A DNA stretch of 64,000 nucleotides, taken from Lelliottia sp. JS-SCA-14. Its GTDB lineage: Bacteria; Pseudomonadota; Gammaproteobacteria; Enterobacterales; Enterobacteriaceae. The position numbers and the translations under genes are program-made. Where the stretch lies: NCBI RefSeq assembly GCF_035593345.1, contig NZ_CP141606.1, forward strand, positions 2,790,001-2,854,000, read 5' to 3'. Shown piece by piece: positions 1-64,000 of the stretch. Every line of letters starts with the position of its first letter. The first letter of the stretch is position 1. The notes under the pieces are model-generated. The model was not told the DNA's origin. It searched no databases and saw only the letters and a program-made list of their open reading frames with translations.

Positions 1-1
1 G

Positions 2-196
2 CCCGCTAAGTATTTGAGTGAATTAAGGATGCGCCTGGCGATTCAGTATATTCGTCATGAGCATCAGGCGATTGAGACGGTGGCGTTGCGGCTGGGATAT
101 GGATCGCTGGCGGCCTTTAGCCGGGCGTTTAAGCGTATTGTCGGACATGCGCCGGGCACGCTGCGGGAGACCAGCCAGACCCCGGAAGAGGTCTGA
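2..196 (+). CDS. AraC-family transcriptional regulator, C-terminal fragment (cut by window edge)
   Basis: The reading frame is open from base 2, so the 5' part of the gene lies outside the window. The visible 64 residues are the second helix-turn-helix of an AraC/XylS DNA-binding domain: the R-x-x-x-A-x-x-x-I start, the A-L-R-L-G-Y turn, and the S-x-F-x-R-x-F-K-R recognition helix followed by G-x-x-P-G-x-x-R. The divergent carbohydrate porin next door is a conceivable target, but this is inference from adjacency only. The effector domain and specificity are not visible. Confidence 0.85.
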   Translation, partial: PAKYLSELRMRLAIQYIRHEHQAIETVALRLGYGSLAAFSRAFKRIVGHAPGTLRETSQTPEEV

Positions 197-207
197 CCGG
201 CGAGGCG

Positions 208-1590
208 TCAGAAGTAATATTTAAAGCGCACGCGGCCACCGTAGCGGTCGTCGTTATTTCCGTCGCCGTCGTTCGGATGCGCTTGCACCCACGAGGCGTA
301 GGCCCCGAGATAGATATTAAAGTTCTTCATTTTCATCACGTTCGGGATGAGATACGACGCGTGAATGGTGTGGATATCGTAATCGCCCGGATCGGTTATC
401 CAGCAGTCGTTGTCGCAATTGTCGAATACATTCGCAGAGTTGAATTTATCCACCTGGTTGTGGGCGTAGATGTAGCCCAGCTCGAAGTTATGCCACAGGG
501 CGTTAGTCCCGGCCGTGAAGTCGGTTTCATCCGTGGCGTCCATGTAGGCGGTGTTGAGATTCACCACCACGCCCTCTTCCGGATCGGTTTTTTGCCCGTT
601 CCAGGTCATCGTCAGGCCGTACCCGGTACGATCGGACTGATCGACCCACTGCCCGGACGCATCGCGATAGCCGTAGGCGTTGTTGACAAGGTTGCTCTCC
701 ATCGCCACCGCCGTGGAGAAGCGCCCGCTCTGCCATGAAATCACCGGACGGACGTACGCGACGTTTTTGTCGTTATCGAGATCGATGCCGTGATACTGCT
801 TATCGACGAACAGCGTGCTGCCGTTTTCCAGCAGGGTGTTGACCTCGAAATACCAGTTATCGAGGGTTTTACTCATCAGGAAGTTGCCGCCGCTGTCGCT
901 ACGGCCTCGGCCCTCTTTCATCATGTAGATATAACCGTAGCCGTCGCTGTAGAGATCGTTGGCGGTATTCCCGGAGTACTCAATAAAGGTATCCTGGTTC
1001 AGCGGGAACATATCGTAGGCTTCGAAGCGGCCGACTTTAATCTTCCAGTTATTTTCGTTGCCGAAGAAGAATACCGCATCATCGAGATTCATTTTGCCGG
1101 TGAGATCCGCCAGCGGCTGGACGGAGAATCCGGCGAAATTACCGTCCTCCATTCGGCGATATCCGTCAAACCCTAACAGCAGACGGCCGTTAATATCCCA
1201 GCGTTCATTATTTCCCGATGCCCAGTCCTTGTTCGCACTGGTTTTAATCGAGGTTAATGCGCCACTTCGGCTGGCGGCATCCATATTAAATTCGACGTCG
1301 CCATAAAATTTAATATCCCCATAGCCCGAGAGCGTGAGTTTGGGTAATGCGGCGGCGCTCACCGGCTCGGCGGACTGCACCGCCACGGTCGGCTGATTTT
1401 TGGCCGCCACGGTTTGGTTTTTCTCTAATTGCTCAATTTGCGCCTCGGCCTTTTCTGCCCGGCTTTCGGCTTTTTCCAGACGCGCTTCCAGCTGCGCGAG
1501 TTTTTCTTCCAGATCGGGGGAATTCTGTGCGGCATTGATCCCAGCGGAACAGAGTGCGCTGACGGCCAAAACAATAAGTTTTATTCTCAT
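208..1590 (-). CDS. Carbohydrate-specific outer-membrane porin, RafY-like (Porin_8 type)
   Basis: A 460-residue protein. It has a signal peptide of about 20 residues ending A-x-A-A, then a charged heptad-like coiled coil (residues ~27-60, rich in E-K-A-L) followed by a beta-barrel that starts L-T-L-S-G-Y-G and ends in the typical F-K-Y-Y-F with terminal Phe. An N-terminal coiled coil before the barrel is known from ScrY/BglH/RafY glycoporins. The barrel lacks the F-H-G-Y-A-R-S-G start of LamB, so RafY-like is the better fit. It presumably passes oligosaccharides across the outer membrane; the substrate cannot be read from the sequence. The ATG is preceded by an AAGGGA Shine-Dalgarno. A trehalase gene lies divergently beyond a 416-bp spacer. 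Confidence 0.75.
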   Translation of the reverse strand: MRIKLIVLAVSALCSAGINAAQNSPDLEEKLAQLEARLEKAESRAEKAEAQIEQLEKNQTVAAKNQPTVAVQSAEPVSAAALPKLTLSGYGDIKFYGDVEFNMDAASRSGALTSIKTSANKDWASGNNERWDINGRLLLGFDGYRRMEDGNFAGFSVQPLADLTGKMNLDDAVFFFGNENNWKIKVGRFEAYDMFPLNQDTFIEYSGNTANDLYSDGYGYIYMMKEGRGRSDSGGNFLMSKTLDNWYFEVNTLLENGSTLFVDKQYHGIDLDNDKNVAYVRPVISWQSGRFSTAVAMESNLVNNAYGYRDASGQWVDQSDRTGYGLTMTWNGQKTDPEEGVVVNLNTAYMDATDETDFTAGTNALWHNFELGYIYAHNQVDKFNSANVFDNCDNDCWITDPGDYDIHTIHASYLIPNVMKMKNFNIYLGAYASWVQAHPNDGDGNNDDRYGGRVRFKYYF

Positions 1591-2006
1591 GGATCCCTTC
1601 CTGATAAATTATTATGACATTCCTGAACAGCTTCGGTATTTCGCCTAATCAGGGCGGCGGGTTCCATTACGTTTTTTCACCTGTTGATTATGATTTTTTA
1701 TTTATGTGATCGTGAAGAAGCCTTTAGTGAGAAATTCAATAACGGAGCGCGCGCGAGATCACACTTATAATTACGGCAACCCATAACGAAAAATAAAAAA
1801 TATAATTACGGCGCCTATTAATATTTAAAATTAATAAACCATGTAAATCTATTAACATTAAATATCCGCTTATCCTGATACGGGTAAAGAGTCTGGAACT
1901 GTGAAAAATGGGAGGTTCGACACGCGAAACCCGTCAGATTCGTCTAAGGTTTTCAGGTGATTGACGGCAGCGGCGACGCTGCTCGCGAATAAAAAGGAGA
2001 AGACCG
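1591..2006. other. 416-bp AT-rich divergent intergenic region between porin and treA
   Basis: No ORF with coding character is present. The stretch is markedly AT-rich around 1780-1870 and must carry the promoters of the divergent porin and treA. There are loose TGTGA/TCACA half-sites near 1706 and 1770, but no convincing full CRP site. The treA Shine-Dalgarno (AAGGAG) lies at about 1994-1999. Confidence 0.6.
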
Positions 2007-3698
2007 ATGACGAGAACCGACATGCGCCGTCCCGCACCGCTTGCGCTGCGCGTGGCATTAGGGTGCGCGCTGCTGAGCGTCGCTGCACTGAGCGTTGCTG
2101 ATGAGTTACCTTCCGGGCAAAAACAGTCGCCAGATATTTTGCTCGGCCCCCTGTTTAGCGACGTGCAAAGCGCCAAACTGTTCCCCGATCAAAAAACCTT
2201 CGCTGATGCGGTACCGAAAAGCGATCCGCTGATGATTCTGGCGGATTATCGTATGCAGCATCAGCAGCGCGGTTTTGACCTGCGCCACTTCGTGGAGGTG
2301 AATTTCACCCTGCCGGGCGAAGGTGAGAAGTACGTTCCCCCTGCCGGACAGAGCCTGCGCGAGCATATTGACGGGCTGTGGCCGGTGCTGACGCGCACCA
2401 CCGATAAGGCTGACAAATGGGATTCCCTGCTGCCGCTGCCGAAGCCTTACGTGGTGCCGGGCGGGCGTTTCCGCGAGGTCTATTACTGGGACAGTTATTT
2501 CACCATGCTGGGGCTGGCGGAGAGCGATCACTGGGACAAAATCAGCGATATGGTGGCGAACTTCGGCTATGAGCTGGACAACTTCGGTCATATCCCCAAC
2601 GGTAACCGCAGCTATTACCTGAGCCGCTCCCAGCCGCCGTTCTTCGCCCTGATGGTCGAGCTGCTGGCGACGCACGACAAGGACGCGCTGAAAACTTACC
2701 TGCCGCAGATGGAAAAAGAGTACAGCTACTGGATGGAAGGCGTGGAGACGCTGCAGCCCGGTCAGGCCAACAAACGAGTGGTAAAACTGGATGACGGATC
2801 GATTCTCAATCGCTACTGGGACGATCGCGACACGCCGCGCCCGGAATCCTGGCTGGATGATGTCAACACCGCCAAAAATAATCCGAACCGCCCGGCGACT
2901 GAGATCTACCGCGACCTGCGCTCCGCCGCGGCGTCCGGCTGGGACTTTAGCTCGCGCTGGATGGACGATCCGCAAAAACTCGGCACTATTCGCACCACCA
3001 GCATCGTGCCTGTGGATCTGAACGCCCTGCTGTTCAAGATGGAAAAACTGCTCGCGAAAGCTTCTCAGGAATCAGGGGATACAGAGCGAGCTAACCGCTA
3101 TGAAGCGCTGGCCAGTGCGCGACAAAAAGCGATTGAGAGCCATCTGTGGAATGACAAAGAGGGCTGGTATGCGGATTACGATCTGAAGAGCAAAAAGGTG
3201 CGCAATCAGCTGACCGCCGCCGCCCTGTTCCCGCTGTATGTCAACGCGGCCTCCAAAGAGCGGGCGGATAAGGTGGCCAGCGCTACCGCCTCGCGCCTGT
3301 TGAAACCGGGCGGTGTCACCACCACCACGATTAACAGCGGGCAGCAGTGGGACGCGCCTAACGGCTGGGCACCGTTGCAGTGGGTAGCCGCCGAAGGGTT
3401 GCAGAACTATGGTCACAAGAAAGTGGCGATGGATGTGACCTGGCGTTTCCTGACCAACGTGCAGCACACCTACGATCGCGAGCAGAAACTGGTGGAGAAA
3501 TATGATGTGTCAACCACCGGGACCGGCGGAGGCGGCGGTGAGTATCCGCTGCAGGACGGCTTCGGCTGGACCAACGGCGTGACGCTGAAGATGCTGGACC
3601 TGGTGTGCCCGAAAGAGAAACCGTGCGACAGCTTGCCGGCGACGCAGCCGGCGGCGAACGATGATGTGGCGGGTGTGGAGAAGAGTGCGGCGAAGTAG
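2007..3698 (+). CDS. treA: Periplasmic trehalase (GH37)
   Basis: Hydrolyses alpha,alpha-trehalose to two glucose molecules in the periplasm, allowing use of external trehalose at high osmolarity. The 563 residues match the size of E. coli TreA (565). A hydrophobic signal peptide (~residues 12-31, ending S-V-A-D) is followed by the GH37 fold with both family signatures: P-G-G-R-F-R-E-x-Y-Y-W-D-S-Y (~res 150-165) and [12 protein letters not shown] (~res 450). The glycine run G-T-G-G-G-G-G-E-Y lies near the C-terminus. The ATG at 2007 is chosen because AAAAAGGAG precedes it. A duplicated inverted repeat follows the stop. In E. coli treA is osmotically and RpoS induced; no such site was confirmed here. 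Confidence 0.97.
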
Positions 3699-3716
3699 GG
3701 GTTGTGCGGTCTGATG

Positions 3717-3800
3717 CCCTCACCCCGGCCCTCTCCCACGGGGAGAGGGAGAAAAGCAAGCGAGTTCCCTCTCCCACGGGGAGAGGGTTAGGGTGAGGGG
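3717..3800. repeat. Enterobacterial intergenic palindromic repeat, two inverted copies
   Basis: Two copies of a ~34-base element built around CCCTCTCCCAC/GGGGAGAGGG, at 3717-3750 and 3767-3800, face each other. Each forms a G/C hairpin, and the flanking CCCTCACCCC is mirrored by GGGTGAGGGG. Related copies occur at 10749-10783 and 18364-18399 in this window. It sits between convergent treA and the TonB receptor, where it probably works as a transcript end or mRNA stabiliser (BIME/REP-like behaviour). Confidence 0.75.
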
Positions 3801-3805
3801 AAAAC

Positions 3806-5908
3806 TCAGAAACTATAACTCGCCCCCACCTGTACCGTGCGATCCCGCCCAATCCAGCAGTTGGTTGCGTCGTAGCAGGTGAAGGTCTCTTTGTTGGTGA
3901 TGTTCTGCGCGCTGGCTTTCAGGGTCAGCCCGGCCAGCGACGGCATGATTTCACCCATCTGATACGAAGCGGCCAGGTCGTACTGCGTGGTGCCACCCAG
4001 TTTGCCCCGATCGTTGGTCGGCGCGATCTCCATCGGACCGGTGTAGCGCGCCCCTGCGCCGAGGTTCAGCCCTTTCAGCGGCGTGCTGTCGAAGGTGTAA
4101 TCCCCCCAAAGATTAAAGGCGTTTTCCGGCACCTGCGTCGGGCGTTTGCCTTTGTACTTCTCATCTTCAGTGTTTATCGCGTGGGTGTAGGCGTAGTTGG
4201 CAATCAGCGTCAGGTTATCCGTTGGACGGCTGATGGCCGACAGCTCTGCCCCTTTCGACTCCACTTCGCCAGTCTGGCGATAATTGAGGAAGCCCGGATC
4301 GGTGGTGACCACGTTTTTCTGGCGGATGTTAAACACCGAGGCGGTAAAGGTGGTCGCGTACTCTTCCAGCAGGTATTTCACCCCGCCTTCCACCTGTTTG
4401 CTGGTGGTCGGTTTGACGTCTTTCGCCGTCAGCGTGCCCTGCGGTGAGACCGGCGCAAAGCCTTCGGAGTAGCTGATGAACGGTGAAATGCCGTTCTCGA
4501 AGGCGTACAGCGCCCCCAGACGTTTGGTGACGCGATCCTGCGACACCCAGGCTTTATCACCGTTTTGCAGATAATCGGTAGTGACTGAACGGTAGTCATC
4601 GTAGCGCAGACTGCCGAGCAGGTTCAGGCCGCCGAATTCAATCTGGTCCTGCAGGTAGTAGCCGTTCTGCTGATAGCTCAGGCGGTTTTTCTGCGCGGTA
4701 TAGAGACCGAGCGCCCCGTCGTTCACCTGCGAGTAGTCCGGGTCGCGCATGTCGATGCCCGGCGTGTTCGACGCGTAGCGATAGTGGAAGTGCGAGTTCA
4801 GCTTCTGATAGTCAAACCCCGCCAGCAGATGATGTTTCCAGTCGCCCAGTTCGAGCGTTTTGGTGACCTGGTTATCGATATTAAAGCTCTGCAGATCTTC
4901 ATCGGTGGTGTAGGCAAAGCGGTTCAGCTCATAGACTTGTGCGCCCGGTCCGGTGGAGTAGATGCTGCGCTGGTGCGTGTCCACATCGAAATAGCGCGCT
5001 TTCTGGTTGAATCCCCAGCCGCTGTCGAACTCGTGTTCAAAGCTGTAGCCCAGCATCCACTGGCGCTGTTTGAAACCGCTCCACTCGTCGCCCGCATAAT
5101 CGCGGCGATCGGCATATTTCGAGCGCAGGTAAGAGAGCGGCAGCGGGTTAGACGGCGTCAGGCTCGGGGAGTTTTGCGCCAGCGCGTCGAGGGTCAGGCG
5201 CGTTTTGCTGTCCGGCTGCCAGGTGACGGACGGGGCCACCAGGTAGTTTTCCGTGCGGGTGGTGTGCGGCTGATCGTCGCCCTCCGTCGCTTTACCCAGC
5301 AGACGGTAGTTCCAGTCGCTGGTGGCGATTTGCCCGGTGGAGTCGAGATACCCCTCTTTCAGGTTACGCGTGCCGGTAGTAAAGCCCACTTCCGTCTGCG
5401 CCGCTTTTTGCGGTTTTTTGCCCTGAATATTGACCAGCCCGCCCGGCGAGCCGCCGCCGTAGAGCACCGAAGCCGGGCCTTTGAGGATATCGACGCTCTC
5501 GATCAGCAGCGGGTCGATGCGCGCTTTGGTGTTCCCGGTGACGTTGTACGGCAGCTGCAGGCCGTTGTAATACTCCTGCTCGACGGTGAATCCGCGAATT
5601 TTATATTCGCTCATGTAGGAGGTGTTGCCGCGCACTTCCGTCGACACGCCAGGGGCATAGCGCAGGATTTCGTTGACCGAATTCGCGTGGCGCTGTTCGA
5701 TCTCGGTGGCGGAAATGGTGTTGATGACCTGCGGGGTTTTACTTTCGGCCACCGCTGATTTGGTGGCACTGTTGGTCCATTCCGGGAGCGCGCTGCCCTG
5801 CTCTGATCCGGTCACGACTATCGTGGATTCTTCCGCAAACGCACAGGTTTGCAACGCCAGTGAAACGGCTCCTGCCAACGCACATACTGCAAAACGCGAG
5901 GTGTTCAT
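3806..5908 (-). CDS. TonB-dependent siderophore receptor (FhuA/FoxA class)
   Basis: A 700-residue outer-membrane receptor. It has a signal peptide of ~25 residues (ending A-F-A), a TonB box-like stretch S-T-I-V-V-T-G immediately after it, and a plug domain with Y-K-I-R-G-F (~res 100) and D-I-L-K-G-P-A-S-V-L-Y-G-G-G-S-P-G-G. A 22-strand-type barrel ends in G-A-S-Y-S-F with terminal Phe. Two cysteines near the C-terminus (C-Y-D-A-T-N-C) resemble the last-loop disulfide of ferrichrome/ferrioxamine receptors, which suggests a hydroxamate siderophore (inference). It stands alone, without transport or biosynthesis genes, between treA and ymgE. A Fur-like box lies just upstream. Confidence 0.85.
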   Translation of the reverse strand: MNTSRFAVCALAGAVSLALQTCAFAEESTIVVTGSEQGSALPEWTNSATKSAVAESKTPQVINTISATEIEQRHANSVNEILRYAPGVSTEVRGNTSYMSEYKIRGFTVEQEYYNGLQLPYNVTGNTKARIDPLLIESVDILKGPASVLYGGGSPGGLVNIQGKKPQKAAQTEVGFTTGTRNLKEGYLDSTGQIATSDWNYRLLGKATEGDDQPHTTRTENYLVAPSVTWQPDSKTRLTLDALAQNSPSLTPSNPLPLSYLRSKYADRRDYAGDEWSGFKQRQWMLGYSFEHEFDSGWGFNQKARYFDVDTHQRSIYSTGPGAQVYELNRFAYTTDEDLQSFNIDNQVTKTLELGDWKHHLLAGFDYQKLNSHFHYRYASNTPGIDMRDPDYSQVNDGALGLYTAQKNRLSYQQNGYYLQDQIEFGGLNLLGSLRYDDYRSVTTDYLQNGDKAWVSQDRVTKRLGALYAFENGISPFISYSEGFAPVSPQGTLTAKDVKPTTSKQVEGGVKYLLEEYATTFTASVFNIRQKNVVTTDPGFLNYRQTGEVESKGAELSAISRPTDNLTLIANYAYTHAINTEDEKYKGKRPTQVPENAFNLWGDYTFDSTPLKGLNLGAGARYTGPMEIAPTNDRGKLGGTTQYDLAASYQMGEIMPSLAGLTLKASAQNITNKETFTCYDATNCWIGRDRTVQVGASYSF

Positions 5909-5938
5909 ATTGTCGTCTTATTATTAGATGATACAAAG

Positions 5939-5957
5939 AACGACAATTATTCTCATT
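5939..5957 (-). promoter_or_regulatory. Fur box upstream of the TonB-dependent receptor
   Basis: Read on the minus strand, the 19-mer is AATGAGAATAATTGTCGTT. It fits the GATAATGATAATCATTATC consensus at most positions (AATGAGAAT-A-ATTGTCGTT). It ends 31 bases upstream of the receptor ATG, where iron-loaded Fur would block RNA polymerase. Confidence 0.8.
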
Positions 5958-5985
5958 TCGATTAACAAAGCAATATGGGGGCAAA

Positions 5986-6013
5986 AAAAACGGCCCTCAG
6001 TGAGAGCCGTTTC
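5986..6013 (-). terminator. Rho-independent terminator of ymgE
   Basis: An AAACGGCYCTCA/TGAGAGCCGTTT stem (5988-6012) is followed on the minus strand by a run of T. It begins 6 bases after the ymgE stop. Confidence 0.8.
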
Positions 6014-6018
6014 GCTGT

Positions 6019-6273
6019 TTATGCCCGTCTGAGCAGGCGGAAAACCGCCAGGACGACGATTGCGCCCACGACGGCCACCAGGAAACTGTGCAGATTAAAG
6101 CCGCTGACGCTGCCACCGACGCCAAACATGGTCGCCAGCCAGCCGCCGACTACCGCACCGATGACCCCCAGCACGCAGGTCAGAATGAAACCGCCACCAT
6201 CACGTCCCGGCATAATGAATTTTGCGATAACGCCGGCGATAAGACCAAAGACAATCCAGGCGATGATACCCAT
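6019..6273 (-). CDS. ymgE: Transglycosylase-associated (GlsB/YeaQ/YmgE) small membrane protein
   Basis: 84 residues from the internal ATG at 6273, exactly the E. coli YmgE length; the upstream in-frame extension is not conserved. Three hydrophobic segments (~1-20, 27-47, 58-78) with glycine-rich G-x-x-A-G turns and the G-R-D-G-G-G loop typify this family. The protein is an inner-membrane protein of uncertain function, stress-associated in other enterobacteria. It is monocistronic, with its own terminator. Confidence 0.93.
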   Translation of the reverse strand: MGIIAWIVFGLIAGVIAKFIMPGRDGGGFILTCVLGVIGAVVGGWLATMFGVGGSVSGFNLHSFLVAVVGAIVVLAVFRLLRRA

Positions 6274-6414
6274 TGCGATGCCCTCTTGCAGATGAAATGC
6301 ATGCGCTGAAAATGTTTCGCGCAAGTGACTTAAGTATAGGTCACCGCGCTAAAACCGTTTTCTTCTCACCGACTTAATTACCTCTCAATTTTGAAAAAAA
6401 ATCACCGGTTTGTA

Positions 6415-6441
6415 TTAAGTTCCGCTCACCATTGCCGATAC
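6415..6441 (+). promoter_or_regulatory. Sigma-28 (FliA) class 3 flagellar promoter for ycgR
   Basis: TTAAGTTC, an 11-base spacer and GCCGATAC match TAAAGTTT-N11-GCCGATAA at 13 of 16 positions. The site lies 41 bases before the ycgR start. FliA control of ycgR is established in E. coli. Confidence 0.85.
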
Positions 6442-6481
6442 TTCTGGGACAGTCCGTCAGACAATCGAGGAGCCATTCGGC

Positions 6482-7213
6482 GTGAGTAATTACAGTGAGC
6501 AGTTCCTGAAGCAAAATCCGCTGGCTGTATTAGGTGTATTACGCGACCTGCACAAGGGCGAAGTGCCTGTGCGCATCAGTTGGGCTACAAATCAGTTCAT
6601 CAGCAGGATCCTGGAAGCGACACCGGAGCGTCTGGTGATTGACCTCGGCAGCCAGGAGTATGAGAACCGGGCGGTACTGTGTGCGAAAAACATCTCCGTG
6701 CTGGCAGAAACCAAAGGGGCGAAGGTTGAATTTGTCCTGCCGCATGTGGAACAAGGCGAATATCTCAATCTGCCGGCGTTTATTACTCCATTGCCGGACA
6801 GCCTGTGGTTCGTCCAGCGCCGGGAGTATTTCCGTATTAACGCCCCGCTGCACCCTTCCTATTTTTGTAAGGCCAAAATGCCGGACAAAAAAGAGATCCG
6901 CTTTCGCCTCTTCGACCTGTCACTCGGCGGGATGGGCGCACTGATGGACACACCACGACCGGACGGACTGGTGGAAGGGATGCGTTTTTCACAGATTGAA
7001 CTGGATATGGCTGGCTGGGGACGTTTTTACTTTGACGCGCAGCTGATTGCTATCAGCGAACGCAAGGTTGTGGACAGCAAAAATGAGACCATCACCACAC
7101 CGCGGCTGAGCTTTCGCTTTTTGAATGTCGGGCCTGGGGCTGAAAGGGAACTGCAGAGAATTATTTTCTCGCTGGAGCGAGAAGCACGGGAGCGCGCGAA
7201 TAAGGTGCTCTGA
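6482..7213 (+). CDS. ycgR: Flagellar brake protein, c-di-GMP-binding PilZ protein
   Basis: Binds cyclic di-GMP and then interacts with the flagellar motor to slow and bias rotation. 243 residues: an N-terminal YcgR domain (~1-110) and a C-terminal PilZ domain opened by the R-R-E-Y-F-R (RxxxR) motif near residue 114 and continued by D-L-S-L-G-G-M-G, the D/NxSxxG element. Together these form the c-di-GMP site. The start is GTG at 6482, matching the E. coli N-terminus (M-S-x-Y). It is preceded by a FliA-type promoter and is convergent with emtA. Confidence 0.96.
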   Translation: MSNYSEQFLKQNPLAVLGVLRDLHKGEVPVRISWATNQFISRILEATPERLVIDLGSQEYENRAVLCAKNISVLAETKGAKVEFVLPHVEQGEYLNLPAFITPLPDSLWFVQRREYFRINAPLHPSYFCKAKMPDKKEIRFRLFDLSLGGMGALMDTPRPDGLVEGMRFSQIELDMAGWGRFYFDAQLIAISERKVVDSKNETITTPRLSFRFLNVGPGAERELQRIIFSLEREARERANKVL

Positions 7214-7250
7214 AACGCGCCGGACAGCGGCTCGCTGCCCGGCTACGGCA

Positions 7251-7862
7251 TTACATGGCATCCATCGCTTTCTGCACTTTCCAGATATAGCGTGGAGCCT
7301 GTGGTGCCGGGTGATTGTTCACCACATGATCAAAGAACTCGTCTTTGTCCATGCCGTTAATCTCACTGATGGCCTTTTTGCGATCCGACGAGAAGGTGCG
7401 CAGTAACGCCCCCGCTCCGTTCACGTACGACACCACCAGCGCATACTGCATCACTTCCGGATCTTCGATGCCTTTCAGCACGCCGTGTTCCAGAATGCTC
7501 AGATAGGCGGTCCCCATGGAGATATTACGCTCCGGGTTTTTCAGCTCACTGGTGGACGGCTGTCCGCTCCAGCCCATGTAGCGGTAAACTTCGCGCCCGG
7601 CGGTGGAAGCTTTAAGCTGCATCAGGCCCACCGCATTGGATTTGCTCACCAGCGTCGGGTTGCCGCCGGATTCGACCGCAATGATCGCCGTCACCAGACG
7701 CGGACTGACGCCCCACGCCTTACCGGCCTGTTCGCTGATCGGCATCCACTGCATCGCGCGTTTAACCGGCACTTCCGGATTCCACGGCGGATTTTGATAA
7801 TCCTGTTTTGAACTACAGCCCGCCAGCAATACAATCAAAAAAGCAAACCATCTCAATTTCAC
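7251..7862 (-). CDS. emtA: Membrane-bound endo-type lytic murein transglycosylase
   Basis: Cleaves the MurNAc-GlcNAc bond of peptidoglycan endolytically, forming 1,6-anhydro ends. 203 residues with a lipoprotein signal (hydrophobic residues 5-14, lipobox L-L-A-G-C with Cys16) and an SLT (GH23) domain. The catalytic Glu sits in [10 protein letters not shown] (~res 66), and the A-V-G-L-M-Q-L motif follows. This matches the E. coli EmtA/MltE size. It lies divergently from ldcA, another murein-recycling gene. Confidence 0.95.
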
Positions 7863-7973
7863 GTCATCTATCCTTATAGCCGATCATCGCGGTTAAGCAT
7901 CCGCCCCTTGAAGCAGACCGCATACAGGCGGCATGATATAGGCATTTAGTTTCTCATTCAGCAAGGATTTGCC

Positions 7974-8888
7974 ATGTCTCAGTTTCATCTTGTTGCCCCG
8001 TCCGGGTACTGCATTAACCAGGACGCCGCCCGGCTTGGCGTGCAGCGTCTGGAAGCGTCCGGCCACAGGGTCGCTCATCAGACGATTATCCCCCGCCGTC
8101 TGCAGCGTTTCGCCGGAACTGAACAGCAAAGAGTGGCTGATATCAACGACCTGGCCACCCTCAAGGGGAAAAACCAGATTATTCTGGCGGTGCGCGGCGG
8201 GTACGGCGCGAGCCGATTGCTGGACGCGATCGACTGGGACGGACTGGCCCGCCGTCAGCAGCAGGACCCGCTGCTGATTTGCGGTCACAGCGATTTCACG
8301 GTGATTCAGCTCGGGCTGCTGGCCCTGCATAACGTCATCACCTTTAGCGGCCCGATGCTGGCGGGGAATTTCGGCGCGCCGGAGCTGAATGCCTTTACCG
8401 AAGAGCACTTCTGGCGCGCGCTGCAAAACCCAACGTTTAGCGTCGAGTGGCAAGGCGATGGCCCGGCGTGTGAAACCCAGGGACAGCTGTGGGGCGGCAA
8501 TCTGGCGATGCTGGTGTCCCTTATCGGCACGCCGTGGCTGCCTAAAGTCGACAACGGCATTCTGGTGCTGGAAGACATCAACGAACATCCGTTCCGCGTC
8601 GAACGTATGCTGTTGCAGCTGAAGCACGCGGGTATTCTCGACCGTCAGCGCGCCGTGGTGTTGGGCAGTTTCAGCGGCGCGACGCCGAACGATTACGATG
8701 CGGGTTATACGCTTGAAACGATGATCGATTATCTGCGTACGCGCGTGAATATTCCGGTCATCAGCGGGCTGGCGTTTGGTCACGAACAGCAGACGGTGAC
8801 GCTGCCGCTTGGCGCTCAGGCGACGCTTTCGCACTCGCAGGCGGGAAGCCGGTTAACTCTGAGCGGTCATCCTGTCTTAAAGGCATAA
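7974..8888 (+). CDS. ldcA: Muramoyltetrapeptide L,D-carboxypeptidase
   Basis: A cytoplasmic serine peptidase (family S66) that removes the terminal D-Ala from murein tetrapeptides during peptidoglycan recycling. 304 residues, identical to the E. coli length. The nucleophile motif is C-G-H-S-D-F-T near residue 106. A Glu-containing L-V-L-E-D-I-N-E segment (~res 200) and a C-terminal G-L-A-F-G-H-E region (~res 272) provide the Glu and His of the S66 triad. The gene is transcribed toward cvrA, as in E. coli. Confidence 0.96.
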   Translation: MSQFHLVAPSGYCINQDAARLGVQRLEASGHRVAHQTIIPRRLQRFAGTEQQRVADINDLATLKGKNQIILAVRGGYGASRLLDAIDWDGLARRQQQDPLLICGHSDFTVIQLGLLALHNVITFSGPMLAGNFGAPELNAFTEEHFWRALQNPTFSVEWQGDGPACETQGQLWGGNLAMLVSLIGTPWLPKVDNGILVLEDINEHPFRVERMLLQLKHAGILDRQRAVVLGSFSGATPNDYDAGYTLETMIDYLRTRVNIPVISGLAFGHEQQTVTLPLGAQATLSHSQAGSRLTLSGHPVLKA

Positions 8889-8901
8889 AAAAGCCGTATT
8901 T

Positions 8902-10719
<1,818 letters not shown>

Positions 10720-10748
10720 TTTTGTGCCGGGTGAAGTGCGGTCTGGTG

Positions 10749-10826
10749 CCCTCACCCCGACCCTCTCCCACAGGGAGAGGGGGAAACCAGAACCGTAGGC
10801 CGGATAAGGCGAAGCCGCCATCCGGC
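10749..10826. repeat. Intergenic palindromic repeats after cvrA
   Basis: 10749-10783 is a third copy of the CCCTCACCCC-type element seen after treA; even the upstream GTGCGGTCTG is shared (compare 3703-3712). 10795-10826 is a REP-like palindrome, GTAGGCCGGATAAGGCG followed by the matching CGCCATCCGGC. They lie between convergent cvrA and dadX. Confidence 0.7.
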
Positions 10827-10832
10827 AAGAAG

Positions 10833-11903
10833 TTACACCGTCACCACTGGTACACGAGGCGCCAGAGCGGTCAACAACTCATACCCCACTGTCCCCGCCG
10901 CTGCGGCCACGTCATCGACTTTAACCTCGTTCCCCCACAGCTCCACCGGCGAACCGATGCCTGCCTGCGGACACGGGGTGAGATCCACCGCCATCATATC
11001 CATCGAAACCGTGCCGACGGTGCCGGTACGCACTCCGTCGATCCACACCGGCGTGCCCGTTGGGGCGATGCGCGGATAGCCGTCCGCATACCCGCCCGCC
11101 ACGATGCCGATGCGCTGCTCGCCCGTCGAGCGATAGCGGCTGCCATACCCCACGGTGTCGCCCGCTTTTAACGTCTGAATACCGATAATTTCACTGCGCA
11201 GAGTCATCACCGGTTTCAGGCCGCTGTTAGCGATGTCCTGCCACTGGCCCGACGGCGATGCGCCGTAGAGAATAATCCCCGGCCGCACCCAGTCGTAATG
11301 GGCTTCCGGGTGCCAGAGCGTGGCGGCGGAGTTCGACAGGGAACGGGCGCACTCCAGCCCTTCCGCTGCCTGATTGATGCGCACCATCGCATCGTTGATG
11401 CCATCCGGTTTTTCGGCGTCGGCGAAGTGCGCCATCAGCGTCATCTCGCCGACGTTTTTCAGGGCGCGCAGCTGTTGCCATACCGTATGGACACGATCCG
11501 GCTGGAAGCCGAGACGGTTCATCCCGCTGTTCACTTTCAGGTAGATGTCCAGCGGTGCGTGGAGTTTGGCGTTTTGCAGGGCTTTGATTTGCCAGTTGCT
11601 GTGCACGCTGGTGGTCAGACGGTACTTATCCAGCAGCGGCAGCTCATCGGCGTGGAAGAAACCTTCGAGCAGCAGAATCGGCCCTTTCCAGCCGCGCTCG
11701 CGCAGCAGGATCGCCTCTTCCAGATTCAGCAGGGCAAAACCATCCGTCGCACTGAGCGCACTCCAGATGGACTCAATTCCGTGGCCGTAGCCGTTGGCTT
11801 TCACCACCGACCAGACGCGAGAGCCCGGCGCAGCACGGCGGACAATCTGCAGGTTGTTTTTCAGCGCCTGCAGATCCAGCTGAGCCAGAATAGGACGGGA
11901 CAT
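10833..11903 (-). CDS. dadX: Catabolic alanine racemase
   Basis: PLP enzyme interconverting L- and D-alanine; it feeds D-Ala to DadA for catabolism. 356 residues, the same as E. coli DadX. The PLP-binding lysine lies in V-V-K-A-N-G-Y-G-H-G (~res 34), and the catalytic Tyr region is G-Y-G-S-R-Y-R (~res 253). It follows dadA by 12 bp on the same strand, making a dadAX operon. Confidence 0.96.
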   Translation of the reverse strand: MSRPILAQLDLQALKNNLQIVRRAAPGSRVWSVVKANGYGHGIESIWSALSATDGFALLNLEEAILLRERGWKGPILLLEGFFHADELPLLDKYRLTTSVHSNWQIKALQNAKLHAPLDIYLKVNSGMNRLGFQPDRVHTVWQQLRALKNVGEMTLMAHFADAEKPDGINDAMVRINQAAEGLECARSLSNSAATLWHPEAHYDWVRPGIILYGASPSGQWQDIANSGLKPVMTLRSEIIGIQTLKAGDTVGYGSRYRSTGEQRIGIVAGGYADGYPRIAPTGTPVWIDGVRTGTVGTVSMDMMAVDLTPCPQAGIGSPVELWGNEVKVDDVAAAAGTVGYELLTALAPRVPVVTV

Positions 11904-11915
11904 GACAGCTCCTTG

Positions 11916-13214
11916 TTAATTATGCGCGCCATGCAGATGCTGCGGGCGAGATGGCGTAAATCCGGACTGATAGCGCGCGGCGCTCAAGTCATCAAACGGA
12001 ATCGCCGGGGTGCGGCCCGAGATCAAATCACTCAGCAGCTGACCCGAACCGCAGGCCATGGTCCAGCCGAGGGTTCCGTGGCCGGTGTTGGTCCATAAGT
12101 TCTTAAACGGCGTGCGGCCGACAATCGGCGTGCCGTCCGGGGTCATAGGACGTAAACCGGTCCAGAACGTGGCCTGCTCGACAAAGCCCCCGCGCGGGAA
12201 CAGATCGCGCACCACCATCTCCAGGGTTTCGCGGCGCGGTTGCAGCAATTCCGTGTTAAAGCCGACAATCTCCGCCATGCCGCCGACGCGAATTCGGTCA
12301 TCGAAACGGGTAATGGCAATTTTGTAGGTTTCATCAAGGATAGTTGAAACCGGCGCACCGTTGTCCTCTTTCACCGGAATGGTCAGCGAGTAACCCTTGA
12401 GCGGATAGACCGGAATATCGAGAATGCCTTTCAGCATCGCCGTGGAGTAGGAACCGAACGCCATGACGTAGGCATCGGCTTTGATCACTTCCTCTCCGCA
12501 CTTCACGCCGTAGATTTTTTCGCTTTCGTACAGGAGCTTATCGACAGCGGTGTTGTAGCGGAACGTCACGCCCGCCTGCTCGCACATCTTCGCCAGACGC
12601 TGGGTAAAGAGCTGGCAGTCGCCGGTTTCGTCGTTCGGCAGACGCAACCCGCCCGTCAGTTTGTGTGCCACTTCTGCCAGCGCCGGTTCCACCTGCGCCA
12701 GCTGACTGGCTTCGAGCAGCTGATACGGCACGCCCGCATCCTGCAACACGGCGATATCGCGGGTGGCGTTTTCATACTGCTGCGCGGTGCGGAAGAGCTG
12801 GAGCGTGCCGCCCTGCCGTCCTTCGTATTCAATTCCGGTGGAGTGGCGTAGCTCTTTCAGGCAGTCGCGACTGTACTCCGCCAGACGCACCATGCGGCCT
12901 TTGTTTTCCATGTAATGGCGCGTGTCGCAGTTGCGCAGCATCTGCCACATCCATTTGAGCTGAAACTGGGTGCCGTCGAGGCTGATTGCCAGCGGCGCGT
13001 GGCGCTGGAACATCCATTTAATGGCTTTCAGCGGTACGCCCGGTGCCGCCCACGGAGCCGCATAGCCAGGGGAGATCTGCCCGGCGTTGGCCGCGCTGGT
13101 CTCCAGTGCCGGTCCCGGTTCGCGATCGATGACCGTCACCTCATGCCCTGCCTGACTTAAATACCAGGCGCTGGTGACGCCGACAACCCCACTTCCCAGT
13201 ATGACAACTCGCAT
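11916..13214 (-). CDS. dadA: D-amino acid dehydrogenase, small (FAD) subunit
   Basis: Membrane-associated FAD flavoprotein that oxidises D-alanine to pyruvate and ammonia, passing electrons to the respiratory chain. 432 residues from the ATG at 13214 (two codons inside the longest frame), matching E. coli. The FAD Rossmann motif [14 protein letters not shown] is at the N-terminus, followed by E-V-T-V-I-D-R-E. First gene of dadAX. A CRP-type site lies 89 bp upstream; in E. coli the operon is controlled by Lrp and CRP. Confidence 0.97.
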
Positions 13215-13302
13215 AGCCACTCCGTTATGAGCAAAAGAACAATCTTCTAATTACAGATTGATAACCTAGTTGAAAATATTATTCAACATACGACTTTTTT
13301 AT

Positions 13303-13318
13303 GGTGACTTATCTCACA
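13303..13318. promoter_or_regulatory. CRP-binding site in the dadA upstream region
   Basis: GGTGA-CTTATC-TCACA fits TGTGA-N6-TCACA with one mismatch. It sits in the 323-bp divergent spacer between dadA and ycgB (13215-13537), nearer dadA. The same spacer holds a GTTGAA/TTCAAC inverted repeat at 13269-13287 of unknown role. Confidence 0.65.
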
Positions 13319-13478
13319 TCTTCCCCAGCCAGCGGGGATAGCGGTTATTTAGGATCTTTTCCTGCGCGCTCTTTTTAGCCAGCAGAATATTCTGCGAGAC
13401 ACCCGTTTTCTGTGGGATTGAAAACGGGAAATCGCAAAGAAAAAATTTCTGTGTCAGCACGCTTTTCAATGCGTTGAT

Positions 13479-13488
13479 CTATGCTTGA
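13479..13488 (+). promoter_or_regulatory. Probable sigma-S type -10 element of ycgB
   Basis: CTATGCTTGA resembles the extended RpoS -10 (CTAYACTTAA). It lies 50 bases before the ycgB ATG with no good -35. ycgB is RpoS-dependent in E. coli, which supports the reading. Confidence 0.5.
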
Positions 13489-13537
13489 AAAGAGGTTCTC
13501 CAGATCAGAGAGAGCTATCAATAACGAGGGCGCGCTA

Positions 13538-15070
13538 ATGGCTACACTTGACTCCATATCCAAGGACAGCACTCGTCTCAGCGATGGACCCGACTGGACC
13601 TTCGAGCTGCTGGATGTCTATCTGGCCGAGATCGACCGGGTAGCGAAGCTGTATCGGCTGGACACCTATCCGCACCAGATCGAAGTTATTACCTCCGAAC
13701 AGATGATGGACGCCTACTCGAGCGTCGGGATGCCGATCAACTATCCGCACTGGTCGTTCGGTAAGAAATTCATTGAGACAGAGCGACTCTACAAGCACGG
13801 CCAGCAGGGCCTGGCGTATGAGATCGTCATTAACTCCAACCCGTGTATCGCTTATCTGATGGAAGAGAACACCATTACCATGCAGGCGCTGGTGATGGCG
13901 CACGCCTGTTACGGGCACAACTCGTTCTTTAAAAATAACTATCTGTTCCGCAGCTGGACCGATGCCAGCTCGATTGTCGATTACCTGATCTTCGCGCGGA
14001 AATACATTACCGAATGCGAAGAGCGTTACGGCGTGGACGAGGTGGAGAAACTGCTCGACTCCTGTCACGCGCTGATGAATTACGGCGTCGACCGCTACAA
14101 ACGTCCGCAAAAAATCTCCCTGCAGGAGGAGAAAGCGCGGCAGAAAAGTCGCGAAGAGTATCTGCAAAGCCAGGTGAATATGCTGTGGCGTACCCTGCCG
14201 AAACGCGAAGAGGAGAAGACGATCGCCGAAGCGCGGCGTTATCCGTCTGAGCCGCAGGAGAACTTACTCTACTTTATGGAAAAAAATGCGCCGCTGCTTG
14301 AACCCTGGCAGCGTGAAATCTTGCGTATCGTGCGTAAGGTGAGCCAGTATTTTTATCCGCAAAAACAGACCCAGGTGATGAACGAAGGCTGGGCGACGTT
14401 CTGGCACTACACCATCCTCAATCACCTGTATGACGAAGGCAAAGTGACCGAGCGGTTTATGCTCGAGTTTTTGCACAGCCACACTAACGTGGTGTTCCAG
14501 CCGCCGTACAACAGCCCGTGGTACAGCGGGATTAACCCGTATGCCCTCGGCTTTGCGATGTTCCAGGATATCAAACGCATCTGCCAGTCGCCGACGGAAG
14601 AGGATAAATACTGGTTCCCGGACATTGCCGGGTCCGACTGGCTGGAAACGCTGCATTTCGCGATGCGCGACTTTAAGGACGAGAGCTTTATCAGCCAGTT
14701 TATGTCGCCGAAAATCATGCGTGATTTCCGCTTCTTCACGGTGCTGGACGACGACCGGAATAACTACCTGGAGATTTCGGCGATTCATAACGAAGAAGGG
14801 TATCGTGAGATCCGCTCGCGTCTCTCTTCTCAGTACAATCTGAGCAATCTGGAACCCAATATTCAGGTGTGGAACGTGGATTTGCGCGGCGATCGCTCGC
14901 TGACGCTGCGCTATATTCCGCACAACCGCGCGCCGCTGGATAAAGGACGTAAAGAGGTGCTCAAGCATGTTCATCGCCTGTGGGGGTTTGACGTGCTGAT
15001 GGAGCAGCAGAACGAGGACGGTAGCGTGGAGTTGCTGGAGCGGTGTCCGGCGCGGGCTAACACGTTGTGA
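13538..15070 (+). CDS. ycgB: SpoVR-family protein YcgB
   Basis: 510 residues from the ATG at 13538, equal to E. coli YcgB. The longer in-frame start at 13481 lies inside the presumed promoter and is not conserved. This is a SpoVR-like protein, highly conserved throughout, with histidine-rich patches such as M-A-H-A-C-Y-G-H-N-S and N-E-G-W-A-T-F-W-H. The biochemical role is unknown; SpoVR is needed for spore cortex in Bacillus, and in enterobacteria the gene is stationary-phase induced. No signal peptide, so presumably cytoplasmic. Confidence 0.95.
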   Translation: MATLDSISKDSTRLSDGPDWTFELLDVYLAEIDRVAKLYRLDTYPHQIEVITSEQMMDAYSSVGMPINYPHWSFGKKFIETERLYKHGQQGLAYEIVINSNPCIAYLMEENTITMQALVMAHACYGHNSFFKNNYLFRSWTDASSIVDYLIFARKYITECEERYGVDEVEKLLDSCHALMNYGVDRYKRPQKISLQEEKARQKSREEYLQSQVNMLWRTLPKREEEKTIAEARRYPSEPQENLLYFMEKNAPLLEPWQREILRIVRKVSQYFYPQKQTQVMNEGWATFWHYTILNHLYDEGKVTERFMLEFLHSHTNVVFQPPYNSPWYSGINPYALGFAMFQDIKRICQSPTEEDKYWFPDIAGSDWLETLHFAMRDFKDESFISQFMSPKIMRDFRFFTVLDDDRNNYLEISAIHNEEGYREIRSRLSSQYNLSNLEPNIQVWNVDLRGDRSLTLRYIPHNRAPLDKGRKEVLKHVHRLWGFDVLMEQQNEDGSVELLERCPARANTL

Positions 15071-15102
15071 TGGGTGCCGGGTTGACTCTCTGCGGCCTGT
15101 TT

Positions 15103-15135
15103 GCCGGGTGGCGGCTGACGCCTTACCCGGCCTAC
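15103..15135. repeat. REP-like palindrome
   Basis: GCCGGGTGGCGGCTGACGCC is followed by TTACCCGGCCTAC, with imperfectly complementary ends. It lies between the convergent genes ycgB and fadR. Confidence 0.6.
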
Positions 15136-15155
15136 AAAATGCATCGTCGTCGGGC

Positions 15156-15190
15156 AAAAAAAACCTCTCGAAAGAGAGGTTTTTTATTTT
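15156..15190. terminator. Bidirectional terminator between ycgB and fadR
   Basis: AACCTCTC-GAAA-GAGAGGTT (15162-15181) is flanked by A7 on the left and TTTTTTATTTT on the right, so it can end transcripts from both sides. Confidence 0.9.
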
Positions 15191-15909
15191 CAATGACCGT
15201 GAATCGCTAAATCGCCCGGCAGATTCTTCTGCATCCGGTGCCAGATCTCGCCACTGTCGTGGCCGTAACGGCGCACCGTTTCGTAAACCTGATCGTGCAG
15301 ACCTTCGGTGCAGAGTTCGCTCAGCTTGTGGTAGAAACCGAGCGCCAGGCTACGCGCTTCCGGATTGGCGAAGTAATGACGACCAATGCGGGTATAGAGC
15401 CCTTTCATACCGTTGAGGATCAGCCCGTAAATCGGGTTGCCCGAGGCAAATGCCAGACCACGGAAGATGTTGTAATCCAGCGTCGCGAAGGCATCTGCGT
15501 GATCGTCAACCGCAGAGGCGGTTGCCAGCACTTCCAGCGCCTTATCAGGGTGCTGACGGAATGCGGTGCGGATAAAGATGGTGGAAATGTTGGTGCGCAC
15601 CGACAGCAGATTATCGATCAGCTGCGGAACGCTCTCATGATCGAGACGGGCGAGCGTTTCAAGAATATTCAGACCCGACGTTTCCCAGAAGTTATTCACT
15701 TTGGTCGGTTTGCCGTGTTGAATCGTCAACCAGCCATCACGTGCCAGACGCTGAAGAACTTCGCGTAAAGTGGTACGTGTTACGCCAATCAGTTCAGAAA
15801 GTTCACGTTCAGCGGGAAGGATCGTTCCAGGGGCGAAACGGTTATTCCAGATGCTTTCAATGATGTACTCTTCAGCGAAACCCGCCGGGCTTTGCGCCTT
15901 TATGACCAT
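15190..15909 (-). CDS. fadR: Fatty-acid responsive transcriptional regulator
   Basis: GntR-family dimer that represses fad genes and activates fabA/fabB; long-chain acyl-CoA releases it from DNA. 239 residues, the E. coli length. The N-terminal winged helix (res ~1-72) contains the recognition segment [14 protein letters not shown], and the C-terminal all-helical FadR acyl-CoA domain follows. A matching operator is present upstream of fadD in this window at 24987-25003. Confidence 0.97.
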
Positions 15910-16110
15910 AGTGAGATTTCCATTACACAGCTTTAGCTAATTCACTCATCATACCAGAGGCTGACAGGCGCAGGTAGCGCAGCGACGCGGGAAAAAAGGG
16001 ATCGCCGTTTCATTTCTGTTAAATACCCGTCCCCGCTGCGTGACCGTTATTCATGCAAATTGTGCGTATAATAATGTTTTGCTTAACTTTGGCGAGGAAG
16101 GAACTCTCTG

Positions 16111-17649
16111 GTGGAAATGTCTTATGGACGCGCCCTGTGGCGCAATTTTTTAGGCCAGTCTCCCGACTGGTACAAGCTCACGTTACTCACTTTTCTGATC
16201 CTCAACCCGCTGGTGTTTATCTTTTCGCCATTTACCGCCGGATGGCTGCTGGTGGCGGAGTTTATCTTCGCTCTGGCGATGGCGCTGAAATGCTACCCGC
16301 TGCTCCCCGGCGGGCTGCTGGCGATTGAAGCGGTGTGCATCGGGATGACCAGCGCCGAGCGCGTCAAACACGAGCTGGCCACCAACCTTGAAGTGCTCCT
16401 GCTGCTGATCTTTATGGTCGCCGGGATCTACTTTATGAAACAGCTGCTGCTGTTCATCTTCACGCGGTTGCTGCTGAGCATTCGTTCCAAAACCGTGCTC
16501 TCCCTCTCCTTCTGTCTCGCCGCCGCGTTTCTCTCCGCATTCCTCGACGCACTGACGGTGGTGGCAGTCGTGATCAGCGTCGCGGTCGGTTTTTACGCCA
16601 TTTACCATCGCGTGGTGTCGTCTAAACCCGAGAGCGATCTGCAGGATGACAGCCAGATTGAAACGCCGAAGCGCGAGGTGCTGGAACAATTCCGCGCCTT
16701 CTTGCGCAGCCTGATGATGCACGCGGGCATCGGTACAGCGCTCGGGGGCGTGATGACGATGGTCGGCGAGCCGCAAAACCTGATTATCGCCAAAGCGGCG
16801 GGCTGGAACTTTACGGAGTTCTTTCTGCGCATCGCACCGGTGAGTGTTCCGGTCTTTTTCTGCGGTTTAGTGACCTGCGTGCTGCTGGAAAAAACCAAAA
16901 GCTTCGGGTACGGCGCACAGCTGCCGGGGCCGGTGCGCGACGTGCTGCACGAGTTTGATCTGAAAAGCCGTCGCCAGCGCACGCGTCAGGAGAAGCTGGC
17001 CCTGATAGCGCAGGGGGTCATCGGCGTGTGGCTGATCATCGCCCTGGCATTTCACCTGGCGGAGGTCGGGCTGATTGGCCTGTCGGTGATTATTCTCGCC
17101 ACCTCGTTTACCGGCGTGACCGATGAACATGCCATCGGCAAAGCCTTTACCGAGGCACTGCCCTTTACCGCCCTGCTGGCGGTGTTTTTTGCCATTGTGG
17201 CGGTGATTGTCGATCAGCAGCTGTTTTCGCCGATTATCGACTTTGTTCTGCGGGCGTCTCCAGACTCGCAGCTGTCGCTGTTTTATCTGTTTAACGGCCT
17301 GCTCTCATCCATTTCTGATAACGTGTTTGTCGGGTCGGTGTATATCAACGAAGCCAAATCCGCGCTGGAGCATGGCGTTATCAGCATTAATCAGTTTGAG
17401 CTGCTGGCGGTGGCGATCAATACCGGCACCAATCTGCCGTCGGTGGCGACACCGAACGGCCAGGCGGCGTTCCTGTTCCTGCTGACCTCGGCGCTGGCCC
17501 CGCTGATTCGTCTCTCTTACGGGCGGATGGTGTGGATGGCGCTGCCGTATACGCTGGTATTAACGCTGGTCGGTTTGCTGTGCGTCAAATTTACCCTCAT
17601 TCCTTATACGCAATGGTTGTTGCATATAGGTATACTGGCCGCGCATTAA
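16111..17649 (+). CDS. nhaB: Na+/H+ antiporter NhaB
   Basis: Inner-membrane electrogenic Na+/H+ antiporter for sodium extrusion and pH homeostasis. 512 residues against 513 in E. coli, with about 12 hydrophobic spans. The conserved region [12 protein letters not shown] (~res 140) and the S-I-S-D-N-V-F-V-G segment (~res 405) typify the ArsB/NhaD/NhaB superfamily. GTG start at 16111, preceded by GAGGAAGGA. Divergent from fadR, as in E. coli. Confidence 0.96.
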
Positions 17650-17793
17650 GTCCCTGAATTCGGGCAGTTCGCTGCCCGGTTTGACTTTCTGCATTATAAA
17701 CATCCAATTACGTTTTATTTTGCCAGGTGGATCTGGCGCTTAAAGCGTTTTGGTTTACACTGCGCTTTCTAAGCCTGTTCCAGGGAAATGATT

Positions 17794-18324
17794 ATGTTGC
17801 GATTTTTGAACCAGTGCTCTCGCGGTCGCGGAGCGTGGTTGTTGATGGCCCTGACCGCCTTTGCGCTGGAAATGGTAGCGCTGTGGTTCCAGCATGTGAT
17901 GTTGCTGAAACCTTGTGTGTTGTGTATCTACGAACGTTGTGCGCTGTTCGGCATTATGGGTGCGGGTCTGGTCGGGGCAATTGCGCCGAAATCCCCACTG
18001 CGTTATGCCGGGATCGCCATTTGGTTGTACAGTGCCTGGAAAGGCATTGAGCTGGCCTGGCAGCACACTATGATGCAGCTGCATCCGTCGCCATTTATGA
18101 CCTGCGATTTTGCCGCCCGCTTCCCGAGCTGGCTGCCGCTGGATAAATGGCTGCCGCAGGTGTTTGTTGCCTCCGGTGACTGCTCTGTTCGTCAGTGGGA
18201 ATTTCTGACGCTGGAGATGCCGCAGTGGCTGGTCGGTATTTTCGTCGCCTACTTCGTGATAGCGCTGCTGGTGCTGATTGCCCAGCCGTTCAAACCGAAA
18301 AAACGCGATTTGTTTGGTAGGTAA
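17794..18324 (+). CDS. dsbB: Disulfide bond formation protein B (quinone reductase)
   Basis: Reoxidises periplasmic DsbA and passes electrons to ubiquinone or menaquinone. 176 residues from the ATG at 17794 (M-L-R-F, family start). Four transmembrane helices. The two redox pairs are visible: C-V-L-C (Cys41/44) after the first helix, and Cys104 (M-T-C-D-F) with Cys130 (G-D-C-S) in the large periplasmic loop. In E. coli K-12 hlyE and umuDC lie between dsbB and ycgN; here they are absent. Confidence 0.97.
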
Positions 18325-18328
18325 AAGC

Positions 18329-18355
18329 AAAACGGTAACGCAAGTTGCCGTTTTT
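18329..18355 (+). terminator. Terminator of dsbB
   Basis: AAAACGGTAAC-GCAA-GTTGCCGTTTTT hairpin, starting 5 bases after the dsbB stop. Confidence 0.85.
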
Positions 18356-18363
18356 AGTCTTTT

Positions 18364-18399
18364 CTCCCTCGCCCCGTGGGAGAGGGCCGGGGTGAGGGC
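18364..18399. repeat. Intergenic palindromic repeat, inverted copy
   Basis: CTCCCTCGCCCCGTGGGAGA followed by GGGCCGGGGTGAGGG is the reverse-orientation relative of the elements at 3717-3800 and 10749-10783. It lies between convergent dsbB and ycgN. Confidence 0.7.
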
Positions 18400-18435
18400 A
18401 ACAGGCCGCACCGTACACACCGCACAATCCCCAAC

Positions 18436-18463
18436 AAAAAACCCGCCTCGGCGGGTTTTTTAT
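18436..18463 (-). terminator. Terminator of ycgN
   Basis: AAAAACCCGCC-TC-GGCGGGTTTTTT hairpin abutting the ycgN stop; it is U-rich in both directions. Confidence 0.85.
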
Positions 18464-18907
18464 TTATGCACGTTTAGGATGGTTGAGAATATGGTCTTCC
18501 CAGTCCTGCACTTCAGACTCTTTCACCGCAATATGTCTCACCGAGATACGCTCACCGTGCATCGCCGCTTTTGAGCCCGTCAGCAGCGGGTGCCAGTCCG
18601 GCAGCCCTTTCCCTTCCGCCAGCAGACGATACGCGCAGGTATGCGGCAGCCATTCAAAGGTCGGGAGATTGTCGCGGGTCAGCTTGATGCAGTCCGGCTC
18701 GTACTCGAAACGGCGCTCGTAGTTACGGCACTGACAGGTTTTGATGTTCAGCTGCTTGCAGGCGACGTTGGTGAAGTAGATTTCGTCCGTGTCTTCGTCC
18801 ATCAGCTTGTGCAGGCAGCACTGCCCACAGCCGTCACACAGCGATTCCCACTCCACGTCGGTCATTTCGTCGAGAGTCTTGCTTTGCCAGAAAGGGGTTT
18901 CGCTCAT
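18464..18907 (-). CDS. ycgN: YcgN family cysteine-cluster protein
   Basis: 147 residues from the ATG at 18907 (a GTG four codons earlier is possible). The N-terminal cysteine cluster C-D-G-C-G-Q-C-C and a later C-x-C-R-N-Y-E pair place it in the UPF0153/YkgJ-type zinc- or iron-chelating family. The function is unknown. It is the first of the minus-strand run ycgN-ycgM-ycgL, the same order as in E. coli. Confidence 0.93.
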
Positions 18908-19000
18908 AGGGATGTCCACACGTCAAAAGAAAGCGCACCTTATAACCAGTCTGGCACGTGGATGCAAGTTTTGCCGCCGAATAACAGCGGCAAGGGGGTT

Positions 19001-19660
19001 TTACAGCACGCGCGTCTTAACGGATTGCCCGTTAAACCCAATCTCCAGTTCGTCGCCGCTGGTCAGCGGGCCGACGCCTTCCGGCGTGCCGGTGAGGATC
19101 ACATCGCCCGGTTTGAGGGTGAAGTAGCGGCTCATGTAAGCAATCAGCGGCAGGATTTTGTGGATCATGTCTGAGGTGTTGCCCTGCTGGCGCACGTCAC
19201 CGTTAATTTTCAGGCTCAGGGGAGTGTTTTGCGGATCGGCATGGAATTCGGCGGCCGGGATAAAACCGGAGATCGGGCAGGAATTATCAAAGCCTTTGGC
19301 TTTTTCCCACGGCTGCCCCGCCTTCTTCATTTTGCCCTGCACGTCGCGCAAGGTCAGATCCAATGCAACGCCGTAACCCGCAATCGCTTTCTGCACGTGC
19401 TCTTCGGAGGCCTGACGCAGCGTGCCGCCAATCAGTACCGCCAGTTCGACTTCGTGGTGAACCGACCCCAGCCCTTGCGGTAGCGCCAGCGGCTGGCGGA
19501 TATCGCACAGCGCCGTTTCCGGCTTGATAAACAACACAGGCTCTTCTGGCACGGCACTGCCCATTTCCTGAATGTGCTTCGCATAGTTGCTGCCGACGCA
19601 GACCACTTTGCTCACGGGATAATCCAGTAATGCGCCTTGCCAGTTGTGATGTTGATACAT
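19001..19660 (-). CDS. ycgM: Fumarylacetoacetate hydrolase-family protein
   Basis: 219 residues. FAH fold with the metal-binding H-E-V-E-L-A (~res 70) and a downstream conserved Asp in D-L-T-L-R-D; the C-terminal V-I-L-T-G-T-P-E-G-V-G-P motif is diagnostic. Relatives act as acylpyruvases or oxaloacetate decarboxylases; the exact substrate cannot be read from the sequence. Located between ycgN and ycgL. Confidence 0.92.
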   Translation of the reverse strand: MYQHHNWQGALLDYPVSKVVCVGSNYAKHIQEMGSAVPEEPVLFIKPETALCDIRQPLALPQGLGSVHHEVELAVLIGGTLRQASEEHVQKAIAGYGVALDLTLRDVQGKMKKAGQPWEKAKGFDNSCPISGFIPAAEFHADPQNTPLSLKINGDVRQQGNTSDMIHKILPLIAYMSRYFTLKPGDVILTGTPEGVGPLTSGDELEIGFNGQSVKTRVL

Positions 19661-19707
19661 GCTCGTCCCCTAAACGGTTGATATGTCACCCACGGAGTTG
19701 GCCGGGG

Positions 19708-19983
19708 TTATTTTTTTCCGTCACCCGCGAGATGCTGTTTTAATAAATTCTCAGGAGGTGGCGGCAGCTGTAAATAATAGCCCTGTTCTTTCAGCGCGGT
19801 TTTCACTTTTTCCAGATCGGCATTCACCAGTTTTTTACGACCATCCAGCGGCAGCAGCATCGCCAGCTGCGGGGCACCGAAGCCTTTCATTAATTCTTCC
19901 GGCACGCGGGAAAAATCGTCTTTTTTCTCGACATAAAGATAAGTCTGGTCGCGTTTAGTACTTCTGTAGATCACACAAAACAT
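19708..19983 (-). CDS. ycgL: YcgL domain-containing protein
   Basis: 91 residues. Starts M-F-C-V-I-Y-R-S and carries the D-Q-T-Y-L-Y-V and Y-Y-L-Q-L-P-P-P-P motifs typical of the YcgL family. No known enzymatic motif and no signal peptide. Divergent from minC, with a 123-bp spacer. Confidence 0.93.
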
Positions 19984-20046
19984 GTTTTTACTCTGAATTA
20001 TCGGTGGTTGCTTGCCTCAATATAACAGTGACTATAACATGCCTGA

Positions 20047-20814
<768 letters not shown>

Positions 20815-20837
20815 TCCCTTTTTAACAAGGAATTTCT

Positions 20838-21650
20838 ATGGCACGCATTATTGTTGTGACTTCGGGTAAAGGAGGCGTTGGCAAGACCACCTCCAGCGCG
20901 GCCATCGCTACTGGTTTGGCCCAGAAGGGAAAGAAGACAGTTGTTATCGATTTCGATATCGGCCTGCGTAACCTCGACCTGATCATGGGCTGCGAGCGTC
21001 GCGTGGTGTATGACTTCGTTAACGTCATCCAGGGTGATGCGACCTTAAACCAGGCGCTTATCAAAGATAAGCGCACGGAAAACCTCTTTATTCTCCCGGC
21101 CTCTCAGACGCGCGACAAAGATGCGCTGACCCGTGAAGGCGTGGAGAAAGTGCTCGACGAGCTGAAGAAGATGGAGTTCGACTTTGTGGTCTGCGACTCC
21201 CCTGCTGGTATCGAAACGGGCGCGCTGATGGCGCTGTACTTCGCTGACGAAGCCATCATCACCACCAACCCCGAAGTGTCGTCCGTGCGTGACTCCGACC
21301 GTATTCTGGGCATTCTGGCGTCGAAATCTCGTCGTGCAGAAAATGGCCAGGACCCGATTAAAGAGCACCTGCTGCTGACCCGCTACAATCCGGGCCGCGT
21401 CAACAAAGGTGACATGCTGAGCATGGAAGATGTGCTGGAGATCCTGCGCATCAAACTGGTCGGCGTGATTCCGGAAGATCAGTCTGTGCTGCGCGCCTCT
21501 AACCAGGGTGAGCCGGTGATCCTTGATACGATGGCAGACGCGGGTAAAGCCTACGCTGATACCGTTGACCGTCTGCTGGGAGAAGATCGTCCTTTCCGCT
21601 TCATTGAAGAAGAGAAGAAAGGTTTCCTCAAACGCCTGTTCGGAGGATAA
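20838..21650 (+). CDS. minD: Septum site-determining ATPase MinD
   Basis: Membrane-associating ATPase that recruits MinC and is displaced by MinE to generate pole-to-pole oscillation. 270 residues. It has the deviant Walker A G-K-G-G-V-G-K-T-T at residues 10-18, and Walker B-like F-V-V-C-D-S-P-A-G-I-E. A C-terminal amphipathic membrane-targeting helix (K-K-G-F-L-K-R-L-F-G-G) is present. 23 bp after minC and 3 bp before minE. Confidence 0.98.
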   Translation: MARIIVVTSGKGGVGKTTSSAAIATGLAQKGKKTVVIDFDIGLRNLDLIMGCERRVVYDFVNVIQGDATLNQALIKDKRTENLFILPASQTRDKDALTREGVEKVLDELKKMEFDFVVCDSPAGIETGALMALYFADEAIITTNPEVSSVRDSDRILGILASKSRRAENGQDPIKEHLLLTRYNPGRVNKGDMLSMEDVLEILRIKLVGVIPEDQSVLRASNQGEPVILDTMADAGKAYADTVDRLLGEDRPFRFIEEEKKGFLKRLFGG

Positions 21651-21653
21651 GTT

Positions 21654-21923
21654 ATGGCATTACTGGACTTTTTTCTCTCGCGGAAAAAAAGCACCGCCAA
21701 CATCGCGAAAGAGCGACTGCAAATTATCGTTGCGGAGCGTCGCCGCAGCGATGCTGAACCTCACTATTTGCCGCAGCTGCGCAAAGACATCCTGGAAGTG
21801 ATTTGTAAGTACGTGCAGATCGACCCGGAGATGGTCACCGTGCAGCTTGAGCAGAAGGACGGAGATATTTCGATTCTGGAGCTGAACGTGACGCTGCCGG
21901 AAGCGGAAGAGTCGCGTCCGTAG
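21654..21923 (+). CDS. minE: Cell division topological specificity factor MinE
   Basis: Stimulates MinD ATPase and restricts MinC/MinD to the poles. 89 residues: a short N-terminal membrane helix (A-L-L-D-F-F-L), the MinD-contact region [14 protein letters not shown] (~res 19-32), and the C-terminal topological specificity domain. Third gene of the minCDE operon. Confidence 0.98.
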
Positions 21924-21941
21924 CATTAAAACATGTCGGTT

Positions 21942-22005
21942 GTAGGCCGGGTAAGCGCAGCGCCTCCCGGCAAATCCCCGGTGGCGCTTCGCTTACCGGG
22001 GCTAC
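21942..22005. repeat. Pair of REP-like palindromes (BIME)
   Basis: GTAGGCCGGGTAAGCGCAGC (left) and the inverted GCTTCGCTTACCGGGGCTAC (right) face each other across a short centre. They sit between convergent minE and rnd, exactly at the junction that differs from E. coli K-12 gene order. Confidence 0.75.
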
Positions 22006-22029
22006 AAAACCGACATACTCACGCTATTT

Positions 22030-23157
22030 TTACTGCGGATAGCTTTCCAGCAGGGTTTTCAGACGTTCGCCCATCAGTTCCCCGCGCCAGCCCGCGATCA
22101 GTTCCGGCAGGCCATTGTTTGGTTTTAACTTCCAGTGCCAGTTCAGCAGCTGATTGATCTGACGGCGTGACGCCAGCAGTTCCGGACTCACCTTGTTTTC
22201 TGTGCCCACTTCCAGCACCAGCGCTTTGATATCTTTAAAGGCTTTGCGATACCCCGGCATATCCATCAGGTTCAGGAGCGGCTCAGGCAGTTGGTCTTCC
22301 GGCAGCTCTTGCGCTTTGGCGACCAGCGCCAGCAGGGTTTTGCCGTGGAAGCGGATCTCACTCCCGGACAAACCAATACTGTCCAGCTCGCCCATGCTGC
22401 CCGGCATGTAGCGCGCCACGGCCCACAGGTGCTCTTCACGCACTACAAAGTTCACCGCCAGATCGCGCTCGCGCGCTTTGCGCAGACGCCAGTCGGCCAG
22501 CAGCTGCAGGCAGGCAAGCTGACGGGTGCGCAGCTGCCAGGCGTTGGTGATATCGCGCCAGGCGTCTTTCGGGTCGAGCACTTCCTGACGACGCTGCTGA
22601 GTCATGCGACATTCATTCAGCGCCGCGTCCAGCCAGCCGGCCTCTTCGCACGCTTTCATCAGCTGGCCGCAGATTGGCAGGAGATAAAACACGTCGGCGG
22701 CGGCGTAGTCGAGCTGGCGTTCGGTCAACGGACGGGCCAGCCAGTCGGTGCGCGATTCGCTCTTATCCAGCGCAATCCCGGTGTACTCTTCCACCATCGC
22801 GGCAAAGCCCCAGGAGAGCGGACGACCGGAGAAAGCAGCCAGGATTTGCGTATCAATCAGCGGCTCTGGCATCACGCCAAAGGTGTTCATGAACACTTCC
22901 AGATCTTCACTGCCCGCGTGCAGATATTTGGTGACCGCCGTGTCGAGCAGCAGATCGCGCATCGGCGTCCAGTCCGTGATGCCCAGAGGGTCAATCAGCG
23001 AGACCTTTTTGCCGTCGTACATCTGGATCAAACCCAACTGAGGATAGTAGGTTCGCGTACGAACAAACTCGGTATCCAGAGCAATGGCGGGAAAGTCGCG
23101 GGTGACGTCGCACAGCGTTGCCAGCTCGTCGTTGGTGGTGATCATCTGGTAATTCAA
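22030..23157 (-). CDS. rnd: Ribonuclease D
   Basis: 3'-5' exoribonuclease for tRNA and small stable RNA 3' maturation. 375 residues when started at the TTG at 23157 (M-N-Y-Q-M), the known E. coli start type and length. DEDDy exonuclease motifs are visible: A-L-D-T-E-F-V (ExoI), H-A-G-S-E-D-L (ExoII) and Y-A-A-A-D-V (ExoIII), followed by two HRDC domains. In the same orientation as upstream fadD. Confidence 0.96.
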   Translation of the reverse strand: MNYQMITTNDELATLCDVTRDFPAIALDTEFVRTRTYYPQLGLIQMYDGKKVSLIDPLGITDWTPMRDLLLDTAVTKYLHAGSEDLEVFMNTFGVMPEPLIDTQILAAFSGRPLSWGFAAMVEEYTGIALDKSESRTDWLARPLTERQLDYAAADVFYLLPICGQLMKACEEAGWLDAALNECRMTQQRRQEVLDPKDAWRDITNAWQLRTRQLACLQLLADWRLRKARERDLAVNFVVREEHLWAVARYMPGSMGELDSIGLSGSEIRFHGKTLLALVAKAQELPEDQLPEPLLNLMDMPGYRKAFKDIKALVLEVGTENKVSPELLASRRQINQLLNWHWKLKPNNGLPELIAGWRGELMGERLKTLLESYPQ

Positions 23158-23183
23158 AACGGTTTCTCTCTGGTTTGCGCCCA

Positions 23184-23210
23184 TAAAAAACGCCGGCTAA
23201 CCGGCGTGTG
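23184..23210 (-). terminator. Terminator of fadD
   Basis: CGCCGG-CTAA-CCGGCG (23191-23206), followed on the minus strand by TTTTTT. It separates fadD from rnd. Confidence 0.8.
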
Positions 23211-23229
23211 ATGGCGACTCACTCGAAGC

Positions 23230-24915
23230 TTAGGCTTTATTGTCCACTTTGGCGCGGGCTTCGTCACGTAATTCTCGTCGTAATATCTTCCCGACGTTCG
23301 ATTTCGGCAGCTCGGTGCGGAACTCCACCAGCTTCGGCACTTTGTAGCCGGTGAGCTGACGGCGGCAGAAGGCGATCAGTTCGTCTTCGCTCAGCGAGGC
23401 GTCTTTTTTGACCACAAAGATCTTCACCGCTTCGCCGCTGCTACCGGACGGCACGCCGACGGCGGCCACTTCCTGCACCCCTTCGTGCTGCATCACCACG
23501 TCTTCGATTTCGTTTGGATAGACGTTAAAACCGGAGACCAGAATCATGTCTTTCTTGCGATCGACAATGCGCAGGAAACCCTCATCGTCCATCACCGCGA
23601 TGTCGCCCGTATAGAGCCAGCCATCTTTGATGATTTCATCCGTCGCATCCGGGCGCTGCCAGTAGCCGAGCATCACCTGCGGCCCTTTCACGCACAATTC
23701 ACCCGGCTCGCCGTGCGGCACTTCGTTGCCTTCGTCGTCGACCAGTTTGGCTTCCGTCGACGGCACCGGCAGACCAATGCTGCCGCTGTGATAATCAATG
23801 TCGTGCGGGTTAACGCTGACCAGCGGCGCGCACTCCGTCAGGCCGTAGCCTTCCAGCAGATACTGCCCGGTAAGCTTCACCCAGCGGTCGGCCACCGCCT
23901 GCTGAACCGGCATCCCGCCGCCCGCAGAGAGGTGCAGCGTGGAGAAGTCGAGCTGCTGGAACTCTTTGTTATTCAGCAGCGCGTTGAACAGCGTGTTGAC
24001 GCCGGTCATCGCGGTGAACGGATATTTCGCCAGCTCTTTCACCAGCCCCGGAATATCGCGCGGGTTGGTGATGAGTAAATTCTGTCCGCCCAGCTCAATA
24101 AACAGCAGGCAGTTCATGGTCAGGGCAAAGATGTGATAAAGCGGGAGTGCTGTGACGACCAGCTCTTTGCCGCGATGCAGCAGCGGGCCATAGGTCGCAT
24201 TCACCTGTTCAAGGTTCGCCAGCATGTTGCGGTGGGTCAGCATCGCCCCTTTGGCGACGCCGGTGGTGCCGCCGGTGTACTGCAGGAAGGCCAGATCCTC
24301 TGACACCACTTCCGGTTTCACGTACTGCATGCGGTACCCGCTGTGCAGCGCCCGACGGAAGGAGATGGCATCCGGCAGATGATACTTCGGTACCAGACGC
24401 TTCACGTATTTGACGACAAAGTTAACCAGCGTGCCTTTGGCCGTCGAAAGCTGATCGCCCATACGGGTCAGGATCACGTGGCGAACCTGAGTCTTATCGA
24501 CCACTTTTTCGAGGGTATGAGCAAAGTTGGAGACGATCACAATCGCCGCCGCACCGCTGTCGTTCAACTGGTGTTCCAGCTCGCGCGGGGTATAGAGCGG
24601 GTTGACGTTCACCACAATCATTCCCGCCCGCAGAATACCGAACAGCGCCACCGGATACTGAAGCAGGTTGGGCATCATCAGCGCGACGCGGTCGCCCTTC
24701 TTCAGCCCCAACCCTTCCTGCAAATAGGCCGCAAACGCCCGGCTGCGCTCTTCCAGTTTGCGGAAGGTCATCACTTCGCCCATGTTCACAAACGCAGGCT
24801 GATCCGCATAGCGCGAAACCGAGTGCTCAAATAATTCAACCAGGGATTGATAACGGTCAGGATTGATCTCCGCAGGCACATCTGCGGGATAACGGTTAAG
24901 CCAAACCTTTTTCAA
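23230..24915 (-). CDS. fadD: Long-chain-fatty-acid-CoA ligase
   Basis: Activates exogenous long-chain fatty acids to acyl-CoA at the inner membrane (ATP to AMP). 561 residues from the TTG at 24915, matching E. coli FadD; AGAGGTGA lies just upstream of that TTG. An in-frame ATG at 24951 would add 12 residues. ANL-family motifs: [12 protein letters not shown] (P-loop), G-Y-G-L-T-E-C-A (A5), T-G-D-I-A-V-M-D, and the FACS signature beginning D-G-W-L-Y-T-G-D. A FadR operator overlaps the promoter region. Confidence 0.97.
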
Positions 24916-24986
24916 TGCATCACCTCTGAAATGAGTGTTCGTCGTCATCACAACCCCGATAATAAACAGTTCGTTAACATTATATT

Positions 24987-25003
24987 AACTCAGCGTACCA
25001 GTT
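24987..25003 (-). promoter_or_regulatory. FadR operator of fadD
   Basis: On the minus strand it reads AACTGGTACGCTGAGTT, matching the FadR consensus AACTGGTCNGACCAGTT in both half-sites. It is located 72-88 bases upstream of the TTG start. The regulator itself is encoded at 15190-15909. Confidence 0.85.
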
Positions 25004-25065
25004 TATTAATTGTTCGGATTTAAGGTTGCGAAGCGCGTCACTCTTTTTTTTGTGTTTCGTCCGTA

Positions 25066-25106
25066 AAAAACAGAGACAGCGGCTGAGCCGCTGTCTCTTG
25101 TCTAAA
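25066..25106 (-). terminator. Terminator of yeaY
   Basis: A perfect 12-bp stem AGAGACAGCGGC-TGA-GCCGCTGTCTCT (25072-25098) is followed on the minus strand by TTTTTTACGG. It separates yeaY from fadD. Confidence 0.9.
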
Positions 25107-25118
25107 TATAACAGTAAC

Positions 25119-25712
25119 TTACTCGGTAACGATGGTCTGCACCTGCGCCGGGCCCGGGTTGTACCAGCCCCATCCACCGTAGCCGCCATAGCCGCCATAG
25201 CGGTATGGGTGTGGTCCCCACATCCACGGGTCCATTGGCTGCGGTGGCAGCATGACCTGCTGAGTGAGATGCCAGCGTTTGTAGCCGTTCGCCTGCATGG
25301 TCATGAATTTATACGGCGTGTTGCCGATTTTGCCCTGCACCGCACCGGTAATCGGCCCGACGACCGTCACCAGTTGACCGCGGAAATCGACCGGGTCGAG
25401 GAAACCGTTCACGTCGGCGTAAATGCGCCCACGGGACGGTTCGCCAAGAGTCGGTCGTGCGCCGCTGTCCAGCGGTACCGTCGCGATTTCGAGGCGAGTT
25501 TTACCCTGCTGGTTCTGGATATCGACCACTTTACCGCCGAAGCGCGCTTCCTGGCCGACATACAGTTCAGGGGCATTCATCACCCGCACCAGATCCTGCT
25601 GCGGCGTTGGACTGCTCCCTTTGATCGCGTCAGGAACGGTGACACATCCGCTTAATGCCACAGCGATAGCGCCCGCTATGAAGAGGCGTACAGCCTTAGT
25701 TTGAACCGCCAT
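25119..25712 (-). CDS. yeaY: Slp-family outer-membrane lipoprotein YeaY
   Basis: 197 residues. Lipoprotein signal with a hydrophobic core (A-I-A-V-A-L) and lipobox L-S-G-C (Cys23). The Slp domain follows. The C-terminus is unusual in composition: a Pro/Trp/Gly/Tyr-rich tail including [13 protein letters not shown]. Slp relatives are starvation- and stress-inducible outer-membrane lipoproteins. Function unknown. Downstream of tsaB on the same strand. Confidence 0.93.
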
Positions 25713-25749
25713 GATGCGACTCCCTTTTCTCAGTGCTTATTACTGAGAT

Positions 25750-26445
25750 TCACGCCCTGCCCGGAAGTTTCTTCCAGGCCACTTCATTTCGTAAATAAAC
25801 TGGCTCAGCGTGTTCAACGGCCACGGTTTTTCCCGCCGCCAGCAGCTGACAGGCGATCGGCAGCATGTCTTCGGCGTGCGGAAGTAACACCTGACCCTCA
25901 ACTAACGTGAGACCGCTGTCTTTTGCCAGATCCGGCCACGCTGGCCAGCCTGTACCGACTGTAGCCCACTCGCCCGTAAGGTGTTTCAACCGTTCAGCAA
26001 CGGCCTCAGGTTTGAGCACCGACTCGGTCTCTTCTCCGTGCCAGACGCCCTGCTCATCGCGGGTATATTCCGCCCAGTAAACTTCGCCCATGCGGGCGTC
26101 GATCGCGGCGAGGACGCGCGTGGCGCCGGTCATGCGCCATGCGCCCTGCGCCATGGTCGCCAGCGTCGAGACGCCGATCATCGGGAGCCCAGCTCCCAGC
26201 GCCAGGCCCTGAGCGATACCAATCCCAATGCGCACGCCGGTGAAGCTGCCTGGCCCACGGCCAAACGCCAGCGCGTCGAGTTCAGTTAAGGAGGTGTTGC
26301 CCTGGTGAAGGATCTCTTTCACCAGCGGCAGAATACGTTGGGTATGTTCCCGGGGGCACTCTTCAAAATGGGCAAAGAGGGAACCGTTATCCCACAGGGC
26401 TGCCGAGCAGGCCTCTGTAGCGGTATCAATAGCCAGAATTCGCAT
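25750..26445 (-). CDS. tsaB: tRNA t6A37 biosynthesis protein TsaB
   Basis: Partner of TsaD/TsaE in threonylcarbamoyl transfer to A37 of ANN-decoding tRNAs. 231 residues from the ATG at 26445 ([10 protein letters not shown]), the E. coli length; the longer frame start is not conserved. ASKHA-like fold with [10 protein letters not shown] at the N-terminus and [13 protein letters not shown] (~res 65), the diagnostic TsaB/TsaD motif. Confidence 0.97.
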
Positions 26446-26510
26446 GGGTCTCGCGCTCTCGCAATAGTCAGTCACAAAATGGCGCGCATCTTAGCACACC
26501 CCGGCGGAAA

Positions 26511-28421
26511 TTACTCCGCCGTTGGGTTCGCCAGGAAACGCACCGCGCGATTAATGTCCCGCGTACGCGGTGCGGGTGGCAGGCTGGCGAGGAATGTCGC
26601 GCCGTACGGGCGCATCACCAGGCGGTTATCGCAGATAACCAGTACGCCGCGGTCGTCCGTATCACGGATGAGACGCCCGACGCCCTGTTTCAGGGTGATG
26701 ACCGCATCCGGCAACTGGACGTCATCGAAGGGATCGCCCCCGCGCAGACGGCAGTCTTCCATCCGCGCTTTCAGGAGCGGATCGTCAGGCGAGGTAAACG
26801 GCAGTTTGTCGATGATGACTAATGATAGCGCATCCCCGCGCACGTCCACCCCTTCCCAGAAGCTGCTGGTCGCTACCAGCAGCGCGTTTCCGGCGGTGAC
26901 AAACTGCTGAAGCAGCTGGCCTTTGCTGGTTTCGCCCTGCAACAGCACGGGTAAGGTCATGGTGGCACGGAACTGCTCGGCGAGGTCGCGCATCATGGCG
27001 TGGGAGGTGCAGAGCATAAAGCAGCGGCCATTGTTGGCCTCGATCATCGGTTTGAGCATCGCCGCCAGCTGTTTCGCCGCGCCCGGCTGGTTCGGCAGGG
27101 GTAAATTACGCGGCACGCAGAGCAGCGCCTGGGTTTCGTAATCGAACGGGCTCGGCAGCAGGAGTGAATCCGACTCTTCAATTCCCAGACGTTCGGTGAA
27201 GTGGTGCAGATCGTCATTCACTGAAAGTGTGGCGGAAGTAAAGATCCAGCTCCCTGGTTTCTGCGCCATCACCTCTTTGAACTTATCGGCGACGGTCAAC
27301 GGCGTCAGCGCGAGGGTGAACTGGCGCGCGGTGCATTCGTACCAGTAGCTAAAGCCGGGCTGGTTGATCTCTTTCAGACGTTTCAGGCGTGAGCGGTAGA
27401 GCGTGGCGCGCTCAAAGGCGGCGTCGAGCAGTGCGCTGCGTCCGAGCGACAGTTTGGCGACGTCGTAGCAGAGCTCCAGCGCATCATCGAGCAAGAGCAG
27501 CGCGCGCTGGATGTTGCTGTCGGCTAACAGCTCGCGCAGGTTTCCGCGATAGCCGGGCTCGCCTAGCTGCATGCGGAAATCCTGCGCGCTTTGCGCCAGG
27601 CGGTCGGCACATTTTTGCAGCTGCTGGGTGTCGCGCAGTTCGGTGCGATAGGCGATGGTGAAATCTTTGGCGAGATCCTGAAGCTGGCGACTGGAGAGCG
27701 ACTGACCAAAATACTGGCTGGCAATGTCTGGTAGCTGATGGGCTTCATCGAAAATCATCACTTCGGCCTCCGGGATCAGTTCGCCGAAGCCGCCGTCTTT
27801 GACCACCATATCGGCCAGGAACAAATGGTGGTTTACCACCACCACATCGGCGTCCATCGCCGTTTTACGCGCTTTGACGACGAAACAATCTTTATACAGC
27901 GGGCAGTCGCTGCCGAGGCAGTTGTCGTTGGTGCTGGTCACGAGTGGCCACGCCGGGGAATCTTCGGCGACGCTGGCGCAGGTGCTGATATCTCCATCGG
28001 TGGTCTGGTTAGCCCAGGCGCGGAGGATAATCACATCGCTTAGGGTGTTGACCGGCAAATCGCCCCCGGCCAGCGCCTGCTGTTCGAGGCGCTCCAGGCA
28101 GAGATAGTTCGAGCGCCCTTTCAGGAGCGCCAGTCGGCCTTTGTATTTCAGGGCTTTCGCGACGGTCGGCAGATCGCGGCTGTAGAGCTGATCCTGCAAG
28201 GCTTTCGAGCCGGTCGAGATGATCACTTTCTTTTTCGCGCGCAGCGCAGGGGCGAGATAGGCGTAAGTTTTGCCCGTCCCGGTTCCCGCCTCGACCACCA
28301 GCGACTGGGTATTTTTGATGGCGCGGGTGACCGCTTCTGCCATGTGTCGTTGCGGCTCGCGCGGTTTAAAACCGGGAATCGCCTGCGCTAACTGACCGTC
28401 TGCTGAAAAATCGTCTGCCAC
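26511..28421 (-). CDS. yoaA: XPD/DinG-family DNA helicase YoaA
   Basis: Iron-sulfur superfamily 2 helicase that in E. coli works with the HolC (chi) subunit in replication-fork repair. 636 residues. Walker A is V-E-A-G-T-G-T-G-K-T (~res 39-48). Four cysteines of the Fe-S cluster lie in S-T-C-A-S, N-C-L-G-S-D-C-P-L-Y-K-D-C (~res 162-182). The DEAH box is F-D-E-A-H (~res 224), and motif VI is Q-G-V-G-R-L-I-R. A LexA-type SOS box lies 13 bases upstream of the start. Confidence 0.96.
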   Translation of the reverse strand: MADDFSADGQLAQAIPGFKPREPQRHMAEAVTRAIKNTQSLVVEAGTGTGKTYAYLAPALRAKKKVIISTGSKALQDQLYSRDLPTVAKALKYKGRLALLKGRSNYLCLERLEQQALAGGDLPVNTLSDVIILRAWANQTTDGDISTCASVAEDSPAWPLVTSTNDNCLGSDCPLYKDCFVVKARKTAMDADVVVVNHHLFLADMVVKDGGFGELIPEAEVMIFDEAHQLPDIASQYFGQSLSSRQLQDLAKDFTIAYRTELRDTQQLQKCADRLAQSAQDFRMQLGEPGYRGNLRELLADSNIQRALLLLDDALELCYDVAKLSLGRSALLDAAFERATLYRSRLKRLKEINQPGFSYWYECTARQFTLALTPLTVADKFKEVMAQKPGSWIFTSATLSVNDDLHHFTERLGIEESDSLLLPSPFDYETQALLCVPRNLPLPNQPGAAKQLAAMLKPMIEANNGRCFMLCTSHAMMRDLAEQFRATMTLPVLLQGETSKGQLLQQFVTAGNALLVATSSFWEGVDVRGDALSLVIIDKLPFTSPDDPLLKARMEDCRLRGGDPFDDVQLPDAVITLKQGVGRLIRDTDDRGVLVICDNRLVMRPYGATFLASLPPAPRTRDINRAVRFLANPTAE

Positions 28422-28433
28422 GTTGCTCTCTCA

Positions 28434-28449
28434 CTGTATTTTTGCACAG
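28434..28449. promoter_or_regulatory. LexA (SOS) box upstream of yoaA
   Basis: CTGTATTTTTGCACAG has the CTG-N10-CAG core of the LexA operator with an A/T-rich centre. It lies between the divergent yoaA and yoaB starts, nearer yoaA, consistent with the reported SOS response of yoaA. Confidence 0.85.
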
Positions 28450-28548
28450 GGATTATGTCAGCCCGCCCTCTCCTGTGCCAGTCGAAATAGACGTTGACGG
28501 AACATTATGGCAGTCTTGCGGCCTGAAGCCATTTATGAGGAAAGGTTT

Positions 28549-28893
28549 ATGACAATTGTGCGCATTGATGCCGAAGCCCGCTGGTCTGACGTGGTGATTC
28601 ACAACCAGACGCTCTATTACACCGGTGTACCGGAAAACCTGGACGCCGATGCGTTCGAGCAAACGGCCAACACGCTGGCGCAAATTGACGCGATTCTGGA
28701 AAAACAGGGCAGCGATAAATCCCGCATTCTGGATGCGACCATTTTCCTGGCGAATAAAGACGATTTCGCAGCGATGAATAAAGCCTGGGATGCCTGGGTC
28801 GTCGCGGGTCACGCGCCTGTACGCTGTACGGTACAGGCCACGCTGATGAAGCCGCAGTATAAAGTTGAAATCAAGATAATCGCGGCGGTGTAA
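28549..28893 (+). CDS. yoaB: RidA-family protein YoaB
   Basis: 114 residues from the ATG at 28549 (M-T-I-V-R-I-D), matching E. coli; AGGAAAGG precedes it. YjgF/YER057c/UK114 (Rid) fold with the A-R-C/P-V-R-C-T-V-Q-A strand carrying the conserved Arg near residue 97. Rid proteins hydrolyse reactive enamine/imine intermediates; the specific substrate of this subgroup is unknown. Convergent with yoaH, 5 bp apart. Confidence 0.95.
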   Translation: MTIVRIDAEARWSDVVIHNQTLYYTGVPENLDADAFEQTANTLAQIDAILEKQGSDKSRILDATIFLANKDDFAAMNKAWDAWVVAGHAPVRCTVQATLMKPQYKVEIKIIAAV

Positions 28894-28898
28894 GACGA

Positions 28899-29084
28899 TT
28901 ACTCGTCTTCTTCGTCATCCTCGAAACGCGCCACGATCCGATCGCCGGTATGGGTGGCGCGAATTTCCTGGGCGACGGTGGTAATCGCTTCACCGCTGCT
29001 CATCCCATTGGACATCAGTTCCTGAATTCGCTCGACCGCTTTTTGCTGCTGTTCGTGACTGAGGGAAGGTAAACCTGCAAACAT
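28899..29084 (-). CDS. yoaH: YoaH family protein
   Basis: 61 residues from the ATG at 29084 (M-F-A-G-L-P). A small acidic protein with a helical [14 protein letters not shown] segment and an acidic tail (F-E-D-D-E-E-D-E). UPF0181 family, no known function. Divergent from pabB; its position next to pabB is conserved in enterobacteria. Confidence 0.93.
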
Positions 29085-29145
29085 GATCAACTCCTGCTAA
29101 ATTATCTGCGCTAATACATTCACGCAGCCCGGTAGTATGCCACAC

Positions 29146-30504
29146 ATGAACCCGTTACCCCCTACTGTCATTTCATTACCCTGGCGTCAAGACGCCGCCG
29201 AATTCTGGTTTTCGCGCTTAAGCCATCTCCCGTGGGCGATGCTGCTGCACTCGGGGCACGCGGATCATCCCTATAGCCGCTTTGATATTCTGGTCGCCGA
29301 TCCGCTCACCACGCTTCTGACGCACGGCGACACCACGCGTATTTCCTCAGGCGCTGAACGCGTCTGCGGCGATGATCCGCTGTCACTGCTGGAACAGGAA
29401 CTGAGCGCCCTGCCTTTCACCGCCACAGCGAGTGCGGATCTGCCCTTCCAGGGCGGCGCGCTGGGGCTGTTTGGCTACGATTTAGGCCGTCGATTCGAAG
29501 CTTTGCCCGACCATGCAGAAGAGGATATTTCCCTGCCAGATATGGCCGTGGGGCTATACGACTGGGCGGTGATTGTCGATCACCACAAGAAAACCGTTTC
29601 CCTGCTAAGCCACACCGACGCCCACGCGCGGCTGGCATGGTTAGAGGCGCAACAGCCCTTCTCATCCTCTAATTTTACCTTAACTTCCGCCTGGCGATCC
29701 AACATGAGCGCCGACGCGTACGCCGATAAATTCCGGCAGGTGCAGGCGTATCTGCACAGCGGGGATTGCTACCAGGTGAATCTCGCCCAGCGTTTTCAGG
29801 CGAGTTACACGGGTGACGAGTGGCAGGCGTTTACGCGTCTTAATGCCAGCAACCGTGCGCCGTTCAGCGCTTTTTTGCGTCTGGAACAAGGGGCAGTGCT
29901 GAGTTTGTCGCCGGAGCGCTTTATCCATCTTGCAGACGACACTATTCAGACGAGGCCGATCAAAGGCACCCTGCCGCGCCTGGCGGATCCTGAAGCCGAT
30001 AAGCAGCAGGCGGAGAAACTCGCCGCGTCACCGAAAGATCGCGCCGAGAATCTGATGATTGTCGATCTGATGCGTAACGATATTGGCCGTGTGGCAGAGC
30101 CTGGCAGCGTGCGTGTGCCTGAGCTGTTTGTCGTGGAGCCCTTCCCGGCGGTGCATCATCTGGTCAGCACCATTACGGCACGTCTTCCGGCCAACCGTTC
30201 GGCCTGCGATCTGCTGCGCGCCGCGTTTCCTGGCGGGTCGATCACCGGCGCACCGAAAGTGCGCGCCATGCAGATTATCGATGAGCTTGAGCCGCATCGC
30301 CGTAACGCGTGGTGTGGCAGCATCGGCTATCTGAGCCTGTGCGGCACCATGGATACCAGCATTACCATCCGCACCCTGACGGCCTGCGACGGGCAGCTAT
30401 ACTGCTCGGCGGGCGGCGGGATTGTGGCCGACAGCCAGTGCGCCGCGGAATACCAGGAAACCTTTGATAAAGTGAATCGCATCCTGCATCAACTGGAGAG
30501 CTAA
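29146..30504 (+). CDS. pabB: Aminodeoxychorismate synthase component 1
   Basis: With PabA, converts chorismate and glutamine to 4-amino-4-deoxychorismate for folate synthesis. 452 residues from the ATG at 29146, aligned with the E. coli N-terminus; an ATG three codons earlier is also in frame and no strong SD distinguishes them. The chorismate-binding domain carries P-I-K-G-T (with the reactive lysine), E-N-L-M-I-V-D-L-x-R-N-D and G-G-S-I-T-G-A-P-K. Followed by nudL after 3 bp, so probably co-transcribed. Confidence 0.96.
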   Translation: MNPLPPTVISLPWRQDAAEFWFSRLSHLPWAMLLHSGHADHPYSRFDILVADPLTTLLTHGDTTRISSGAERVCGDDPLSLLEQELSALPFTATASADLPFQGGALGLFGYDLGRRFEALPDHAEEDISLPDMAVGLYDWAVIVDHHKKTVSLLSHTDAHARLAWLEAQQPFSSSNFTLTSAWRSNMSADAYADKFRQVQAYLHSGDCYQVNLAQRFQASYTGDEWQAFTRLNASNRAPFSAFLRLEQGAVLSLSPERFIHLADDTIQTRPIKGTLPRLADPEADKQQAEKLAASPKDRAENLMIVDLMRNDIGRVAEPGSVRVPELFVVEPFPAVHHLVSTITARLPANRSACDLLRAAFPGGSITGAPKVRAMQIIDELEPHRRNAWCGSIGYLSLCGTMDTSITIRTLTACDGQLYCSAGGGIVADSQCAAEYQETFDKVNRILHQLES

Positions 30505-30507
30505 CGT

Positions 30508-31086
30508 TTGGATACCCACGATCTGACCCTGGATGATTTTCTGTCGCGCTTTCAGCTGTTGCGCCCGCAGGTGAACCGCGACGCGCTGAACAGCCGCCAG
30601 GCGGCGGTGCTGATCCCGGTGGTGCGCCGCGAACAGCCTGGATTGTTACTCACCAAGCGCTCATCGCATCTGCGTAAACACGCCGGTCAGGTGGCGTTTC
30701 CCGGCGGCGCGGTGGATGCGTCTGACGCCTCATTGATTGCCGCCGCGCTGCGCGAAGCCCAGGAAGAGGTGGCGATCCCGCCAGAAGCCGTGGAAGTGAT
30801 TGGCGTACTACCGCCGGTGGACAGCGTGACCGGTTTTCAGGTGACGCCGGTGGTGGGGATTATCCCGCCCAATCTGCACTATCACGCCAGCGAAGATGAA
30901 GTAGCGGCGGTGTTCGAAATGCCGCTGGCGGAAGCCCTGCGTCTCAGCCGTTATCATCCGCTGGATATTCAACGTCGTGGACACGATCACCGGGTGTGGT
31001 TGTCGTGGTATCAGCATTATTTTGTCTGGGGCATGACGGCGGGCATTATCCGTGAGCTGGCGCTGCAAATCGGCCTGAAACCTTGA
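30508..31086 (+). CDS. nudL: Nudix hydrolase NudL (CoA pyrophosphatase type)
   Basis: 192 residues from a TTG start 3 bp after pabB. It carries the Nudix box G-G-A-V-D-x(5)-A-A-L-R-E-A-x-E-E-V, with R-E-x-x-E-E intact, preceded by the UPF0035 signature [16 protein letters not shown]. Relatives cleave CoA and its derivatives. Translational coupling to pabB is likely given the spacing and the weak start codon. Confidence 0.95.
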
Positions 31087-31269
31087 CTATACTTTACATT
31101 CCGATTTTTTCTGCGCCTTTGCGAGTGACGTCGCATCATTAGTAAATCAGGGGTTATTCATTAGTTTAATTCATGTGAATAGTTCAGCCGACCTGGAGGT
31201 TCCCTCTTACACTATGCGCAGTTATAACATCGTTACTGGAACCCCGGTAACCCTGTCAGGAGTGAGAAA

Positions 31270-32634
31270 GTGATTAGTATATTCGACATGTTCAAAGTGG
31301 GGATTGGCCCGTCTTCTTCCCACACTGTAGGCCCAATGAAGGCCGGTAAACAGTTCGTCGATGATCTGGTCGAAAAAGGATTACTGGAAAGCACTACCCG
31401 CGTGGCCGTTGATGTTTACGGTTCGCTCTCTTTAACGGGTAAGGGCCACCACACCGATATCGCCATTATTATGGGTCTGGCAGGTAACATGCCGGACACA
31501 GTGGATATTGACGCCATTCCGGCGTTTATCCGCGACACTGAAACACGCGGTCGTCTGCTACTGGCTAACGGCAAGCACGAAGTGGATTTCCCCCACGACG
31601 ACGGCATGCGTTTCCGTAGCGACAACCTGTCGCTGCATGAAAACGGCATGCAGATCCACGCCTTCAACGGCGACAAAGTGATCTACAGCAAAACCTACTA
31701 CTCCATCGGCGGTGGTTTTATCGTCGACGAAGAGCATTTTGGCAAAGATACGGCGGGTGACGTGAACGTCCCTTACCCGTTTAAATCCGCGCAAGAGATG
31801 CTGGATTACTGCAAACAGACCGGCCTGTCCCTCTCCGGCATGGTGATGCAGAACGAACTGGCGCTGCACAGCAAAAAAGAGATCGAAGACTATTTTGGCA
31901 ACGTCTGGCAGACCATGCAGGCCTGTATCGATCGCGGGATCAACACCGAAGGCGTACTGCCTGGCCCGCTGCGCGTTCCGCGTCGTGCCTCTGCCCTGCG
32001 CCGTATGCTGGTCACCACCGATAAGTTCTCCAACGACCCGATGAACGTGGTTGACTGGGTGAATATGTTTGCGCTGGCCGTGAACGAAGAAAACGCCGCC
32101 GGTGGCCGCGTGGTCACCGCTCCGACCAACGGCGCATGCGGTATCGTTCCTGCGGTGCTGGCCTATTACGATCACTTTATCGAGCCGGTGACCCCGGATA
32201 TCTACACCCGCTACTTCCTCGCATCCGGTGCGGTGGGCGCATTGTATAAAATGAATGCCTCTATCTCCGGTGCCGAAGTGGGCTGTCAGGGTGAAGTGGG
32301 CGTGGCCTGCTCCATGGCGGCAGCGGGTCTGTCTGAACTGCTGGGCGCGAGCCCTGAGCAGGTATGCGTGGCCGCGGAAATCGGCATGGAGCATAACCTC
32401 GGTCTGACCTGTGACCCGGTTGCGGGCCAGGTGCAGGTGCCGTGCATCGAGCGTAACGCGATCGCCTCGGTGAAAGCGATCAATGCCTCGCGCATGGCAA
32501 TGCGCCGCACCAGCGAACCGCGTGTGTCGCTGGATAAGGTCATCGAAACCATGTACGAAACCGGTAAAGACATGAACGCCAAATACCGTGAAACCTCACG
32601 CGGCGGTCTGGCCATTAAGGTGCAGTGCGACTAA
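31270..32634 (+). CDS. sdaA: L-serine dehydratase 1 (4Fe-4S)
   Basis: Deaminates L-serine to pyruvate and ammonia using an oxygen-labile [4Fe-4S] cluster. 454 residues, as in E. coli, starting at GTG with AGGAGTGAG before it. The N-terminal beta domain starts F-K-V-G-I-G-P-S-S-S-H-T-V-G-P, and the C-terminal alpha domain holds the cluster cysteines (A-P-T-N-G-A-C-G-I-V-P; G-L-T-C-D-P-V; V-P-C-I-E-R-N). Monocistronic, followed by a hairpin. Confidence 0.98.
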   Translation: MISIFDMFKVGIGPSSSHTVGPMKAGKQFVDDLVEKGLLESTTRVAVDVYGSLSLTGKGHHTDIAIIMGLAGNMPDTVDIDAIPAFIRDTETRGRLLLANGKHEVDFPHDDGMRFRSDNLSLHENGMQIHAFNGDKVIYSKTYYSIGGGFIVDEEHFGKDTAGDVNVPYPFKSAQEMLDYCKQTGLSLSGMVMQNELALHSKKEIEDYFGNVWQTMQACIDRGINTEGVLPGPLRVPRRASALRRMLVTTDKFSNDPMNVVDWVNMFALAVNEENAAGGRVVTAPTNGACGIVPAVLAYYDHFIEPVTPDIYTRYFLASGAVGALYKMNASISGAEVGCQGEVGVACSMAAAGLSELLGASPEQVCVAAEIGMEHNLGLTCDPVAGQVQVPCIERNAIASVKAINASRMAMRRTSEPRVSLDKVIETMYETGKDMNAKYRETSRGGLAIKVQCD

Positions 32635-32657
32635 GCACGCCATTGATTATTCTCTCT

Positions 32658-32690
32658 CGCCCATCTGCAACGGATGGGCGATATTTATTC
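32658..32690 (+). terminator. Probable terminator of sdaA
   Basis: CGCCCATC-TGCAACG-GATGGGCG stem (32658-32680) followed by ATATTTATT, a weak U tract. Confidence 0.65.
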
Positions 32691-32774
32691 GCTTTCTCGT
32701 CACCGTAACATTTCCCCACTACACTTTCTGTGTTGCCCTGGCTCCTGTGCTGGCGGCTTATCGAGCCCCCTTTC

Positions 32775-34373
32775 ATGCAGAATGCGCAAAGGATCATTAA
32801 AAGTTATCGCCGAAACCGCATTATGGTCTGTGTGCTGGTGGCTTTTATTACGCTCTTTCTGACTCTCGGCATTCGGTTTATTTCACAGCGCAATTTAAAT
32901 CAGGAACGTATTCACACCTTTGTCAGCCACTCGGTGAATGCGCTGGATAAGATCCTGCTGCCGCTGCAGGCGGGCCGGGAAACCTTGCAAGCCCTGGTCG
33001 GCGCGCCCTGCCCTGACGCCCATCTGACGCTGCGTAAACGGGCCGCAACGCTGCAAACCGTGCGTTCTATCGCCCTGATCAAAGACGGTATTCTTTACTG
33101 CTCCAGCATATTTGGCGATCGCGATGTTCCCATTCGTCAGGTGCAGCCCGACCTGCCTTCCAGCCAGCCGCAGCTGGTACTGTCGACGGACAAATCGCTG
33201 CTCAAAGGCAGCCCGATTTTGATTCAGTGGTATCCGGTTTCCGACAGCGGGGAAGACGGCGTGATGCAGATTGTGAATATCGATCTGATCACCAAAATGA
33301 TGCTCGAGCCGCAGCGCCCGCTGATCACCGACGTCAGCCTGAACGTCGGGAACAAATTCCTGCGCTACGGGCAGAATGTCACCGACTCGCTGGCGTTCAC
33401 TCAGGACACCATGATCCTGAGCCAGACCTCAGGCCATTTCCCCTTTACCATCACCGTCAGCGGGCCGGGAGCCAGCGAACTGGCGCTGATGAATCTCCCC
33501 TCTCAGCTTCCGCTCGCCGTCTTGCTGAGCCTGCTGCTGGGCTATATCGCCTGGCTTGCCACCGCCAGCCGCATGAGTTTCACCTGGGAAATTAACCTCG
33601 GGTTAGCCGCGCGCGAGTTCGAGCTGTTCTGCCAGCCGTTGCTCAACGCCCGGACGCAGAAATGCGTCGGGGTGGAGATCCTGCTGCGCTGGAATAACCC
33701 TCGCCAGGGCTGGATTTCGCCGGACGTATTTATCCCCCTGGCGGAGGAACACAATCTGATTGTTCCCCTGACGCGCTACGTGATTATGGAAACCGTCCGC
33801 CAGATTGGCTATTTCCCGGCGAACAAGGGATTTCATATCGGGATTAACGTCGCGGCCAGCCACTTCCGCAACGGCGTGTTGCTCCAGGATCTGAACCGCT
33901 ACTGGTTCAACGCCCGCCCGAAACAGCAGTTAATCATTGAACTCACCGAGCGGGACGCGCTACTGGATGTGGATTATCGCATCGTGCGCGAGCTGCATCG
34001 CAAAGAGGTCAAACTGGCGATTGACGATTTCGGCACCGGCAACAGTTCCCTGTCGTGGCTGGAAAAACTGCGTCCGGATGTGCTGAAAATTGATAAGTCT
34101 TTCACCACCGCGCTGGGTACCGATGCGGTGAATTCGACAGTGACGGATATCATTATTGCCCTGGGGCAGCGGCTGAATATTGAACTGGTGGCGGAAGGCG
34201 TGGAGACACAGGAGCAGGCGCGTTACTTACGCCATCATGGGGTCAATATTTTGCAGGGATTTTTGTATGCGCGGCCAATGCCGCTGAAAGATTTTCCGCA
34301 GTGGCTGGCGGAGAGTTCGCCTCCGCCAGCCCCGCGTAACGGGCACGTGATGCCCGCTATGCCGTTACATTAA
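32775..34373 (+). CDS. pdeD: Cyclic di-GMP phosphodiesterase with CSS sensor domain
   Basis: Hydrolyses c-di-GMP to pGpG, opposing biofilm-promoting signals. 532 residues from the ATG at 32775, the E. coli PdeD (YoaD) length. Transmembrane helix ~17-36; periplasmic CSS-motif domain with the redox pair in Y-C-S-S (~res 102); second helix ~245-265; cytoplasmic EAL domain. The signature is E-I-L instead of E-A-L (G-V-E-I-L-L-R-W), and catalytic residues E-L-T-E-R, D-D-F-G-T-G and V-A-E-G-V-E-T are intact. Convergent with yoaE, 6 bp apart. Confidence 0.95.
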   Translation: MQNAQRIIKSYRRNRIMVCVLVAFITLFLTLGIRFISQRNLNQERIHTFVSHSVNALDKILLPLQAGRETLQALVGAPCPDAHLTLRKRAATLQTVRSIALIKDGILYCSSIFGDRDVPIRQVQPDLPSSQPQLVLSTDKSLLKGSPILIQWYPVSDSGEDGVMQIVNIDLITKMMLEPQRPLITDVSLNVGNKFLRYGQNVTDSLAFTQDTMILSQTSGHFPFTITVSGPGASELALMNLPSQLPLAVLLSLLLGYIAWLATASRMSFTWEINLGLAAREFELFCQPLLNARTQKCVGVEILLRWNNPRQGWISPDVFIPLAEEHNLIVPLTRYVIMETVRQIGYFPANKGFHIGINVAASHFRNGVLLQDLNRYWFNARPKQQLIIELTERDALLDVDYRIVRELHRKEVKLAIDDFGTGNSSLSWLEKLRPDVLKIDKSFTTALGTDAVNSTVTDIIIALGQRLNIELVAEGVETQEQARYLRHHGVNILQGFLYARPMPLKDFPQWLAESSPPPAPRNGHVMPAMPLH

Positions 34374-34379
34374 GCCTGA

Positions 34380-35939
34380 TTACTCTTCTTCGTCGTGGGC
34401 GGACTGCTCTTTAACAATACGCACCATGTCTACCCGGTAATCATTCGCCTGCATGATTGTGATCTGCAGCGGCGGGAGTTCAATGATATCGCCGACGCGC
34501 GGGATTTGACCGTTCACGGCAATCACTAAACCGGCCACGGTCGCGATATCTTCTTCGTCGTTGATGACGTTATCGAGACCCAGCGTATGCTGCAGGGCGT
34601 GCAGGTCGGTGGTGCCTTTGACCAGCCAGCCGTCGCCATCGGCCACGATCTCTGGCGTTTCATCGGCGTCAGGGAACTCACCGGCAATCGCTTCTAGCAC
34701 GTCCAGCGGGGTCACCAGACCCTGCACCACGCCAAATTCGTTGGTGACGATAACGAAGCTACCGCGGGCACGACGCAGGACGCCAAGCAGGTTGATCGGG
34801 TCCAGGGTTTCCGGCACCACAATCGCCGGGGAGGCCGCGGCAATCGCTTCGACGTTCACGCCCTCTTCCAGCGCCACCAGCATCTCTTTGGCGCGCACCA
34901 CACCGATGATCTCATCCAGCTCACCGCGACACACCGGGAACAGGCTGTGCGGTGAAGAGAGCAACTGCTGGCGAATTTCATCCACCGTCAGGTTGGCATC
35001 GACCCAGCTGATTTCACCGCGTGGTGTCATAATGCCGCGCAACGAGCGGGAAGCCAGGGAGAGGACGCCGTTAATCATGTAACGCTCTTCTTCCACAAAC
35101 GCGCCTTCCGGCACCGGAACCGGGTTACGGTTCGCGGTTTCTGGCTGGACGTTGGTCTGACGACGACCGCCCATCAGACGCAGGATGGCGTCAGCGGTAC
35201 GGGCGCGCAGCGGCTGATTGGACTGCTGTTTGATGAAGTTACGGCGCGCAATCTGGTTAAACAGCTCGATAATGATCGAGAAGCCAATCGCGGCGTACAG
35301 GTAGCCTTTTGGAATATGGAAGCCGAAACCTTCTGCAACGAGGCTCAGACCAATCATCAGCAGGAAGCTCAGACACAGCACCACGACCGTTGGATGTTCG
35401 TTCACAAAACGGGTCAGCGGTTTAGACGCCAGCAGCATCACGGCCATCGCAATCACGACAGCGGCCATCATCACCGGCAGGTGGTTCACCATGCCGACGG
35501 CAGTAATCACCGCGTCCAGGGAGAAGACGGCGTCGAGCACCACGATCTGCGCAACCACCACCCAGAAACTCGCATAGCCTTTACCGTGTCCATCGTCGTG
35601 CTGTCGGTTTTCCAGCCGTTCATGCAACTCGGTTGTCGCTTTGAACAGCAGGAATAGCCCCCCCACCAGCATGATCAAATCACGGCCGGAGAAGGTGAAA
35701 TCCATCACGGTGAACAGCGGTTTGGTCAGGGTGACCATCCACGAAATAACGGACAGCAGCGCGAGACGCATGATCAGCGCCAGCGAAAGGCCGATTAAAC
35801 GCGCTTTGTCGCGCTGTTTTGGCGGCAGCTTATCCGCAAGGATGGCGATAAACACCAGGTTGTCGATACCGAGAACAATCTCAAGAACAACCAGCGTGAG
35901 TAATCCCACCCAGATTGACGGGTCCATTAAGAATTCCAT
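34380..35939 (-). CDS. yoaE: TerC-family inner-membrane protein with CBS and CorC_HlyC domains
   Basis: 519 residues. N-terminal TerC domain with about seven transmembrane helices (res ~10-240; I-D-N-L-V-F-I and [10 protein letters not shown] acidic motifs suggest metal transport), then paired CBS domains (~300-420) and a C-terminal CorC_HlyC domain (~435-510). The family is linked to metal-ion efflux; TerC proteins have been proposed to supply Mn to exported proteins. Divergent from manX over a 463-bp spacer. Confidence 0.93.
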
Positions 35940-36402
35940 GACAAGCTCCTGCTAAAGGAATGACTAAACGGCGCCCCGAAAAGCATGGGCGAAATGACGG
36001 TAGACGTGTGTAATGAGTGGCGAGGTTCGCCGGCGTGCAAGGCGCAAAATGGCCTGGAAGATGACTGACGTCGGTGACGATCCATACAGTGGGCTGTAGC
36101 CCTATACTCCTGGTTATTAAACGGAGGCTAAACATATCAGAGACAATGGCTTTTTAGCAAAGATTTACTTTCCTTTGCAAAGATCTGTTACAGAGTCGAT
36201 TTTCATTTGAGATAAATCTCGTCTGCGTAGCTAAATTACGGATCTTCATCACATAAATTATTTTTTCACTATCTAAAATAATTCCCGGAAGTCTTCGTTA
36301 ATTTAACTCTAACCCTTTATCTGAATCGATTCGGTGCGCCGGGGAAGATTCTCAGTACAACTGCCTGTCAGTTGTATTCATGATAATAAAAGGAGGTAGC
36401 AA
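35940..36402. other. 463-bp divergent intergenic region yoaE/manX
   Basis: No credible ORF. The yoaE side (35940-36125) is G/C-rich and could be a long 5' leader. The manX side is AT-rich, with a repeated GCAAAGAT motif (36159 and 36176) and the Mlc/NagC-type palindrome annotated separately. The manX Shine-Dalgarno AAAGGAGG lies just before 36403. Confidence 0.6.
36256..36283. promoter_or_regulatory. Mlc/NagC-type operator upstream of manXYZ
   Basis: AATTATTTT and AAAATAATT form a perfect 9-bp inverted repeat around a 10-base centre (TTCACTATCT). This matches the TTATTTT/AAAATAA architecture of Mlc and NagC operators known to control manXYZ in E. coli. It lies 120 bases upstream of the manX start. 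Confidence 0.85.
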
Positions 36403-37365
36403 GTGACCATTGCTATTGTAATAGGCACACATGGTTGGGCTGCAGAGCAGTTACTCAAAACCGCAGAGATGCTGTTGGGTGAGCAGGAAAACGTTGGCTG
36501 GATCGATTTCGTCCCTGGCGAAAACGCTGAAACGCTGATCGAAAAATACACGGCTCAGCTGGAGAAACTGGATACCCGTAGTGGGGTGCTGTTTCTCGTT
36601 GATACATGGGGTGGCAGTCCGTTTAACGCCGCCAGCCGCATTGTCGTCGATAAAGAGCATTATGAAGTTGTCGCGGGCGTCAACATTCCTATGCTGGTCG
36701 AAACGCTGATGGCGCGTGACGACAACCCGAGCTTTGACGAACTGGTCGCTCTGGCTGTCGAAACCGGTCGCGAAGGCGTGAAAGCGCTGAAAGCGAAACC
36801 GGCAGAGAAACCTGCCCCGGTCGCCGCAGCGGTGAAAGCCGCGGTTCCCACTAAACCGATGGGCGCGAACGATTACATGGTGATCGGGCTGGCGCGTATT
36901 GATGACCGTTTAATCCACGGCCAGGTGGCAACACGCTGGACCAAAGAGACCAACGTGAAACGCATTATCGTCGTCAGCGACGAAGTGGCCGCCGATCACG
37001 TTCGTAAAACCCTTCTCACCCAGGTTGCTCCTCCGGGCGTTACCGCACATGTCGTGGACGTCGCCAAGATGATCCGCGTGTATAACAACCCGAAATATGC
37101 CGGTGAACGCGTCATGCTCCTGTTCACCAACCCGACAGACGTTGAACGCGTGGTGGAAGGCGGCGTGAAAATCACCTCCGTAAACATCGGTGGTATGGCT
37201 TTCCGTCAGGGCAAAACGCAGGTAAACAACGCGATTTCCGTCGATGAAAAAGATATCGAAGCCTTCAATAAGCTGAATGCACGCGGTATTGAACTGGAAG
37301 CCCGTAAGGTTTCCACGGATCAGAGACTGAAAATGATGGATTTGATCGGCAAGGTTGGGAAATAA
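36403..37365 (+). CDS. manX: Mannose PTS enzyme IIAB
   Basis: Cytoplasmic phosphotransfer protein for mannose, glucose, glucosamine and related sugars. 320 residues from GTG at 36403, with AAAGGAGG upstream. The IIA domain carries the phospho-His in G-T-H-G-W (His10). An Ala/Pro-rich linker (~130-155, K-P-A-E-K-P-A-P) leads to the IIB domain, whose phospho-His lies in R-L-I-H-G-Q-V (~res 174). First gene of manXYZ; repression by Mlc/NagC is inferred from the operator. Confidence 0.98.
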   Translation: MTIAIVIGTHGWAAEQLLKTAEMLLGEQENVGWIDFVPGENAETLIEKYTAQLEKLDTRSGVLFLVDTWGGSPFNAASRIVVDKEHYEVVAGVNIPMLVETLMARDDNPSFDELVALAVETGREGVKALKAKPAEKPAPVAAAVKAAVPTKPMGANDYMVIGLARIDDRLIHGQVATRWTKETNVKRIIVVSDEVAADHVRKTLLTQVAPPGVTAHVVDVAKMIRVYNNPKYAGERVMLLFTNPTDVERVVEGGVKITSVNIGGMAFRQGKTQVNNAISVDEKDIEAFNKLNARGIELEARKVSTDQRLKMMDLIGKVGK

Positions 37366-37413
37366 CCCAGGCGCTGATTTTTCACATAAAGCTTATGTTA
37401 TAGGAGAAGTACA

Positions 37414-38214
37414 ATGGAGATTACCACTCTTCAGATTGTGCTGGTGTTCATCGTCGCGTGTATTGCGGGTATGGAATCCGTACTTGATGAATTTCAGTTC
37501 CACCGCCCACTGGTGGCCTGTACGTTGATTGGCGCCGTTCTCGGCGATATGAAAACCGGTATTATCATCGGTGGTACGCTGGAAATGATCGCCCTGGGCT
37601 GGATGAACATCGGCGCGGCCGTTGCGCCTGATGCGGCGCTGGCGTCCATCATTTCTACGGTTCTGGTTATTGCCGGACATCAAAGCATCGGTGCCGGTAT
37701 CGCACTGGCTATCCCACTGGCAGCAGCAGGCCAGGTTCTGACCATCATCGTTCGTACTATCACCGTGGCCTTCCAGCACGCGGCGGATAAGGCGGCAGAT
37801 AATGGCAACCTGACGGCGCTCTCGTGGATCCACGTCTCGTCCCTGTTCCTGCAGGCCATGCGTATCGCTATCCCTGCGGTTATCGTTGCCATCTCTGTCG
37901 GTACCAGCGAAGTGCAGAGCATGCTGAACGCGATTCCAGAAGTCGTGACCGGCGGTCTGAACATCGCGGGTGGCATGATCGTGGTCGTCGGTTATGCGAT
38001 GGTCATCAACATGATGCGCGCAGGCTACCTGATGCCGTTCTTCTACCTCGGCTTTGTTACCGCGGCGTTCACTAACTTCAACCTGGTTGCTCTGGGTGTG
38101 ATTGGTGCGGTGATGGCGATTCTGTACATCCAGCTGAGCCCGAAATATAACCGCGTCGCGGGTGCACCAGCGCAGGCTGCTGGTAACAACGATCTCGATA
38201 ACGAACTGGACTAG
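37414..38214 (+). CDS. manY: Mannose PTS enzyme IIC
   Basis: Membrane-embedded sugar channel subunit of the mannose permease. 266 residues, the E. coli length, with multiple transmembrane spans. The EIIC mannose signature region is G-G-T-L-E-M-I-A-L-G-W-M-N-I-G-A. SD AGGAG precedes the ATG. In E. coli the IIC/IID complex is also the entry route for phage lambda DNA and for class IIa-type bacteriocins. Confidence 0.98.
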   Translation: MEITTLQIVLVFIVACIAGMESVLDEFQFHRPLVACTLIGAVLGDMKTGIIIGGTLEMIALGWMNIGAAVAPDAALASIISTVLVIAGHQSIGAGIALAIPLAAAGQVLTIIVRTITVAFQHAADKAADNGNLTALSWIHVSSLFLQAMRIAIPAVIVAISVGTSEVQSMLNAIPEVVTGGLNIAGGMIVVVGYAMVINMMRAGYLMPFFYLGFVTAAFTNFNLVALGVIGAVMAILYIQLSPKYNRVAGAPAQAAGNNDLDNELD

Positions 38215-38226
38215 CAGGTGAGCGAA

Positions 38227-39078
38227 ATGGTTGATATGACAAAAACTACCACCGAGAAAAAACTCACTCCGGGTGATATTCGTGGCGTATTCCTGCGTTC
38301 GAACCTGTTCCAGGGTTCATGGAACTTCGAACGTATGCAGGCGCTGGGCTTCTGCTTCTCCATGGTACCGGCGATTCGACGCCTGTATCCGGAAAACAAC
38401 GAAGCACGTCGCCAGGCGATTAAACGTCACCTGGAATTCTTTAACACCCACCCTTACGTTGCGGCTCCGGTTCTCGGCGTAACTCTGGCGATGGAAGAGC
38501 AGCGTGCAAACGGCGCAGAGATTGACGATGGTGCCATCAACGGTATCAAAGTCGGTCTGATGGGTCCGCTGGCAGGCGTGGGCGACCCAATCTTCTGGGG
38601 TACCGTACGTCCGGTCTTCGCGGCACTCGGCGCGGGTATCGCGATGAGCGGCAGCCTGCTCGGCCCACTGCTGTTCTTCATTCTGTTCAACGCAGTCCGT
38701 CTGGCAACCCGTTACTACGGCGTGGCTTACGGCTACCGTAAAGGTGTCGATATCGTTTCTGATATGGGCGGCGGCTTCCTGCAGAAACTGACTGAGGGGG
38801 CGTCCATTCTCGGCCTCTTTGTCATGGGGGCTCTGGTGAACAAGTGGACGCACGTGAACATCCCGCTGGTGGTGTCGACCATCACCGGTCAGGATGGACA
38901 AACGCGTGTGACCACCGTGCAGACCATCCTCGACCAGCTGATGCCGGGCCTGGTGCCGCTGCTGCTGACCTTTGCCTGTATGTGGCTGCTGCGTAAGAAA
39001 GTGAACGCCCTGTGGATCATCGTTGGCTTCTTCGTCATCGGTATCGTGGGTTACGCTATCGGCCTGTTGGGTCTGTAA
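38227..39078 (+). CDS. manZ: Mannose PTS enzyme IID
   Basis: Second membrane subunit of the mannose permease. 283 residues from the ATG at 38227 (M-V-D-M), the family start; AGCAGGTGAG immediately upstream is the SD, so the in-frame GTG at 38218 is unlikely. The IID domain contains L-G-V-T-L-A-M-E-E-Q and G-P-L-A-G-V-G-D-P. 12 bp after manY; followed by a terminator. Confidence 0.98.
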   Translation: MVDMTKTTTEKKLTPGDIRGVFLRSNLFQGSWNFERMQALGFCFSMVPAIRRLYPENNEARRQAIKRHLEFFNTHPYVAAPVLGVTLAMEEQRANGAEIDDGAINGIKVGLMGPLAGVGDPIFWGTVRPVFAALGAGIAMSGSLLGPLLFFILFNAVRLATRYYGVAYGYRKGVDIVSDMGGGFLQKLTEGASILGLFVMGALVNKWTHVNIPLVVSTITGQDGQTRVTTVQTILDQLMPGLVPLLLTFACMWLLRKKVNALWIIVGFFVIGIVGYAIGLLGL

Positions 39079-39093
39079 GTTTTCGCTTTATCT

Positions 39094-39119
39094 ACCGGGG
39101 GCTTGCCCCCGGTTTTTTA
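39094..39119 (+). terminator. Terminator after manXYZ
   Basis: ACCGGGGGC-TT-GCCCCCGGT stem (39094-39113) followed by TTTTTT. yobD starts 14 bases later, so yobD probably depends on read-through or its own promoter. Confidence 0.9.
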
Positions 39120-39132
39120 TTCTGGAGGACGA

Positions 39133-39591
39133 ATGACGGTTACGGATATCGTACTGGTTCTGTTTATTGTTGCCCTTCTGGCGTACGCCATTTACGACGA
39201 ATTCCTGATGCCCCGCCGCCACGGCGAGACACTGCTTTCCATCCCCCTCCTGCGTCGCGGTCGGGTTGATGCTTTTATCTTCGCGGGTCTGCTCGCCATT
39301 CTGATTTACAACAATGCCATGAGCCACGGTGCATTATTAACCACATGGTTATTATGTGCGCTGGCATTAATGGCGATTTATCTCTTCTGGATCAGAGCGC
39401 CGAAGATCCTCTTCAAACGTCATGGCTTTTTCTTCGCCAATGCGTGGATAGAATATAACCGTATTAAAGAGATGAATTTATCCGAGGACGGCGTGCTGGT
39501 CATGCAATTAGAGCAGCGCCGCCTGCTCATCCGGGTGAAGAATATTGATGACCTCGAGAAAATATACAAATTAATGGTTAAAACTCAATGA
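39133..39591 (+). CDS. yobD: DUF986 inner-membrane protein YobD
   Basis: 152 residues from the ATG at 39133 (M-T-V-T-D-I), with GGAGGACG upstream. Three predicted transmembrane helices (~1-21, 45-62, 70-92) followed by a soluble tail rich in [13 protein letters not shown]0266/DUF986; function unknown. Its location just after manZ is conserved in enterobacteria, but the man terminator intervenes. Confidence 0.94.
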
Positions 39592-39599
39592 GTTAAATT

Positions 39600-39658
39600 T
39601 ATAGCAACGGCTATATATTGTCTCTTTTCGCGGCGAGCAATATATAGCCACAGCTATA
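39600..39658. repeat. Long hairpin / palindrome after yobD
   Basis: GGCTATATATTG (39609-39620) and CAATATATAGCC (39638-39649) pair perfectly over 12 bp around a 17-base centre. An outer TATAGC/GCTATA pair (39600-39605 and 39653-39658) extends it across a 3x3 internal loop. There is no U tract, so it is not a classical terminator. It lies 9 bases after the yobD stop. Confidence 0.75.
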
Positions 39659-39794
39659 TTCCCGCCTGAATTAACTTATATTTATTAACGTTATTCTCAC
39701 CAATAAATCTAAATGAAAATCGTTATCAACAAGTTAATGGAATAATACCTTCCTGTTGTTGTTTTATATTCTCAAAATATGTTAAGGTTGCGCC

Positions 39795-39950
39795 CGTCGT
39801 TGGGGAGTAGCCGATTTCCCGTCCCAGGGAAATGTACGTGTCAACATACTCGTTGAAAAACGTGGTGCGTACGGATCGCTTTCTGCACAGATTCTGTGCA
39901 TTGAGGTCAGGCGAGACCATAGATACATCAACTGCTGTTTACTGGGGGCA
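39795..39950 (+). ncRNA. yybP-ykoY manganese riboswitch (mntP leader)
   Basis: The leader of mntP contains the conserved family features: a GGGGAGTAGCC 5' element (~39802), TCAACATACTCG (~39841-39852), and the downstream GGTCAGGCGAGACC with ATAGATACATCAACTGC (~39905-39934). In E. coli the same leader binds Mn2+ and raises mntP translation. End coordinates are approximate. The remaining spacer (39659-39794) is AT-rich and probably holds the promoter. Confidence 0.88.
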
Positions 39951-39990
39951 GTGATGTGTCATATGGATATCCCCGGTCTGGACGCTTTAA

Positions 39991-40557
39991 ATGAATATCT
40001 CCGCTACGATCCTTCTCGCTTTCGGCATGTCCATGGACGCTTTCGCGGCCTCAATGGGTAAAGGTGCCACGCTCCACAAACCAAAATTCTCTGAAGCCCT
40101 GCGCACCGGTCTTATTTTCGGCGCTATCGAAACCCTCACCCCGCTTATCGGCTGGGGACTTGGCATGCTCGCCAGCCAGTTTGTGCTGGAGTGGAACCAC
40201 TGGATTGCCTTTATCCTGCTGGCGTTCCTCGGCGGGCGAATGGTGATTGAAGGGTGTCGTGGAAGTACAGCTGAAGACGAAGCGCCGATTCACCGCCACG
40301 GTTTCTGGCTGCTGGTGACCACCGCGATTGCCACCAGCCTGGATGCAATGGCCGTCGGCGTCGGTCTGGCGTTCCTGCAGGTGAATATCATCGCCACCGC
40401 GCTGGCTATCGGCTGTGCCACGCTGATCATGTCGACGCTGGGAATAATGGTCGGTCGCTTTATCGGCCCGCTGTTAGGTAAGCGAGCCGAAATCCTGGGC
40501 GGTATCGTGTTAATCGGGATTGGCGGACAGATCCTCTGGTCGCACTTCTACGGTTAA
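39991..40557 (+). CDS. mntP: Manganese efflux pump MntP
   Basis: Exports Mn2+ across the inner membrane. 188 residues, six transmembrane helices, and the two D-A-(F/M)-A signatures typical of the DUF204 family: [10 protein letters not shown] (helix 1) and S-L-D-A-M-A-V-G-V (helix 4). Controlled by the upstream riboswitch. The stop overlaps the end of convergent rlmA by 4 bases. Confidence 0.97.
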
Positions 40558-41369
40558 CCCTCGCGCTGCCAGCAGTGAAGACTGAAATCTGTCTGGCAGC
40601 GAAACACCTCTTGTTTCCCTAAAGTTTCCCATACTTCCGGTTTTGCCCGCCACGCGAACGGCGTCATCTGGAGCAGTGCCACCGCCTCCTCGCCTGTCAG
40701 TGTCATTTCGTAGCCCAATGACTGCTCATGCTTCAACGCAAAACCGGCCAGCTGTTCGGAATGCGGGGCATGCAGACGCACTTCGTCGTAAATCAGCCCT
40801 TTCATTTCCATCAGGTGTTTCGGCCCCGGCGTCACGGTGATCACCCACCCGCCCGGTTTGACCACCCGCGCCAGCTCTTCTGCTTTACAGGGGGCGTAAA
40901 TACGGATAATCGCATCCTGGCTGGCCTCTTCAAACGGCAGACGATGGCTCGAGGCCACACAAAATGTCACCTGCGGATAGCGCTTCGCCGCGGCGCGAAT
41001 GGCCGATTTAGAGACATCCAGCCCCACCGTTTCGGCGCCTTTGCTTTTCGCCACCTCCGCGAAGGCTGCTGTGTAGTAGCCTTCTCCGCAGCCGATATCC
41101 AGAATCGACGTGGCGTTCTCTTCCATCACCGTGGCGAGCCGTTCAGCCACGGCATCACGCAGCGGCTGATAATGACCGGCGTCGAGAAACGCGCGACGCG
41201 CCTGCATCATCTCAGCGGAATCTCCCGGATCCCGGGAGCGTTTGTGCTGAACGGGCAGCAAATTCACATAGCCTTCTTTCGCCTTGTCAAACCGGTGCCC
41301 CTGCGGACAGGTATAGCTATTGTGTTCGTGCGTCAGCAGCGCGTGGCATAAGGGACAACTGAATGACAT
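40554..41369 (-). CDS. rlmA: 23S rRNA (guanine(745)-N(1))-methyltransferase
   Basis: Methylates G745 of 23S rRNA with SAM. 271 residues from the ATG at 41369 (M-S-F-S-C-P-L-C). N-terminal zinc finger C-P-L-C ... C-P-Q-G-H, then a Rossmann methyltransferase domain with motif [12 protein letters not shown]. The position between mntP and cspC-side genes follows E. coli order. Confidence 0.96.
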
Positions 41370-41435
41370 GGTAACTCCAGGCAATATCAAAGGGCGAAAG
41401 TGTACCGCTATTCGCCCTGGTATAAAACGCCTGGC

Positions 41436-43154
41436 TTAGCGCATCACGATAAGATGGTTAGAATCAGGTGGCAGGCCGTCGGGTTCGACGTTTTCAATGC
41501 GCAAAACATCGCCCATAATCTGGCTGAACACGGGTGCCGACACCGCCCCGCCGTAATAGCTGCCGTTTTGCGGATCGTTGATGACTACCGCGAGGGCAAA
41601 CATCGGATGGCTGGCCGGCGCCACGCCTGCCGTGTAGGCCACGTATTTATCGACATACTTGCCATCGTCGCCAATCTTTTTCGCGGTGCCGGTTTTGATC
41701 GCCACGCGATAATCGCGCACCGCCGCTTTGATGCCCCCGCCGCCCGGCAGCGCGACGCTCTCCATCATATGTTCGACCTGATGGACAATCTCCTCCGGCA
41801 TCACCTGGTGGCCCATCACCGGCGGATCGATGCGTGTAATCGACAGCGGGCGTTCCAGGCCGTAGCTGCCGATGGTGGCGTAAACGTGCGCCAGCTGCAG
41901 CGGTGTAACCATCAAACCGTAGCCAAAGGCAAAGGTCGCGCGGTCGAGCTGACTCCAGAATTTACGCTGCGGCAGCAGGCCGCTGCTCTCCCCCGTCAGC
42001 CCAAGTCCGGTGCTTGAGCCAAAACCGAAGCCCTGATAGGTATCCAGCAGGTGCTGAATGGGCATCGCCAGCGACAGGCGCGACACGCCCGTATCGCTCG
42101 ATTTTTGTAAAATGCCGGTCAGGGAGAGTTCAGGATAATAGCCGACGTCGCGGATCCGGTGACCATCCAGCGTGTACGGATGCGTATCAATGACGCTGTC
42201 CGGTTTCACCAGGCCCTGCTGAAGCGCCGTCATCAGTACCAGCGGTTTGACCGTGGAACCGGGCTCGAAGGTGTCGCTGATCGCCCGATTGCGGAAATCG
42301 TTTAGCGTCGCCCCTTCGCGGTTGTTCGGGTTGAAGTCCGGGAAACTCGCCATCGAGAGGATTTCCCCGGTCTGGACGTTAATCAACACCGCCGCACCGG
42401 ATTCGGCTTTGTTCCACGCCACGGCGTTATCCAGCGCATCTTCGGTGATGGTTTGTAGCCGCTCGTCGATACTGAGCTGAATGTTATGCGCCGGAACCGG
42501 CGAGACTTCTGTCAGGTTCTCAATGACGTGGCCGTAGCGGTCTTCCCTTACCCGTCGAACGCCCGGTTTGCCGGTTAGCTGGGCGTTAAAGCTCTTTTCA
42601 ACGCCCTCAATCCCCTGCCCGTCGATGTTGGTAAAGCCGAGCAGATTGGCGGCCACGTGTCCCGCAGGATAAAAGCGGCGCGATTCGTCGCGCAGGTTAA
42701 TCCCCGGTAAGTTGAGTTTGTCGATCCACTGGGCCTGGGAGGGGTCCACCTGACGGGCCAGGTAGATAAAACGCCCCTGAGGACTGGCATTGATTCGCGC
42801 GGCCAGGCTGCTGAGGGAGATATGCAGGGCATTCGCCAGGGCCTGCCAGCGGTCGTCAAAGCCGACGCCCCCTTTGGCGAGGACCGTTTTCGGGTCGGCC
42901 CACACGGCCTGAACCGGGACACTCACCGCCAGCGGACGGCCCTCACGATCGGTAATCATCCCGCGCGGGGCATTGATCGCCACTTCGCGCAGAGAACGCA
43001 TATCTTCCTGTTTAACCAGGTTGTCAGGCTTGATGATTTGTAACCAGGCGACGCGGCCCAGAAGGAACGTCAGGCTGCCTAAAATGGCGATGCAAAGCAG
43101 GACAAAACGCGCCGGGGTGAAATTTCCGGCAGGTGGAGTAGTTTTCTTTTTCAC
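41436..43154 (-). CDS. Second FtsI-like class B penicillin-binding protein (PBP3SAL type)
   Basis: 572 residues from GTG at 43154 (SD GGAG five bases upstream). Architecture of FtsI: a short cytoplasmic N-terminus, a single transmembrane helix (~17-38), a pedestal domain containing R-G-M-I-T-D-R, and a transpeptidase domain. Catalytic motifs: S300-T-V-K303, K487-T-G-T. The second motif reads S352-S-D rather than the S-S-N of FtsI. The true ftsI belongs in the dcw cluster, which is not in this window. The Salmonella paralogue at this locus supports division at acidic pH (established there); the role here is inferred. Confidence 0.9.
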   Translation of the reverse strand: MKKKTTPPAGNFTPARFVLLCIAILGSLTFLLGRVAWLQIIKPDNLVKQEDMRSLREVAINAPRGMITDREGRPLAVSVPVQAVWADPKTVLAKGGVGFDDRWQALANALHISLSSLAARINASPQGRFIYLARQVDPSQAQWIDKLNLPGINLRDESRRFYPAGHVAANLLGFTNIDGQGIEGVEKSFNAQLTGKPGVRRVREDRYGHVIENLTEVSPVPAHNIQLSIDERLQTITEDALDNAVAWNKAESGAAVLINVQTGEILSMASFPDFNPNNREGATLNDFRNRAISDTFEPGSTVKPLVLMTALQQGLVKPDSVIDTHPYTLDGHRIRDVGYYPELSLTGILQKSSDTGVSRLSLAMPIQHLLDTYQGFGFGSSTGLGLTGESSGLLPQRKFWSQLDRATFAFGYGLMVTPLQLAHVYATIGSYGLERPLSITRIDPPVMGHQVMPEEIVHQVEHMMESVALPGGGGIKAAVRDYRVAIKTGTAKKIGDDGKYVDKYVAYTAGVAPASHPMFALAVVINDPQNGSYYGGAVSAPVFSQIMGDVLRIENVEPDGLPPDSNHLIVMR

Positions 43155-43302
43155 CCGAGCTCCAGGTCTGATAAACAACGCCCTGATTTAACGGGAAAAA
43201 CGTGACTTTTGGTGCGAAAACAATGCTTCTAACCTCGTAGCTTTGCAACAAACTACTAACAGAAGCGAAAGAGGTAACATTTTGAAAGAAAAGGATTAAA
43301 AA

Positions 43303-43322
43303 AGCCCCGCAAAGGCGAGGCT
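43303..43322 (-). terminator. Terminator of yobF-cspC
   Basis: AGCCCCGC-AAAG-GCGAGGCT, followed on the minus strand by TTTTTTAATCC. A second hairpin, AGCGAAACGC-TTAA-GCGTTTCT (~43334-43355), lies between it and the cspC stop. Confidence 0.8.
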
Positions 43323-43373
43323 TGATGTCTGAGAGCGAAACGCTTAAGCGTTTCTGAATCAGCAGGGATTCGA

Positions 43374-43583
43374 TCAGATAGCGGTTACGTTAACAGCAGC
43401 CGGACCTTTCTGGCCGTCCTGAATTTCGAACTCAACGTTCTGGCCTTCAGCCAGAGTTTTGAAGCCGTTACCCTGGATTGCAGAGAAGTGTACGAACACA
43501 TCTTTGCTGCCGTCAGCAGGAGTAATGAAGCCAAAACCTTTAGACTCGTTGAACCACTTAACTTGACCTTTAATCTTTGCCAT
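43374..43583 (-). CDS. cspC: Cold-shock-like RNA chaperone CspC
   Basis: 69 residues from the ATG at 43583 (M-A-K-I-K-G-Q), the E. coli length. Cold-shock OB fold with RNP1 K-G-F-G-F-I and RNP2 V-F-V-H-F. Constitutive RNA-binding protein reported to affect RpoS and stress mRNAs. Read with yobF as a two-gene unit (25 bp apart). Confidence 0.98.
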
Positions 43584-43608
43584 TTGCAAAATTCCTTAGA
43601 TTGTTTTC

Positions 43609-43740
43609 TTAGCCCGCAGGCATTGACATAGATAAAACTGAGACATTACTGCATGAGGCACTAATATAAGGTTCGGCAGAGAAGCGGTATTCAACGACAA
43701 CGTGTTTACTCAGGACTTCTTTACTGAAAATGCCACACAT
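43609..43740 (-). CDS. yobF: DUF2527 small protein YobF
   Basis: 43 codons read directly on the minus strand: starts [14 protein letters not shown] and ends S-M-S-M-P-A-G. The first ~38 residues track E. coli YobF (47 aa), including the [11 protein letters not shown] segment; the C-terminus differs. In E. coli it is a stress-induced small protein in operon with cspC, as placed here. Confidence 0.88.
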
Positions 43741-44262
43741 AAACAGAACTGTACCTCGTTTGACCCAAAACGTGTTATTACATACAACGAAAATTATGGC
43801 AAGCCATTTTTAAACGTGTCTAGATCCGCCGCACAAACTCTGATGTGACCTTGCGACATTATGCACAACTGCGTGCACGCATGACCGCACGACAACCAGC
43901 GCCTACCGTCAGACAGGAGCCTGCAGAGCCCCTGTAATCTAAAGCAATTTTACCTTAGCTCAATCTTTGATATAGATCCAGCCAGCGCGGAATCTTTATT
44001 AGATGCAATGATTGAGTTAGAACAATTTGCGAAAAGTTATGCTGAAATCAACGTAAGGGTTTGAGTTTCACAATGAAATTTTCCGGTTATTTATTGTTCG
44101 CCTTCATCATATAAGTCTGAAACGCCAGTTTTCAGTTTTGCACCAAAATAATGAAAGTTTTATGACCTTGCTTCAAAAGAAAGCAAGAAAAACGTTTCGA
44201 TGGAAATACACGGCAAGGGCCAGAATTGTAATAAAGAATATATTCAGCGCAGCGGCGAGAGA
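43741..44262. other. 522-bp region between yobF and the RomA-like gene
   Basis: No confident gene. It contains the yobF promoter and leader (left part). On the plus strand one short frame (from after a TGA at ~43889 to TGA at 44064) encodes an acidic amphipathic stretch (S-I-F-D-I-D-P-A-S-A-E-S-L-L-D-A-M-I-E-L-E) with protein-like composition but no ATG before its Met; it could be a gene remnant. An ATG with 13 codons (M-K-F-S-G-Y-L-L-F) at 44072 is hydrophobic. Neither can be supported as a gene. Confidence 0.45.
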
Positions 44263-45252
44263 TCACAGGGATAAATATTGACCAATTTTCAATATTCTAA
44301 AGTTGTCATTAATCGGGGCTACATTACTCAGCGCCTGAGTCAGCTCCAGCACCGGCTCATCGAGGGACTCATCGGCCAGCTCAAACACGCCCCAGTGGAT
44401 CGGAAAGGCGCGCGGCATTCCCATCTGCTGCCAGAGTGCGATGGCGGATTGCGGATCCATATGATGGGCCGACATGAACCAGCGTGGTGCATACGCACCG
44501 GCAGGTAGCGCCGCGGCGGTGATCTCCCCCAGCCTTTCGGGGATGGCGAGCAGCTGTGGAGAATACCCCGTATCGCCGCTGAACCAGAAACGTTGCGTTG
44601 TCCCTTCGAACACCCACCCGCACCACAGCGAACGATTTCGGTTCCAGAACGTGCGCATACTCCAGTGTTGAGCGGGTACTGCGGTAATCGCGAGCCCCTG
44701 AAAGATAGCGCTCTGCCACCAGTCGAGTTCGATAATGCTTTTCGCCCCGCGACGGCGGAACCAGTCGCCGAGGCCCAGCGGTACAAACACCGTGAGATCG
44801 GGAAAACGGCGCAGCAGGCGGCGGACAGTGGCGGAATCGAGATGATCGTAATGATTGTGAGAGATGACTAACGCATCGAGCCGCGGGAGCGTCTCAACGG
44901 AGATAACCGGTGGGGTTTTGCGTTCCGGCCCCACAAAGGGTAACGGAGAGGCGCGTCGGGAGAAAACCGGATCGGTCAGCAGATATTGCCCGTCTAAGCG
45001 CAGCAGCACGCTGGCATGCCCCAGCCACCAGACGCCATCTTCTGAGAGGTCGTTCAGCTCGGCAGGCTGCCACCACTGGCGGACAAAATCGTGATAACCA
45101 AGTGAAGGCGGCTTCGGTAATCCGGCCGCTTTACGCTCCTTTCGCCAGCGCTCGACGTCACCCGGCTGATGACTGGTGAAGTCGATATTGCGAAATCCGT
45201 CGGGGGTATGATGTTTGAGGGAGGGGTTATACCACGGATTTTTCCAGACCAC
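44263..45252 (-). CDS. MBL-fold metallo-hydrolase, RomA/NAPE-PLD-like
   Basis: 329 residues. Metallo-beta-lactamase fold with the metal motif H-N-H-Y-D-H (~res 134-139), upstream W-L-G-H-A-S-V-L-L, downstream F-S-G-D-T-G-Y-S, and C-terminal P-I-H-W-G. This set is characteristic of the NAPE-PLD/RomA group (lactamase_B_2). No signal peptide. Substrate unknown. It follows yebO by 22 bp on the same strand, so it may be read from the mgrB-yebO side. It occupies a slot between yobF and yebO where E. coli K-12 has no gene. Confidence 0.85.
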   Translation of the reverse strand: MVWKNPWYNPSLKHHTPDGFRNIDFTSHQPGDVERWRKERKAAGLPKPPSLGYHDFVRQWWQPAELNDLSEDGVWWLGHASVLLRLDGQYLLTDPVFSRRASPLPFVGPERKTPPVISVETLPRLDALVISHNHYDHLDSATVRRLLRRFPDLTVFVPLGLGDWFRRRGAKSIIELDWWQSAIFQGLAITAVPAQHWSMRTFWNRNRSLWCGWVFEGTTQRFWFSGDTGYSPQLLAIPERLGEITAAALPAGAYAPRWFMSAHHMDPQSAIALWQQMGMPRAFPIHWGVFELADESLDEPVLELTQALSNVAPINDNFRILKIGQYLSL

Positions 45253-45274
45253 AGCCTCCTCCCCCTTTTAGCCG

Positions 45275-45565
45275 TTAGCGTTCAGCGACCAGACGAATGA
45301 AATCATCTTCGTCTTCGTTGACCACTTCTGCAGCCGCTTTTGGCGCTTCTTTCTCTTCCGGCTCGTTGGCTTCGCACAGACGGCGAAGCAACGCGTTCTG
45401 GCGTTTCTGCTGGTCAAGCAGGGCTTCAAGCAGCTCAATCTGCTCATCGGTGCGAGAGCTGGCGCGATTGACAAAGAACCACAGCGCCAGGCCGATAATC
45501 ATCACGATCAGAGAGATCGCCAGTGAGGCTACGTTCAGCAGCCCCGAATTCAGTAACTCACCCAT
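45275..45565 (-). CDS. yebO: YebO family protein
   Basis: 96 residues. One N-terminal transmembrane helix (~10-32, S-L-I-V-M-I-I-G-L-A-L-W-F-F-V) followed by a charged coiled-coil-like region (E-Q-I-E-L-L-E-A-L-L-D-Q-Q-K-R-Q) and an acidic tail. Function unknown; conserved neighbour of mgrB (73 bp downstream of it on the same strand). Confidence 0.93.
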   Translation of the reverse strand: MGELLNSGLLNVASLAISLIVMIIGLALWFFVNRASSRTDEQIELLEALLDQQKRQNALLRRLCEANEPEEKEAPKAAAEVVNEDEDDFIRLVAER

Positions 45566-45638
45566 TTTACCACCTCAATAAAAACGCCATTTTAGCACTG
45601 ACGCAGAGGAAGCGTACCATCTGTTATCAAAATGAATA

Positions 45639-45782
45639 CTACCAGGGGATGAATTGATTGATTGCACAAATGCCACTAAAGAACTGTACATCCTGATCGC
45701 ACATGACATTAATTGTCTGCGTCCATAAAATGACACAGGCAATCAGTACTACAATCAGAATTACCCAGCGAAATTTTTTCAC
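45639..45782 (-). CDS. mgrB: PhoQ feedback inhibitor MgrB
   Basis: 47-residue inner-membrane peptide read directly on the minus strand from a GTG start. Lys-rich N-terminus (M-K-K-F-R-W), one transmembrane helix ([14 protein letters not shown]), and a periplasmic tail with the two conserved cysteines in [13 protein letters not shown], ending N-Q-F-I-P-W. It binds PhoQ and damps PhoPQ signalling; loss causes polymyxin resistance in related species. The gene is intact here. A PhoP box lies upstream. Confidence 0.97.
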
Positions 45783-45831
45783 TCCACACTCCGTCTTATG
45801 ACCTGATTGAACCAGGTTATCACGGTTATCT

Positions 45832-45848
45832 TAAACAAGGACTAACTG
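45832..45848 (-). promoter_or_regulatory. PhoP box of mgrB
   Basis: On the minus strand, CAGTTA-GTCCT-TGTTTA matches the (T/G)GTTTA-N5-(T/G)GTTTA direct repeat. It ends 50 bases upstream of the mgrB start, the expected place for PhoP activation. Confidence 0.75.
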
Positions 45849-45942
45849 TACCTTCATCAGAAAATTTTCGGAATCATGCACTTGTTTCATAGAGTAAAAC
45901 TATTAGTCTTAACAGCATTATTAGCAAAAAAATGAGGCTTTC

Positions 45943-46182
45943 ATGCGCATCATTATTCGGACAATTATTGTCCTCGCCATTTTGTGGATTGGTATTTTAC
46001 TGACGGGATACGGCGTGCTGATGGGAAGCACAGAGAACGCTGCGGGACTGGGTATCCAGTGTAAATATCTCACCGCCCGCGGTATCAGCACCGCGCAATA
46101 TCTGCACAGCGACAGCGGGATCATCGGAATGTCTAACTGCCCGATTCTGCGTAAAAGCCAGCAGGTCGTCGACAACGGATAA
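45943..46182 (+). CDS. yobH: YobH family small protein
   Basis: 79 residues, the E. coli YobH length. An N-terminal hydrophobic helix (~4-27) anchors or exports it; two cysteines (Q-C-K-Y and S-N-C-P) and the L-R-K-S-x-x-V-V-D-N-G C-terminus are conserved. Function unknown. Convergent with kdgR, with a shared terminator. Confidence 0.92.
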   Translation: MRIIIRTIIVLAILWIGILLTGYGVLMGSTENAAGLGIQCKYLTARGISTAQYLHSDSGIIGMSNCPILRKSQQVVDNG

Positions 46183-46200
46183 CCGACAGAACAGAAAGAC

Positions 46201-46232
46201 AAAAACGCCGCTTCTCAGCGGCGTTTTTTATT
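46201..46232. terminator. Bidirectional terminator yobH/kdgR
   Basis: AAAAACGCCGC-TTCTCA-GCGGCGTTTTTT hairpin, symmetric A and T tracts. Confidence 0.9.
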
Positions 46233-46239
46233 GTTGATT

Positions 46240-47031
46240 TCAGAACGGATAGTCGTTGTAGCCCATCTGTTCAGAAATCTTGCGCGCTGCGGTATGCAGC
46301 ATAGCGACATACTCGTGCAGACGCTCTTCCGAGAAGCGCAGCGTCGGGAAGGAGATGCTCAGACCGGCGATGACAACGCCAAAACGGTCAAACACCGGTA
46401 CCCCGATGCAGCGTAACCCTTCTTCCTGCTCCTGATTATCTTCCCCGTAGCCCTGCTCACGCACCTGATCGAGCACCGTCAGCAACTCATCAGTGCTGGT
46501 AATGGTCCGCTCGGTGCTGCGTTTATACTCCACGCCTTCGAGGATCTCTTTCACTTCCTCGCGATCGCGCCACGCCAGCAGCACTTTACCGATGGCGGTG
46601 CTGTACAGCGGGTTGCGACGACCAATGCGGGAGTACATGCGCAGGTTGTACATGGAGTCGATTTTATGGATGTAGACGATGCTGTCTTCATCCAGCGCGC
46701 CCAGGTGGACGGTCTCTTTCGTCAAACGCGACAGCTCGCGCATCTGAATATCGGCGCTGCGAATGAGATCCACGTTTTGCAGCGCGCGAGCCCCGAGTTC
46801 GAACAGCTTCAGGGTCAGAGAATATTTCTCAGATTCGCCTTCCTGTGCGACATAGCCCAGGGATTTCATGGTTTGCAGAAAGCGATAAACGGTGCTTTTT
46901 GACATCATCACACGCTGCGACAACTCTGTAATACCAATTTCGCGCTCTTCACCCAGCGCCTGTAAGATGCCAAACACCTTCAGCACGGAAGAAACAGAAT
47001 CTGGCTGCTTATCCAAATCTGCGATTGCCAT
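46240..47031 (-). CDS. kdgR: IclR-family regulator of ketodeoxygluconate metabolism
   Basis: Repressor of hexuronate/KDG catabolism genes, released by 2-keto-3-deoxygluconate. 263 residues, as in E. coli. N-terminal winged helix-turn-helix (R-V-M-M-S-K-S-T-V-Y-R-F-L-Q-T, ~res 41-55) and a C-terminal IclR effector domain (~90-255). Divergent from yebQ. Confidence 0.95.
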   Translation of the reverse strand: MAIADLDKQPDSVSSVLKVFGILQALGEEREIGITELSQRVMMSKSTVYRFLQTMKSLGYVAQEGESEKYSLTLKLFELGARALQNVDLIRSADIQMRELSRLTKETVHLGALDEDSIVYIHKIDSMYNLRMYSRIGRRNPLYSTAIGKVLLAWRDREEVKEILEGVEYKRSTERTITSTDELLTVLDQVREQGYGEDNQEQEEGLRCIGVPVFDRFGVVIAGLSISFPTLRFSEERLHEYVAMLHTAARKISEQMGYNDYPF

Positions 47032-47209
47032 TTATCACCTCATTGCGAGTGTTTTATAAAAATCAGAACCGGTTTTTATTATAAATTCGTGACCGTCATG
47101 CTGCAATCGATCTGCGTTTACTTCGTTACAAATCTGCGACATAAAACCGAAATAACGATGCTAAACTAGCTAGTCTGATAATAATATCTCCCCGAGCGTT
47201 TCATTTCCC

Positions 47210-48583
47210 ATGGAAAAACAATCCTCTGATGGCTTGCCATTGCCGCAGCGATACGGCGCAATCGCCACCATAATCATCGGTATTTCAATGGCGGTACTCG
47301 ACGGCGCCATCGCCAACGTCGCCCTGCCGACTATCGCCAGCGACCTGCACGCCTCTCCGGCCAGCTCCATTTGGGTGGTCAATGCCTACCAGATTGCTAT
47401 CGTCGTCTCTTTGCTTTCTTTCTCGTTTCTCGGCGATATGTTTGGCTATCGCCGCGTCTATCAGTGCGGGCTGGTTGTCTTTACGGTCACATCTCTTTTC
47501 TGTGCGCTGTCTGATTCGCTGCACACCCTGACGTTCGCGCGTATCGCTCAGGGGTTTGGGGGCGCGGCGCTGATGAGCGTGAATACGGCACTGATACGTC
47601 TGATCTACCCGCAGCGTCAACTTGGGCGCGGGATGGGGATTAACTCATTTATTGTCGCGGTGTCGTCTGCCGCAGGGCCGACCATCGCGGCGGCCATACT
47701 TTCCGTTGCCTCCTGGCAGTGGCTGTTCCTGATTAACGTCCCGCTGGGGATTATCTCCCTGCTGTTTGCCCTGCGCTATCTGCCTGAGAACAGTGCGAAA
47801 AGCTCTATGCCGCGCTTCGATTTACCGAGCGCGGTGATGAATGCCCTGACCTTTGGTTTGCTGATCACGGCGCTAAGCGGGTTTGCTCAGGGGCAATCGC
47901 TGACGCTGATTGGCGCGGAGATTGTCGCCATGCTGATCATCGGCTTCTTTTTCGTTCGCCGCCAGCTGGCACTCCCCACCCCGCTGTTGCCCGTCGATCT
48001 GCTGCGTATTCCACTCTTTTCCCTGTCGATTGGCACATCCATCTGTTCTTTCTGCGCCCAGATGCTGGCCCTGGTCTCCCTGCCCTTCTTCTTGCAGGGC
48101 GTGATTGGACGCACTGAAGTCGAAACCGGTTTACTGCTCACCCCGTGGCCGCTGGCTACCATGGTGATGGCGCCCCTTGCCGGGTATCTCATCGAGCGGG
48201 TTCACGCGGGATTACTGGGGGCGTTGGGTCTGGTGGTGATGGCGACCGGGCTGTTCGCGCTGGCCATGCTGCCGACAGCCCCGACGGATCTGGATATTAT
48301 CTGGCGCATGATCCTGTGTGGGGCTGGTTTTGGCCTGTTCCAGTCGCCGAATAATCACACCATCATCACCGCCGCTCCGCGTCATCGCAGCGGTGGCGCC
48401 AGCGGAATGCTGGGCACCGCGCGTCTGTTAGGGCAAAGTTCAGGGGCTGCGCTGGTGGCGCTGATGTTTAACGTCGCCGGGCAAAACGGCACGCATGTCG
48501 CGCTGTTCACCGCCGGGACGCTTGCCACCCTCGCCGCCGTCATCAGCGGCCTGCGCGTCACGCAGCCTCGCGTCGAGGCATAA
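47210..48583 (+). CDS. yebQ: MFS transporter YebQ (DHA2 drug:H+ antiporter family)
   Basis: 457 residues, 14 predicted transmembrane helices typical of the DHA2/EmrB branch. Motif A-like L-G-D-M-F-G-Y-R-R (~res 73) and motif C-like A-A-G-P-T-I-A are visible. Likely a proton-driven exporter; substrate unknown. Divergent from kdgR and convergent with htpX, as in E. coli. Confidence 0.94.
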   Translation: MEKQSSDGLPLPQRYGAIATIIIGISMAVLDGAIANVALPTIASDLHASPASSIWVVNAYQIAIVVSLLSFSFLGDMFGYRRVYQCGLVVFTVTSLFCALSDSLHTLTFARIAQGFGGAALMSVNTALIRLIYPQRQLGRGMGINSFIVAVSSAAGPTIAAAILSVASWQWLFLINVPLGIISLLFALRYLPENSAKSSMPRFDLPSAVMNALTFGLLITALSGFAQGQSLTLIGAEIVAMLIIGFFFVRRQLALPTPLLPVDLLRIPLFSLSIGTSICSFCAQMLALVSLPFFLQGVIGRTEVETGLLLTPWPLATMVMAPLAGYLIERVHAGLLGALGLVVMATGLFALAMLPTAPTDLDIIWRMILCGAGFGLFQSPNNHTIITAAPRHRSGGASGMLGTARLLGQSSGAALVALMFNVAGQNGTHVALFTAGTLATLAAVISGLRVTQPRVEA

Positions 48584-48584
48584 A

Positions 48585-48625
48585 AAAAGCCGGGCGGCAT
48601 TTCTGCTCAACCCGGCTGCTTTTTC
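48585..48625. terminator. Bidirectional terminator yebQ/htpX
   Basis: AAAAAAGCCGGG and CCCGGCTGCTTTTT form a stem around GCGGCATTTCTGCTCAA; T-rich on both sides. Confidence 0.8.
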
Positions 48626-48636
48626 TTACTGCCTGA

Positions 48637-49518
48637 TTACTTGATGTATTCCCCGCTGCGCAGCGCTTCGATACGTTTATCGAGCGGCGGGTGGGTCATA
48701 AACAGTTCACTCAGGGATTTTGATTTACCGTTGATGCAAAATGCCATCATGCTGGTTGCTTCCTGCGGCTCGTAGCTGGTTTTCAGACGCTGCAGTGCAG
48801 CAATCATCTTCTCGCGACCGACCAGTTTTGCTGAACCCGCATCCGCATGGAACTCACGGTGACGGGAGAACCACATGGTAATGATGCTTGCCAGAATACC
48901 AAACACCAGTTCCAGCACCGTGGCGACCGCGAAATAGATCAGCGGGTTGCCGTTGCTCTCTTCCCCGTCATCACGGTTACCGCCCATAAAGCCTGCGGCA
49001 ATCTGCGCCAGAATACGCGAGATAAAGATAACGAAGGTGTTAACCACACCCTGAATCAGGGTCATGGTCACCATGTCGCCGTTGGCAATGTGGCTGATTT
49101 CATGCGCGATGACGGCTTCTGCTTCATCACGGCTCATGTTCTGCAACAGACCGGTACTGACCGCGACCAGCGAGGCATCACGACGCGCACCGGTCGCAAA
49201 GGCGTTAATGTCCGGCGCGTGATAAATCGCCACCTGCGGCATAGCGATACCCGCCTGGCGCGATTGTTGAGCCACGGTGTTCATCAGCCACTGTTCCATA
49301 TCGTTACGTGGCTGCTCAATGACTTCGCCACCGACTGATTTCAACGCCATCCACTTCGACATCAGCAGCGAGATAAACGATCCACCAAAACCGAACAGCA
49401 GCGCCATAATCAGCAGGCCTTGAACGCTGCTTGATTGGATCCCTGTCAGGCTTAGCACAAGCCCGAATACCACCATGACCGCAAGGTTGGTGACCAGGAA
49501 AAGCGCGATTCGCATCAT
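48637..49518 (-). CDS. htpX: Membrane zinc metalloprotease HtpX
   Basis: Inner-membrane protease that degrades misfolded membrane proteins, complementing FtsH. 293 residues, the E. coli length. Two N-terminal transmembrane helices (~4-24, 34-54), the zinc motif H-E-I-S-H (~res 140), two further hydrophobic segments, and the third ligand Glu in F-H-A-D-A-G-S-A-K. In E. coli regulated by Cpx; no CpxR box was verified. Confidence 0.97.
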
Positions 49519-49675
49519 AATTTTCTTTTAACCTCTGTTTAACAAAACGCACTATGCGATTACCCACATCGTATGGGTATTGTGGCTATTTTCAAGGATT
49601 CGAGGGGCGTAAGTCACCAGAAAGACACAACTTTACATTGTTTATGAGCTTGCTGACGGGAGGATGCAGAACTAA

Positions 49676-49709
49676 AAAAAACAGGCACAATTTCTTGTGC
49701 CTGTCGGGG
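49676..49709 (-). terminator. Terminator of prc
   Basis: A perfect 10-bp stem ACAGGCACAA-TTTC-TTGTGCCTGT (49681-49704) is followed on the minus strand by TTTTTTTAG. Confidence 0.9.
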
Positions 49710-49712
49710 GTG

Positions 49713-51761
49713 TTATTTCACCGGAGCGGGTTGTGCAGCCGGTTTACTCTTTTCCTGGTTTGCCAGGTCGAGAGCGATATGTACCGTCTCGTCCAGATAC
49801 GGATCTGGCTCCTGGTAATCCTTCGGCAGATCTTCCAGTTTCTTCAGCAGCGGTTTGCCTTCACGTTTGAAACGATCGTTGATGCGCGCCAGGCGGGTTG
49901 CATCGTCTTCTTCGTTCTCTTTCTCACGCTGAGCAAAGTTGAGAGAAACAATATTCCGCTTATCTTTCAGGGCATTAAAACGCGCAATGTCCTTCATGAT
50001 GTACTGAAATTCCGGATCTTTAGCGATACGGTCGTTATGGGCTTTCAGCAATTCCGGACCGAACTGGGTCATGTCGCCGGATTTCACGAAGGTGGCAGCA
50101 TTAATGCTGTCCCACGGCAACGCGTTATCCTCGAACTTCTCGCCTGTTTCCGTCTCTTCGGTGCCGGTCGGCATCATGATGTCCGGCGTCACGCCTTTAC
50201 GCTGCGTACTGCCGCCGTTCACGCGATAGAACTTCTGAATGGTGTACTGGACAGAGCCCAGCGCAGGCCACTCAGGGCGCAGCATCTGATCGTAAATACG
50301 GTTCAGGGAGCGGTACTGTTGCACCGTGCCTTTACCGAAGGTCGGTTCACCGACGATCAGCGCACGACCATAGTCCTGCATCGCAGCCGCGAAGATTTCT
50401 GATGCGGAGGCGCTAAAGCGATCCACCAGCACCACCAGCGGACCTTTGTAGTAAACCACACCGTCCGTATCGGCATCTTCACGCACTTTGCCGTTGTTAT
50501 CACGCACCTGAACCACCGGGCCAGACGGGATAAACAGACCCGAAAGCGAAACCGCTTCGGTCAGTGCCCCACCGCCGTTGGTACGCAGATCGATGATCAC
50601 GCTGCTGACATTCTGCTTTTCAAGCTTCTGTAGCTGCACTTTCACATCGTCTGTCAGGCCGACATAGAAGCCAGGAATATCGAGCACGCCGACTTTTTCT
50701 TTGCCGACGGTTTTCACGGACATTTTCACCGCGCGATCTTCCAGACGAATACGCTCACGCGTCAGGGTCACGATACGGGTTTTCGTCCCTTTACCCGCAG
50801 GCAAAATCTCAAGGCGAACCTTGCTGCCTTTCGGGCCTTTGATCTGTGCGACGACATCGTCAAGACGCCAGCCGATCACGTCGACCATGCCCTGACCTGT
50901 CTGACCGACACCGACGATACGATCGCCGACGCTGATCGCTTTGCTTTTCGACGCAGGGCCGCCTGCCACCATGGAGTTGATGACCGTGTAGTCTTCATCC
51001 ATTTGCAGCACCGCGCCAATCCCTTCCAGAGACAAGCTCATCTCGGTATTGAACTGTTCGGTGTTACGTGGGGAAAGGTAGTTAGTATGCGGGTCGATTT
51101 CGTGAGCAAAGGCGGTCATCGCCAGAGAGAACACGTCTTCACTGTTGGTCTGTGCCAGACGGCGAATCGCTGATTTGTAACGACGGGTCAGCGTTTCGCG
51201 AATCTCTTTCTCATCTTTACCGGTGAGTTTAAGGCTCAGCTCATCGAACTTCACTTTGCCGTCCCACAGCGCATTCAGCTCGGCTTCATCTTTCGGCCAG
51301 GGGGCTTTGCTGCGGTCGAGATTAAAGTTGTCGTTGCCGGTGAAGTCCATCGGACGTTCCAGCACTTTCAGCGCGTATTGATAGCGTTCAAAACGGCGCT
51401 TCTGGGAAAGGTTGTAGAGATCGTAGAACAGATCGAGTTTACCGCTGCGCAGCTCATCGCCGACTTCGGTTTTACGCTTCGCGAACTGTTCAATATCACT
51501 GGCCAACAGCACGTTGTGGCTGTAGTCCAGCAGGTTCAGATAGCGATCGAAAATTTTGGCCGAAAAGGCCTGATCGAGATCGAACTGACGATAATGTGAA
51601 CGGGTGAAGCGCGAGGTGACGCGCTCACTGACCGTCGCGTGCTGAGTCTCTTCCTTTAACAGCGGAATTTGATCGGCACGCGTAATATCGTCCACTGCGA
51701 AAGCGTGGCCTGTTATTGCAAACAGGCCAGCCAGCGCGGTGATCCTAAAAAGAGTGTTCAT
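49713..51761 (-). CDS. prc: Tail-specific periplasmic protease
   Basis: Serine protease that degrades proteins with nonpolar C-termini and processes PBP3; with NlpI it controls MepS. 682 residues from the ATG at 51761 (M-N-T-L-F-R), the E. coli length. Signal peptide 1-22 (ending G-H-A-F-A). PDZ domain ~240-320 (L-E-G-I-G-A-V-L); catalytic Ser in R-F-S-A-S-A-S-E-I-F (~res 450) with the Lys in G-K-G-T-V-Q. Downstream of proQ, 19 bp apart. Confidence 0.97.
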   Translation of the reverse strand: MNTLFRITALAGLFAITGHAFAVDDITRADQIPLLKEETQHATVSERVTSRFTRSHYRQFDLDQAFSAKIFDRYLNLLDYSHNVLLASDIEQFAKRKTEVGDELRSGKLDLFYDLYNLSQKRRFERYQYALKVLERPMDFTGNDNFNLDRSKAPWPKDEAELNALWDGKVKFDELSLKLTGKDEKEIRETLTRRYKSAIRRLAQTNSEDVFSLAMTAFAHEIDPHTNYLSPRNTEQFNTEMSLSLEGIGAVLQMDEDYTVINSMVAGGPASKSKAISVGDRIVGVGQTGQGMVDVIGWRLDDVVAQIKGPKGSKVRLEILPAGKGTKTRIVTLTRERIRLEDRAVKMSVKTVGKEKVGVLDIPGFYVGLTDDVKVQLQKLEKQNVSSVIIDLRTNGGGALTEAVSLSGLFIPSGPVVQVRDNNGKVREDADTDGVVYYKGPLVVLVDRFSASASEIFAAAMQDYGRALIVGEPTFGKGTVQQYRSLNRIYDQMLRPEWPALGSVQYTIQKFYRVNGGSTQRKGVTPDIMMPTGTEETETGEKFEDNALPWDSINAATFVKSGDMTQFGPELLKAHNDRIAKDPEFQYIMKDIARFNALKDKRNIVSLNFAQREKENEEDDATRLARINDRFKREGKPLLKKLEDLPKDYQEPDPYLDETVHIALDLANQEKSKPAAQPAPVK

Positions 51762-51780
51762 GCCAGGCTTGGCCTCCGTT

Positions 51781-52467
51781 TCAGAACACCAGGTGTTCTG
51801 CGCGTACAATCATTGACATGCCAGACGTCAGCTGTACACGAACGCCATCTTTGGTGATTTCGAGTACGGTGGCATCCATCGCATTGTTACCCGCTTTCAC
51901 CTTCAGAGCCTGACCGACGCTCAGCGCGTTGATGTCAGAAACCGGAGTGTGGCGTTGTTCTTCGCGAGGCGCACGCTGTGCTTTAGCGGCTGGTTTATCA
52001 GCACGCGGTTTGCGATCGCTGTTCTCACTACGACGTGGAGCAGGACGCGGTTTACGCTCACGGCGCGGCGCTTCTTCTTGACCATTTGCTGCAGCAGCTT
52101 CGCGTTTTTTCGCCTGCTGCTCAGCACGCTGTGCCTGAACACGCGCTTTGGCTTCTTCAAGCTGCTTACGTGCGTGCTCAACGTGCTGCTCGTCCAGCTC
52201 ACCGCAAGGGTTGCCGTCGAGATCGACACGGGTCGCGCCCAGCTTGATACCGTAAAGGTAACGCCAGCTTGAAGTATAAAGACGTAAGGCAGAACGCAGT
52301 TGGGTTTTGCTGAGACTCATCTCACCCTCAACGCGCGCTACCAGATCCTGAAAAATACCAATTTTCAGGGGACGAGCTTCGCCTTCAGCAGTGAAACACT
52401 GTGGGAAACGCTCAGCCAGAAAAGCAATGACTTCTTTACTACTGTTCAACTTAGGTTGATTTTCCAT
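51781..52467 (-). CDS. proQ: RNA chaperone ProQ
   Basis: Global sRNA/mRNA-binding protein, originally found to affect ProP. 228 residues: FinO-like RNA-binding N-terminal domain (~1-120; [17 protein letters not shown]), a basic/Ala/Gln-rich linker (~125-175) and a C-terminal Tudor-like domain (~180-228). Same strand as prc and upstream of it, as in E. coli. Confidence 0.97.
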
Positions 52468-52564
52468 GAAATTTCCTGATTACAACGGACGTTGCCAACT
52501 AGCCGCAGGCATGAACAGGCGACATTATAATGACGTCATCCGTAAATGCTACGTTATCCGTTGA

Positions 52565-53062
52565 TTATCCTGCGACGCTCGCAAAGAATTTTTGATAATC
52601 GGTCGCGTTTAATACGTTTTCCAGATTAGCGACCAGTTCACGCAGCCCTTGTTCGTCCTCGGCGCTAAAGCGTCCGAAGACCGTGCTGTCGATATCCAGT
52701 ACGCCAATAATCTGATTTTTTACGGTCAGCGGCAGGACGATTTCGGAGTTACTCGCCGAATCGCACGCAATGTGTCCGTCGAAGGCATGCACATCTTCAA
52801 CGCGCTGAACCTGATTTTGCGCCACCGCAGTCCCGCACACGCCGCGTCCCACCGGGATCCGCACGCAGGCAAGCTTGCCCTGGAATGGCCCGAGAACCAG
52901 CGTATCCCCTTCCAGCAGGTAGAAACCAGCCCAGTTCACATCCGACAGACGCTCAAACAGCAGCGCGCTGGTATTTGCCAGCGTAGCTAAAAAACTGGTC
53001 TCACCTGTCATCAATGCCTGGAAATCGCGGTTCAAATCCGCGTAGAATTCTGTTTTGTTCAT
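52565..53062 (-). CDS. msrC: Free methionine-(R)-sulfoxide reductase
   Basis: GAF-domain enzyme (formerly YebR) that reduces free Met-R-O. 165 residues. The redox-active cysteines are visible: L-A-C-V-R-I (~res 84), G-V-C-G-T-A (~res 94) and I-A-C-D-S (~res 118). Same strand as proQ with a 97-bp spacer; divergent from letA. Confidence 0.95.
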   Translation of the reverse strand: MNKTEFYADLNRDFQALMTGETSFLATLANTSALLFERLSDVNWAGFYLLEGDTLVLGPFQGKLACVRIPVGRGVCGTAVAQNQVQRVEDVHAFDGHIACDSASNSEIVLPLTVKNQIIGVLDIDSTVFGRFSAEDEQGLRELVANLENVLNATDYQKFFASVAG

Positions 53063-53193
53063 TAATCAATCACTTGGTTGTCGTACAAAAAATAGAGCAT
53101 AGCCTATTAAAATAAACATTAAATGCGCTCATTCTCAAGATGAATCCCAAGATGAGTTAATATAACGTTAATTAATCCTTTAATGCGCGACTG

Positions 53194-54477
53194 ATGGCAC
53201 TCAATACTCCAAGAATTACGCCGGCAAAAAAGATCACTGTCCACTCGGTCAGCGATGCGCTACCTCGTGCACATTATCAGCGTTGTCCGCAGTGCGATAC
53301 GCTTTTTATGTTGCCGAAGATGAAATCGCATCAGAGCGCGTATTGCCCGCGCTGTGACGCCAAAATTCGCGATGGACGCGACTGGTCATTGACCCGTCTG
53401 GCGGCGATGGCCGTCACCATGCTCCTGCTCATGCCCTTTGCCTGGGGCGAACCGCTGCTCAAGTTATATCTGCTGGGGGTGCGCATCGACGCCAACCTGC
53501 TGATGGGGATTTGGCAGATGACCCGACAGGGCGATCCGTTGACCGGCGCAATGGTGCTGTTTTGCACCGTCGGCGCGCCAATGGTACTGGTCGCCGCTAT
53601 CGCCTATCTCTGGTTCGGCAATATTCTGGGCATGAACTTGCGCCCGGTTCTGCTGATGCTGGAGAAGCTCAAGGAGTGGGTGATGCTGGATATCTATCTG
53701 GTCGGCATCGGCGTGGCGTCGATTAAGGTGCAGGATTACGCGTTCTTACAGCCCGGCATCGGCCTGTTTGCCTTTGTCGCGCTGGTGTTACTCAGCATCA
53801 TGACGCTGATCCATCTGAACGTGGAACAGCTCTGGGAGCGCTTTTACCCGCAGCGCCCGGCGACGCGGCCCGACCCGAATCTGCGCGCCTGCCTCGGCTG
53901 CCATTTTACCGGCCTGCCGGACGCGCGTGGTCGCTGTCCGCGCTGCCACATTCCGTTACGTTTGCGGCGTAAACAGAGCCTGCAAAAGTGCTGGGCCGCG
54001 CTGATTGCCTCGATCGTTTTCCTTCTGCCCGCCAACCTGTTACCGATTTCGATCATTTACGTTAACGGTGCGCGGCAGGAAGACACTATCATGTCAGGTA
54101 TTGTGTCGCTGGCGAGCAGTAACTTCGCCGTGGCGGGGGTGGTGTTTATAGCCAGTATTCTGGTGCCCTTCACCAAAGTCATCGTCATGTTCACCCTGCT
54201 CATCAGCATTCAATTTAAATGTGAGCAAGGGTTACGCACCCGCATCCTGCTCCTGCGGTTTGTCACGTGGATTGGCCGCTGGTCGATGCTGGATCTGTTC
54301 GTTATTTCGTTAATGATGTCGCTGATCAATCGCGATCAGTTGCTCGCTTTTACTATGGGACCCGCGGCTTTTTATTTCGGCTCTGCGGTGATATTGACTA
54401 TTCTTGCAGTGGAATGGCTGGATAGCCGCTTACTTTGGGATGCACATGAGTCAGGAAACGCCCGCTTCGACGACTGA
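53194..54477 (+). CDS. letA: Lipid transport integral membrane protein LetA
   Basis: PqiA-like inner-membrane partner of LetB (formerly YebS). 427 residues. Two PqiA modules, each with a zinc-ribbon: C-P-Q-C ... C-P-R-C (~res 30-52) and C-L-G-C ... C-P-R-C (~res 233-252), each followed by about four transmembrane helices. Works with the LetB tube to move lipids between the inner and outer membrane. letB starts inside the last 32 bases. Confidence 0.95.
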
Positions 54478-57079
54478 AGCGAGAATTAAAACAAAACGCC
54501 GCATTTCGCCATTCTGGTTGCTGCCCGTCATCGCTTTGATGATTGCGGGCTGGCTTATCTGGACGAGCTATCAGGATCGCGGCAATACCATCACCATTGA
54601 CTTCCAGACGGCGGACGGCATCGTCGCGGGGCGAACCCCCGTGCGCTTCCAGGGCGTCGAAGTGGGAACGGTCGAGGATATCCGGCTCGGCAAGGATCTG
54701 AACAAAATTCAGGTTCGCGCCAGTATTAAAGCCGATATGCAGGATGCCCTGCGCAGCGAAACCCAGTTCTGGCTGGTGACGCCGAAAGCCTCTCTGGCAG
54801 GCGTTTCCGGGCTGGACGCGCTGGTCGGCGGGAACTATATCGGCATGATGCCCGGGAAAGGCGAACCCCAGGACCATTTCACCGCCCTGGACACCCAGCC
54901 AAAATACCGGCTGAACAATGGCGATCTGATGATCCATCTGCATTCGCCGGACTTAGGTTCCCTGAGCAGCGGCTCGGTGGTCTATTTCCGCAAAATCCCG
55001 GTCGGTCGCGTCTATGACTACGCGATTAACCCCAACAAACAGGGCGTCACCATTGACGTGCTGATCGAACGCCGCTTCACCGGTCTGGTGAAAAAAGGCA
55101 GTCGCTTCTGGAATGTCTCGGGCGTGGATGCCGATGTCAGTTTCAGCGGTGCGAAAGTGAAGCTCGAAAGCCTCGCGGCGCTGGTCAATGGCGCGATCGC
55201 CTTCGACTCGCCGGAAAATTCGGACACCGCCGCCGCCGATGATAACTTCGGCCTGTATGCCGATTTGGCCCACAGCCAGCGCGGCGTGATCGTGAAGCTG
55301 GCCCTGGCGGATGCCAAAGGACTTAACGCCGGTTCGACGCCATTGATGTACCAGGGTTTGCAGGTCGGGCAGCTCACCAAACTGACGCTGAACCCGGGCG
55401 GCTCGGTGACCGGCGAAATGACCGTCGACCCGAGCGTCGTCGATCTTCTGCGTGAAAAAACGCGTATCGAACTGCGTAATCCGAAAATTTCACTGAGTGA
55501 TGCCAGCATCAGCAGCCTGCTGACGGGCAGCACCTTTGAGCTGATCCCCGGCGAAGGCCAGCCCAGCAGCAACTTTGTTATCGCGCCCGCAGATAAAGCC
55601 TTACTGCAAAAACCCGGCGTGATGACCCTGACCCTGACCGCGCCAGAAAGTTACGGTATTGAAGCCGGACAGCCGCTGATTCTGCACGGCGTACAGGTCG
55701 GCCAGGTGCTGGAGCGCAAACTGACCGAAAAAGGCGTCACTTTCTCCGTCGCGGTCGATCCGCAATACCGTGACCTGGTGCATGGCGACAGCAAGTTTGT
55801 GGTCAACAGCCGGGTCGACGTCAAAGTCGGTCTCGACGGCGTCGAGTTCCTCGGAGCCAGCGCCAGCGAATGGATCAACGGCGGCATTCGTATTCTGCCG
55901 GGCCAGAAAGGCGAGATGCGCGACAGCTATCCGCTGTACGCCAACCTGGAAAAAGCGATTGAAAACAGCCTGAGCGATATGCCGACCACCACCCTGACGC
56001 TGCGCGCTGACACTCTGCCAGACGTGCAGGCCGGTTCGGTGGTGCTGTACCGCAAATTCGAAGTGGGCGAAGTGATCACCGTGCGTCCGCGCGCCGACGC
56101 CTTTGATATCGAACTGCATATCAAACCGGAGTATCGCAATTTACTCACCGCCAACAGCGTCTTCTGGGCCGAAGGCGGCGCGAAAGTGCAGCTTAACGGC
56201 AGCGGACTGACCGTGCAGGCCTCTCCCCTTTCCCGCGCGCTGCGTGGGGCGATCAGCTTTGATAACTTAAGCGGTGCAGGCGCGAACCAGCGCAAAGGCG
56301 ATAAACGCGTGCTCTATCCGTCGGAAACCGCCGCACGCGCGGTCGGCGGCCAGATTACGCTCCACGCCTTCGACGCGGGCAAACTCGCAGAAGGGATGCC
56401 GATTCGCTACCTGGGCATTGATATCGGGCAGATCCAGAAGCTGACGCTGATTACTGCCCGCAATGAAGTCCAGGCCACGGCGGTGCTTTATCCGGAATAC
56501 ATGCAGAACTTTGCCCGCACCGGAACGCGCTTCTCGGTGGTAACGCCGCAGATTTCTGCCGCCGGCGTTGAGCATCTCGACACCATCCTGCAGCCGTACA
56601 TCAACGTCGAACCGGGCAACGGCAACGCGCGCCGCGACTTTGAGCTGCAGGAAGCGACCATCACGGACTCCCGCTATCTCGATGGCCTGAGCATTGTGGT
56701 GGAAGTGCCGGAAGCGGGTTCCATGAGTATCGGCACGCCTGTGTTGTTCCGCGGCATTGAGGTCGGTACCGTGACCGGGCTGACGCTGGGTACGCTGTCG
56801 GATCGCGTGATGGTAGGGCTTCGGATCAGCGAGCGCTATCAGCATCTGGTGCGTAACAACTCCGTCTTCTGGCTGGCATCGGGGTATTCCCTTGATTTCG
56901 GCCTGACCGGCGGCGTGGTGAAAACCGGGACCTTTAACCAATTCATCCGCGGCGGCATCGCCTTTGCGACACCGCCAGGCACGCCGCTCGCCCCGAAAGC
57001 GCAGCCGGGCAAACACTTCCTGTTGCTCGAAAGCGAACCGAAAGAGTGGCGTGAATGGGGCACCGCCCTGCCACGTTAA
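54446..57079 (+). CDS. letB: Lipid transport MCE tube protein LetB
   Basis: 877 residues from the ATG at 54446, exactly E. coli LetB (YebT); the start lies 32 bp inside letA. One transmembrane helix (~22-42) followed by seven tandem MCE repeats, visible as recurring G-x-P-V-x-F/Y-x-G-x-x-V-G-x-V blocks (for example ~62, 180, 305, 420, 545, 660 and 780). The hexamer forms a periplasm-spanning lipid tunnel. All seven repeats seem present. Confidence 0.96.
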
Positions 57080-57154
57080 TCGAACGCTCCGGTGTCAACG
57101 CACCGGAGCCTTTATGCTACACTGCGCCCCTTATCTACTCCCTGTGGTACGCCC

Positions 57155-58597
57155 GTGGCTCAAAACTCCGTGTTTCTTCCTGACGAATTCCTGGCGCAGA
57201 TGCGCGAGGCACTTCCCGCTCATCTCTCGATGGATGATTTTATCGCCGCCTGCCAGCGCCCGTTACGCCGCAGCATTCGCGTGAATACGCTCAAAATCAG
57301 CGTGGCCGATTTCCTGACGCTGGTGTCGCCCTACCGCTGGCAGCTGACGCCCGTCCCATGGTGTGCGGAAGGTTTCTGGATTGAGCGCGATGACGAAGAT
57401 GCCCTGCCGCTGGGAAGCACCGCCGAGCACCTGAGCGGGCTGTTTTACATTCAGGAAGCGAGCTCGATGCTGCCCGTTGCCGCACTGTTTGCGGATGACA
57501 ATCAGCCTGCGCGGGTGATGGACGTCGCCGCCGCGCCCGGCTCGAAAACCACGCAGATCGCCGCGCGGATGGGCAATCAGGGTGCCATTCTGGCCAATGA
57601 ATTTTCCGCGAGCCGGGTGAAGGTCCTGCATGCCAATATCAGCCGCTGCGGGATCAGCAACGTTGCCCTGACTCACTTCGATGGCCGCGTTTTTGGCGCT
57701 GCGGTACCGGAATCCTTCGATGCGATCCTGCTGGATGCCCCGTGCTCGGGCGAAGGCGTGGTGCGTAAAGATCCCGATGCCCTTAAAAACTGGTCCGTAG
57801 CCAGCAACCTTGAGATTGCCGCCACCCAGCGTGAGCTCATCGACAGCGCGTTTCACGCCCTGCGTCCGGGCGGAACGCTGATTTACTCCACCTGCACCTT
57901 GAACCGCGATGAGAACGAATCCGTCTGTCTGTGGCTGAAAGAGCAATACCCGCAGGCCGTCGAGTTCGTGGCGCTGGACAGGCTGTTCGACGGCGCAAAT
58001 GAGGCCCTGACGCCGGAGGGGTTCCTCCACGTCTTCCCGCAGATTTTTGACTGCGAAGGCTTCTTTGTCGCGCGCCTGCGTAAAACGGCCGCCATTGACG
58101 CTTTACCGACCCCGAAATTTAAAGTCGGCAACTTCCCGTTCGCCCCCCTGAAAGGACGCGAAACCGCGCAGGTCACCGAAGCCGCAAATAAAGTCGGCCT
58201 TCACTGGGACGACAATCTGCGCCTGTGGCAGCGCGACAAAGAGATCTGGCTCTTCCCGGTCGTGATCGAGCCTCTCATTGGCAAAGTCCGTTTCTCCCGC
58301 ATCGGTATGCGCCTGGCGGAAGTGCACAACAAAGGCTATCGCTGGCAGCATGAATCGGTCATTGCCCTGGCGAGGGATGAGAACACCTTTGCCCTGACGC
58401 ACAAAGAGGCGGAAGAGTGGTATCGCGGCCGCGATGTGTACCCGGAAGCCACACCACCGGCAGACGAAATGATTGTCACCTATCAGGGCTTCCCGCTGGG
58501 CCTGGCGAAGAAAGTCGGCTCACGTCTGAAGAACAGCTACCCGCGCGAACTGGTTCGCGATGGTCGCCTGTTTACCGGTAACGATCTCAGCGAATAA
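57155..58597 (+). CDS. rsmF: 16S rRNA (cytosine(1407)-C(5))-methyltransferase
   Basis: 480 residues from GTG at 57155 (M-A-Q-N-S-V), matching the E. coli start; 75 bp after letB. NOL1/NOP2/Sun fold: [11 protein letters not shown] motif [19 protein letters not shown] (motif IV Cys) and S-T-C-T-L (catalytic Cys, motif VI). The C-terminal PUA-like extension is typical of RsmF. Confidence 0.96.
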
Positions 58598-58701
58598 AAA
58601 ACAGCACATTTTCACTGGCGCTTTTGCTCTCCTGCACTACGCTGAAAAATGGGCGATCACACTGGTCGTACCAGATTTTAAGCAAAACTGCGGAGAGCAT
58701 T

Positions 58702-58941
58702 ATGACGAAAACCAGCGTGCGTATTGGCGCTTTTGAGATCGACGATGCGGAGTTGCGCGGCGATAATCAGGGCGATCGAACGTTAACCATCCCCTGTAAA
58801 TCCGATCCGGATTTATGTATGCAGCTCGATGCCTGGGACGCTGATACCAGCATTCCGGCGATCCTGGATGGCGAACATTCCGTGCTATACCGTGAACATT
58901 ACGATCAGAAGTCCGATGCCTGGGTCATGCGCCTTGCCTGA
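58702..58941 (+). CDS. yebV: DUF1480 family protein YebV
   Basis: 79 residues from the ATG at 58702, with GGAGAGC upstream; an in-frame upstream start lies in the promoter region. Highly similar in pattern to E. coli YebV (V-R-I-G-A-F-E-I-D-D, L-T-I-P-C-K-S-D-P-D-L-C-M-Q-L-D-A-W-D). Function unknown. Confidence 0.94.
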   Translation: MTKTSVRIGAFEIDDAELRGDNQGDRTLTIPCKSDPDLCMQLDAWDADTSIPAILDGEHSVLYREHYDQKSDAWVMRLA

Positions 58942-58949
58942 TTCCAAAA

Positions 58950-58976
58950 AGAACCCGCCCGAAGGCGGGTTATTTA
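58950..58976 (+). terminator. Terminator of yebV
   Basis: AACCCGCC-CGAA-GGCGGGTT (58952-58971) followed by ATTTAT. Confidence 0.75.
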
Positions 58977-59046
58977 TGCCCTCAATTTCCCCTGCGATAA
59001 ATCCTCCCCTACACTAATCATTCGGATCGCCAGATCAGAGGATGAG

Positions 59047-59238
59047 ATGTTCGCACTGGTACTCTTTGTTTGTTATCTGGACGGCGGCTGCGATGACATC
59101 GTGATTGATGTCTATAACAGCGAAATGCAGTGTGTTGCCTCCAAAAAAGAGCAGCGCATTCGCCACGGCGGCTGCTACCCGGTTGAGGAGTTTATCGACA
59201 GCTTCTGGACCCCGGCTCAGGAATACAGTGACTTTTAG
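59047..59238 (+). CDS. yebW: DUF1482 family protein YebW
   Basis: 63 residues, the E. coli length. Hydrophobic start M-F-A-L-V-L-F-V-C-Y-L-D-G-G-C and conserved cysteines; ends A-Q-E-Y-S-D-F. Function unknown. Its stop codon abuts the stop of convergent pphA (59239). Confidence 0.93.
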   Translation: MFALVLFVCYLDGGCDDIVIDVYNSEMQCVASKKEQRIRHGGCYPVEEFIDSFWTPAQEYSDF

Positions 59239-59883
59239 CTACTGGAGTTGCGCGAGGGTGAAGGTGCCTCCAAACACGGCGCCGGTGTCGATGTAATGTA
59301 AATTCCCGAAATCAAAACGCGTATTCAGCGGCGTATGCCCGAACCAGAAGTGGTCCGCCCCGGAAATCCCCTCGCCGCGACCGCTCATCAGATGGCTGAG
59401 TCTCCCCCGCTCCCACAGCACGCGGCTGCGGCTGACGGGCTTATCCCGTTCATAGCTTTCAGAGGGGTAATCGGCGTGAGCAATCACGTTGAGCCCGTTG
59501 GCACAGGTGATTTCAATAATATAGGGTAATTGCCGACAGGCTTCGAGCAGCGCCATCGCATCTAATTTCTGCGGGTTCGTCAGGCGAGAAAACCAAATTC
59601 CGCCGTTCATCGTCCAGAGTGCAAAATCATTATTACTGAGCGCATCCAGCGCCATTTGTTCATGATTCCCGCGCACGGCGCGAAACCAATTTTCCTGCAT
59701 CAGCGCTAAACATTTCACGCTGTCCGGGCCGCGATCGATCAGGTCCCCCACGGAAATAAGCAAATCCTGATAGGGATTAAAATGAAGGCGTTTTAATTCA
59801 TCCATCAGCCGTTGCCAGCAACCGTGAATGTCGCTCACAACCCAGACGTGACGCCATTGATGACCTTCAAGAATCTGGTACAT
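59239..59883 (-). CDS. pphA: Serine/threonine protein phosphatase 1
   Basis: PPP-family metallophosphatase. 214 residues from the ATG at 59883, preceded by GGAGGGG; the longer in-frame start is not supported. Metal and catalytic motifs intact: G/S-D-I-H-G-C (res ~19), G-D-L-I-D-R-G-P (~47), R-G-N-H-E-Q (~75), and the C-terminal F-G-H-T-P-L. In E. coli linked to misfolded-protein signalling to Cpx. In E. coli sdsR/sraC follows directly; here ~4 kb of other DNA intervenes. Confidence 0.94.
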   Translation of the reverse strand: MYQILEGHQWRHVWVVSDIHGCWQRLMDELKRLHFNPYQDLLISVGDLIDRGPDSVKCLALMQENWFRAVRGNHEQMALDALSNNDFALWTMNGGIWFSRLTNPQKLDAMALLEACRQLPYIIEITCANGLNVIAHADYPSESYERDKPVSRSRVLWERGRLSHLMSGRGEGISGADHFWFGHTPLNTRFDFGNLHYIDTGAVFGGTFTLAQLQ

Positions 59884-60051
59884 AGCCCCTCCATGAAGAA
59901 GTATAGCTAATACACATTTATCAGGATCTGGCTCGATGATGTTGCTAACTTCAATCATCATTAAACGAAGCAGGAATAAAGGTTTAGCCGCTCTTAAATC
60001 GACGCATCCCGCCCCTTAGAATAGATTCAGAATTCTAATGAGGTCACCATC

Positions 60052-60993
60052 GTGTCGAATACCAGCCTGCAAATTGATGTGCCAGACGCACAGCCTGCCA
60101 ATATTATCTCCGCTCTGACAAATGGTCAGCTTATCCCTGGGCCTATCTGGAGAAAGCGCGACTATCGAATTAAGTTCTTTCTGCGCTCTTTGCTGTTCTG
60201 GTCTTCGACAAATCGCATGCTGAGCGCGCTGGCCCATCGCGCTGATTTCGACCGCCTGCTGGCCGCTCAGGTCACGCTGCCGAGCAAAACCCATCGTCAG
60301 TATCTGACGCGCGGTATTAATTCCAACCAGCGCGCCGAGGCAGTTGTTCGCCACTATGAGTGGCTCGATGCCCTGCCGGATACCAGCCTGGCCAATGCCC
60401 TTACCCATCCCGTCGCACAGCCGATCGTCCATTTCCAGGCGAAGGATGACGCGCGTTACGCCGTCTATGCCTCGTCCGCCAGCAAAGCAGAGCGCGAAGG
60501 TGAAAGCACTCTGTGGCTGCGCGATGAAGAAGAGACACTGCTGGCGAGTGTGACCTTCAGCGTCGTGCCGGAAGGCGATCATTCGGCGCTAGTCATCGGC
60601 GGGCTGCAGGGTCCCCGTCGCGGTGTGACGCGCGAAACGATCAAGAAAGCGACCCGCGCCTGCCATGGCCTGTTCCCAAAACGCGTGCTGATGGAGGTGA
60701 TTTTTAACCTTGCTGCCCACAGCGATATCAAAGCCATTTACGCCGTCAGCGATGAAGGCCACGTCTTCCGCGCCCTGCGCTATCGCCTGAGCAAAGGCCG
60801 CCATTTCCACGCCAGCTATGATGAATTCTGGGCCTCTATCGAAGGCCAGAAAATCTCCCGCTTCCGCTGGCAGCTGCCGTTACAGATGGAGCGCAAATCG
60901 CTTGAGGAAATCGCCAGTAAAAAACGCGCCGAATACCGCCGCCGTTTTGGCCTGCTGGATGAAATCGCCGAAGGGATTAACGCCCGCTTTTAA
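60052..60993 (+). CDS. VirK/YbjX family protein (DUF535)
   Basis: 313 residues, start GTG at 60052 preceded by GAGGTCACC. The DUF535 pattern includes F-F-L-R-S-L-L-F-W, L-V-I-G-G-L-Q-G-P-R-R-G and a C-terminal Y-D-E-F-W-A-S-I ... R-A-E-Y-R-R-R-F-G-L-L-D-E-I. Shigella/Salmonella VirK and E. coli YbjX are relatives, linked to virulence or antimicrobial-peptide resistance and often PhoP-regulated. No PhoP box was confirmed here. First gene on the accessory side of pphA. Confidence 0.88.
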   Translation: MSNTSLQIDVPDAQPANIISALTNGQLIPGPIWRKRDYRIKFFLRSLLFWSSTNRMLSALAHRADFDRLLAAQVTLPSKTHRQYLTRGINSNQRAEAVVRHYEWLDALPDTSLANALTHPVAQPIVHFQAKDDARYAVYASSASKAEREGESTLWLRDEEETLLASVTFSVVPEGDHSALVIGGLQGPRRGVTRETIKKATRACHGLFPKRVLMEVIFNLAAHSDIKAIYAVSDEGHVFRALRYRLSKGRHFHASYDEFWASIEGQKISRFRWQLPLQMERKSLEEIASKKRAEYRRRFGLLDEIAEGINARF

Positions 60994-61187
60994 CCGAGGT
61001 GGTGGCGTCCGCCACCACACAAAAATTTAACAAAACCGCCAAAAAGCGCTGGACTTTGGACTGCCAGATTAAGGTAGGATTTGTTTCTTTATCTGTGACT
61101 AAGAAGAATTATTGATATCAAGTTGCGTGGTACAACAAAGGTTTTACCCAAAGAGAAATACAGTGAACAAGGAACAACTCGAAATCA
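60994..61187. other. Non-coding spacer after the VirK-like gene
   Basis: 194 bases, AT-rich. It holds a small G/C palindrome right after the stop (GGTGGTGGCG...CGCCACCAC, 60998-61017), probably the virK-like terminator. An isolated 12-codon frame starting GTG at 61163 (M-N-K-E-Q-L-E-I-I-I-P-K) looks like the cut 5' end of a gene. Confidence 0.5.
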
Positions 61188-61536
61188 TCATTCCCAAGTA
61201 GGCAGGACAATCAACAGCGACATGTCATGTCCTAACACATCCTCTCTGCTGTACTGCTCTGGAGATAGCCAGTAATAGACTTTCCTCTCGAATATGTCTA
61301 CAAACTCGGAATCAGGTGGTATGACATGAACAGCTGCAACCCGCCAATATTCTGAGATGGCATCCTCTCTATCCCGTGATATTCCCCCATCTAATATGAA
61401 ATTTCTCAATTTCGACTACTGCTTGCGAAAGCGCATTGTATGCCTCGGGAATGATAGTTCGGCGATTACTCACAAATCTCCACAAGGATGAAATTATAGG
61501 TGCTGAATTAATCAGCGTAAGTAGGATCCCTCTACA
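61188..61536 (-). pseudogene. Frameshifted, 5'-truncated ORF remnant
   Basis: Two overlapping minus-strand frames read like one interrupted protein. The upstream frame is open from 61536 (after a TAA at 61537-61539), includes L-I-N-S-A-P-I-I-S-S-L-W-R-F-V-S-N-R-R and A-L-S-Q-A-V-V-E-I-E-K-F-H-I-R-W-G-N-I, and stops at 61369. The other frame continues S-R-D-R-E-D-A-I-S-E-Y-W-R-V-A-A-V-H-V and ends at 61188. Joined near 61375-61400 they make ~115 residues. No ATG is at the 5' end. The family is not recognised. Confidence 0.55.
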
Positions 61537-61568
61537 TTACACACGATTAAACGTAGTTATGTGAAGTG

Positions 61569-61757
61569 TCATCCGGGATCTGAATCGGTAGTGGCATAAA
61601 GCGCTCCACGCCTGCAGGCATAAAAAACGCGCCAACACGGGCGGGAGTATGGAATAAAAAAAACCGACCGTCCAGGAGAGGAAAACGGGGAACAGGCACT
61701 AAAAAGACCTATCAGCGGCCTTAAATAGGTGCCCCGCGGGACACACAATGAGAGCAC
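61569..61757 (-). pseudogene. P4-type satellite Ash/Icd-like fragment
   Basis: A 62-codon frame rich in Cys, Arg and Pro containing S-P-G-R-S-V-F-F, C-W-R-V-F-Y-A-C-R-R-G-A-L-Y-A-T-T-D-S-D-P-G. This string pattern (R-x-V-F-F ... C-W-R-V-F-Y) is typical of the Ash / host-division-inhibitor Icd-like loci of P4-like satellites and lambdoid phages, where a second gene starts in an overlapping frame. Here that second frame is only ~16 codons (M-P-L-P-I-Q-I-P-D-D). Probably a non-functional relic. Confidence 0.5.
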
Positions 61758-61823
61758 TATTTGGCGGGCCAGATACGAAAAAGCCCCGGCGGGATCAAAG
61801 CTTAAAATACAAATGAATCGACG

Positions 61824-62057
61824 TCATCGTAGTTGCCGATAAGAGCAGATTAATGTAATCAGCGCAGGTATTGCGGCAACAAACCAACCCGAGATCAGTA
61901 GCAGATCGAGCGTGTCCTCATCCCCTGATAATGAAAAAATATCCTTAATCACATAAATCCACGACAAAGGGACATTGTAAAACCACACCGCTGATATACC
62001 GGCAAACATGATAATGGCTATGAAAAGACTCAGTAGAAATATCAAAAATGTTCTCAT
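61824..62057 (-). CDS. Probable immunity protein of the DUF2778 effector (small membrane protein)
   Basis: 77 residues. Two hydrophobic helices (~4-28 and ~53-70) flank a ~25-residue loop with an acidic patch (S-G-D-E-D-T-L-D). The ATG overlaps the effector stop in ATGA, so translation is coupled. Position, coupling and membrane location fit an immunity protein guarding the periplasm against a peptidoglycan-targeting T6SS effector; this is inference. No similarity to a named immunity family could be established by eye. Confidence 0.6.
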   Translation of the reverse strand: MRTFLIFLLSLFIAIIMFAGISAVWFYNVPLSWIYVIKDIFSLSGDEDTLDLLLISGWFVAAIPALITLICSYRQLR

Positions 62058-62533
62058 GTTACGGTTATCGTTCCATGTGCTTTAAAGCTCGTACAGGGAA
62101 CTGGCATCATCGTGGTGTTTAGCAATGCTTCCCGCAAATAGTCAAAATCTGACAAGCTGCAAAGCGTTATACACCCTTCACTCAACCCGCGCGGGCCAAT
62201 CGGATGCAATCTAAAACTAGAGCGTTTAACACCCTCGACAAAAACTGCGTCGTCTATCTGCCAGTCCTCTTTATAAAGAGCGAACCATGTAGAACGGTCT
62301 GTGCCGTAGAAATTTTTCAGGCCGAAATCAGTTATTGCACCCAACCGACCACCGCTTTGCCTACTTAAAATAAAGTAGCGACCCGGGGGGATTGGGCCAA
62401 TTTCCTTTCTGCCAGCCATTGTCACGTTATTGCGCCCAAATAGCTGACCTGAAAATGCGGGAAAGTTTCCCACTCCCGCTACGGTCAATATAGAGGTCGG
62501 CAAGCCATTCAGTGCAAACCTGGCAATTATCAC
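62054..62533 (-). CDS. T6SS effector, DUF2778 L,D-transpeptidase-like (Tlde1 family)
   Basis: 159 residues from a GTG whose GTGA overlaps the hcp stop; the longer ATG frame (62584) would overlap hcp by 55 bases and is less likely. The C-terminal half carries the YkuD-like catalytic core R-L-H110-P-I-G-P-R-G-L-S118-E-G-C121-I-T-L, the His/Ser/Cys set of DUF2778. An upstream G-P-I-P-P-G-R-Y-F-I is also typical. Salmonella Tlde1, the known relative, cleaves or exchanges D-amino acids on tetrapeptide stems in target cells. Sandwiched between hcp and a membrane protein. Confidence 0.82.
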   Translation of the reverse strand: MIIARFALNGLPTSILTVAGVGNFPAFSGQLFGRNNVTMAGRKEIGPIPPGRYFILSRQSGGRLGAITDFGLKNFYGTDRSTWFALYKEDWQIDDAVFVEGVKRSSFRLHPIGPRGLSEGCITLCSLSDFDYLREALLNTTMMPVPCTSFKAHGTITVT

Positions 62534-63021
62534 GCTGTAACCCTCATGTTCCAGCCGTCTGTAAACTTGATGTTGCCGTCGCAATATTTCCAGGTGATTT
62601 TTTCATAACGCAGCTCGACTGATTCAAGATGATTATGTTTTTCCATAGCCTGGTTTTTTACGTTGTGCATGACTGGTGTTACACCAACCACCTTCACCCC
62701 TTCGAGGAACATGTTGAAATATTCAACCTCCTGCCCTGCATCGTTAATGCGATACCACTTTATTTCAGCAGACTTGAGCGTTTGGCCTGATGCCACCGCG
62801 CGATACAGATAAGGTGAGGAGGAGTCAAACTCCTTTTCTATTGTGAGAGGGGAATGAATACGGGTGCCAGTGAGTTTGCCTGTATTCCCATCAGTTGGAA
62901 TATGAAGGCCATGGCCGAAGGATAAAACCTCAACACTACCCTCTCGATCCTTCACATCGACAGAACCCTTAATATCCGCGCCACCGTCATCTTTCAGCCA
63001 CAAATAAGCTGGTATAGCCAT
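62530..63021 (-). CDS. hcp: T6SS inner-tube protein Hcp
   Basis: 163 residues with the Hcp1-family layout: A-I-P-A-Y-L-W-L-K-D-D-G-G-A-D-I-K-G start, V-L-S-F-G-H-G-L, L-T-G-T-R-x-H-S-P-L, and the C-terminal L-R-Y-E-K-I-T-W-K-Y-C-D-G-N. Hexameric rings form the T6SS tube and can carry small effectors in the lumen. Strong SD AAGGAG, with TATACT 29-34 bases upstream of the start as a possible -10. No other T6SS structural gene occurs in the window, so this is an orphan copy bundled with its cargo. Confidence 0.95.
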   Translation of the reverse strand: MAIPAYLWLKDDGGADIKGSVDVKDREGSVEVLSFGHGLHIPTDGNTGKLTGTRIHSPLTIEKEFDSSSPYLYRAVASGQTLKSAEIKWYRINDAGQEVEYFNMFLEGVKVVGVTPVMHNVKNQAMEKHNHLESVELRYEKITWKYCDGNIKFTDGWNMRVTA

Positions 63022-63101
63022 GATTTATCTCCTTATAAAAAAAGGAGTATACTCATGCTAGTTTCGAGGCCCAGAACTTTTTGTGCGGAAAGATTTCTCA
63101 T

Positions 63102-63131
63102 AATAAAACCCGCACAGAGGCGGGTTTTATT
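63102..63131. terminator. Strong bidirectional hairpin upstream of hcp
   Basis: AATAAAACCCGC-ACAGAG-GCGGGTTTTATT, a perfect 12-bp stem. It sits 81 bases upstream of hcp and would insulate the hcp operon from transcription entering from the right. Confidence 0.8.
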
Positions 63132-63225
63132 ATTTCGGCAACATCCAAAATTAGCCTTAAAAATCAGTCATTCTATTGCATTTTGTAACCACACTTAGAA
63201 TTTTTAATGTGGTTATCGTGCTTTA

Positions 63226-63411
63226 TCACAGAAAAAGCCTCAACTGATTAATCAACGACATCTTTGCTGGCCACATGGCGGCAATTTGCTCCTCAAGGAG
63301 AACAAGTGTTTGTATCAGCGCCGTTTTATCCAGTGCGACTACCTCCTCTTTCATCAACTGCCAGTCTGGTGCGTACACGCGAAGCCAGGCGCCAATGTTA
63401 ACACGTTGCAA
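63226..63411 (-). pseudogene. Unrecognised ORF remnant, possibly phage-derived
   Basis: The minus-strand frame (TTG at 63411, no ATG) encodes ~61 residues with protein-like helical character (W-L-R-V-Y-A-P-D-W-Q-L-M-K-E-E-V-V-A-L-D). A preceding M-A-Q-L-Q-L-K-Y-T-D-L-G-N-A frame (~63460) ends in TGA just where this frame begins, so a frameshift within a longer gene is plausible. The family is not recognised. Confidence 0.35.
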
Positions 63412-63547
63412 AAAAACACTGGCTTCAGGCGTTGCCGAGGTCAGTGTATTTTAATTGTAACTGTGCCATCGGTTTATCGAATGTTGCGCGATGCCGAAGG
63501 CACTATGATCAGCGAGCTGCGCCACACCGTCAGGATCCGGCGAAACG

Positions 63548-63712
63548 TTCAGTAATACCCCGCCAACTTTTCACGAGATCCGCAGCCTTTCCGGGCGGCT
63601 GTATGAAGCAGCCTATGGCAAAGAATTTACCCAAAAACTTTTCGGTCACAAGTCCGAGAAGATGACCAAAAAGTACCTCGATAAGCGCCAGAAAGAGTAC
63701 GTGATGATTTAA
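63548..63712 (+). pseudogene. Tyrosine-recombinase (phage integrase) C-terminal remnant
   Basis: The frame reads N-T-P-P-T-F-H-E-I-R-S-L-S-G-R-L-Y, then F-T-Q-K-L-F-G-H-K-S-E-K-M-T-K-K-Y-L-D and ends Y-V-M-I-stop. This contains the H-x-x-R, the G-H and the catalytic Tyr of lambda-type integrases. Upstream the frame is closed by TGA at 63506, and no start or N-terminal domain is present, so only ~53 codons survive. Confidence 0.88.
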
Positions 63713-63844
63713 ATTTTCCTTGTGAAAAAAATGTTAAGGCCGATTTTGTTGTGATATAAAAGGAAAAGACCGGATATCGAAATTCGAGGAAATTTCGAGG
63801 ATTTTCGGGGCGGTCTCTGTAATTTACTGATGTGACTTACAAAT

Positions 63845-63950
63845 AAAAAGAGACCGAATACGATTCCTGTATTCGGTCCAGGGAAATGGCTCTTGGGAGA
63901 GAGCCGTGCGCTAAAAGTTGGCATTAATGCAGGCTCAAGTCGCCTGACAC
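63845..63950 (-). ncRNA. sdsR: SdsR (RyeB) small regulatory RNA
   Basis: The minus strand contains the conserved SdsR core: GCCTGCATTAATGCCAACTT, TTAGCGCACGGCTCTCTCCC, AAGAGCCATTTCCCTGGACC. It ends with a terminator hairpin (GACCGAATAC...GTATTCGGTC) and TTTTT. Hfq-dependent and RpoS-controlled; known targets include ompD, tolC and mutS mRNAs. The gene appears complete (about 106 nt). Confidence 0.93.
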
Positions 63951-63955
63951 TTTAA

Positions 63956-63962
63956 GAATAGA
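63956..63962 (-). promoter_or_regulatory. Sigma-S type -10 of sdsR
   Basis: On the minus strand CTATTCT followed by TAAAG fits the RpoS extended -10 (CTAYACT TAA). It sits ~6-7 bases upstream of the deduced SdsR 5' end. Confidence 0.65.
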
Positions 63963-64000
63963 TGACGACGCCAGGTTTTCCAGTCCGCAGCAAAAGTGGT

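What the first reader, a model, noticed from the sequence alone, without database searches (positions are those of the whole stretch)
61824..63021. Orphan Hcp-effector-immunity operon (Hcp / DUF2778 Tlde1-like / membrane protein)
Seen: three minus-strand genes joined by two 4-base overlaps (GTGA between hcp and the effector, ATGA between the effector and the membrane protein), a strong SD before hcp and an insulating hairpin upstream. The effector keeps the His110, Ser118 and Cys121 motif of DUF2778. Known: Tlde1 is a T6SS L,D-transpeptidase/carboxypeptidase effector, and Hcp can carry small cargo. Inference: a mobile tube-plus-cargo cassette that uses a T6SS encoded elsewhere. The 77-residue two-helix protein would be a compact immunity factor of unassigned family.
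Basis: partly seen in the sequence, partly recalled or inferred. Interest (0 to 1): 0.75.

Follow-up and report, generated by a model that had tools for sequence, protein, structure and literature searches.

The report
Hcp–toxin–immunity cassette in prophage remnant
A three-gene cassette in a decayed prophage of a Lelliottia-like bacterium encodes a tube protein of the bacterial type VI injection machine, a small enzyme predicted to damage the cell wall of rival cells, and a tiny membrane protein that most likely protects the owner; each kind of part is known, but the protective protein matched no named family.

Summary
Three minus-strand genes (hcp 63021-62530, effector GTG 62533-62054, 77-aa membrane protein 62057-61824) are joined by GTGA and ATGA overlaps, with a strong SD and a 14-bp hairpin upstream. 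Hcp passes TIGR03344 and PF05638. The effector passes PF10908 (now Tlde1_dom, 108 against 30 bits); His110/Ser118/Cys121 are invariant in 31 of 31 relatives. The 77-aa protein matches no named family, but two-helix proteins follow the effector in 23 of 30 genus loci (29 with at least one helix called) and in 51 of 67 phage-collection loci. Profile comparison with permutation controls makes the 77-aa protein their relative; a single-sequence test failed. Immunity distance tracks the effector more than Hcp. A conspecific strain that lost hcp and the effector's start keeps it. The genome has a T6SS cluster with 11 core components plus further T6SS loci. The cassette lies among integrase, Q and phage-like remnants at the SdsR/RyeA site. 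Best explanation: a mobile T6SS tube-plus-cargo-plus-immunity module. Unexpected: Tlde1 plus two-helix pairs, mostly without Hcp, occur in predicted prophages, some beside head, tail or lysis genes, and in the isolated phage JC1. Nothing was tested at the bench; fold searches could not be run.

The parts
62530..63021 (-). orphan Hcp (TssD), 163 aa
   Evidence: TIGR03344 158.6 bits, cut-off 58.9; PF05638 119.9 bits; 74.8% identical to the Hcp of a T6SS cluster elsewhere in the genome
62054..62533 (-). Tlde1-domain (DUF2778) effector, 159 aa, GTG start inside the end of hcp
   Evidence: PF10908 Tlde1_dom 108.1 bits, cut-off 30.1; phrog_14093 (unknown function) 5.5e-56; His110/Ser118/Cys121 invariant in 31 of 31; AlphaFold model mean pLDDT 78.8
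61824..62057 (-). 77-aa two-helix inner-membrane protein, probable immunity protein, no named family
   Evidence: no match in NCBIfam, none over a Pfam cut-off, none below 0.14 in PHROGs; hhalign to 21 other Tlde1-linked small proteins E 8.2e-5, 0 of 300 permutations as good; model: helices 2-28, 31-41, 46-76, pLDDT 86.9
63029..63034 (-). Shine-Dalgarno AAGGAG of hcp
   Evidence: read from sequence
63100..63133 (.). 14-bp perfect inverted repeat, terminator-like hairpin between the Q remnant and hcp
63226..63411 (-). C-terminal remnant of a phage antiterminator Q-like protein
   Evidence: phrog_304 E 1.8e-4, residues 4-38 match profile positions 180-214 of 224
63554..63712 (+). C-terminal remnant of a phage integrase
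   Evidence: phrog_10320 (unknown) 1.4e-20, phrog_216 integrase 4.3e-8, phrog_1 integrase 1.8e-5
63841..63986 (+). RyeA (SraC) sRNA gene; SdsR (RyeB) on the other strand, 63845-63945
   Evidence: Rfam RF00101 6.5e-40 and RF00111 6.4e-22 (L053 coordinates plus 59999)
61188..61409 (-). short phage-like ORF on the far side of the cassette
   Evidence: phrog_12412 E 3.9e-6

Best explanation
This is a mobile, Hcp-led T6SS effector-immunity module. One mRNA most likely makes, by coupled translation, an Hcp tube protein, a Tlde1-type peptidoglycan enzyme and its immunity protein. Most likely the enzyme rides as cargo with this Hcp when it is built into the tube of a T6SS encoded elsewhere in the genome. 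In the struck cell's periplasm it would trim or exchange the D-Ala of peptidoglycan tetrapeptide stems (L,D-carboxypeptidase / exchange), weakening the wall. The 77-aa hairpin membrane protein, with basic tails inside and an acidic loop ending in GDExxxD outside, would bind or block the enzyme in the owner's periplasm. Shown: gene order, families, active-site residues, T6SS genes in the genome, and recurrence of the gene trio. Inferred: one mRNA, loading on this Hcp, the enzyme's activity and target, topology, and protection.
For: Families. Active site; the top PDB profile hit, though not significant (E 0.44), is Tlde1a, aligned so that its H121, S128 and C131 (named in PMC9638812, passages) fall on His110, Ser118 and Cys121. 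Machine present. Hcp compatibility: 74.8% and 73.0% identity to the Hcps of the chromosomal and plasmid T6SS loci. Recurrence: in 30 genus loci Hcp is directly upstream in 21, after the small protein in 8, absent in 1; a small hydrophobic ORF follows in 29 of 30 (two helices called in 23, one in 5, four in 1; one unresolved). Pairing: over 29 loci the partial distance correlation effector-immunity given Hcp is 0.33, Hcp-immunity given effector 0.09. Topology: in 67 of 67 proteins with two segments (71 examined) the tails hold more K+R than the loop, and the loop is net negative in 66. Relic: in the conspecific G059, hcp and the first 14 codons of the effector are lost while the small protein has 1 synonymous and 0 amino-acid changes in 234 nt.
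Against: No activity, secretion or protection was measured. A single-sequence test of the 77-aa protein against a profile of the other small proteins failed (0.4 bits; 572 of 1991 shuffles at least as good); only the two-sequence profile succeeded. The second motif histidine of Tlde1a (H129) is Glu119 here. No promoter was found. Two of the 3 genus genomes without TssC still carry the effector, so the cassette does not require a resident T6SS. Over 29 loci the effector tracks Hcp (0.70) more than it tracks the small protein (0.49). G059 differs little in the whole region (for example 5 of 723 nt in the neighbouring phosphatase-like gene, 5 of 438 in the shared effector part), so 1 of 234 nt proves no selection. 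In Salmonella the tldi1 gene lies upstream of tlde1 (PMC10434147, passage), here the small gene lies downstream. Of four plasmid hits opened only one (Rahnella) has an Hcp match, and one (Mycetohabitans) has no small membrane protein after the effector.
Confidence: 0.78

Rival explanations
1. The enzyme plus two-helix pair is in origin a phage module (lysis helper, wall-modifying or exclusion function), and the two-helix protein is holin-like; the Hcp gene joined later, and the cassette here is a leftover of a decaying lambdoid prophage.
For: 66 distinct IMG/VR loci encode a Tlde1-type relative; with phage JC1 added, 51 of 67 are followed by a two-helix protein, 8 by one with a single helix called, 8 by none, and 4 have an Hcp match in the fetched stretch. 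Neighbour ORFs (72 of 122 listed were scanned) include baseplate, tail, head and portal families, each hit by 2 to 4 of the 72, list cut at 25 of 122 families; in L120 the next ORF is a holin. JC1 gp41/gp42 lie before the large terminase. The window cassette lies between Q and integrase remnants and a phage-like ORF. The effector matches a PHROG family of unknown function.
Against: None of 55 small proteins scanned matched a holin family; JC1 has its own lysis module, gp72-gp76 (PMC9144972, passages); the acidic loop is not an expected holin feature (recalled). In the genus, Hcp is beside the pair in 29 of 30 loci. Only 2 of 50,697 phage records match the effector, JC1 and a Salmonella genome contig. 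IMG/VR contigs are predicted and can include host DNA.
Confidence: 0.12
2. The cassette is a non-expressed relic of a decayed prophage with no present function.
For: Integrase and Q are only C-terminal remnants; hcp and the effector's start are lost in the conspecific G059; no promoter by consensus.
Against: In the window all three frames are open with both overlaps and the SD present; relatives with the same three-gene order occur in Citrobacter amalonaticus, an Enterobacter MAG and an IMG/VR contig.
Confidence: 0.08
3. The 77-aa protein is an unrelated small membrane protein, not the immunity protein.
For: No family match; single-sequence test negative.
Against: Recurrent place, overlap, size and topology; profile-profile homology with 0 of 300 permutations as good; small-protein distances track the effector (0.49) more than Hcp (0.40).
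Confidence: 0.07

Closest known systems
Tlde1a/Tldi1a of Salmonella Typhimurium SPI-6 (PF10908)
   Same: Tlde1 domain over the curated cut-off; His/Ser/Cys catalytic set; enzyme coded next to a small envelope protein
   Different: Coded outside a T6SS cluster and joined to hcp; Glu119 in place of H129; the small gene is downstream (tldi1 is upstream, PMC10434147 passage) and codes a two-helix protein, whereas Tldi1a is described with a Sec signal (PMC9638812 passage)
Tae4-Tai4-TssD loci of Enterobacter (PMC13185608, passages)
   Same: Effector, immunity and Hcp genes grouped together
   Different: Other effector family; Tlde1 is not mentioned in that main text (0 occurrences)
Orphan T6SS effector/immunity pairs near mobile elements (review PMC12288458, section 22 read)
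   Same: Outside the main T6SS cluster, beside mobile elements
   Different: The effector examples in that section are Hcp-like, Rhs-CT and PIX proteins, not Hcp-Tlde1 trios in prophages
Burkholderia phage JC1 gp41/gp42 (PMC9144972, passages and table)
   Same: DUF2778 protein overlapped by a small two-helix protein
   Different: No Hcp match; lies before the large terminase; listed as DUF2778 and hypothetical protein in the passages seen
TseH-like effector with an 86-aa two-helix DUF4229 putative immunity protein (PMC10469887, passage)
   Same: Peptidoglycan effector beside a small two-helix putative immunity protein
   Different: Different enzyme family; DUF4229 was not among the Pfam matches of the 77-aa protein or of 55 small proteins

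Membership tests
Tlde1 effector family (PF10908) | Domain score over the curated cut-off | tested here: met
   108.1 bits, cut-off 30.1
Tlde1 effector family (PF10908) | Catalytic His, Ser, Cys | tested here: met
   His110, Ser118, Cys121 invariant in 31 of 31
Tlde1 effector family (PF10908) | Second histidine (H129 of Tlde1a) in (S/T)HGC | tested here: not met
   SEGC here; E, K, D or N in the genus relatives. The Pfam cut-off is passed without it; changing it in Tlde1a left exchange activity (PMC9638812 passages)
Tlde1 effector family (PF10908) | LD-transpeptidase-like fold | tested here: inconclusive
   AlphaFold model pLDDT 78.8, pTM 0.79, five models 61.7 to 78.8; fold searches not run; PDB profile best hit Tlde1a, E 0.44; single-sequence PDB search found no Tlde1a
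Tlde1 effector family (PF10908) | LD-carboxypeptidase/exchange activity and periplasmic toxicity | not testable with these tools
   needs bench work
Hcp/TssD | Score over the curated cut-off | tested here: met
   158.6 against 58.9 bits
T6SS effector-immunity module | T6SS machine in the same genome | tested here: met
   (TssB and TssJ not among the 25 of 50 families shown; PF14331 saw TssM only at two other places, TIGR03348 sees it in this cluster)
T6SS effector-immunity module | Secretion by the T6SS and protection by the immunity protein | not testable with these tools
   needs bench work
Tldi1 (Salmonella) immunity proteins | Gene upstream of the effector | tested here: not met
   Here downstream; upstream position from PMC10434147 passage
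Tldi1 (Salmonella) immunity proteins | Sequence similarity to Tldi1 | not tested
   Tldi1 was not fetched
Phage holins | Match to a holin family | tested here: not met
   0 of 55 small proteins in the PHROGs (E up to 0.001) and Pfam (E up to 0.01) lists

The most novel reading that the evidence does not exclude
The Tlde1 enzyme and a fast-evolving two-helix partner form a recurrent cargo module of temperate phages, mostly without Hcp. In enterobacteria an Hcp gene has been joined to it, making a phage-carried weapon that arms whatever T6SS the lysogen has. Phages would then be vehicles that hand ready-made T6SS ammunition, with its antidote, from host to host.
Probability: 0.3. Interest if true: 0.72.

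Novelty: new variant of a known kind. Interest (0 to 1): 0.5.

Why it matters
If right, it supplies an unnamed family of two-helix immunity proteins for Tlde1 effectors (71 distinct small proteins examined here, 67 with the same two-helix layout), shows a tube-plus-cargo-plus-antidote unit that can be moved as one piece, and links T6SS arsenals to temperate phages. It makes testable whether an orphan Hcp is needed to load its neighbour, and why phages carry a T6SS-type enzyme and antidote without Hcp.

Tried and rejected
Holin or lysis cassette as the main reading: no holin family among 55 small proteins scanned, and JC1 has a separate lysis module. E. coli relatives by DNA: none. Relatives of the 77-aa protein on plasmids: none by tblastn; in 61 genus genomes only the own and conspecific copies are strong, the other four matches have E 0.03 to 0.096, one of them (L048) the gene after a Tlde1 gene. 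PDB search with the small-protein profile: nothing below E 0.17. Att repeats: only 15-17 nt direct repeats, none convincing. T6SS-cassette co-occurrence in the genus: not informative, 58 of 61 genomes have TssC. First viral scan with the single protein: 0 relatives; the alignment query gave 66. Phage records: 2 of 50,697 for the effector, 3 for Hcp at 33% identity or less. Fold searches: never accepted. Paper searches on the phage side: DUF2778 with phage listed only the JC1 paper; Tlde1 with prophage listed 5 papers, none opened; T6SS effector with prophage, Hcp and moron listed 1, not opened. The original 2020 Tlde1 paper was in no listing I saw and is known to me only through citing papers.

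Full report
What is there. Three minus-strand genes stand in a row with 4-base overlaps. The first is an Hcp (TIGR03344 158.6 bits; PF05638). The second passes PF10908, which Pfam now calls Tlde1_dom (108.1 bits against 30.1). The third is a 77-aa protein with two hydrophobic helices that matches no NCBIfam model, no Pfam model over its cut-off and no PHROG below E 0.14. An AAGGAG lies 7 nt before hcp, and a perfect 14-bp hairpin stands between hcp and the next upstream remnant (-19 kcal/mol, z -5.9).

Where it is. The genome is a Lelliottia-like enterobacterium of 5.0 Mb in two contigs; the conspecific genome G059 carries the match on a contig of the same length (473,839 bases) as a record of Lelliottia sp. 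V86_10. The cassette lies between a DUF535 gene (ends 60993) and the sRNA pair RyeA/SdsR. Between cassette and sRNAs lie the C-terminal remnant of an antiterminator Q (phrog_304) on the same strand and the C-terminal remnant of an integrase on the other strand (phrog_216); on the far side is a phage-like short ORF (phrog_12412). I read this as a decayed lambdoid prophage, with the cassette downstream of Q, where such phages often carry extra genes (recalled). In G059 the same place holds a longer phage remnant with a DnaC-like loader and a replication protein; there hcp and the first 14 codons of the effector are gone and the 77-aa gene is intact, with 1 synonymous and no amino-acid change in 234 nt. 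That fits a kept antidote, but the whole region differs little, so it proves no selection. In G052 the relative matches over 975 bases only, with no match in the rest of 17 kb, so it lies elsewhere.

Effector. Of 61 genus genomes 48 hold a Tlde1-type match. In an alignment of 31 (L065 dropped for a stop) His110, Ser118, Gly120 and Cys121 are invariant. Work on Salmonella Tlde1a names H121, S128, H129 and C131, with S128 bonded to H121 (PMC9638812, abstract and passages); the profile's best PDB hit is Tlde1a with these positions aligned, but at E 0.44 that is not significant alone, and the single sequence finds no Tlde1a. H129 is Glu119 here and E, K, D or N in the genus relatives. AlphaFold gives a strand-rich fold with a weak stretch at residues 70-81 (mean pLDDT 78.8). 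Fold searches were not accepted.

Delivery. TssC occurs at 4 places, TssK at 4, TssF at 3, the PF14331 part of TssM at 2. One chromosomal cluster shows models for TssA, C, D, E, F, G, H, I, K, L and M (TssB and J not among the 25 of 50 families shown). The orphan Hcp is 74.8% identical to that cluster's Hcp, 73.0% to the Hcp of the plasmid cluster and 77.5% to that of a second Hcp-Tlde1 cassette at C1:4138 kb, which has its own two-helix protein. The genome holds ten Hcp matches.

The small protein. In 30 genus loci (those for which a locus was returned, out of 48 genomes with a match) a small hydrophobic ORF follows the effector in 29: two helices called in 23, one in 5, four in 1 (L028); L017 was not resolved. 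Hcp is directly upstream in 21, beyond the small ORF in 8, absent in 1. The 77-aa protein has one close relative besides G059, in Citrobacter amalonaticus (Hcp 89%, effector 87%, small protein 53%); for an Enterobacter MAG the figures are 91, 78 and 26, for an IMG/VR contig 90, 77 and 25, and for a Rahnella plasmid 78, 67 and 26 (shuffles of the small protein average 13 and reach 32 in one such comparison, so figures near 26 do not prove homology). A single-sequence test against a profile of the others failed (572 of 1991 full and 470 of 2000 segment-wise shuffles at least as good). A two-sequence profile (window and Citrobacter) against 21 of the 30 others gave E 8.2e-5, probability 60.8%; 0 of 300 segment-wise column permutations reached it, 0 of 100 with only the loop permuted, 3 of 100 with only the helices permuted. 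So the signal sits mainly in the loop (Pro..Tyr..GDExxxD). In 67 of 67 proteins with two segments (71 examined) the tails are more basic than the loop, and the loop is net negative in 66: ends inside, acidic loop in the periplasm, by the positive-inside rule (recalled). The model has helices 2-28, 31-41 and 46-76. Over 29 loci (26 of the 30 genus loci, without L006, L017, L022 and L028, plus L058, L063 and L076) distances correlate 0.49 effector-immunity, 0.70 effector-Hcp, 0.40 immunity-Hcp; partial effector-immunity 0.33, Hcp-immunity 0.09. In 23 Hcp-upstream loci the three are 0.47, 0.26 and 0.22. Permutation p-values there (0.001 to 0.015) ignore kinship.

Outside the genus. tblastn finds the effector in 143 plasmid records. 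Of four opened, Rahnella, Erwinia and Pantoea have a two-helix ORF after it and Mycetohabitans has none; only Rahnella has an Hcp match in the stretch; the Erwinia copy lies next to a Tn3 transposase. The effector matches phrog_14093, a phage-protein family of unknown function. An alignment scan of IMG/VR gave 66 loci. With phage JC1 that is 67: a two-helix protein follows in 51, one with a single helix called in 8, none in 8 (L098, L106, L107 and L141 stop at the contig end); an Hcp match is in the fetched stretch in 4. Many are near copies: 61 small proteins fall to 44 when those over 85% alike are dropped. Of 122 neighbour ORFs listed 72 were scanned; they include baseplate, tail-fibre, head and portal families, 2 to 4 members each, and single loci show holin (L120), baseplate (L128) and head (L122) neighbours, while five of nine neighbours scanned singly had only unknown families or none. 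In JC1, an isolated phage, the pair lies before the large terminase and the lysis module is elsewhere (PMC9144972, passages and table). Against a wide spread in phages: of 50,697 phage records only JC1 and a Salmonella genome contig match, and IMG/VR contigs are predictions that can include host DNA. So the pair also lives as phage cargo without Hcp, how widely is open; so is how the enzyme would leave the cell there: by the host's T6SS, by lysis, or not at all.

Known and new. Known: Tlde1 effectors, orphan effector/immunity pairs near mobile elements (PMC12288458, section 22), Hcp-effector-immunity grouping (Tae4-Tai4-TssD, PMC13185608, passages). Five held full texts mention Tldi1 with immunity; of three of them I read passages (PMC10469887, PMC9638812, PMC10434147), and those passages do not describe this small protein family; the other two were not opened. 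New here, as far as these searches reach: the two-helix protein as the regular downstream partner of Tlde1 in these loci, its rapid divergence against a conserved layout, and the pair in phage contigs. I therefore call it a new variant of a known kind.

Noticed in passing
G000:C2 60-99 kb (L056, L145): The 107.6-kb second contig carries its own T6SS genes (TssC, TssK, TssF, Hcp).
   Followed up: partly
G000:C1:4137768-4138702: Second Hcp-Tlde1 cassette in the same genome, effector about 45% and Hcp 77.5% identical, with a different two-helix protein of 82-83 aa.
   Followed up: partly
G000:C1:2869042-2869377 (L044): An Hcp domain at the start of a long open frame (639-663 aa), about 16 kb from the cassette: possibly a fused (specialised) Hcp.
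   Followed up: no
G000:C1:4007605 and 4011563: A divergent Hcp and a TssM-like gene about 4 kb apart, away from the other T6SS clusters.
   Followed up: no
Burkholderia phage JC1 gp41/gp42 (L075:6001-6743): Isolated phage with a Tlde1-domain gene and a two-helix partner before the large terminase, outside its lysis module.
   Followed up: partly
L022, L023, L026, L028, L030, L031, L033, L034: Alternative gene order Tlde1, small protein, Hcp; the seven of these that were aligned (not L033) have a shorter His-Ser spacing (HPGTISEGC type) and longer C-terminal ends.
   Followed up: partly
L028:1985-2509: A 174-aa version of the small protein with four hydrophobic segments, perhaps two fused copies.
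   Followed up: no
L061 (Mycetohabitans megaplasmid): Tlde1-type gene with no two-helix partner directly after it, near genes annotated as Pvc16 family and contractile injection system tape measure.
   Followed up: no
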